A stretch of 38,934 bases of DNA from Desulfarculaceae bacterium (GTDB lineage: Bacteria; Desulfobacterota; Desulfarculia; Desulfarculales; Desulfarculaceae): positions 1-38,934 of the forward strand of contig JANQFN010000129.1 of NCBI GenBank assembly GCA_028277825.1. Reading direction: 5' to 3'. Under the pieces are notes generated by a model. The model ran no database searches, was not told the DNA's origin, and worked only from the letters and a program-made list of their open reading frames with translations. Positions 1-38,934 of this stretch are shown piece by piece. The position numbers were made by a program, and so were the translations under genes. The stretch's first letter is position 1. Each line of letters starts with the position of its first letter.

Positions 1-99
1 GGCATCATGGATGAGGTCCTGCCCGTGGCCCAGATCATGGAGCGCACCGTGGCCCAGGCCCAAGAGGCCCTGGCCAAGCTGAACCGGGAAATGGGCTGA
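1..99 (+). CDS. C-terminal fragment of an upstream CDS (..GIMDEVLPVAQIMERTVAQAQEALAKLNREMG*), product not identifiable with confidence
   Basis: Open frame from base 1 to TGA at 97-99, 11 bp before the next ATG/GTG. Confidence 0.6.
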   Translation, partial: GIMDEVLPVAQIMERTVAQAQEALAKLNREMG

Positions 100-110
100 G
101 AGGGATAAAC

Positions 111-884
111 GTGAGCGACAAGACCGTCTTGATCCAGCAGCAGGGCAAGGTGCAGATCTGGACCCTGAACCGGCCCCAGCGTCTCAACGCCTTGACCACC
201 GAGATGGGTGTGGAGTTGCGCCAGGCCCTGGCCGCGGCGGCGTCCGATGACAGCGTGGGCGCGGTGGTGATCACCGGCGCCGGACGCGGTTTCTGCGCCG
301 GGGCCGACCTGGGCCGCTTCCAAGCCTTTGCCCAAGGAGGCGACTTCCTGGAGCGCGACCGCTTCACCTCCCTGGAGTTTCCCCGGGCATTCGCCAACTT
401 CCCCAAGCCGATTATCGCGGCCATCAACGGCCCGGCCGTGGGCTGGGGCTTCACCATGCCCCTGATGTGCGACATCCGCCTGGCCTCCAGCGAGGCGGTG
501 CTCTCCTGCGGCTTCGTGCGGGTGGGGGTGACCCCGGAGTTCGGTTCCTCCCACCTCTTGCCCGCCCTGATCGGGCTGAGCCGGGCCATGGAGCTGGTGC
601 TCACCGCCCGAAAGGTGACCCCGGAGGAGGCCCAGGAGATGGGCCTGATCAAAGAGGTCTGCGCGCCGGATGAGCTGCTGCCCCGCGCCGTGGAATTGGC
701 CGCGGAGATCGCCGAGTTTCCCGCGCCGGCCACCTCCATGGCCAAGGCCCTGCTCAAGCACGGGGCCGGGGCCAGCCTGGAGCAGACCCTGGCCTATGAG
801 ATCCAGTGCTTCCACGCCGCCCTGGAAACCCCGGAGCACCGCGAGGCGGTGGAGAAGATGCTGGCCGCCATCAAGGCCAAGTGA
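111..884 (+). CDS. Enoyl-CoA hydratase/isomerase family protein
   Basis: Crotonase fold motifs: NRPQRLNALTTEM, GAGRGFCAGADL, AAINGPAVGWG, FGSSHLLPALIG. Confidence 0.9.
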   Translation: MSDKTVLIQQQGKVQIWTLNRPQRLNALTTEMGVELRQALAAAASDDSVGAVVITGAGRGFCAGADLGRFQAFAQGGDFLERDRFTSLEFPRAFANFPKPIIAAINGPAVGWGFTMPLMCDIRLASSEAVLSCGFVRVGVTPEFGSSHLLPALIGLSRAMELVLTARKVTPEEAQEMGLIKEVCAPDELLPRAVELAAEIAEFPAPATSMAKALLKHGAGASLEQTLAYEIQCFHAALETPEHREAVEKMLAAIKAK

Positions 885-1015
885 GGGCCGGGGGCCGGGA
901 AGAAAAGAGAAGAGGCGAGTAAGGGAAAAACAATTCGCTGTGGGGGGCCGAAGCTGCTTTAAGTGGGTTTGCCTGCTCCGCGGAGCGGGTTTAGAAATGA
1001 AAATGTTGCCATAAA

Positions 1016-1046
1016 GGGCCCGGCGGTAAAAAGCCGGGCTCTTTTG
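1016..1046 (+). terminator. Rho-independent terminator
   Basis: GCCCGGC-ggtaaaaa-GCCGGGC followed by TCTTTT. Confidence 0.75.
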
Positions 1047-1128
1047 CGTTTGATGTTTGGCAACTCAGCGGGCTTTGCCCCGGCGTCCGGCCTTGATCAC
1101 ACGTCCAGACCGAATCCAAGCAATAGTG

Positions 1129-1530
1129 GTCATTGCGAGGGACGGCGGCAGTAGGCTGGCAATGAATGTTACGGCCTCACCACCGTCCCGTGGCAATCCT
1201 CCCTTTACTTTTGATAACCACCCGGCCAGGAGGAATGGCTTGTCTGAGCGGCGTTGACCAATCCCGCTTGCTATAAAAAATTGCATATTGTCGCCCGGAG
1301 CGAAGCGAAGCAATCTCTGCCACAAGTGGGCTTCACACAACTCGTGGGCGCCTGATCCAAGCAGAGATTGCTTCGTCGCTGGCGCTCCTCGCAACGACAC
1401 TGGTTGCTAACGGCAGGAATCGGCCGAGGGATTGGCCAAAGCTTTTTGTCTTTAGTGAGCCAAAAAAGGGGAAACCTAAGATCGCGCAGGTCTGCATCTT
1501 TTGCCAAGCTGCTCCTCGCGATGACGTCTA
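1129..1530. repeat. Cluster of dispersed 'CATTGCGAGG..GCGAAGCAATCTC'-type repeats with an inverted pair
   Basis: GTCATTGCGAGGG at 1129; GGAGCGAAGCGAAGCAATCTCTGC 1297-1320 inverted against GCAGAGATTGCTTCGTCGCTGGCGCTCC 1361-1388; partial copy CTGCTCCTCGCGATGACGTC near 1509-1528. Spurious ORFs read SLRGAPATKQSLL / CRCEERQRRSNL, typical of this repeat class. Confidence 0.7.
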
Positions 1531-1711
1531 TTACTGTATTCGTTCCACTCCGCAAGCCTTTATTTGCAAGGTTTCTGCCCGCACATTCTTCTATTTTTCA
1601 TTCCCTTTCCCAACCACCTTTCTTTCGCTTCCCCCTCGACGCCTCTGCCTCCAACTGTCATGTTTGACTGACAGCCTGTGTCAGCAACCCACACCCGGGA
1701 GAGCCCTCACC

Positions 1712-2572
1712 ATGCGATTCGGCCTGCATCTATCCGTGGCCTCGGGCCTGGAGGCCACCCTGGCCCAGGCCAAAAAGATGCGCCTGGAGTGTTTGCAGAT
1801 CTTCTCCGGCACCCCGCGCACCTGGAAGCAAAAGCCGCTCAAAGAACAAGAGGCCGAACTCTTCGCCACCGGCCTGGCCGCAGCGGACCTGAGGCCAGTG
1901 GCGGTGCACGCGCCCTATCTCATAAACCTGGCCAGCCCCAAAGCCCGGCTCTGGCAGCGCTCCATCAAGGCCATGGCCGACCAGCTCCGGCGGGCGCGCC
2001 TGCTGGGCGCCGACGCGGTGGTGGTGCATCCCGGCAGCCGCCAGGACAAGGACCTGGACTGGGGGCTGGCGCGGGTGGCCGAGGGCGTGCGCCGCTCCCT
2101 GGACCTGGCCGGGGAGGGCGCGGCCTGCTGGCTGGAGAACACCGCCGGCGGCGGCGGCCAGTTGGGCGGCGGCCTGGAGGATCTGGCCCAGATGCTGGCC
2201 TTGCTCAAAGGTTATCCCGCTGGGGTGGTGTTGGACACGGCCCACGCCTGGGCCGCGGGCTATGACCTGTCTGACCAGGCGGCGGTGTCAGCCTATCTGG
2301 ATGAGGTGGAGACGGTGTTGGGGCTGGAAAAGGTCAAGATGTGGCACCTCAACGACAGCCTGCACCCCAAGGGCAGCCGGCGGGACCAGCATACGCATTT
2401 GGGCAAGGGCCTGCTGGGTGGCAAGTGCTTCGCCGCCCTGGCTGGCGAACCCCGCCTGCGTGACGCCGGCGGGGTGATGGAGACCCCCAAGGACACCCCC
2501 CAGGCCGACCCGCGCAACATGGCCTACATGCGCCGGCTCCGGACCCTGGCCCAAAACCGGGCCGCCAAGTGA
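1712..2572 (+). CDS. nfo: Deoxyribonuclease IV (AP endonuclease 2 family)
   Basis: MRFGLHLSVASGLEATLAQA, LENTAGGGGQLG, VVLDTAHAWAAGYDL, WHLNDS..GSRRDQHTHLGKG; start re-placed to ATG 1712 within the longer ORF. Confidence 0.92.
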   Translation: MRFGLHLSVASGLEATLAQAKKMRLECLQIFSGTPRTWKQKPLKEQEAELFATGLAAADLRPVAVHAPYLINLASPKARLWQRSIKAMADQLRRARLLGADAVVVHPGSRQDKDLDWGLARVAEGVRRSLDLAGEGAACWLENTAGGGGQLGGGLEDLAQMLALLKGYPAGVVLDTAHAWAAGYDLSDQAAVSAYLDEVETVLGLEKVKMWHLNDSLHPKGSRRDQHTHLGKGLLGGKCFAALAGEPRLRDAGGVMETPKDTPQADPRNMAYMRRLRTLAQNRAAK

Positions 2573-2833
2573 TGTGGCGGCGAGGGGCGGAGAAGAAAAG
2601 AGGTTGGCAAGGTAAAGAAAAAGGCCTGCCGGAGTCATGCCGGGTTCTCCGTAAAGGCCGGGCCCGTTGTATTTAAGCCACGCTCCTGGTTCAGCCGGTC
2701 CCACCGCCTGATCATCAGCCGCAGGGCTATGCTGGCAAGTGGAAAACGAACCTGGCAGCAGGCGGCGCAACGCTTTGCCTGTCAGCCGCAACCGGCCCAA
2801 GCCGCCCCATTTACCCTTTACCAACTCTTCTTC

Positions 2834-2863
2834 TTTACAAATAAATTACAGGCCTTTTATTTT
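2834..2863 (+). promoter_or_regulatory. Candidate sigma70 promoter for the aroF leader transcript
   Basis: TTTACA-18 bp-TATTTT. Confidence 0.35.
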
Positions 2864-2922
2864 GTTGCGCGATCAGGCCTTTGGGTCTAAGATTGCCAAT
2901 AAGTCAGACTACATTCGCAGTG

Positions 2923-3027
2923 ATGAAACACATGAGCCAAGGCACCAACATATTTAGCAGCCAAGCCGCCGGCCTGGGCGTGTTTTATTACTATTATTTT
3001 TATGCCACCCCTGAGACGGTGAGCTGA
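2923..3027 (+). CDS. Phe/Tyr-rich leader peptide (MKHMSQGTNIFSSQAAGLGVFYYYYFYATPETVS*), predicted attenuator leader
   Basis: Short ORF absent from the ORF track; seven consecutive aromatic codons TTT TAT TAC TAT TAT TTT TAT at 2983-3003, followed by terminator and DAHP synthase. Alternative in-frame ATG at 2932; no strong SD. Confidence 0.75.
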   Translation: MKHMSQGTNIFSSQAAGLGVFYYYYFYATPETVS

Positions 3028-3100
3028 GCGGAGCGTGTTTGACTTAAACTAAAGCCCCCCAAAGCAACAAAGCCCACCGTCACTTGGCGGTGGGTTTTTT
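3015..3100 (+). promoter_or_regulatory. Transcription attenuator: terminator CCCACCG(3073-3079)/CGGTGGG(3088-3094)+T6 versus antiterminator GACGGTGaGCT(3015-3025)/AGCcCACCGTC(3071-3081)
   Basis: Hand pairing: terminator 7 bp perfect stem followed by TTTTTT; the competing pairing is 10 of 11 bp and sequesters the terminator 5' arm. Confidence 0.75.
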
Positions 3101-3148
3101 ATTTTGGTTTAGCAACAAAGATTCAAGGCAGAAGGGAAGCGTGGAATC

Positions 3149-4174
3149 ATGATCATTCAGCTAAAGGCCAGCGCCGGCAAGGCGGGCCTGGAAACCGTGG
3201 TAAGTGAGTTGGCCCAGGACGGCGTGCCCCGCAAACGCCTGGACATCTTTTCCGGTGACACCTACACCATGGTGGGCGTGCAGGGCGACGTCTCCAAGCT
3301 GAACCAGGACAAGTACCAGGCCCTGAGCATGGTGAAGAGGGTGCACCGCATATCCGACCCCTTCAAGGAACTCTCCCGGCAGTATCATGCTGAGGACACC
3401 GTGATTTCCCTGGACAACGGACACCAGGTGGGCCGCGACCTGAGCCTCATCGCCGGGCCCTGCGCCATCGAGAGCCGGGAGCAGTTGTTCAAGACCGCGG
3501 AGTTGGTGTCCCAGGCCGGGGCCAACCTGCTGCGCGGCGGGGCCTTCAAGCCGCGCACCATCCACCGCAGCTTCCAGGGCCTGGGCGAGGAGGGTCTCAA
3601 GCTGCTGGCCGAGGCCCGGGAGAAATTCGCAATGCCGGTGATCTCTGAAATCATGGACGCCCGGGACATCCCCCTGTTCGAGAAATACCAGATCGACATC
3701 TGGCAGGTGGGGGCCAGAAACTGCCTGAATTACAGTTTCCTGGACGCCTTGGCCGAGGTGGAAGACCCCAAGCCGGTGCTTTTAAAGCGCGGCGACCACG
3801 TGTCCATGAACGAGCTATTGGGCGCGGCCCTGAGGTTGTACGAGGGCAATCACCAGGTGATTTTATGCGAACGGGGAGACAAGACCGCCGATAGGGTGTA
3901 CCGCAACGTGCTCAACCTGAACAACGTCTCCTACCTCAAGCACCACTACCACTTGCCGGTGATCGTGGACCCCAGCCACGGCACCGGGGTGCGTGAGCTG
4001 GTGGTGGATTTAGGTATGGCCGGAGTGGCCGCCGGGGCAGACGGGCTCATCGTGGAGGTGCATCACCAGCCGGACAAGGCCCTGTGCGACGGGGCCCAGA
4101 GCCTCAACTCAGAGTTCAAGGCCATGGTGCCCCTGGCCAAGAGCATATTCTCGGCCCGGCAGCGGGCGGCGTAG
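3149..4174 (+). CDS. aroF: 3-deoxy-7-phosphoheptulonate (DAHP) synthase
   Basis: LIAGPCAIESREQLF, LRGGAFKPRT, FQGLGEEGLKLL, QVGARNCLNYSFL, LPVIVDPSHGTG, GADGLIVEVHHQPDKALCDGAQSL; N-terminal ferredoxin-like extension. Confidence 0.95.
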   Translation: MIIQLKASAGKAGLETVVSELAQDGVPRKRLDIFSGDTYTMVGVQGDVSKLNQDKYQALSMVKRVHRISDPFKELSRQYHAEDTVISLDNGHQVGRDLSLIAGPCAIESREQLFKTAELVSQAGANLLRGGAFKPRTIHRSFQGLGEEGLKLLAEAREKFAMPVISEIMDARDIPLFEKYQIDIWQVGARNCLNYSFLDALAEVEDPKPVLLKRGDHVSMNELLGAALRLYEGNHQVILCERGDKTADRVYRNVLNLNNVSYLKHHYHLPVIVDPSHGTGVRELVVDLGMAGVAAGADGLIVEVHHQPDKALCDGAQSLNSEFKAMVPLAKSIFSARQRAA

Positions 4175-4224
4175 TCCCGGTACGCGCGGCGGTTTAGCAG
4201 AGGCGGGGGAGGAGGGAAACAGGC

Positions 4225-4281
4225 ATGTAAGGAAAAAAGGGGGCGTCCCGGGGAATTCCCGGCATACGGGTGCGCCCCCTG
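4225..4281 (-). terminator. Leftward intrinsic-terminator-like hairpin
   Basis: On the minus strand: GGGGGCG...(CCGGGAATTCCCGG)...CGCCCCC followed by TTTTTT. Confidence 0.5.
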
Positions 4282-4489
4282 TTCCAGTGGCATGAATACA
4301 GGTCAACGGGCGGTCCAAATGACAAGGAAGGGCGGTGGTGGCGAGTGACGGCCGCCTTTTCACGCCCGCACCCCGACCAGGAGACCAGGGCCTTCTCGGT
4401 TCCGCCGCCGGGCGGGTTTAACCGCCCTTGATACTGAAACCACCCACCCATCGGCAAGTTTCATTTTTTCCTTCAAAATTTTTCGGCTT

Positions 4490-4587
4490 ATGAACAACCC
4501 CGCCGCAAGCAGCGGGGTATCAAGGGGAAAATTTCAGCTTTATAGCGCGGCAAGCCGCGGGGAATGAACCCCCGTATGGGGGTTCAA
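4490..4587 (+). repeat. 98-bp three-hairpin dispersed element, copy 1
   Basis: ATGAACAACCCCGCCGCAAGCAGCGGGG...GCGCGGCAAGCCGCGGGGAATGAACCCCCGTATGGGGGTTCAA; shared with 12651-12703 (deleted) and 36795-36892 (inverted). Confidence 0.9.
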
Positions 4588-4708
4588 CTGATGCATTGTG
4601 ATTCAGGCAGGCGTTGGTTGCGTCTGCCTGGTCTCAGGGCCCAAGTTGACCCTAAGACTTGAATATGTTAGGTTTCTGGCGATATGTCCAGTAAGGGAGG
4701 ACCGCGCC

Positions 4709-5554
4709 TTGGCCGATCCCCAAACACCGCCCGATGACGCCCAGATAATCGAGTTGACCGATGTGGTGCGTCCCATCGGCGAGGCCGAGGTGGTGCCCCC
4801 ACCGGCCGCGCCGGAGGCTGGTGAGCCGCCCGCCTCGGGCGACGGCGAGTTGGAGCGGCTTTTATCCGAATTGAACCAGGACACCCCGCCGCCTCCCCAA
4901 GAGGACGACCTGGAAAAGCTCCTGAACGAAATGGGCGGGCAGCCGCCGGCCATGGAGGCGCCCCCGGCTGAGGAGGACCTGCAGTCTCTCCTGGCCGAGT
5001 TGGAGGCCCAGGCCCAGAGTGAGCCCCCGGTTAGTGAACCCGCGGTTAGCGAACCAGCCCCGGCCGAACCGGCCCCGGCCCAGCCCGAGCCCCCGGCGGG
5101 CGGCACCGGCGATCCGGAGTTGGACCGCCTGTTGGCCGAGATCGGCAAGGGCGGCGCCGAGCCCGAGACCAAAGAGGCTCCGGCCAAAGCAACAGAGGAA
5201 TCTGGCGCGGCCCAAGCCACTGCCGCCGCCGCCGGAGCCGTTCCCGGCGCTGCCGCCGCCAAGGCCAAAAAGCCCCAGGACGAGGCAAAGCCGGCACCGA
5301 AGCCGAAGCCGAAGCCGAAATCGGAAGCGCCAGCCGCCAAGGAGGCAGCGCCAGAAAAGGCCAAGCAGGCGGCGCCGACTGCCAGCGGGCTGGACCCGGC
5401 CCGGGCCGAGGAGATCTTCGAGCGGGCGGTGCGCGAAGAGGTGGCCAAGGTGGTGCAGGAAGTGGTGGCCCGCCTGGTCACCGAGCAGTTGGCCAAGGAA
5501 CTGGAGGCCTTGAAAAGGCAGGACGCCAAGCCCCAAGACGGCGTAGTAGACTAG
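4709..5554 (+). CDS. Pro/Ala-rich, acidic, probably disordered protein with four DLxxLLxE repeats and C-terminal helical region; PopZ/DUF2497-like architecture (tentative)
   Basis: Open ORF 4598-5554; TTG 4709 preferred because of SD AAGGGAGG 8 nt upstream; motifs IIELTDVV, ELERLLSEL, DLEKLLNEM, DLQSLLAEL, ELDRLLAEI, C-terminal EEIFERAVREEVAKVVQEVVARLVTEQLAKELEAL. Confidence 0.7.
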   Translation: MADPQTPPDDAQIIELTDVVRPIGEAEVVPPPAAPEAGEPPASGDGELERLLSELNQDTPPPPQEDDLEKLLNEMGGQPPAMEAPPAEEDLQSLLAELEAQAQSEPPVSEPAVSEPAPAEPAPAQPEPPAGGTGDPELDRLLAEIGKGGAEPETKEAPAKATEESGAAQATAAAAGAVPGAAAAKAKKPQDEAKPAPKPKPKPKSEAPAAKEAAPEKAKQAAPTASGLDPARAEEIFERAVREEVAKVVQEVVARLVTEQLAKELEALKRQDAKPQDGVVD

Positions 5555-5580
5555 ACCACCGGCCCGGGCGGCTGGTAAGA

Positions 5581-5613
5581 GGCGAGGGAGAAGGCTCCCC
5601 GCCCTTTTATTTT
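5581..5613 (+). terminator. Rho-independent terminator
   Basis: GGCGaGGGAG-AAGG-CTCCCCGCC followed by CTTTTATTTT. Confidence 0.7.
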
Positions 5614-5666
5614 GCGCGATTCATTATTTCTGGCCAGCCGGCCAGCCGGCGGCAAACGGAGTCCCC

Positions 5667-8312
<2,646 letters not shown>

Positions 8313-8438
8313 AGGCGGTTTTTTTCATGCCCGCCCCGGAGGGCCAAGGCCCATAAGGCCCATGGCTCTTGGGGGTTTAGTGCGTGCTCCGGGCAAGAGA
8401 AGACAGGCACAAACCCCACAAAAAGGGGCACTTTGTGC

Positions 8439-8467
8439 TTGACAGCACTAAGGCTTATTGATAGACA
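8439..8467 (+). promoter_or_regulatory. Candidate sigma70 promoter of dsrC
   Basis: TTGACA-17 bp-TAGACA, strong SD AAAGGAGG upstream of ATG 8544. Confidence 0.5.
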
Positions 8468-8543
8468 GTTCATTGTGCTTTTTGACCCCAAGTGAACAAA
8501 AGGCCGTAAGGCTGATTTAAATTCCTAAAGGAGGAAACTCAAG

Positions 8544-8861
8544 ATGCCTACCGTGAGCTACAAAGGCAAAGATTACGAAGTCGACGAGGACGGCTTCCTG
8601 CAAGACCCCGAGGAGTGGGACGTTGACTTCGCGCATTACGTGAAGGAGCAAGAGGGCATCTCCGAGCTGGGCGACGAGCACTGGAAGGTCATCCATTACC
8701 TCCAGGACTACTACAAGAAGAACGGCATCGCCCCCATGGTCCGCATTATGACCAAGGTCACCGGCTACAAGCTGAAGCAGATCTACGAGCTGTTCCCCAG
8801 CGGCCCCGGCAAAGGCGCCTGTAAGATGGCTGGCCTGGCCAAGCCCACTGGCTGCGTCTAG
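8544..8861 (+). CDS. dsrC: DsrC/TusE family sulfur-carrier protein (dissimilatory sulfite reductase partner)
   Basis: EDGFLQDPEEWDVDFAHYVKEQEGI; C-terminal arm with two Cys, GACKMAGLAKPTGCV. Confidence 0.95.
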   Translation: MPTVSYKGKDYEVDEDGFLQDPEEWDVDFAHYVKEQEGISELGDEHWKVIHYLQDYYKKNGIAPMVRIMTKVTGYKLKQIYELFPSGPGKGACKMAGLAKPTGCV

Positions 8862-8888
8862 TACCAGCGCTTAATCCAGTTCACACGG

Positions 8889-8931
8889 ACGGTGCCCCGC
8901 TTTGTATGCATAAAGCGGGCACCGTCTTTTA
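8889..8931 (+). terminator. Rho-independent terminator of dsrC
   Basis: ACGGTGCCCcGCTTTgtatgcatAAAGCGGGCACCGT followed by CTTTT. Confidence 0.85.
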
Positions 8932-9016
8932 GGCCCTAGCCTATACATAATTATGTGCAGAAGCAAGGCCGTGCAGAAGGACCCCAACCCAAGCAAGACC
9001 CAGGCGAATCCTGGGG

Positions 9017-10774
9017 GTGGAGCGCATCGTGGCCAACCCGCCTAACTCATCGGGAATAGAGCTTAAGCCAGCCCCAAAAACCTATGACAAAGAACTGGAC
9101 AAGGCCCGCCCGCCCGAGGAGACCGTGGCTTGGGTGCGCCAGCGTTTTTCTGACCTGGGCCAGGAGATCCTGCGCTCCACGGTGCGCATCGACACCGGCC
9201 GCCTGGACGTGCCGGTGTTTATCAGCATCTGCGGCGACGCGGCCAAGGGCCTGACCGGCACCCAGAAGCAGATGGGCAAGGGCGCCAGCCCCATCCAGGC
9301 CGAGGCCAGCGCCCTGATGGAGTTGGCCGAGCGCTTCAGCTTTTTCCACTTCATCAAAAAGACCGACTTCCCCTGGCTCACCGCCCCCCAGGCCGGGGAG
9401 GCGGCCATGGATTTTGTGGAGGCGGCCAAGTCGGTGTATCACCCGGCCGGCGACCTGGAGCGGGGCCGGGCGGTGTATGACCTGTTGCCCCAGACCTGGG
9501 CCTGGGCCCGGAACCTGGGTGAGGCGCGCGACGAGTACCTTCCCCTGGGCTGGTTCTTTGCCATCAACGAGTACAACGGCCCGGCCGCGGGCAACTGCCT
9601 GGAAGAGGCGGTATTGCAGGCGGTGTGCGAGATCGTGGAGCGCCACATCTCGGCGATGGTCACCCTGGAGGAGCGGCCCACGCCGGCCATAGACTTTGAC
9701 AGCGTCACAGACCCGGTGGCCCGGGACCTGATCGCCAAGTTCGAGAACGCGGGCATCAAGGTGTTTTTAAAGGACTTCACCTGCGACATGGGCATCCCCT
9801 CGGTGGGCGCCCTGTGCTACGACCCCGAGAGCTTCCCCGCCTCCAGCGAGATCGTCTACGCCGCCGGCACCGCCACCAGCCCGGCCAAGGCCCTGATCCG
9901 GGCCCTGACCGAGGTGGCCCAACTGGCCGGCGACTTCCAGACCCACACCAACTACCTGGTCAGCGCCCTGCCCAAGTTTCAGACCCTGGAGGAGGCGGCC
10001 TACGTCATGGAGCCGACGGGCACGGTCGCCCTGGATTCCCTGCCTGACCTGAGCCGGGAGGACTTCAAAGACGAGGTGGACGCCTGTGTGGCCGCGCTTA
10101 AAGAGCGTGACTTCACCACTTATATCGTCAATGTGACTCACTCTGAGTTGCAGGTGCCTTCGGTGTACTGCATCATCCCCGGCGCCCACTTCGCCTACCG
10201 CACCAGCGGCACCGACGTGATCTTCCACGCCGCCAAGCTGGCCAGTCAATTGGGTGACCCGGAGCTGGCCCTGGACACCATCAACCAAATGCTCGAAAGA
10301 GCTGGTTCAAGCTATTACTTGCACTTCTTCCGGGCCCTGGCCCTGCTGGAGTTGGAGCGGCCCGAAGAGGGTCTCAGCAGCCTGCAAAAGGCCCTGGAAC
10401 TCAACCCGCCGGCCACGGACGAGGCCAGCATCCACACCCATATGGGAGTGGCGCTCAAGGACCTGGGCCGTTTCGAGGAGGCCAAGGCCGCCCTGAACCG
10501 GGCCGCCTCCTTTGACGAGCCCCACCAGGAGATCTTCAACCTGTTGGGCTTCTGCCACTTCATGCTCAAGGAGCACGAGGAGTCCATCGAGGCCTTTGGC
10601 CAGGCTATCGAGATGGCGCCGGGCGAGGCCATCAACTACGCCAACATCGGCTCCAATCTGCGTGAGATGGGCAACATCGAAGAGGCCTGTAAGATGTACG
10701 AGCATGCCCTGCACCTGGACCCCAGCCTGGATTTCGCCCGCGAAAACCTGGAGCGGCTCAGCGGAAAGAGTTAG
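9017..10774 (+). CDS. YcaO-domain protein with C-terminal TPR repeats
   Basis: YcaO signatures IQAEASALMELAERFS, NCLEEAVLQAVCEIVERHI, SPAKALIRALTEVAQL; TPR-like AINYANIGSNLREMGNIEEACKMYEHALHLDPSLDFARENL. Confidence 0.88.
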   Translation: MERIVANPPNSSGIELKPAPKTYDKELDKARPPEETVAWVRQRFSDLGQEILRSTVRIDTGRLDVPVFISICGDAAKGLTGTQKQMGKGASPIQAEASALMELAERFSFFHFIKKTDFPWLTAPQAGEAAMDFVEAAKSVYHPAGDLERGRAVYDLLPQTWAWARNLGEARDEYLPLGWFFAINEYNGPAAGNCLEEAVLQAVCEIVERHISAMVTLEERPTPAIDFDSVTDPVARDLIAKFENAGIKVFLKDFTCDMGIPSVGALCYDPESFPASSEIVYAAGTATSPAKALIRALTEVAQLAGDFQTHTNYLVSALPKFQTLEEAAYVMEPTGTVALDSLPDLSREDFKDEVDACVAALKERDFTTYIVNVTHSELQVPSVYCIIPGAHFAYRTSGTDVIFHAAKLASQLGDPELALDTINQMLERAGSSYYLHFFRALALLELERPEEGLSSLQKALELNPPATDEASIHTHMGVALKDLGRFEEAKAALNRAASFDEPHQEIFNLLGFCHFMLKEHEESIEAFGQAIEMAPGEAINYANIGSNLREMGNIEEACKMYEHALHLDPSLDFARENLERLSGKS

Positions 10775-10801
10775 TTATTCAGGATAGTTAAATTAATAAG
10801 G

Positions 10802-10827
10802 CCCCGCCACTTGGCGGGGTTTGTTTT
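10802..10827 (+). terminator. Rho-independent terminator
   Basis: CCCCGCC-ACTT-GGCGGGG followed by TTTGTTTT. Confidence 0.85.
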
Positions 10828-10874
10828 GTCAAGGTATGTCGATAGATAATAAGTATTACAAAATTAAATATATA

Positions 10875-10903
10875 TTGCAAAATATGATCGATAGCATTAT
10901 AGT
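10875..10903 (+). promoter_or_regulatory. Promoter of VapBC-like operon
   Basis: TTGCAA-17 bp-TATAGT; overlaps second of two imperfect direct repeats TATG(A)TCGATAG(A/C)(A/T)TTATA. Confidence 0.6.
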
Positions 10904-10931
10904 ATGATTAATATTTCAAGGGGGAGCTATT

Positions 10932-11138
10932 ATGTTATCCGTGACCGTATCGCCGAAATTTCAAGTGGTCATTCCCAAGAAGATCAGGGAAGGCATGGCA
11001 ATCAAGCCGGGCGACAAGGTGCAGGTCATTCAGTACCGTGATCGCCTGGAATTGGTGCCCATAAAAAAACCCAGCGAGATGCGCGGTTTCCTTCCCGGCC
11101 TGGACACCAGCCTGGAGCGCGAGGAGGACCGGGTATGA
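10932..11138 (+). CDS. AbrB/MazE-fold antitoxin (VapB-like)
   Basis: MLSVTVSPKFQVVIPKKIREGMAIKPGDKVQVIQYRDRLELVP, SpoVT-AbrB swapped hairpin. Confidence 0.88.
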   Translation: MLSVTVSPKFQVVIPKKIREGMAIKPGDKVQVIQYRDRLELVPIKKPSEMRGFLPGLDTSLEREEDRV

Positions 11139-11512
11139 ACCTGGTGGATTCCTGCGGCTGGCTGGAGTTCTTCGCCGACGGGCCCAACGCAGATTTCTTC
11201 GCCGAACCCTTGGCCGAGGTCTCCAATCTATTGGTGCCCACCATCTGCGTTCTGGAGGTATTTAAGCGCATTCTAGCCCAACGTGGCGAGGGCCCGGCCT
11301 TGCAGGCGGCCGCCGCCATGGGACAGGGCAAGGTGGAGCCGCTGGAGGAGACCCTGGCCCTGGAGGCGGCCCGCTTGGGGGTGCAGTACAAGCTGCCCTT
11401 GGCTGACAGCGTTATCTTAGCCACCGCCCAGGCTCACAAGGCGACGATATGGACTCAGGATGCTGACTTTGAGGGCCTGCCTTCGGTCAAATTCATCCAG
11501 AGAAAAAGCTAA
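11135..11512 (+). CDS. PIN-domain toxin (VapC-like ribonuclease)
   Basis: NLVDSCGWLEFF, PTICVLEVFK, PLADSVILATAQAHKATIWTQDADF (PIN acidic residues); 4-bp overlap with the antitoxin. Confidence 0.9.
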   Translation: MNLVDSCGWLEFFADGPNADFFAEPLAEVSNLLVPTICVLEVFKRILAQRGEGPALQAAAAMGQGKVEPLEETLALEAARLGVQYKLPLADSVILATAQAHKATIWTQDADFEGLPSVKFIQRKS

Positions 11513-11601
11513 GCTTTCAGCGCCCCCAGTTTATGTGCAGGTGCCGGCCTTCTTTGGCCCAGATGGTGCGCGTGTCCTTGGCCCCCCGGCAGGTGACCGG
11601 G

Positions 11602-12510
11602 CTATTCCAGCAACTCATCGCGCAGGCGCTGGATCTCGCTATCGCTCAGGCCCAGCCCACGTCTGAGGTACTGGTCCATGGAGCCGTACTGTTTGTTTAT
11701 CTCATCCAGGGTGGCGTCGATGTAGGCCGCTTCCAGGATGTAGAAGGCCTCCATGTTGGTCATGTCCACCTGTTCGGGGGCAATGCCCCGTTTTTGGGCC
11801 GCTTGTTGGCGCAACTGGGCCAGGCGCCTTTGCACTTCCGCGGCCCGGTACTTGTTGGACAGCAGGTAGTCTTGGCGCACCGTCTCCCAGGGCACGCCAA
11901 GGGCGGAGAGCAGGATGGCGGCGGCGGTTCCGGTGCGGTGCACGCCGTGGGAGCAGTGAAAGACCAGGGGGCGGTTGGCTGGGTCGGCGGCCAGCCGGAG
12001 CAGGGTCGCGTATTGTTCCTTGGCCGCCTCGCCTGTGAGGATCCGATGTATCTCAGGGTTGAGTTCCTTGGGAACCTGGGAAAAATCCGCTTTCCGGCGG
12101 GCCTCCAGAATGATTTTGACCAGGTCCTCATCAGTCTCCCCGGAGATGGGCAGCCCCACCTCGCGCGCCCCCGGGGGCAGCCGGTCTTTGCCCCTGGCAG
12201 CGATCTCCTCCGGAGTCAGGAAGTTGACCACGGTCTTGATGCCCAGGTCTTGCTTTTTGGCCACATCCTGCTCGCTGAGCTTGCCCAGCTCACCGGAGCG
12301 AAAGACCTGGCCCCATTTGACGGTCTTACCGTCCACGGTCTTGTAACCGCCCAGGTCCCGGTAATTGGCCTGGCCCTCCAAGAGCACCTGACGGCGGTCA
12401 GCCTGTGATTGGGCGGCCGCCGGAGTGCTTGGGTAGGTCGAGGCAAAGAACAGCAAGATGCCAAGAACATAGGCCAAGGGGAACCAAAACCTGGCTTGAG
12501 ATTTGTTCAT
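11602..12510 (-). CDS. Tyrosine/dual-specificity protein phosphatase, N-terminal signal/anchor
   Basis: P-loop VFHCSHGVHRTGTAAAI (HCx5RT), NYRDLGGYKTVDGKTVKWGQVFRSGEL, hydrophobic N-terminus. Confidence 0.88.
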   Translation of the reverse strand: MNKSQARFWFPLAYVLGILLFFASTYPSTPAAAQSQADRRQVLLEGQANYRDLGGYKTVDGKTVKWGQVFRSGELGKLSEQDVAKKQDLGIKTVVNFLTPEEIAARGKDRLPPGAREVGLPISGETDEDLVKIILEARRKADFSQVPKELNPEIHRILTGEAAKEQYATLLRLAADPANRPLVFHCSHGVHRTGTAAAILLSALGVPWETVRQDYLLSNKYRAAEVQRRLAQLRQQAAQKRGIAPEQVDMTNMEAFYILEAAYIDATLDEINKQYGSMDQYLRRGLGLSDSEIQRLRDELLE

Positions 12511-12532
12511 TTCTTTCTATCTCCCTCCGGGT

Positions 12533-12580
12533 AGCCCAGACAGCTTGCTGTCTGGGTTGCGAAGCAACAAGAGGTTTAGC
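12533..12580 (+). repeat. REP element A
   Basis: CCCAGACAGC-TT-GCTGTCTGGG followed by TTGCgaaGCAA CAAGAGGTTTAGC. Confidence 0.85.
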
Positions 12581-12650
12581 CCGACATTTCTATTGTAACG
12601 ACCACGGGTTGGTAGGTGAAACAATACTTAGCGGTGCTGAAACACCGTTG

Positions 12651-12703
12651 ATGAACAACCCCGCCGCAAGCAGCGGGGAATGAACCCCCGTATGGGGGTT
12701 CAA
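12651..12703 (+). repeat. Three-hairpin element, copy 2, internally deleted
   Basis: ATGAACAACCCCGCCGCAAGCAGCGGGG joined directly to AATGAACCCCCGTATGGGGGTTCAA; middle hairpin missing. Confidence 0.9.
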
Positions 12704-12736
12704 GCCATAAGCATGTCGGGAAGATTGCGATGCGTA

Positions 12737-12765
12737 TTGACAATGTAAATACATATTGGTAGGGT
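12737..12765 (+). promoter_or_regulatory. Promoter with embedded palindromic operator for BrnTA-like operon
   Basis: TTGACA-17 bp-TAGGGT; CAATGTA-AA-TACATaTTG at 12741-12758 in the spacer. Confidence 0.5.
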
Positions 12766-12789
12766 ATGAAGTCAAAGGGGGGGACGGCG

Positions 12790-13095
12790 GTGGAAGTCAA
12801 ATATGAATTGGAAGGCGAACCCTTTGTTTGGAATGACAACAAGGCAGAGTCCAACGAAACAAAACATGGAGTCGGTTTTCAGGAAGCTTGCGAGGTGTTT
12901 TTTGACCCCTTTTACAAAATGTATGAAGACAGCCAAAACCAAGAATATCGTTACCAATTGTTGGGCTATTCAGACTCCGGCCGGCTATTGTTTGTGGTGG
13001 TCAGCGACGATGAAGCCGGTGTCTGGCGCATAATCACAGCCCGATTGGCCACAGCCCGGGAAAGGGTAGGTTATGAAAAAGAAGATGACACTTAA
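12790..13095 (+). CDS. BrnT family toxin
   Basis: FVWNDNKAESNETKHGVGFQEACEVFFDP...GRLLFVVVSDDEAGVWRIITARLAT; GTG 12790 with SD AAAGGGGGG preferred over ATG 12766, which overlaps the -10. Confidence 0.87.
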   Translation: MEVKYELEGEPFVWNDNKAESNETKHGVGFQEACEVFFDPFYKMYEDSQNQEYRYQLLGYSDSGRLLFVVVSDDEAGVWRIITARLATARERVGYEKEDDT

Positions 13096-13345
13096 CAGAA
13101 AGCGGCCCACGACCATGATTTCCATGCGCATGCCAATTGATGTGCTGGAAGACCTCAAGGATATAGCCCGCATCAAGGAAATGTCGGGCTACCAGGCCTT
13201 GATTAAGTTTTATGTGGGCAAGGGCCTGCGCAAAGACCTCTCTGAACTGCGCCGCGAGGACGCAGCCAATAAGGCGCGGGGGGTTCTGGAAAAGCACAAC
13301 GTGGACCCCAAGGTCATCGCCGAGGTCATCGAATCAGTGGGGTGA
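13073..13345 (+). CDS. BrnA/CopG-like ribbon-helix-helix antitoxin
   Basis: TTMISMRMPIDVLEDLKDIARIKEMSGYQALIKFYVGKGLR; overlaps the 3' end of the toxin gene. Confidence 0.82.
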   Translation: MKKKMTLNRKRPTTMISMRMPIDVLEDLKDIARIKEMSGYQALIKFYVGKGLRKDLSELRREDAANKARGVLEKHNVDPKVIAEVIESVG

Positions 13346-13887
13346 GAGTCAGGGGGGATGAGCGTCCAAGCGGTTGGGAGGATGGCGGGTTGGTCGCTAG
13401 TGAGTTAAATTTTCAGGATTTTCTAGTTTCGTGGCTGGCTCTGAAAATGGCGTTGGCCATTTTTCCGGGTATCTGCCTTGTCACGTGGGCCGGCTATGTG
13501 GGTTGGTCGGGCAAGAGAGCCACTATCCGCGATTTGTGGCTGATATGGCGGGAGACCGAGCAAGCGAAGCACGAAGGCTTGAAAGAATTCGCCCGCACCT
13601 TTTTTCCGCTGTTTCCCATGCTTGCGTATCTGCTTTTGCTCGTCATTCTTTTCATCATTCCCGCCGATACATGCCTGCTTCTGGTTGTCAATTTGTGCGC
13701 CATGCCCGCCGCTGTCATTTCATATCGAGAGGGGCGGCGAGTGAGGAGTTGGAGGCGTGGCTCTGCCGACTTCCATCAATTCGATTTACCGTGGCCCGCG
13801 CTTATCAGGGTCATGGGATTGTGGCTTATCTTTTCCATCGCCGTTATGATGGTTCTTTATGTATTAGGTGTCTGGAACCCTACTTGA
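13342..13887 (+). CDS. Hypothetical integral membrane protein
   Basis: Four hydrophobic stretches (e.g. FFPLFPMLAYLLLLVILFII, GLWLIFSIAVMMVLYVLGV); ATG overlaps the antitoxin stop. Confidence 0.6.
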   Translation: MRVRGDERPSGWEDGGLVASELNFQDFLVSWLALKMALAIFPGICLVTWAGYVGWSGKRATIRDLWLIWRETEQAKHEGLKEFARTFFPLFPMLAYLLLLVILFIIPADTCLLLVVNLCAMPAAVISYREGRRVRSWRRGSADFHQFDLPWPALIRVMGLWLIFSIAVMMVLYVLGVWNPT

Positions 13888-13911
13888 TTATGTAGGCGCA
13901 ATGGGCGGTTG

Positions 13912-13960
13912 CCCCAGACAGCTTGCCTGTCTGGGTTGTGAAGCAACAAGAGGTTCAGCA
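13912..13960 (+). repeat. REP element B
   Basis: CCCAGACAG-CTTGC-CTGTCTGGG then TTGTgaaGCAACAAGAGGTTCAGC. Confidence 0.85.
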
Positions 13961-14059
13961 GGGCATGCCGATTTATTGTCATGGTGTTTAAAGAAAACTA
14001 AACAGCCCCTTTTCTTCCTGAACCAACCCATCGCATCTATTACGACCTACCTACTCGAC

Positions 14060-14100
14060 TTCTCGTGCCTGCAGCAGCCCAGACAGGCAAGCTGTCTGGG
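14060..14100 (-). repeat. REP element C (inverted)
   Basis: CTTCTCGTGCCTGCAGCAG CCCAGACAGGCAAGCTGTCTGGG. Confidence 0.8.
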
Positions 14101-14116
14101 CCACTCTGGAACTTAC

Positions 14117-14629
14117 TCAGCCCGGCATCCCGATCTCAACCCCCACCGGTTGGCCCAACTCGTAATGCCTGGCGGAACCGAATCTCCATTGCTCGGGCCG
14201 TGAAACCAGCCCGGCCTTGACCGGGTTGCCATGCATATAACCCAGCTTCTCACGCATCATGGCCTCGGTTACAACATCAAAGCTATAATAGCGGCGCTGC
14301 CATACCGGGTCATTGGCAGGAATAGTCCCGGCATAGCCCGGCTGGCTTTTAATCACATTCTTCTTGATCGAATAAGAGGTGAGCCGCTTCCACTGTTTTA
14401 GGAATTCGCTAAGTTTGTTGGGCTCTGAAAACCAGACCAGGGCATGCACATGATCCGGCATCACTACGAAGCCCTGGCATTTGCCGCCACGTTGGGTCAG
14501 TTGGGAAGACAAGACATTGACCACGACTCCCTTGGCTGAATCGTCATCCAGGAGGCGTCTGCGCTTATAACAGGAAAAGGTCAGGAAATGGGCATGGCCG
14601 GAAAAATCGAATTTCCCCCCCGAACTCAT
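14117..14629 (-). CDS. REP-associated tyrosine transposase (RAYT, IS200/Y1 family)
   Basis: FLTFSCYKRRRLL, GFVVMPDHVHALVW (HUH), MREKLGYMHGNPVKAGLVSRPEQWRFGSARHY; start placed at MSSGGKFDF because the ORF extension to 14797 is translated REP. Confidence 0.9.
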   Translation of the reverse strand: MSSGGKFDFSGHAHFLTFSCYKRRRLLDDDSAKGVVVNVLSSQLTQRGGKCQGFVVMPDHVHALVWFSEPNKLSEFLKQWKRLTSYSIKKNVIKSQPGYAGTIPANDPVWQRRYYSFDVVTEAMMREKLGYMHGNPVKAGLVSRPEQWRFGSARHYELGQPVGVEIGMPG

Positions 14630-14749
14630 GCCGCAATTTATTTTGGCTCTGTGGATAATGTCAACAGAGGGATGGCGAAGGTGGGTCTCGGCACACTGAC
14701 AAGCAATGCTATTCCAACCAATAATGATTATTCCGGGTAACACCTTTCT

Positions 14750-14793
14750 GGACCTCTTGTGCCTTTGGCACCCAGACAGGCAAGCTGTCTGGG
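14750..14793 (-). repeat. REP element D (inverted)
   Basis: ACCTCTTG TGCCtttGGCA CCCAGACAGGCAAGCTGTCTGGG. Confidence 0.85.
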
Positions 14794-14887
14794 CCACCCG
14801 TCACCCGTAAAAAATTACTTTTTCGCGTCGCCGAGCCCCCAGACATCCCCAATTCTTGACACCTCAGCCCGCCCGGGGATACCTTAA

Positions 14888-16201
<1,314 letters not shown>

Positions 16202-16259
16202 ATAATTCTGGCCGGGGCAGGCCGGCCCCGGCGAGTCCCCCCGCTACGGGAGGAGCACT

Positions 16260-17669
16260 ATAGCCCCGCCAGGCTCCAGAGCCCAGAGTCCCCGGGACCA
16301 ATGGCCGGCTTACGCCCGGCTCTACAATTCCCTGTTGCAACCCGCCTTTGAACGGCTCAAAGGCAAAGCCACCCCCGGCCTGGAGGCCATGCTGGCCCGT
16401 AGCCAGTGGTGGGACGCCCAGGCCCTGGCCGATTGGCAATGGGCCGAGATGGCCAAGCTGCTGGGCTTCGCCGCCAGCCAGGTGCCCTTTTACCGGGACT
16501 GGTTTTCCGCTCACGACCTCTCCCCGGATGACGTGGTGGCCAGCCGCGATTTGACGTTGTTGCCGGTGATCGACAAGGACATGCTGCAGGCCGAGCCGGA
16601 GCGCTTTAAGCCGGAGTCGATGCCCGCCGGCTCCTATGCCAAGTCCACCGGCGGCACCGGCGGCCAGCCCCTGCATTTCTACGTGAGCCCGGCCTCGGAC
16701 CACTGGCGCACCGCAGTCACCCGGCGCGGTTACGGATGGGCCGGCTGCCCGGGCGGCCGGCGCCAGCTACACCTGTGGAGCGGCGACATCGTGGCCCTGC
16801 CCAAAAAAACCTTGCTCAAACGGGACCTGCACCGGACCTTTCTGCGCCAACGCTTTGTGGACTACTACCGCATGCTCTCCGGTGAGCAGGCCGACTCGGC
16901 CCTGGCCGAGATCGACCGCTTTGGCCCGGACTGCCTGGTGGCCTATCCCTCCGGGGCCGAGGCCCTGGCCCGCCGGGCCCTGGCCCGGGGCTGGAAGCCG
17001 GCCAAGCCTTTGCTCAGCGTGCTCACCGGCGCCGAGCGGCTCTACCCCCACCAGCGGGAGCTGATCCAAGAGGCCCTGGGCGCCGAGGTGTTCGAGACCT
17101 ACGGCGGCCGTGAGTTCATGTTGATCGCCAGCGAATGCCCCGCTCACCAGGGCCTGCACGTCTCAGCCGAGAACCTGATGCTGGAGGTGGCCCACGAAGG
17201 CCGGCCCCTGGAACCGGGCCAAGTGGGCGAGCTGTTGATTACCGACCTGCACAATTTCGCCCAGCCCTTCATCCGCTACACCAACGGCGACCTGGCCTCC
17301 TGGCTGGAGGGGGACTGCCCCTGCGGCCGGGGCCTGCCCCGGCTGGCCGGAGTCTCAGGCCGGGTGATGGACGCCATCCGCACCCCGGACGGCGGCCGCC
17401 TCACCGGCCTGTTCTTTCCCCACCTGCTCAAGGATTTCGAGGCCATCCGGCGCTACCAGATCGTGCAGGAGCGCCTGGATCACCTCACCCTGCGCCTGGT
17501 GCTGAGCGAGCCGCTGGCAGCAAAGGACCAGGCCCTTATCCTGGAAATGATCGGCCAGGCCCTGCCCGGGGTGGCGGCGGAAATCCAGCAGGTGGAGGAG
17601 ATCGAGACCACGCCCAGCGGCAAGGTGCGCATCACCATCGGGCTGGATGACTCCGGGAAAGGTGCCTAG
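16260..17669 (+). CDS. Phenylacetate-CoA ligase-like (PaaK/CapK) adenylate-forming protein; start codon uncertain (ATA 16260 or TTG 16335)
   Basis: STGGTGGQPLHFYVS, TYGGREFMLIASEC, RYTNGDLASW, TPSGKVRITI; frame open from 16206, SD GGGAGGAG directly upstream of the in-frame ATA. Confidence 0.75.
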   Translation: MAPPGSRAQSPRDQWPAYARLYNSLLQPAFERLKGKATPGLEAMLARSQWWDAQALADWQWAEMAKLLGFAASQVPFYRDWFSAHDLSPDDVVASRDLTLLPVIDKDMLQAEPERFKPESMPAGSYAKSTGGTGGQPLHFYVSPASDHWRTAVTRRGYGWAGCPGGRRQLHLWSGDIVALPKKTLLKRDLHRTFLRQRFVDYYRMLSGEQADSALAEIDRFGPDCLVAYPSGAEALARRALARGWKPAKPLLSVLTGAERLYPHQRELIQEALGAEVFETYGGREFMLIASECPAHQGLHVSAENLMLEVAHEGRPLEPGQVGELLITDLHNFAQPFIRYTNGDLASWLEGDCPCGRGLPRLAGVSGRVMDAIRTPDGGRLTGLFFPHLLKDFEAIRRYQIVQERLDHLTLRLVLSEPLAAKDQALILEMIGQALPGVAAEIQQVEEIETTPSGKVRITIGLDDSGKGA

Positions 17670-18567
17670 AAAAGGTTTGTCGGACCTATCCCCCCAACAG
17701 GCACTGAGGCTCATCAAGGAGCTGAGCCCCCTGGGCGCGCCGACTCTGGCCCAACTGCGCCAGGCCTTCAGCCGATTTTACGAACAGTTTCGCAGCGGGC
17801 CGGAGCCCCTGGCGGAGGAGGTTCACGTGGGCGATCTGCGCGGCTACTGGATCAGCGCGCCCGGGGCGGGAGATGAGGCAACCGCGCTGTTTTTTCATGG
17901 CGGCGGTTTCACCATCGGTTCCACCCGTGACCATTTGGACCTGTGCGCCGGGCTGTCGGCGGCCTGCGGGGCCCGGCTGTTGAGCATCGACTACCGCCTG
18001 GCGCCGGAGCATCCTTTTCCCGCCGCGGTGAATGACTGTGCAGCCGCCTACGAATGGCTTTTACAGCGGGGCCGGGAGCCGGCTTCGCTGTCCCTGGCCG
18101 GCATATCCGCCGGTGGCACCTTGACGCTCACCACCCTGCTAAGGGCCCGGGACCAGGGCCTGCCCTTGCCGGCGGCGGCGGTGTGCATGTCGCCGGTGGT
18201 CGATCTCACCTTCCCCGGCGCTTCCATGGAAAGCAACCGCGCCAGCGACTGGGTAACCAGCCAGCGCCTGGAGTCGCTCCAAAGCAATTACCTGGCTGGC
18301 GCCGATCCCGGCCTTCCTTTGGCCTCGCCGACTATGGCTGATTTGAGTGGTCTGCCGCCGCTTTTGCTCCAGGTCGGCGGCGGCGAATTGATGCGCGACG
18401 ACATCCTGGCCTTTAAGGACAAGGCCGTTGGGGCCGGTGTGGAGGTGGAGTTTCAGCTCTGGGAGGAAATGTTTCACTGCTGGCAGGTGTTCCGCGCCTT
18501 GCTGCCCCAGGGGCGTGAGGCCATAAAATCGGCGGGCGGATTTTTAAAAAGGCATATGTCGGCATGA
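17647..18567 (+). CDS. Alpha/beta hydrolase fold-3 (HSL-like esterase)
   Basis: FFHGGGFTIGSTRDH, YRLAPEHPFPAA, LAGISAGGTLTLT, FHCWQVF. Confidence 0.9.
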   Translation: MTPGKVPRKGLSDLSPQQALRLIKELSPLGAPTLAQLRQAFSRFYEQFRSGPEPLAEEVHVGDLRGYWISAPGAGDEATALFFHGGGFTIGSTRDHLDLCAGLSAACGARLLSIDYRLAPEHPFPAAVNDCAAAYEWLLQRGREPASLSLAGISAGGTLTLTTLLRARDQGLPLPAAAVCMSPVVDLTFPGASMESNRASDWVTSQRLESLQSNYLAGADPGLPLASPTMADLSGLPPLLLQVGGGELMRDDILAFKDKAVGAGVEVEFQLWEEMFHCWQVFRALLPQGREAIKSAGGFLKRHMSA

Positions 18568-18657
18568 TATAGTGTGCCCCAAGGCTGGAAAGCTTGACAA
18601 ACCCGGGGCCCAGACGATAGCCTCGGGCGAGATAATGTCCCCTTTTGGGAGGTTTAA

Positions 18658-20064
18658 GTGAGAATCAAAGCGGCTGTAAAATTCGCTGGACTCATCGTTT
18701 TGGCCCTGGCCCTGGCGGCCGGTTGCGCCACCAGCCAACAGGCGGAAGCGCCCGCCCCCGGACCCCAGATCAAGGCCGGTCTCAAGGCGGTGATGCCCCC
18801 GGTGGAAGACCTGCGTTATTGGCCGGCCAGTGACGAGGGGGTCATCAATCCCAACGTGCACGTCTTCGCCCCGCGCATGACCAGCGTGATCAAAAGCGGT
18901 CTAATAAGAAGCGGGCTGTTCGCCTCGCTGCCCGGGCCCAAGGAAAAGGGGGCGGCACGCCTGAGCGACAAGCTGCAGGTGACGGTGAACCAGTTCGCCA
19001 TCAGCAAGCTGGGCAGCAACCCCTGGATCATGGGGGCCTATCTGGTGGACGGCCTGCTGTTGCCCATTTACGCCGTGGCCAACTTGGGCACCAAGGGCCA
19101 GATGGACATGGGCACCTATTTGCTGCCCAGCAGCAAGGTGGGCACCACCATCAACGCCGATGTGGACTGGTACGTCAAGGGTCTCAAGAAGCCCATCCTC
19201 AAGCGGGCTTATCAGGTGCAGGTGAAGCTGGGCTCCATCAGCGAGCGCAAGCTGTGGGGCAGCGTGAGCGACCAGACCGGCTTCGGCGTGGAAATGGGCA
19301 AGGCCGAGGGCATCAAGGTGCTTGACAAACTGGTGGATGCCATCTCCCGCGATCCCAACTGGTCTTATCTCAATCAATATGAGCGCCTGGCCCGGGCCCA
19401 GGCGGTGATAGACGACGAAAAGGCCGCCCCCGAGGCCAAGCTGCAGGCCGCCCTGGGCGCGGTGGCCCTGCTCAAGCCGCTCAAATACAGCCCCTTTGAG
19501 ATCAAAAACCTCCTGGACAGCGCCCTGACGCCATCCGCCCGGGCCGGGGTGATCAACGAGCAGTTGGCCCGCGATATGGGGCTTTCCGGAGCCAGCGCTT
19601 TACCGGCCAAACAGCGCATGGACGCCAAGCAGGCCAAGGCCCTGTTCGACGATCCGGCGGTGCAGCGGGCCCAGGTGGAGGCCGATATCGCCAGCCGGGT
19701 GATCGGCATGGCCCTTACCGTGCTGGCCCCGCCGGCGCCCAAACCGGCCAAGATGATCAAGCCCGCCAAGGTTCCGGGCCCGCCGCTGCCGTATCAGACC
19801 CAGACCGAGCAGCCCCAGGCTCAGGCCAAGGCCGAGGCACCGGCGGCCAAGCCGGCGCCGCTTTCGCCCAAGGCCCAGCGCCTGGCCGAGGACCTGCGCG
19901 ACGCCCTGACCGCGGCGCTCAAGGGCCAGCGCCAACTGCAGGCGGTGCTTTTGAGCCAGGCGGATAAATCCATCGGAGGTGCCTGGCCCACCACCAAGGC
20001 GGTGCTTTTGAGGCTGCAGGCCTCGCCCCAGGTGAAGAGCTACCTGGCCCGGCGCACCTCCTAG
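18658..20064 (+). CDS. Putative lipoprotein, function unknown
   Basis: GTG start after SD GGGAGG; signal peptide with lipobox LAAGC; 468 aa. Confidence 0.75.
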   Translation: MRIKAAVKFAGLIVLALALAAGCATSQQAEAPAPGPQIKAGLKAVMPPVEDLRYWPASDEGVINPNVHVFAPRMTSVIKSGLIRSGLFASLPGPKEKGAARLSDKLQVTVNQFAISKLGSNPWIMGAYLVDGLLLPIYAVANLGTKGQMDMGTYLLPSSKVGTTINADVDWYVKGLKKPILKRAYQVQVKLGSISERKLWGSVSDQTGFGVEMGKAEGIKVLDKLVDAISRDPNWSYLNQYERLARAQAVIDDEKAAPEAKLQAALGAVALLKPLKYSPFEIKNLLDSALTPSARAGVINEQLARDMGLSGASALPAKQRMDAKQAKALFDDPAVQRAQVEADIASRVIGMALTVLAPPAPKPAKMIKPAKVPGPPLPYQTQTEQPQAQAKAEAPAAKPAPLSPKAQRLAEDLRDALTAALKGQRQLQAVLLSQADKSIGGAWPTTKAVLLRLQASPQVKSYLARRTS

Positions 20065-20100
20065 AACGGCGGGGCCTCCGGGCCGGCCGGGAGCGACATC

Positions 20101-20790
20101 TTGAAGGTCATCTCACCCTGGTTCGAGATTCTGTTTCTGCCTCCGGCCGAGGAGGTGCTGGCCCTGGTGGAGCGGGCCGGGCGCACCTGTTACAAATCCG
20201 AGCATCTGATCAGCGATGATTCGGCGGCCAAGTTTGTGGGGCGCATCGTGGCCTCGGGCCACCACAGCGTCATCGAGCATTCCCTGCTCACGGTGCGCTT
20301 CATCTGCGACCGGGGCGTGACCCACGAACTGGTGCGTCACCGCCTGGCCGCCTACAGCCAGGAATCCACCCGTTACGCCAACTACTCTCAGGAGCGCTTC
20401 GGCAACCAGATCACCGTGATCCGCCCCATGTTCTGGGCCGAGGATTCGCCGGAGTATCAGGCCTGGCTGCAATCCATGCAAGACAGCGAGGCGGCCTACT
20501 TGCGGCTCTTGGAAATGGGGGCCAAGGCCCAGGAGGCCCGGGCGGTGTTGCCCAACAGCCTCAAGACCGAGATCGTGATGAGCGCCAATTTGCGCGAATG
20601 GCGCCACGTGATAGACCTGCGTTGCTCCAAGCCGGCCCATCCCCAGATCCGCCAGATCATGCTACCGCTGCTCAATGAACTCAACCAACGCATCCCGGTG
20701 TTTTTCGAGGACCTGGCCGAAAAGTACGCCGATGACATCGCTGAATTCGCCTCGGGCGCGGCGGCGTTGAGTCCGCCTCCGGAGGAATAA
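20101..20790 (+). CDS. thyX: FAD-dependent thymidylate synthase
   Basis: ThyX motif RHRLAAYSQESTRYANYS, ISDDSAAKFVGRIVASGHHSVIEH; TTG start. Confidence 0.93.
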   Translation: MKVISPWFEILFLPPAEEVLALVERAGRTCYKSEHLISDDSAAKFVGRIVASGHHSVIEHSLLTVRFICDRGVTHELVRHRLAAYSQESTRYANYSQERFGNQITVIRPMFWAEDSPEYQAWLQSMQDSEAAYLRLLEMGAKAQEARAVLPNSLKTEIVMSANLREWRHVIDLRCSKPAHPQIRQIMLPLLNELNQRIPVFFEDLAEKYADDIAEFASGAAALSPPPEE

Positions 20791-20823
20791 CCGGCCGCTC
20801 CAGTTTAAATATCAACAATAGAC

Positions 20824-20860
20824 ATGGGGCCTCTCGCTCGAGGGGCCCCAATTTTATTTA
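20824..20860 (+). terminator. Rho-independent terminator
   Basis: TGGGGCCTC-tcgctc-GAGGggCCCCA followed by ATTTTATTT. Confidence 0.75.
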
Positions 20861-20979
20861 AAGCGGCAGGGGGCAAGGACGCGGAAGAGGTTTGGAAAAA
20901 GGGGAAAGGGCGGGGGAGTTTTTGAGGGTGCGGGGCGGCGCCGACGCCTGGCCCGGAAATACGGAATCGGGAAGGTTAA

Positions 20980-21234
20980 CCCGCATATTTCATGAAGGCC
21001 GTGTGTCCGGCTGCGCCAGCCGCCGGCATACGGTGTTGCTGGCTGCGCTTGGGCCTCGACGTAGCTTTAGCTACGCCTGCGGCCCTCGCTTGCCAGACGC
21101 CTTGTCTGCTGGCGGCTGGCTGTGCCGGCGATGGGTACAAACTGTGCCGTGATAATGTGAGCACTTTTTTCATGACGGGCCCATTAATAGTGATTCGCTG
21201 ATTGATGCCACCCAGCCCTCATGAAATATGCGGG
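20980..21234. mobile_element. MITE-like element with perfect 16-bp terminal inverted repeats
   Basis: CCCGCATATTTCATGA (20980-20995) and TCATGAAATATGCGGG (21219-21234); interior is a nested imperfect hairpin centred on CGTAGCT-TT-AGCTACG. Confidence 0.7.
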
Positions 21235-22575
21235 CTAGCCCAGATAGGTCTCGATGAAGCTGGTGTCCACCTCGCCCGAGGCGAACTGGGGGTGCTCCAG
21301 TATCTTCAGATCCACCGGGATGGTGGTCTTGACCCCCTCGATCTGGAAGTCCTTGAGCCCCTGCACCAGGCGGACGATAGCCCCGGAACGCTCCTCATCC
21401 CAGGCGATGACCTTGGCCAGCATGGGGTCGTAGTAAGGCGGCACCACGCAGCCGTCGGCGATGGCGTGATCCACCCGCAGGTGCTCGCCGGTCTCGGGGA
21501 AGACGACTCTTTCGATGGTGCCCGGCGAGGGGAAGAAGGTCTCCGGGTCCTCGGCGTACACCCGGGCCTCGATGGCGTGGCCCTTTAGTTCGACGTCATC
21601 CTGGCTCATGGCCAGACTCTCACCGGAGGCGATCAAGAGCTGCTGCCTGACGATGTCCACCCCGGAGAGGAACTCGCTCACCGGGTGCTCCACCTGCAGG
21701 CGGGCGTTGACCTCCATGAAGTAGTAGTCGCCGTCCGTCGAACGCAGCCCCTCCAGGGTGCCGGCGCCCACGTAGCCCATCTTCTTGACGATGGCCTGGG
21801 TGTTGGCAAAGAGCTTGACGCGGTCTTCTGGGGTGACCACCGGCGACAGGGCCTCCTCGATGATCTTCTGGTGGCGGCGCTGCACCGAGCACTCGCGCTC
21901 GCCCAGGCAGACCACGTTGCCCTCGCCGTCGGCCAGAAACTGCACCTCGATGTGGCGGGGGTTTTGCACCACGGTCTCGATGTAGCACTCCGGCGAGCCG
22001 AAGGCCATCTCGCCGATGCTCTGGGCGCGCTGGAGCACCTCGGCGGCCATCTCGGCGGACTCCACCATCTCGATGCCCTTGCCGCCGCCGCCCTTGTCCA
22101 GCTTGAGGAAGATGGGCCAGCCGTGCTCGTTGCCGAAGGCGGCCACCTCCTCGGGCGTATTCACCGGCTCCAGGGTGCCCGGGGTCACCTCGGCCCCCAC
22201 CTCCACCGCCAGGCGCCGGGTGTAGCACTTGGAGCTGATGGCGGCCAAGACCTCCGGCGGCGGGCCCACCCAGATCAGGCCGGCGTCCGCCACCTGCTTG
22301 GCAAAGGCGCCCCGCTCGGAGAGGAAGCCGTAGCCGGGGTGGATGGCCTGGGCGCCGCTTTCGATGGCGGCGGCTACGATGGCCTCCATGTTCAAGTAGC
22401 TCTCCACCGGATTGGCCGGGCCGATCAATACCGCCTCGTCGGCCTCGGCGGTGAAGGGAGCGCCCCGGTCGGCCTCGGAGAACACGGCCACGGTGGCGAT
22501 GCCCAGCTCCCTGCAGGAGCGGATGATGCGGGGCACGATCTCGCCCCGGTTGGCTATGAGCAGTTTTTGGATCAT
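21235..22575 (-). CDS. accC: Biotin carboxylase subunit of a biotin-dependent carboxylase
   Basis: LLIANRGEIVPRIIRSC, KLDKGGGGKGIEMV, ARLQVEHPVSEFLSGVDIV. Confidence 0.93.
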   Translation of the reverse strand: MIQKLLIANRGEIVPRIIRSCRELGIATVAVFSEADRGAPFTAEADEAVLIGPANPVESYLNMEAIVAAAIESGAQAIHPGYGFLSERGAFAKQVADAGLIWVGPPPEVLAAISSKCYTRRLAVEVGAEVTPGTLEPVNTPEEVAAFGNEHGWPIFLKLDKGGGGKGIEMVESAEMAAEVLQRAQSIGEMAFGSPECYIETVVQNPRHIEVQFLADGEGNVVCLGERECSVQRRHQKIIEEALSPVVTPEDRVKLFANTQAIVKKMGYVGAGTLEGLRSTDGDYYFMEVNARLQVEHPVSEFLSGVDIVRQQLLIASGESLAMSQDDVELKGHAIEARVYAEDPETFFPSPGTIERVVFPETGEHLRVDHAIADGCVVPPYYDPMLAKVIAWDEERSGAIVRLVQGLKDFQIEGVKTTIPVDLKILEHPQFASGEVDTSFIETYLG

Positions 22576-22584
22576 GATCCGGAT

Positions 22585-22809
22585 CTACTCCTCCACCTCC
22601 AGCATCACCATGGGATCGCCCACCTGCATCTCGTCCCACTCCTTGGAGATGACCTTGGTGACCACACCGTCGTATTCGGAGTTCACCTGTATTTCGGTCT
22701 TCATGCAGTTGATCACCGCCACTTCCTGGCCCTTGCTCACCTGATCGCCCTCGGCCACCACCACGCGCGCGCACAGACCGGGCATTATGGCGTTAACGCT
22801 CTTTTCCAT
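22585..22809 (-). CDS. Biotin/lipoyl attachment domain carrier protein (BCCP)
   Basis: NAIMPGLCARVVVAEGDQVSKGQEVAVINCMKTEIQVNSEYDGVV; biotinyl-Lys context C-M-K-T. Confidence 0.9.
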   Translation of the reverse strand: MEKSVNAIMPGLCARVVVAEGDQVSKGQEVAVINCMKTEIQVNSEYDGVVTKVISKEWDEMQVGDPMVMLEVEE

Positions 22810-22848
22810 GATTTATCCTCTTTCTGTCCGATGAGTCCGCCGGCCTTT

Positions 22849-23832
22849 TCAAGCCAGCGACGCTTCGCTGAGTAGTTCCTTCTGTTCCTTGCGGGCAGCT
22901 ATGGCCTCGTCCTGGTTGCTTAGCTCAAAGCGCATGAAGTCGCGCCCCGGCGCCCCCTGCCCCACCTTCCACAGGTCGGCGTTGATCACGTTCAGGGCGC
23001 ACATGTAGCCGCCCAGGGTGGGGCCGTCGGCGATGAGCAGGATGGGAGTGTTGCCGCAGATGTTCAAAGCTCCGCGGATGGCGTAGGCGTGATCGATGAT
23101 GTTGGAGGGGTGGCTGCCGCCCACCCCGCCGTCGGCCCGGGCGAAGAAGCTGTCGGGCAGCTCCTCCAAACGGTAGGCCGAGCGGTTGGAGGTGTGCTGG
23201 ATCTTGGACACCCGCTCAAACAGCAGGTCCATGCCCTCCTCGGTGACGTAATCCGGGCAGGTGTTGGGCCCGGGGATGGCCCGGAGCACCAGCTCGTTGG
23301 TCAGCTGGGGCACCGCGCCTTCTTTGAGTTTGCGCCCGGCCAGGGCGGCCAAATCCGCCGAGGGCTCCCCGAACAGCACTTCGTCGCCCTCCACCAGGGC
23401 CCGGCCCTGAAAGCCCCCGTAAGAGCCGAAGATGCAGGTGGACTTGCTGCCCAAATAGGCGGGCACGTCCACGCCGCCGGCCACCGCCAGATAGCAGCGG
23501 AAGCCGGTGGGCCCGATGTGCAAAAACTTGATCACGACGCCGGCGCCAACCTTGATGGACTCCCACAGGGGAACCGGCTGTCCGTTGATGGTGGGCTGCA
23601 TGTCGCTGCCACCCATGGCGATAACGTGGTCGCCGTCAAACTCCGCCTCCAAAAAGCCGCCGGTGATCTCCAGGCCGGCCTCGCCGGAGGGGTTGCCCAC
23701 CAAGACGTTGGCCAGGCCCAGCCCCACGTTGTCAAAGGCGCCCGAGGCGCTCATGCCCTTGCCCAGATAGCCCAGACGTCCCGGCCAGTCCTCCACCAGG
23801 GTCTCGATGCCGCCGTTGATTATCTTCAGCAT
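22849..23832 (-). CDS. AHS2-domain (KipA/PxpC-like) carboxyltransferase half, urea-carboxylase type
   Basis: GGIETLVEDWPGRLGYLGKGMSASGAFDN, GSDMQPTINGQPVPLW, DHAYAIRGALNICGNTPILLIADGPTLGGYM, ADLWKVGQ. Confidence 0.88.
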   Translation of the reverse strand: MLKIINGGIETLVEDWPGRLGYLGKGMSASGAFDNVGLGLANVLVGNPSGEAGLEITGGFLEAEFDGDHVIAMGGSDMQPTINGQPVPLWESIKVGAGVVIKFLHIGPTGFRCYLAVAGGVDVPAYLGSKSTCIFGSYGGFQGRALVEGDEVLFGEPSADLAALAGRKLKEGAVPQLTNELVLRAIPGPNTCPDYVTEEGMDLLFERVSKIQHTSNRSAYRLEELPDSFFARADGGVGGSHPSNIIDHAYAIRGALNICGNTPILLIADGPTLGGYMCALNVINADLWKVGQGAPGRDFMRFELSNQDEAIAARKEQKELLSEASLA

Positions 23833-23852
23833 AAGCCTTGCTCCTTATCGCC

Positions 23853-24839
23853 CTACAGCCGCGGGGCCTTCTTGGTGCCCTCGGCCTGCTTGGCCTTGAG
23901 CTCTTGCATCCCGGTTTGCACTTCCTCCGACTCGTACCACTGGATGTACTCCTTGGCTTTGATCTCGCCCTGCTCGATCTGGTATTCGTAGTCGGTCTTG
24001 TCGTGCACGTGGTCGTAGATCTCCACCACCTCCTTCTCGCTGACCTCGTGGAAGCGCACCCGGTCGGCGTTGCGGTAGAGGAAGGGGCCGTCTTTGAACA
24101 GTGGGTGGGTGCAGGAGAACTGGAACACCGGGATGGTGCGCCCGAACAACTGGTAGCCGCCGCCGGTGGGGGTGGTGTAGGTGAACACGCAGGGTCCGCC
24201 GATGCCCACCGCTCCCTCCGGGGTCCAGGTGCGCGGCGGGTTGTACTTGGGCACCACGATGGCGCAGCGCGGGTCGGTGGGCCAGAGGAAGGCCCCGCCC
24301 GGCCAGAAGCCGCCGCCGCTGTTGAACCAGTCGGTGCCCAGGATCATATCCTTGCACTCACGCACCGACACCCCGTTGCACATGGCCATGTACTCCAGGT
24401 TGTAGCCGTCGATCACGTTGGGCGCCTCGGGACGCACCTCGGCCACATAGCGGGCCACCGCCTTTTTGGTCTCGCTGTCCTCAAAGGCGATGGGCAGATG
24501 GATCAGGCGGGAGGCCAGCACCACGTCGTCGATGGTGGGCATGGAATCCTCGGCCTCCTTGACCGCCGCGATCAACTCGGCTTCGCTGATCACCAGGGGA
24601 TCGTAGTGCAGCATGTTGGTGCGGATGCCGGGGACGGTCTCGATCAGCCCGGGAATCTCCTTGGCCAGGATGATGTCGTTGACCGCCAGCATGCGGAAGG
24701 AGTCCTGCAACAGGGCCCTTTGCTCCCTGCCGTACTCCACCTGCATGAAGCCGTCGCCGGCCTGCCGAAACAGAATCTCCAGGCGGGATTCAGTCTCGGG
24801 CATGGTGTCCAATATGACCTGGTATTTGCCTTGGCTCAT
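23853..24839 (-). CDS. AHS1-domain (KipI/PxpB-like) carboxyltransferase half, urea-carboxylase type
   Basis: VVPKYNPPRTWTPEGAVGIGGPCVFTYTTPTGGGYQLFGRTIPVFQ, RNADRVRFHEVSEKEV; 328 aa from ATG 24839 (MSQGKYQV). Confidence 0.88.
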   Translation of the reverse strand: MSQGKYQVILDTMPETESRLEILFRQAGDGFMQVEYGREQRALLQDSFRMLAVNDIILAKEIPGLIETVPGIRTNMLHYDPLVISEAELIAAVKEAEDSMPTIDDVVLASRLIHLPIAFEDSETKKAVARYVAEVRPEAPNVIDGYNLEYMAMCNGVSVRECKDMILGTDWFNSGGGFWPGGAFLWPTDPRCAIVVPKYNPPRTWTPEGAVGIGGPCVFTYTTPTGGGYQLFGRTIPVFQFSCTHPLFKDGPFLYRNADRVRFHEVSEKEVVEIYDHVHDKTDYEYQIEQGEIKAKEYIQWYESEEVQTGMQELKAKQAEGTKKAPRL

Positions 24840-25131
24840 GGTCAGTGCCCCCTTTCGGGTCGCCGGCGGGACGGCCGCTGGTGCCGGCCGCGCTCCGCTC
24901 CTATCGTTTCTCGGGTGTCTCCCCCAGCCGCCCGGCCGTGGCCGGGTTCGCTGGCGGGTATCATGCAATGAACCCCGCCGTCTTAGCGCTCATCTGCCCA
25001 GCCGGTATTCCCCGGCAGAACCGAACGCATCGGCCCTTGTGAGCCAGCGGGCAAGGGCTCGTTATTATTAAAAAACTGTCTTTTTAGGGCGCTCCGGCGC
25101 CGGCCCACGGTCGGGCCAGGCGGCCCTGGCG

Positions 25132-25893
25132 CTACAGAGGCGGCGAGGCTATTGCCACTCCGGCCTCTTCCAACGCGCGGCGCGCGGCCTTCAAAATTTC
25201 CAACGCCCCCGGGGTGTCGGAATGGAGGCAAACCGAGCTGCCCGAGATGTCGATCTCAGCGCCTTCGGTGGAGGTCACTTTGCCCTCCTGGACCATTTTG
25301 AGGACCTTGGCCGACACGTCCTCTGGTTGCAGGGCCTCGTGGTGACGGGTGATCACCAGATTGCCCTGGTTATCATAATCCAGGTCGCCGTACAACTCAT
25401 ACACCACCTTCAGGCCCATCTCTTCGGCCAGCGGGCCGGCGACGCCCTTCTTCATGATGTAGAGGTATAATTCGGGGTCAATGTCCAAGGTGGCCTGGCA
25501 CACGGCCCGGGCCACTTCTTCGGAGCGGCAGGCCATGCCGTACAGCGACCCGTGCGGCTTTACATGATGCAGGCGGAGGCCGGCGGCCTGGCAAAAGGCC
25601 TGCAGCGCGCCCACCTGGTAAACCGTGTTGTCGTAAATCTCTTCGGGGGTGAGCTTCATCTCCCGCCGCCCGAAACCCTGCAGGTCGGGCAGGCCGGGGT
25701 GGGCGCCCACGGACACGCCGCGTTCGGCGGCCAGGGCCACGGTCTGACGCATCACCGTGGGGTCGCTGGCGTGGAACCCGCAGGCCACGTTGGCGCTGGA
25801 GACGAACTCCATGAACTGGGCGTCATTGCCCATTTTGTACATCCCGAAGCTCTCGCCCATGTCGGCGTTGATGTCCAACTGCATTGCCGCCAC
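25132..25893 (-). CDS. pxpA: LamB/YcsF family protein, 5-oxoprolinase subunit A-like
   Basis: LDINADMGESFGMYKMGND, SSANVACGFHASDPTVM, VSVGAHPGLPDLQGFGRREM, HVKPHGSLY, ISGSSVCLHSDTPGAL. Confidence 0.92.
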   Translation of the reverse strand: MAAMQLDINADMGESFGMYKMGNDAQFMEFVSSANVACGFHASDPTVMRQTVALAAERGVSVGAHPGLPDLQGFGRREMKLTPEEIYDNTVYQVGALQAFCQAAGLRLHHVKPHGSLYGMACRSEEVARAVCQATLDIDPELYLYIMKKGVAGPLAEEMGLKVVYELYGDLDYDNQGNLVITRHHEALQPEDVSAKVLKMVQEGKVTSTEGAEIDISGSSVCLHSDTPGALEILKAARRALEEAGVAIASPPL

Positions 25894-25990
25894 CTCATTT
25901 GGTCCGGTTAAACCCGGATGCTTTTATATGGCGCCCCGGAGCGGAACGGGCGACAGGCCCCGCCCCGCCCCAGGGGCGCGAGGGGTCAGG

Positions 25991-26131
25991 TTAGTCACTT
26001 TGCTCGTGGGAGGCGCGGGAAATGTTGGCCATATCCTTGCCCACCACGATGACGTTCCAGATCTCATAGCCGATCAGGGCTACGACGCTGGAGATTATGG
26101 CAGCCCACAATAGAAACGTTGTGGCACCCAT
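25991..26131 (-). CDS. 46-aa single-TM membrane protein (MGATTFLLWAAIISSVVALIGYEIWNVIVVGKDMANISRASHEQSD)
   Basis: Not in the ORF track (too short); ATG 26131, SD AAAGGAG 7 nt upstream, between SSS transporter and pxpA on the same strand. Confidence 0.75.
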   Translation of the reverse strand: MGATTFLLWAAIISSVVALIGYEIWNVIVVGKDMANISRASHEQSD

Positions 26132-26184
26132 GTCATTGCTCCTTTGTCAAACGGCTATCGCCGTTGTGGTTCTTCTCCGGCACC

Positions 26185-27651
26185 TTAGCCCTTGAACTGC
26201 TTCAAGGCCTCGAAGTCGAAGTTGTCCTTGGCGATGGCGCTGCCCACCAGGGTGATGATGCCAGCCGAAGCGAAGGCCGCTATCATGGCCCAGCCCCACA
26301 GGCCCATGCCCAGGAACATGTAGGTGCCCACGCCGAAGCCCACCAGCCCGCCAATGAAGATCGGCCAGGCGCTGATCCACTTCCAGTACTGGGAAGAGAC
26401 GAAGCCGAACACGAAGGGCGCGGTGTACATGGGCATAAACAACAGTACCATCAGAATCGACAGCGGCGTCAGGGAAACCGCTATGATCGCCAGGGTGACG
26501 ATAACCACCAGCACCCGGGCCACCTTCTTGACCTGATCGTCGGTGGCGGCCTTGTTGATGTAGGCACGGTAGATGTCGTTGCCGATGATGTTGGAGATGG
26601 CCACCACCGCGGCACCGACGGTGCCCACCGTGGCCGCCATGACCAGCCAGATGAACAGGACGCCGGTCCAGGTGGGCAGGTAGAGGCCCACCAAGGAGGC
26701 GTAGGCCTGGCTGCCGGGCACCTCGGGCATCTTGCCCGACTTCATAAGGATCAGGGCGGCAAAACCCAGAGTGGCCGACAGGAAGGGCATGAAGAACCAC
26801 CAGTTGCCCGCGTGCCTAAAGGCGCGGCCCACGTCCTTGGGCTCCCGGATGGCGAAAGCGGTCTGCCAGTAGTCCTGCTGCATGGGCAGCGAGAACAGGG
26901 CCCAGGCCAAGACCGGGATCAGGTAGTTGATCAGGGCGCTGGGACGGAAGATCTCGAACATCTCCGGAGCCAGTTTGCCGCCTTGCAACAGTTGCCCGGC
27001 GGTTTCCATGATGGGCGTGGGGCCGCCCACGGCCACCCAGGTAGCCACGCCGACGATGGCGCAGATGGGCATGGCGATCAAAGTGAAGATCCAGGTGGAG
27101 ATCAGGCTGCCCCACAGCCCGGCCACCACCGTGAAGATCAGCACCGCCACACCCAGGAAGGCCACACCTACCCAGTAGGGCACCGCCCCTCCGGTGAGGC
27201 CCACCATGACGTGGCCCGCGGCCAGGCCCTGGATCCAGGCGCCGGAGAAGGTGGTGGCGATGGCGAAGATGATCACCAGGATGTGCAGCGCCGGATTGAA
27301 GCGGTGACGGAAATACTCGGTGTAGGAGATGGCGTAGGGAAAGACCTCTCTGAGCTTGGAGGCCCAGATGCCGAACACCCACAGACCCACGGCGTACATG
27401 GGATAGATCCATACGCCGGAGATTCCGTTGTTCACCGCGCCTTCGGCCGAACCCATGACCGAAGACCCCCAAATGTACATCGAGGTCACCGAGGCTGTAA
27501 CCAGCGCCCAGTGAGCCCTGCGGCCGGCCACCAGGTAGTCTTCGGAAGTTTTGATCAACTTCCATTTCCTGGCGATAACAGCCACTATCACCGGTACGAT
27601 GATAGCCACGAATGCGGCTATAATCGCAACAACGGGACTTAAACCTTTCAT
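26185..27651 (-). CDS. Sodium:solute symporter family (SSS) transporter
   Basis: SEDYLVAGRRAHWALVTASVTSMYIWGSSVMGSAEGA; many hydrophobic helices; 488 aa. Confidence 0.9.
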   Translation of the reverse strand: MKGLSPVVAIIAAFVAIIVPVIVAVIARKWKLIKTSEDYLVAGRRAHWALVTASVTSMYIWGSSVMGSAEGAVNNGISGVWIYPMYAVGLWVFGIWASKLREVFPYAISYTEYFRHRFNPALHILVIIFAIATTFSGAWIQGLAAGHVMVGLTGGAVPYWVGVAFLGVAVLIFTVVAGLWGSLISTWIFTLIAMPICAIVGVATWVAVGGPTPIMETAGQLLQGGKLAPEMFEIFRPSALINYLIPVLAWALFSLPMQQDYWQTAFAIREPKDVGRAFRHAGNWWFFMPFLSATLGFAALILMKSGKMPEVPGSQAYASLVGLYLPTWTGVLFIWLVMAATVGTVGAAVVAISNIIGNDIYRAYINKAATDDQVKKVARVLVVIVTLAIIAVSLTPLSILMVLLFMPMYTAPFVFGFVSSQYWKWISAWPIFIGGLVGFGVGTYMFLGMGLWGWAMIAAFASAGIITLVGSAIAKDNFDFEALKQFKG

Positions 27652-27889
27652 AGCTTCGCTCCCTCAAGCCAAGGTTTTAATGAAGACACCCCTTATGCTT
27701 ATCAATGGTCGTTTTACTTCACCTGTGCGGCCAGCGGCCGCTTCGCGCTAAGGTTCGCGACTCCTGCCCAGACGCAACCGCCACGTGGCGTATGCGCCCG
27801 GGCCCGGCCTTATATCCGGGGCAGGCGGCCCGTCCCGGCATCTGGCCGCCGGGTCGCGGCATGGCGTGTCGGTTTTCATAAAACCTACA

Positions 27890-29842
27890 TTAGCTCCAGT
27901 GGGAGATGGTTCGTTTTTCCAGCATCTCCCTAAATTGCGCAGTGGACTTGGGCAACACGGTCTTTTGGCCCCAATCCATGACCACCCCGTAGCGGCGCAC
28001 CACGTCCATCTCGTCGATCTCGCCGTTGGCCAGCATCTGCTGCACCTCCTTGGGGTCCGAGCGCATCCAGGCCACCCGGTTCTCGCGGATGTAGGCGCGC
28101 TCTTTGTCGGTGGCCTCGGTGTCGATCTCATAATCCAGCATCACCGGGTCGTTTTCGATCACCACCACCCCGTAGTCCTTCTTGGCCCGCTCGATCGAAA
28201 CGTAACCGTCGATCACGTCTTCCAGCACCATCTCCGGGTCCCGCTCCAGGGGATCGCCCAGGCCGCCGCCGCCGGCCGAGGGCCGGGTGAAAGTGTCGCC
28301 GGCCTCCACCGGCACCCCGGAGAAGATGGCGCCCAAAAAGGCCTCGTCCTCTTTGCCCTTGTTTTTCCACAGTCCCTGGGGGATGGAGGGCAGGCCGCCC
28401 CAGATGCCGAAGGCGATGGAGCGGGCCCGGTCGCAGCAGTAGGACATCACCGAACCGTCGCAGGACATCACCGTCCCGCCCTTGGTGAGGCCGCAGCCGC
28501 CGCGGAACTTGCCCGGTCCGGCCGAGTCCATCAGGATACTGTGCTCGGCGGTTAAGACCGGGGTGAGGCGCTCCTGGCCCTCGCAGGGCTGAATGGACAG
28601 CCCCAGGCCGAACACTGCAGCGGTGCCGTTGGAGCCGTCCTTGGACGAGCGGCCGCCGTGGCCGCCGGCCATCCAGTCGTACCACATGAAAAAGGAGTCA
28701 AAGCCCGGCCGGCGGTCCCAGCCGCCGATGAGTAAATACTCCAGGTTGAAGGCGCAGCCCAGGGCGCGCTGGGGCATCAACTCCGACCAGAGCTCGATCA
28801 CCGCCGCCTGGGCCTTTTCATAGACCCCGGAGCAGAAGCCGGTCACCGCCACCGGCCAGGGCGCGTTGGCCACGCAGCCCTCGGGCACGGTCACGTCGAA
28901 GACCCGGAAGAAGCCGGCGTTCAGCGGTATGTCGGGGAAGAAGGCCTTGGAGCCGGCCACCAGGGAGGACAGGGTGGCGGGGAAGGCCGAATTTAAAAAA
29001 CAGCCCACGATGGGGTTGGAGCCGGTGAGGTCATAGTGCACTTGGTCGCCCTTGATGGTCATCTTGACCTTGATGGGGATCAGGCCCTCTTCCTGGTCCG
29101 GGTCCTGGTCGATGAAGTCCACCGTCTCCCACTCGCCGTCGGGGATCTCGGCGATGCGGCTGCGCGCGATGCGCTCCACATAGTCCTGGCACTCGCGCGC
29201 CGCGGCCAGCACCGTGTCCACCCCGTATTTCTCGATGAGGCGCAAGAACTCGCGCTCGCCCACCTTGCAGGCCTCGGCCTGGGCCCTGAGATCGCCCAAG
29301 CGGTCCTCGGTGCCGCGCATGTTGGCCACCAGGCAGTCGGCCACGTCGCCCAAATAGCGACCTTGGTCCCAGATGCGGATGGGGGTGATGCGGGTGCCTT
29401 CGCCGTAATGCTCGCGGGCGGTGATGTCAAAGGAGCCGGGCACCTTGCCGCCCACGTCGGCCCAGTGGCCGTTGGACAGGGTGAAGGCCACGATCTCGCC
29501 CTCATGAAACACCGGCTTTACCACCCGCACGTCGCAGAAGTGGGTGCCGCCCTCATAGGGATCGTTGAAGATGAAGATGTCGTCCTCGTGGATGTCGTCG
29601 CCAAAGGCCCTGAGGATCGCCTTGCAGGTCAGGTGCAGGGTGCCCACGTGCACCGCGATGTCCTGGCTGCCCTGCATGATGGTGTCACCGTTGGCGTCAC
29701 ACAGGGCGGAGGAGAAATCGCGGCAGTAGATCACGAAGGAATAACAGGTCCTCAGCACCTGCTCGGACATCTGGTCCACCAGGTTGCCGAAGGCGTTTTT
29801 CAAAACCTCGAAGGTTACGGGATCAAGCTCTTTGTTATTCAT
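27890..29842 (-). CDS. hyuB: Hydantoinase B/oxoprolinase family protein
   Basis: DPVTFEVLKNAFGNLVDQM, HVGTLHLTCKAIL, DIFIFNDPYEGGTHFCDV, RPSAGGGGLGDPLERDPE. Confidence 0.93.
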   Translation of the reverse strand: MNNKELDPVTFEVLKNAFGNLVDQMSEQVLRTCYSFVIYCRDFSSALCDANGDTIMQGSQDIAVHVGTLHLTCKAILRAFGDDIHEDDIFIFNDPYEGGTHFCDVRVVKPVFHEGEIVAFTLSNGHWADVGGKVPGSFDITAREHYGEGTRITPIRIWDQGRYLGDVADCLVANMRGTEDRLGDLRAQAEACKVGEREFLRLIEKYGVDTVLAAARECQDYVERIARSRIAEIPDGEWETVDFIDQDPDQEEGLIPIKVKMTIKGDQVHYDLTGSNPIVGCFLNSAFPATLSSLVAGSKAFFPDIPLNAGFFRVFDVTVPEGCVANAPWPVAVTGFCSGVYEKAQAAVIELWSELMPQRALGCAFNLEYLLIGGWDRRPGFDSFFMWYDWMAGGHGGRSSKDGSNGTAAVFGLGLSIQPCEGQERLTPVLTAEHSILMDSAGPGKFRGGCGLTKGGTVMSCDGSVMSYCCDRARSIAFGIWGGLPSIPQGLWKNKGKEDEAFLGAIFSGVPVEAGDTFTRPSAGGGGLGDPLERDPEMVLEDVIDGYVSIERAKKDYGVVVIENDPVMLDYEIDTEATDKERAYIRENRVAWMRSDPKEVQQMLANGEIDEMDVVRRYGVVMDWGQKTVLPKSTAQFREMLEKRTISHWS

Positions 29843-29856
29843 TTGCTTATGCCCCC

Positions 29857-31887
29857 TTACCCGGAGATGTCCATGATGATGTTCAGATACTCATCCACTC
29901 TGGCCCCCACCCCCACCGGGATCACCGTGGTGGTGTCCAACTGCTCCACGATGGCCGGGCCGGCCAGTTCGGTGCCAGCCGCCAGGTCGCGGCGGCGGTA
30001 CACCGGGGTCTCCACGAAGTCGCCTTCGCTCTCGGAAAACACCGAGCGCACCTCCTTGGGCTCGGGCGCTCCTTCCCCGGCGGTGCCGGTTTGAATGGAA
30101 GGCATGGGCACCTTGCCGATGGCGGTCACCCTGAGGCCGTAAATCTCCACCACCTGGTCCGGGTTGGACCAGGAGAACTGGCGCTCGTGCTCGGCGTGGA
30201 ACACGGCCAGGGCGTCGTCCAGGGTGGTGATGGGCTTGGGCACCTTGACCGAAAGCTGGCGCCACTGGCCGATGTAGCGGATGTCCATCAGGCGGATCAG
30301 CTCCACGTCGTCGCCGGTCATGCCTTCCTCGGCCAGAAGCTCGGTGGCCTCGGTTTCCAGGTCCTGGAAGATGGACTCGATTTCGGCGATATCGGTCCCG
30401 GCCGAGGTGGCCAAATAGGTCCTTTGCAGATCGTGGCGCACGTCCACCAACAAACAGCCCAGGGCGGCGTGCACCCCGGGGTAGCGGGGAATGATCACGG
30501 TGGGGATCTCCAGTTCGCGGGCCAGATAGGCCGCGTGCAGGGGCCCGGCCCCGCCGAAGCCCACCAGGGCGAAGTCCCGCGGGTCGTAACCGCGCTGCAC
30601 CGAGATCAGTCGGAGGGCGTCGCACATGTTGGCCTCGGCCACCTTGATGATGGAATGGGCCGCCTCCACCAGGCTCATGCCGTACTGGTCGGCGATCTTC
30701 TGCACCGCCGCCTCGGCCGCTTCCTTGCTGATCTGCATGCCGCCTTCCAACAGGTTGGTGTTCAGGCGGCCCAGGACCAGGTTGGCGTCGGTGTTGGTGG
30801 GCTCGGTACCCCCGGTCTGGTAGCAGGCCGGGCCGGGATCTGCCCCGGCACTCTGGGGTCCGTTGCGTAAGGACCCGCCCGGGTCCACCCAGGCGATGGA
30901 GCCGCCGCCGGCGCCGATGGTGATCACCTCGATGGAGGGGTACATGATGGGGTAGCCGAACTCCACCTGCCACTCGTTGGCCATGCGCAGCTCACCGCCG
31001 TAGGTCAGGGAGATGTCGGTGCTGGTGCCGCCCATGTCCAGGCCCATGGCGTTTTCAAAGCCGCAGAGCTGGGCGGTTTGGTTCATGGCGATGGCCCCGG
31101 CGGCGATGCCCGAGGAGGCGATGCGGCTGGCGTAGCTGGTCACGGTCTCGGCCTTCATCACCCCGCCGCCGGAATGCAGCACCAGGATGTCGCCGGCATA
31201 GCCCAGGTCCTTGAGCTTGCCCACCAGGTCCTGCAGGTAGTCGCTGACCACCGGGCCCAGCACCGCGTTGACCACGCAGGTGGAGAAGCGCTCGTGCTCG
31301 AAGATGTCGGGCAGAAGCTCGCTGGAGGTGCAGACATAAGCCCCGGGCATCACCTCCGAGATGATCTCCTTCATGCGCTCTTCATGGGCCCCGTTCATGT
31401 AGGAGTTCATGAAGCAGATGGCCACTGCGGCCATGCCGCGCTGTTTGAACACCTCGGCCACCTGCCGGGCCTCGGCCTCGTCCAGGGGAGTGACCGCCTC
31501 GCCGGCATAGTCCATGCGCTCGGTCACCTCCAGGCGGTGGCGGCGGGGCACATGGGGCGGGGCCACGTCCTTGTAGTGGTCCCAGAGGTCGGGCTTGGTG
31601 GAGCGCCGGATCTCGATGACGTCCCTAAAGCCCTTGGTGTTGACCATGCCGGTGGGGGGCAGGTTGCGGGTGATCAGGGCGTTGGTGCCCACGGTGGTCC
31701 CGTGGCTGAACAACTGCACCTGGTCCATGGGCACCTCGGCCTTGGCCATGCCCGCCACGATGGCCTCGGAGGGGTTGGACGGCGTGGAAGGCACCTTTTG
31801 CACAATGACCTCGCCGGAATCCTCTTCGAATATGAATACGTCGGTGAACGTGCCTCCGGTATCTACCGCAACTCTGTATTTGGCCAC
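29857..31887 (-). CDS. hyuA: Hydantoinase A/oxoprolinase family protein
   Basis: YRVAVDTGGTFTDVF, FSHGTTVGTNALITR, LDMGGTSTDISL, FALVGFGGAGPLHAAYLARELEI. Confidence 0.94.
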   Translation of the reverse strand: MAKYRVAVDTGGTFTDVFIFEEDSGEVIVQKVPSTPSNPSEAIVAGMAKAEVPMDQVQLFSHGTTVGTNALITRNLPPTGMVNTKGFRDVIEIRRSTKPDLWDHYKDVAPPHVPRRHRLEVTERMDYAGEAVTPLDEAEARQVAEVFKQRGMAAVAICFMNSYMNGAHEERMKEIISEVMPGAYVCTSSELLPDIFEHERFSTCVVNAVLGPVVSDYLQDLVGKLKDLGYAGDILVLHSGGGVMKAETVTSYASRIASSGIAAGAIAMNQTAQLCGFENAMGLDMGGTSTDISLTYGGELRMANEWQVEFGYPIMYPSIEVITIGAGGGSIAWVDPGGSLRNGPQSAGADPGPACYQTGGTEPTNTDANLVLGRLNTNLLEGGMQISKEAAEAAVQKIADQYGMSLVEAAHSIIKVAEANMCDALRLISVQRGYDPRDFALVGFGGAGPLHAAYLARELEIPTVIIPRYPGVHAALGCLLVDVRHDLQRTYLATSAGTDIAEIESIFQDLETEATELLAEEGMTGDDVELIRLMDIRYIGQWRQLSVKVPKPITTLDDALAVFHAEHERQFSWSNPDQVVEIYGLRVTAIGKVPMPSIQTGTAGEGAPEPKEVRSVFSESEGDFVETPVYRRRDLAAGTELAGPAIVEQLDTTTVIPVGVGARVDEYLNIIMDISG

Positions 31888-31932
31888 CTTGACCTCCCTC
31901 GGTGGTGTTGATTTCGCGCGCGCCGCCCGGCC

Positions 31933-33231
31933 TCAGGCCGCGGCCAGACACTCCTCCAAAATGGCAAAGCCCTTATCCAGCTCCTCGTCGCTGATCACCA
32001 GGGGCATCAGGGTCCGGATAACGTTGCCGAAGTTGCCGCAGGACAAGAGCAACAGCCCCTTGTCCAGGGCACTGGCCACGATGGCCTTGGCCTGCTCGGT
32101 GGCCGGCTCCTTGGTTTCGCGGTCGGTCACCAGCTCCATAGCCTTCATGGGCCCCAGGCCGCGCACCTCGCCGATGATCTCGTACTTCTCAGCCAGGGCC
32201 GTGTAGCGCTCATCCAGCTTGGCGGCCAGTTGGTTGGCCATCACCAACAGCCCGTCCTCTAGCTCGTCCAGTACGGCCAGGGCCGCCCGGCAGGACATGG
32301 GGTTGCCGCCGTAGGTGCCGCCCAGGCCGCCCACGTGCACCGCGTCCAACAGCTCGGCGCGGCCGATCACCGCCCCCAGGGGCAGGCCCGCGGCCAGGGA
32401 CTTGGCGCTGGTGATGATGTCCGGCTCCAGGCCCCAGTGTTCGCAGGCGAACATCTTGCCGGTGCGCCCCATGCCCGACTGCACCTCGTCCATGATGAAG
32501 TTGATGCCGTACTTTTCGCAGATGGCCTTTACCTTGGGGAAGTACTCCGGCGGGGGCACGATGAAGCCGCCTTCGCCCTGCACCGGCTCGGCGATCAAAC
32601 CCGCCACCGACTCGCCGGCCACGTTATCGATGAAAAACTCCTCCAAATAATCGGCGCAGTGCACCGAGCAGGAGGGGTACTCCAGGCCAAAGGGACAGCG
32701 GTAACAGTAGGCGAAGTGGGCCCGGTAGACCTCGGGGCAGAAGGGGCCGAAGCCGAACTTGTAGGGCTTGACCTTGCTGGTCAGAGTCATGGCCATATAG
32801 GTGCGGCCGTGGAAGGCGTTGTCAAAGGTGATGATCCCCTGGCGGCCGCTGGCGTAGCGCGCCACCTTGATTGCGTTTTCCACCGCCTCGGCCCCGGAGT
32901 TGACCAAATAGCTCTTTTTGGCAAAGTCGCCGGGGGCCAATTCGTTGAGCCGGCCGGCCAACTCCACGTAGGGCTCGTACTGCACCACATGGAAGCAGGT
33001 GTGGGTGAATTTGTCGGCCTGGTCCTTGAGCGCGGCCACGATTTTTTCAGAACTGTGGCCCACGTTCATAACCCCGATGCCGCCGGTGAAATCCAGATAA
33101 GTCCTGCCTTCCACGTCGGTGATGGTGGCGCCGGTGGCGCTGGCCGCGAAGATGGGGTGCACGTTGAAGGGACCCGGCGGTATGTGCTGTTCTCTTAAGG
33201 CAACCAGTTCTTTATTAGTCTTGCTGCTCAT
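31933..33231 (-). CDS. Class III (omega/4-aminobutyrate-type) aminotransferase
   Basis: YLVNSGAEAVENAIKVAR, FHGRTYMAMTLTSK, FIMDEVQSGMGRTGKMFACEH, TSAKSLAAGLPLGAVIGR (PLP Lys). Confidence 0.93.
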   Translation of the reverse strand: MSSKTNKELVALREQHIPPGPFNVHPIFAASATGATITDVEGRTYLDFTGGIGVMNVGHSSEKIVAALKDQADKFTHTCFHVVQYEPYVELAGRLNELAPGDFAKKSYLVNSGAEAVENAIKVARYASGRQGIITFDNAFHGRTYMAMTLTSKVKPYKFGFGPFCPEVYRAHFAYCYRCPFGLEYPSCSVHCADYLEEFFIDNVAGESVAGLIAEPVQGEGGFIVPPPEYFPKVKAICEKYGINFIMDEVQSGMGRTGKMFACEHWGLEPDIITSAKSLAAGLPLGAVIGRAELLDAVHVGGLGGTYGGNPMSCRAALAVLDELEDGLLVMANQLAAKLDERYTALAEKYEIIGEVRGLGPMKAMELVTDRETKEPATEQAKAIVASALDKGLLLLSCGNFGNVIRTLMPLVISDEELDKGFAILEECLAAA

Positions 33232-33269
33232 TTATTTCCTCTCCCGTTGAAACAACCACCCGTCCATGG

Positions 33270-34535
33270 CTAGGGGAAGACGCCCCTGAGCTGCTTGGCC
33301 TCGGCCACCCGGCCGATGGCCAGCATGTAGGCGGCGGTGCGCATATTCACCTTTTCTTTCTGGTGGATGGCGAACACCTCGCCAAAGGCCTTGGCCATGA
33401 TGTGCTTGAGTTGCTGGTTTACGTCGCTCTCGGTCCAAAACAGCTTCTGTAGATTTTGTACCCATTCGAAATAGGAAACCGTGACCCCGCCGGCGTTGGC
33501 CAGGATGTCGGGGACCACGAAGATGCCCTTGTCGTAGAAGATCTGATCGGCCTGGGGGCTGGTGGGTCCGTTGGCGCCCTCCACCACCACCTGGGCCTTG
33601 ATGTTGTCGGCGTTGGCAAGGTTGATCTGGCCCTCCAGGGCGGCGGGCACCAGCACCTCGCAGTCCAGCTCCAACAGCTCGGCGTTGGTGAGCGCCTCGC
33701 CCTGGGGGTATTCGGGCAGGCTGCCCCCGCCGGCGACATGGGCCTGCACCGCCGCCGGGTCCAGGCCGGCCGGGTTGAACACCCCGCCGTCCACGTCGGA
33801 CACCGCCACCACCTTGACCCCCATTTCGTGCAAAAGCTCGGCGGCGTGATAGCCCACGTTGCCAAAACCCTGCACCACCGCCCGGGCCGAGTTCAAATCC
33901 AGGCCCATTTCCCGGGCGGCCTCTTCCAACACGTAGACGCAGCCGCGGGAGGTGGCCTTGAGCCGGCCGGCCGAACCGCCGATGGCCGGGGGCTTGCCGG
34001 TGACCACGCTGTTGCAGGTGTAGCCCTTGAACACGCTGTAGGTGTCCACGATCCAGGCCATCACCTGGGGGTTGGTGTTCACATCCGGGGCGGGGATGTC
34101 CTTTTCCGGCCCGATGATGGGCGATATCTCCCAGATGTAGCGCCGGGTGAGGCGCTCCAGTTCAGCCGAAGACATGGTGGCCGGGTCGCAGGTGACCCCA
34201 CCCTTGCCGCCGCCGAAGGGGATGTCCACCACCGCGCACTTCCAGGTCATCCAGCCGGCCAGGGCGCGCACCTCGTCCAGGTCCACCTGAGGGTGGTAGC
34301 GGATGCCGCCCTTGGCCGGGCCGCGCAAGGTGTTGTGCTGCACCCGGTAGCCCGAGAGCAACACCGTGTGGCCATCGTCAAAGCGTAGGGGAAAACGGAC
34401 CGAGAACTCGCGGCGGGGGGTCTTGATCTTGTCCAGAATCCAGTCCTCGACCTCCAAATGCTCCACCGCGATGTCGAACTGCAGGTTGTGCATCTCAAGC
34501 GGCTTGGTCTCGTCGTATTGACTGAAGTCGATCAT
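33270..34535 (-). CDS. gdhA: Glu/Leu/Phe/Val-type dehydrogenase (glutamate dehydrogenase)
   Basis: [74 protein letters not shown]. Confidence 0.93.
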
Positions 34536-34614
34536 GCCTCATTCCCGCGGTGGCCTTTTTGCCGGCCTGGAGAGATCCCCTGCAGGCGGCCCTTATTGTC
34601 GGCGGCGCCCGGTC

Positions 34615-34947
34615 CTAGGCTTTGCCGCCGTAGCCCTTGAAGGTCCCCTGGATGCCCTGGGCGCTCAGCTCCAGGATCAACTCACGCACCGAGCAGGGTT
34701 GCAGTTTGAGCAGATAGTCGCCGGCTTCCTCCGCATCACCTTCGGTGTTTGCTCCGAAGGTACGCTCGTCCAAAATAGTCAGTCCTTGCGCCAGAATAAG
34801 CCTTTTTAATTTGGCGTGGTCCTTGCTGCGGCCGCCAGAGAGCACCAGATAGGCCGCCGATGAATTCAGATGCTGCAGGTAGGCTTCCAAGCTGTCGTTT
34901 TGGGAATCCCTGGTACCCGGCTTTTGCACAACCACCCCCGGCAACAA
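34615..34947 (-). CDS. Hypothetical protein of about 110 aa at the head of the cluster
   Basis: Frame of ORF 34615-35148; start proposed at TTG 34947 with GGAG upstream, downstream of the sigma54 site; ...SVRELILELSAQGIQGTFKGYGGKA. Confidence 0.5.
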   Translation of the reverse strand: MLPGVVVQKPGTRDSQNDSLEAYLQHLNSSAAYLVLSGGRSKDHAKLKRLILAQGLTILDERTFGANTEGDAEEAGDYLLKLQPCSVRELILELSAQGIQGTFKGYGGKA

Positions 34948-35035
34948 GTCCAGCTCCAGATGCGTCGACCTGGTTGAAACCGCCGGCCGGCCACCCTGGT
35001 ACGCCGGCGGCCACCCTAAACATCGTGCAGTTGTT

Positions 35036-35053
35036 AAGCGAAAACCTTGCCAA
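35036..35053 (-). promoter_or_regulatory. Candidate sigma54 (-24/-12) promoter
   Basis: Minus strand TTGGCAaGGTTTTcGCTT; GG-N10-GC spacing, close to YTGGCACGNNNNTTGCW. Confidence 0.6.
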
Positions 35054-35149
35054 CTGGGCCGGCTTTTCTTACTTTGTGAAAAAGTGTTGCTAAAAAAGGG
35101 AGTTGCAGGCCTCATACAGTGCCTTTTGGACAGAGGGGACAAGGGCACA

Positions 35150-35169
35150 ATTATTCAATAATGAATAAT
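35150..35169. promoter_or_regulatory. Candidate upstream activator palindrome
   Basis: ATTATTCA-ATAA-TGAATAAT, about 100 bp upstream of the sigma54 site, in an AT-rich region. Confidence 0.4.
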
Positions 35170-35255
35170 AATTGTTTTCAGTTGAGATAATGTGATTGTG
35201 ATTAGATTTGTAAATTAAATAGTTATGATTTAATAATTAATTTTGCATAAATAAT

Positions 35256-36647
35256 TCAATGTTGAATCACGGGCCGCTTGGATCTTTTGCGGGCCACGGT
35301 GGCCTGGCTCACCCCCAGGGCCTCGGCCGCCTTGGCCTGGGTGCCGAACTTTTTGAGCGCCGAGGCGATCAAGGCCTGCTCGAATTCCCTGACCGCGCTT
35401 TTGAGGTCCCTGCCCTGTCCCAGTTGAGAGGCGGCATCCAGGGTACCGCCGCGCTGCATCATCTTGCCCGGCAGGTCCACCAGTTCGATGGCGTGGTCCC
35501 GGCTCATCACCACCAGGCGCTCCACCAAGTTCTCCAGTTCGCGCACATTGCCCGGCCAGTCGTAGTCCATCATCGCCTCCAGCACCGGTGCGCTTATTTC
35601 TTTGCTGTTGCCGTGTTTTCCGTTGAAGCGCTTTAGGAAATGATTGACCAACAGCGGGATGTCCTCGCTACGCTCCTTCAAAGGGGGCATGTGCAGCGGC
35701 ACCACGTTGATGCGGTAATAGAGGTCCTCGCGGAAACGGCCCGCGGTCACCTCGGCCTCCAAATCCACGTTGGTGGCGGTGATCAAGCGGGCGTCCACCT
35801 CGATGGCCTCACCGCCCCCCACCCGGATCATGTCGCCCTTTTCCAAAAACCGGAGCAGTTTGTGCTGCACCTCAAGAGGCACCAGGGCGATCTCGTCCAG
35901 GAACAGGGTGCCCTCCTGGGCCATCTCGAACAGACCGATCTTGCCGCTGGTTTTGGCGCCGGTGAAGGCCCCGCGCTCATAGCCGAACAGTTCGGATTCG
36001 AAAAGCGGCGGCGGAATGGCCCCGCAGTCAATACGGGTGAAGGTCTTGTCCCGGCGGCCGGAGAGGTTGTGCACCGCGTGGGCCAGCAGCCCCTTGCCGG
36101 TGCCTGACTGGCCGGTGATCAGCACCGTGGTCTTGAAAGGCGCCACGTGGGTGGCCGCCTCCATGACGTTGCGGATCAAGGGGGAGTTGCCCACTACCTC
36201 ATCAGCAACCAGCTTCTCCAGGTCCCGCTTTAAAAGCTCGCTCTCAAAACGCTGGGCCCGGGCCTCGTTGTCCAAAAGCTGGTGGCGCAGATTGTCCAGC
36301 TCGGTGATGTCCCGGTCATTGGTGACCACCAGCACCACCTTGCCCTCGGCGTCGAAGATGGGGCTGCCGGTGACCAACAGCTTCTTGCCGGTGGTCAGCA
36401 CCCGCTGCATCATGGAGACCTGCCGCTGCTGCCGGATCACCTCCAGGCTCACCGCCCGGTCTATGATGCCCCGGTCCTCCAGGGCGTTGACCTTGCGTCC
36501 GATGTAGTCGTCGGCGTTTATGCCGTTCATGCGCTCGGCGGCGGCGTTGCAACGCAACACCCGGCCCTCGCCGTCGCATATCCAGATGCCGTCGAAGGAA
36601 GAGTTGAAGATGGCCTCGAACTGCTCCTTGATCAACTCTTCGTACAT
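35256..36647 (-). CDS. PAS-domain sigma54-interacting transcriptional regulator, Fis-type HTH
   Basis: GQSGTGKGLLAHAVHNLS (Walker A), ELFGYERGAFTGAKTSGKIG (GAFTGA), GTLFLDEIALVPLEVQHKLLRFLE, C-terminal AKAAEALGVSQATVARKRSK; start re-placed to ATG 36647. Confidence 0.93.
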   Translation of the reverse strand: MYEELIKEQFEAIFNSSFDGIWICDGEGRVLRCNAAAERMNGINADDYIGRKVNALEDRGIIDRAVSLEVIRQQRQVSMMQRVLTTGKKLLVTGSPIFDAEGKVVLVVTNDRDITELDNLRHQLLDNEARAQRFESELLKRDLEKLVADEVVGNSPLIRNVMEAATHVAPFKTTVLITGQSGTGKGLLAHAVHNLSGRRDKTFTRIDCGAIPPPLFESELFGYERGAFTGAKTSGKIGLFEMAQEGTLFLDEIALVPLEVQHKLLRFLEKGDMIRVGGGEAIEVDARLITATNVDLEAEVTAGRFREDLYYRINVVPLHMPPLKERSEDIPLLVNHFLKRFNGKHGNSKEISAPVLEAMMDYDWPGNVRELENLVERLVVMSRDHAIELVDLPGKMMQRGGTLDAASQLGQGRDLKSAVREFEQALIASALKKFGTQAKAAEALGVSQATVARKRSKRPVIQH

Positions 36648-36794
36648 GGCGAAGTCCTCCCCGGCGTGCCGGCTCCGGCAATGATGGCCGCCCGCGGTAA
36701 AATTGGTTTCACACCAACGGGCCGTTCCGGCGCCTGTGGCCGTTGGCCAAATCCTGCCACAGTCTCCGGGCCCGAAACAACCGTTGATGCAGTT

Positions 36795-36892
36795 TTGAAC
36801 CCCCATACAGGGGTTCATTCCCCGCGGCTTGCCGCGTTATAAAATTGAAATCTTCCTCTTGATACCCCGCTGCTTGCGGCGGGGTTGTTCAT
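36795..36892 (-). repeat. 98-bp three-hairpin dispersed element, copy 3 (inverted)
   Basis: Reverse complement ATGAACAACCCCGCCGCAAGCAGCGGGGTATCAAGAGGAAGATTTCAATTTTATAACGCGGCAAGCCGCGGGGAATGAACCCCTGTATGGGGGTTCAA. Confidence 0.9.
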
Positions 36893-36898
36893 TAATGC

Positions 36899-37624
36899 CT
36901 AAAAAATACCCGCCGACCAGAGCAGCTTGCCCAGTTTGCAGGACTTGCCCCCGTAGTTTTGCTCCAGGCACTGCAAAAAGATGTGGGCCGTGGCCCGGGC
37001 GTCGCCGATGGCGGTGTGCCGGTCCCCCAGCCTGACCCCGAAGTCCTGGGCAAGCTTGTCCAGGGTGAGCCCGGTCAGGGGCATGTGCGGGGTGAAGGGC
37101 AGTGGTGCGGGCTGCACCTTGGCCTCGCGGCAGAGCAGCTCGGTATCCAGCACCAGGTTTTGCAGGTCAAAGCCGTGGGCCCGGTTCATGGCTTGGTTCA
37201 AGAAGTGCAGGTCAAAGCGGGCGTGGTGGGCGATCAGAACATCCTGTCCCAGGTAGGCCAGGAAATCGGCGAACACGTCTTCGAAGCAGCGGGCGTCTTG
37301 CACCAGTTCGGGCAGGATGCCGTGCACGGCGATGGATTCTTCGGAGATGGCGCAAGTGGGGTTGACCAGCTCGTAGAAGATGTCATCCATGCGCACCTCT
37401 CCCCCGATCACCGCCACCGCGCCCAGGCTCACTACCTGGTCCCGGGCCAGGTCCAGGCCGGTGGTCTCCAGGTCCACCACCACGAAGCGATGGGCATAGA
37501 CCGGGGTGGAGTTGCGCAAGTGATCCAGGGCCGACAGGTTGGCCAGGGCCACGGGATCCAATTCCGCCTCATTGAGCTTTCGGCGCAGCAGGCGATTGCG
37601 CATGCGGGCCACGGCCAGTTGCAC
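36899..37624 (-). CDS. DnaQ-like 3'-5' exonuclease
   Basis: FVVVDLETTGLDLARDQVVSLGAV, LIAHHARFDLHFLNQA, HTAIGDARATAHIFL (DEDDh). Confidence 0.92.
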   Translation of the reverse strand: MQLAVARMRNRLLRRKLNEAELDPVALANLSALDHLRNSTPVYAHRFVVVDLETTGLDLARDQVVSLGAVAVIGGEVRMDDIFYELVNPTCAISEESIAVHGILPELVQDARCFEDVFADFLAYLGQDVLIAHHARFDLHFLNQAMNRAHGFDLQNLVLDTELLCREAKVQPAPLPFTPHMPLTGLTLDKLAQDFGVRLGDRHTAIGDARATAHIFLQCLEQNYGGKSCKLGKLLWSAGIF

Positions 37625-37627
37625 GCC

Positions 37628-38743
37628 TCACACCTCCATGATGAACTGGGTCTGATAGCGGAACTTGAGGGTGTCCTGCAGACGGTTGATCAGGATGAAG
37701 CTCTCCTTGAGCATCATGCGCCGGAAATTGCTCAACTCTTCCGGGTCCAGGTAGTTGTCCGGCGGGCGGCCCTCGGCCCGGGCGTCTAAGTGCAGGGCGA
37801 TCCTGATCAGGGTCAAATAGCTGTAGGCCTCGCGCAGGTCGTGGGTGAAGCGGCTGCCCAGCACCTCGCGCCCGGCGCCCTCCTCCAGACGATCCAGGGT
37901 GTTGGTGGCCCGGATGCCCAGGTCCAGGGCCAGCACCCGGGCTGCGTCCACCACCGGGGTCAGGCCCCTGATCTTTAAATTCAGCTTGCCCCGGTGCTCA
38001 CCGTCCTTTTCCACCACGAACTGCCTCAGGATGCTCAGGGGCGGTACGTTCTCCAGGGCGTTTTTGGTCATGAAGCGCAGGAAGAGGGGACTGGCCTTGA
38101 TGGCATCATCCAGTTCGTCACGCAGCCGCTCCAAAAAGGGGTGATCCTGGTACAGCGGCCGGAAGTCGAAAAAGATGCTGGCCATGCGCAGGGTGTGGGG
38201 GTTGGGATCAGCCACCCAGCCGCGGAAGGTCTCCAGCCAGGCCTCCTCGGACTGGCACCATTTGGGATTGGAGGCCATGATGTCGCCGGGGCAGCGGGGA
38301 AAGCCGCAAAGCACCAGGCCCTCTACCACCTGCTGGGCAAAGCCCAGGAACCAGGCCTTGACCGCTTCTTCCTCCGAGGGCGCCACTTCGCCGTAGGCCA
38401 GGGCGTTGTCCTGGTCGGTCCTCAGCGTTTGCTCCAGGCGGCCTTCGCTGCCCAGGGATATCCAGGTGAACGGCGTCGGCGGCCGGCCGCCCCCGCTGGC
38501 CTCGATCTCGGCCAGGGTGATCAGCAGCAGCTTGAGGGTGAGCCGGTCGTTGAAGTCGGTGACCAGGCGGGTCATGCGCTTGGCCGAGCGTCCTTCGGCC
38601 AGCCGCTTTTCCAGGATGCGGTCGGCCAGGGGCCGCACCGCCGCCAGTTCTGTCACCGATTCCGCCTGGTCCACCGCCTGTATGAGTTCGTCCGGCGACA
38701 CCACCGGATCGGTGCTGAGCCAGTCTCCGCCCACGATATCCAT
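37628..38743 (-). CDS. DUF294 nucleotidyltransferase-like protein
   Basis: FTWISLGSEGRLEQTLRTDQDNALAY, GFPRCPGDIMASNPKW, DFRPLYQDHPFLERLRDEL; start at ATG 38743 (MDIVGGDWL) preferred. Confidence 0.85.
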   Translation of the reverse strand: MDIVGGDWLSTDPVVSPDELIQAVDQAESVTELAAVRPLADRILEKRLAEGRSAKRMTRLVTDFNDRLTLKLLLITLAEIEASGGGRPPTPFTWISLGSEGRLEQTLRTDQDNALAYGEVAPSEEEAVKAWFLGFAQQVVEGLVLCGFPRCPGDIMASNPKWCQSEEAWLETFRGWVADPNPHTLRMASIFFDFRPLYQDHPFLERLRDELDDAIKASPLFLRFMTKNALENVPPLSILRQFVVEKDGEHRGKLNLKIRGLTPVVDAARVLALDLGIRATNTLDRLEEGAGREVLGSRFTHDLREAYSYLTLIRIALHLDARAEGRPPDNYLDPEELSNFRRMMLKESFILINRLQDTLKFRYQTQFIMEV

Positions 38744-38934
38744 AAGCGCAACCTCGCAATAACAGCCTGCGGCCAACCTCCTGGGCCGCGCAAGGGGATT
38801 TGGCTTCAATTATAAACGCACTGGAGCCACCCGCCCGGCAAAAAGCTATTAACTTGATGTTTCCGTCTGTGCCTAGTGCCGGCACCGCAGGCCCCGGCCC
38901 GGAGAGGAACACAGCTCGGACAAGCGGACGATGA

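Follow-up and report, generated by a model that had tools for sequence, protein, structure and literature searches.

The stretch of DNA analyzed here, referred to as the window, comprises positions 1 to 38,934 (38,934 nucleotides) of contig JANQFN010000129.1 from the Desulfarculaceae bacterium assembly GCA_028277825.1. It carries, in minus-strand order, genes for PxpA, AHS1, AHS2, a biotin carboxyl carrier protein (BCCP) and a biotin carboxylase (BC), all at the positions claimed for them in an earlier note on this DNA, and the peptides that it quoted for AHS1 and AHS2 were found in the sequence. The Pfam domains of the five proteins (LamB_YcsF, CT_C_D, CT_A_B, Biotin_lipoyl and three biotin-carboxylase domains) all scored above their gathering scores. 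Six upstream genes on the same strand, which the earlier note did not mention, encode a symporter, HyuB, HyuA, a GABA-type aminotransferase, a glutamate dehydrogenase (GDH) and a sigma-54 regulator. The features are as follows:

21235..22575, minus strand: biotin carboxylase (BC), 446 aa (PF00289/PF02786/PF02785)
22588..22809, minus strand: BCCP, 73 aa (PF00364, 1.4e-13; biotin-type motif NCMKTE)
22849..23832, minus strand: AHS2 (CT_A_B), 327 aa, carboxyltransferase half (TIGR02712, 3va7, trees)
23853..24839, minus strand: AHS1 (CT_C_D), long form, 328 aa, ATG start, carboxyltransferase half, KYNP lysine K198 (TIGR02712, 3va7/5i8i alignment, trees)
25132..25893, minus strand: PxpA / LamB-YcsF hydrolase, 253 aa (PF03746, 1.8e-94; NF003814, 319.8 bits; 1v6t, 7e-76)
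26185..27651, minus strand: sodium:solute symporter (SSS) family transporter (PF00474, 1.1e-17; TIGR00813, 107.5 bits, below the cutoff of 184)
27890..29842, minus strand: HyuB / CapB-like subunit (PF02538, 3e-148; caprolactamase beta model, 330.6, cutoff 1000)
29857..31887, minus strand: HyuA / CapA-like subunit (PF01968, 1.1e-88; caprolactamase alpha model, 549.9, cutoff 1000)
31933..33231, minus strand: class III aminotransferase, 4-aminobutyrate:2-oxoglutarate type (TIGR00700, 536.7 bits, above the cutoff of 506.65)
33270..34535, minus strand: glutamate dehydrogenase family (PF00208/PF02812; NF040817, 538.8 bits, below the cutoff of 750)
35256..36818, minus strand: sigma-54-dependent PAS regulator, nearest model PrdR (NF041552, 422.6, cutoff 795)

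The start codon of PxpA is GTG or, alternatively, the ATG at 25884. The window contained 14 matches to a sigma-54 promoter pattern with at most two mismatches, no more than chance would give (16.4 expected), and 16 terminator-like sites against 13.1 expected.

The four biotin-enzyme ORFs tile the whole of the urea carboxylase model TIGR02712, with BC covering positions 2-442 (439 bits), AHS2 449-766 (274 bits), AHS1 785-1097 (224.5 bits) and BCCP 1134-1201 (38 bits), which bears out the proposal that all four urea-carboxylase modules are present as separate genes; none of these ORFs by itself reaches the single-chain equivalog cutoff of 1303.85. Against the PxpB model TIGR00370, AHS1 scored 40.2 bits (cutoff 145.55), and against the PxpC model NF045499, AHS2 scored 163.7 bits (cutoff 500), in both cases below the corresponding TIGR02712 score. 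AHS2 matches the Kluyveromyces lactis urea carboxylase 3va7 over nearly its full length (1.8e-52), and residues 11-310 of AHS1 align with 3va7/5i8i, placing K198 of the KYNP motif at chain position 1605; Lys1605 has been reported as the likely general base of the yeast enzyme (PMC5770610). In the phylogeny that the earlier note had proposed, AHS1 and AHS2 did not cluster with canonical PxpB/PxpC. In the AHS2 tree the module family and urea carboxylase are sister groups (support for the pairing 100/98), and the AHS1 tree groups the family with the urea carboxylases, which fall inside the long AHS1 sequences; a topology with long AHS1 as a single clade apart from urea carboxylase was not rejected (AU p 0.256). 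Model scores, alignments and trees thus agree with the earlier assignment of AHS1/AHS2 as carboxyltransferase domains of the urea-carboxylase type. The reported lack of an allophanate hydrolase also held genome-wide at the curated cutoff (best match 206.8, cutoff 511), and strong AtzF matches were confined to urea-carboxylase loci. Urea/guanidine carboxylase, however, is one chain of ~1200 aa, whereas the module here consists of four separate genes with an acc-type BC and has PxpA in place of allophanate hydrolase; no urea genes were noticed near it. Our best reading is that the module represents a split variant within the urea-carboxylase kind.

Orthologues of AHS1 with 83-86% identity were found in five of the seven other genus genomes. 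In the four for which the flanking genes were examined, AHS1 was accompanied by AHS2, BC and PxpA, and BCCP was seen as well (including at locus L038); the locus is therefore not an assembly accident. A genome scan recovered the five-gene module in several phyla, some archaea among them, and its cultured carriers include Desulfoferrobacter suflitae and Streptomyces strains. Of the AHS1 rows, 45 had 6 kb or more of sequence on both sides; all 45 contained BCCP and AHS2, 44 contained PxpA (the sole exception being a fused urea carboxylase) and 37 had a BC within 8 kb, as counted in BLAST searches with two BC proteins as queries. In four long-flanked Firmicutes loci, BCCP was present with no BC in reach. 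Long-AHS1 loci retrieved without the pattern, through tblastn or searches of whole genomes, carried all five genes on contigs of sufficient length. The claimed linkage of BC, BCCP and PxpA to AHS1/AHS2 thus extends across phyla, and the combination, for which novelty had been suggested, is widespread. Recurrent neighbors included a GABA-type aminotransferase, GDH, an aldehyde oxidoreductase or aldehyde dehydrogenase, and transporters, and 16 of 79 loci had a homologue of the sigma-54 regulator nearby. Our literature search turned up no publication describing either a biotin-dependent PxpA system or the PDB entry 9yx5, discussed below.

The KYNP lysine was scored by alignment columns; given that the scan was seeded with KYNP-type peptides, its conservation among scan matches is partly by construction. 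The lysine also occurs in a second AHS1 clade, one found without the KYNP pattern, and in another AHS1 of the same genome (C136, L007) that has no BC or BCCP nearby. Short Arg-type AHS1/AHS2 pairs adjoin BC-BCCP genes at other loci, so the lysine is not required for association with BC-BCCP. As a sole divider between biotin-linked and other AHS1 proteins, the lysine failed on the scanned loci. The experimental PDB entry 9yx5, from a mycobacterial system, lists AccA3 together with AHS1/AHS2 chains and in this resembles the module in combining a BC-BCCP subunit with such chains. Its AHS1, in contrast, is short and of the Arg type, its BC and BCCP form one fused protein that acyl-CoA carboxylases use too, and a search of the entry for a PxpA-like chain found none. 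Given the Arg-type pairs beside BC-BCCP and the one in an entry with AccA3, the clean split drawn in the earlier note between a biotin-dependent long AHS1 and ATP-only PxpB/PxpC is not supported.

Gene content, homology, phylogeny, motif conservation and module recurrence lead us to regard the module as a probable biotin-dependent enzyme of the urea-carboxylase type, split over separate genes, that N-carboxylates an amide and is coupled to PxpA hydrolysis. It is very unlikely that BC and BCCP are acetyl-CoA carboxylase subunits that merely lie beside an unrelated PxpABC-like lactamase. The BC is indeed acc-type rather than urea-carboxylase-type (535 bits for PRK08591 versus 439 for urea carboxylase), and retains the Gly-rich loop, QRRHQK and EVNARLQVEH motifs; only one further BC gene was found in the assembly. 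An ACCA-like protein is encoded elsewhere in the genome, and in three other module-bearing genus genomes, each with an ACCA-like protein of ~640 aa, the module BC was the only BC found, so that sharing of the BC with acetyl-CoA carboxylase is possible. However, no AccA/AccD carboxyltransferase was found among the operon genes, both BC (TIGR00514, 508.3, cutoff 626.5) and BCCP (TIGR00531, 21.8, cutoff 115.2) fall below the acetyl-CoA carboxylase cutoffs, the five genes are kept together across phyla, one genus genome has an ACCA-like protein with no BC detected, and AccA3 occurs with AHS1/AHS2 in 9yx5. A second 5-oxoprolinase, with biotin in place of the ATP-only PxpBC route, is also quite unlikely. 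PxpABC (YbgL/YbgJ/YbgK in E. coli, YcsF/KipI/KipA in B. subtilis) is an established 5-oxoprolinase (PMC13274462), the PxpA here exceeds the NF003814 cutoff of 226 bits, and its AHS1/AHS2 belong to the same wider superfamily. Yet AHS1 is long and, like AHS2, far from its Pxp counterpart, the module has a dedicated BC and BCCP, and the genome contains three further PxpA-AHS1-AHS2 loci, all lacking a BC. The operon also holds CapAB-like genes and an adjacent GABA-type aminotransferase, for which glutamate, the product of 5-oxoproline, would have no need. These observations weigh against the biotin-dependent alternative 5-oxoprolinase that the earlier note had put forward. Several observations count against the preferred N-carboxylase reading itself: the acc-type BC, the lysine-bearing AHS1 with no BC or BCCP nearby, the Arg-type AHS1 proteins beside BC-BCCP, the four Firmicutes loci with BCCP and no BC in reach, and a quick PxpA tree, its backbone poorly resolved, in which the partners of long AHS1 did not form one group.

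A further alternative, which we regard as unlikely, is ring opening by HyuAB of a hydantoin or a dihydropyrimidine-like compound, giving an N-carbamoyl-amino acid, after which the urea-carboxylase-like enzyme carboxylates the ureido nitrogen and PxpA cleaves in the place of allophanate hydrolase. This route would accord with a carboxyltransferase nearest to that of urea carboxylase, with HyuA/HyuB recurring as module neighbors in Bacillota, in Actinomycetota and on one Methylobacterium plasmid, and with the NCS1-type permeases and PucR-type regulators that occur in Actinomycetota loci. However, HyuAB is missing from most loci (HyuA lay near the module in 6 of 79), the known use of PxpA is on a lactam, and a GABA-type aminotransferase also fits lactams. 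Caprolactamase CapAB of P. jessenii opens its lactam in an ATP- and bicarbonate-dependent manner, with a carboxylated lactim as one proposed intermediate (PMC8453981). The HyuAB of this operon is CapAB-like, at scores well under the caprolactamase cutoff; CapAB, unlike the module, belongs to the unrelated hydantoinase A/B family and uses no biotin.

For the preferred split N-carboxylase, we infer complex formation, N-carboxylation, PxpA as the second step and the kind of substrate. With ATP and bicarbonate, BC would carboxylate the biotin carried by the 73-aa BCCP, and carboxybiotin would pass to the AHS1/AHS2 carboxyltransferase site. There Lys198, the Lys1605 equivalent, could aid CO2 transfer to a small lactam or ureide at its amide nitrogen. 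PxpA would then hydrolyze the weakened amide, opening the ring, and the carbamate would lose its CO2, which would make CO2 a recycled activating group. The predicted product is an omega-amino acid of the GABA, 5-aminovalerate or beta-alanine class, which the adjacent GABA-type aminotransferase may deaminate while GDH recycles glutamate. GDH, the aminotransferase, CapAB-like HyuAB, the symporter and the sigma-54 regulator, along with the three other PxpA loci, argue against 5-oxoproline and for the opening of a lactam or ureide to an omega-amino acid. That many bacteria and some archaea have the five genes adjacent to one another suggests a widespread enzyme that activates a ring amide with CO2 and so makes it cleavable. 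We put at about an even chance the fuller proposal that this is a widespread biotin-dependent lactam- or ureide-opening enzyme that places CO2 temporarily on the ring nitrogen and loses it after the PxpA cut, with urea carboxylases as close relatives, perhaps offshoots, of the split family. If this chemistry is correct, biotin carboxylation would serve in the cleavage of a stable ring amide instead of in C-C bond formation, and genes that are annotated in many genomes as 5-oxoprolinase and acetyl-CoA carboxylase would encode parts of a single enzyme. Such chemistry would also shed light on the relationship of urea carboxylase to PxpB/PxpC, and on a possible partnership of some PxpB/PxpC proteins with a biotin subunit.

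Biotin dependence of the module is likely. Met-Lys was present in all 90 of the BCCP-like sequences examined, 22 of which had CMKT, and a biotin-ligase domain was found in 6/6 genus genomes searched. The biotin transporter BioY lay within 10 kb of the module in 13 of 79 loci.

The five genes at 21235-25893 lie in the place and order claimed by the earlier note, and their products carry the Pfam domains LamB_YcsF, CT_C_D, CT_A_B, Biotin_lipoyl and three biotin-carboxylase domains. AHS1 starts at the ATG at 24839 and is 328 aa long. Upstream, also on the minus strand, are genes absent from that note's account, encoding an SSS symporter, HyuB, HyuA, a GABA-type aminotransferase (TIGR00700 score above cut-off), glutamate dehydrogenase (GDH) and a sigma-54 regulator.

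25132-25893, minus strand, PxpA
23853-24839, minus strand, AHS1
22849-23832, minus strand, AHS2
22588-22809, minus strand, BCCP
21235-22575, minus strand, biotin carboxylase (BC)
27890-31887, minus strand, CapAB-like HyuA/HyuB pair, in an operon shared with the module

A plus-strand ORF at 20101-20790 was judged by eye to encode a putative ThyX-type thymidylate synthase.

Taken together, BC, AHS2, AHS1 and BCCP tile the NCBIfam urea-carboxylase model end to end. AHS1 scored 224.5 bits for urea carboxylase versus 40.2 for PxpB, and AHS2 scored 274 versus 163.7 for PxpC (NCBIfam); the top PDB matches of both, over almost the whole length, were K. lactis urea carboxylase and urea amidolyase. The Lys of PKYNPPRTW in AHS1 aligned to chain position 1605 of urea carboxylase (PDB 5i8i), and, according to PMC5770610, Lys1605 probably serves as the essential general base in carboxyl transfer. 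In the AHS1 tree, the long AHS1 proteins and the urea carboxylases formed a supported group (99/97) apart from PxpB. Urea carboxylase was placed within the long family in this tree, for which the tool flagged long branches, and a single clade of long AHS1 was not rejected by topology test (p 0.256). The AHS2 tree recovered the long family (97/85) and urea carboxylase as sisters (pair, 100/98). Unlike the BC of urea carboxylase, the module BC is of the acetyl-CoA-carboxylase type (535 bits versus 439 for urea-carboxylase BC), and thus the four parts need not have a common history.

The module is a widespread variant of the urea-carboxylase kind, and we found no earlier description of it in the literature searched. 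Five of the seven other genus genomes carry AHS1 orthologues, as do further families within the phylum, and the remaining module genes surround these. A genome-contig scan, seeded with KYNP-type peptides so that lysine conservation among its loci is partly by construction, yielded 80 loci labelled Desulfobacterota, Bacillota, Actinomycetota, Thermomicrobiota, Chloroflexota, Rokubacteria and Nitrososphaerota, and included MAGs labelled Deltaproteobacteria or Proteobacteria. Of the AHS1 rows, 45 are flanked by 6 kb or more both ways; all 45 have BCCP and AHS2 nearby, 44 have PxpA (the exception being a fused urea carboxylase) and 37 have BC within 8 kb. BC was slightly farther away at three Thermomicrobium-type loci. 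Met-Lys was kept in 90/90 BCCP-like sequences. BioY lay within 10 kb of the module in 13 of 79 loci, and a Thermomicrobium megaplasmid bears the module adjoining a molybdenum hydroxylase and BioY. A second lysine-bearing clade, found by tblastn on plasmids, has BC and BCCP alongside in Rhizobium, Shinella, Sulfitobacter, Methylobacterium and Halostagnicola.

The scores and trees bore out the earlier note's reading of AHS1/AHS2 as urea-carboxylase-type, but its clean contrast between biotin-dependent and ATP-only enzymes was not clearly supported, given that short AHS1 proteins with Arg at the KYNP position also occur beside BC-BCCP. These Arg-type AHS1/AHS2 proteins, fused to each other, adjoin BC-BCCP genes in Klebsiella, Neorhizobium, Paracoccus and Ketogulonicigenium, and plasmid loci of Rhizobiaceae, Rhodobacterales and Klebsiella (L141, L142, L143, L149) combine PxpA, the Arg-type fusion and a BC-BCCP fusion. 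PDB 9yx5, whose chains V and W are matched by window 22852-24845, lists mycobacterial AccA3 (BC-BCCP) together with AHS2 and a short, Arg-type AHS1. The entry suggests that a biotin subunit can work with PxpB/PxpC-type proteins, and we read the two as one functional enzyme; no paper describing 9yx5 was found in the literature searched. The fourth AHS1/AHS2 locus of the genome (L007, contig G000:C136, 6336-8099) has the KYNP-position lysine, with no BC or BCCP found within reach. For C. glutamicum, a published table shows mRNA levels of cg1141 and cg1142, named pxpA and pxpT (PMC13274462), varying with biotin supply (PMC3398298). Given these observations, biotin may be relevant outside the long family too, and the lysine is an imperfect marker.

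Elsewhere in the genome are three other PxpA-AHS1-AHS2 loci, all without BC, one other BC, whose locus also encodes a separate BCCP-like protein, and a biotin-ligase domain. No allophanate hydrolase scored above cut-off; because the assembly comprises 640 contigs and is 92% complete, such absences are not absolute. It is possible that the module BC is shared with a roughly 640-aa ACCA-like protein, since it is the only BC detected in three other module-bearing genomes of the genus that carry this protein (G045, G049, G051), although G050 carries the protein with no BC detected.

A lactam is favoured as the substrate. The recurrent neighbours of the module, namely a GABA-type aminotransferase, GDH, aldehyde:ferredoxin oxidoreductase or aldehyde dehydrogenase, and transporters, fit a substrate whose opening yields an omega-amino acid, which is then converted via a semialdehyde to an acid. 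A caprolactamase-like HyuAB adjoins the module in a minority of loci, and caprolactamase is itself bicarbonate-dependent, one of the intermediates proposed for it being a carboxylated lactim (PMC8453981). The same neighbours and HyuAB weigh against the biotin-dependent 5-oxoprolinase of the earlier note, 5-oxoproline being the least likely substrate; the main rival to a lactam is a ureide. PxpA would act in the second step, judging from its linkage and its known role in 5-oxoproline hydrolysis.

In Dethiobacter, Paradesulfitobacterium and a Solirubrobacterales MAG (L054, L064, L068, L111), the module likewise adjoins HyuA/HyuB pairs similar to that of the window. At seven Bacillota loci, among them L051 (14410-14931), a small, unassigned membrane-like protein with no NCBIfam matches lies beside the module.
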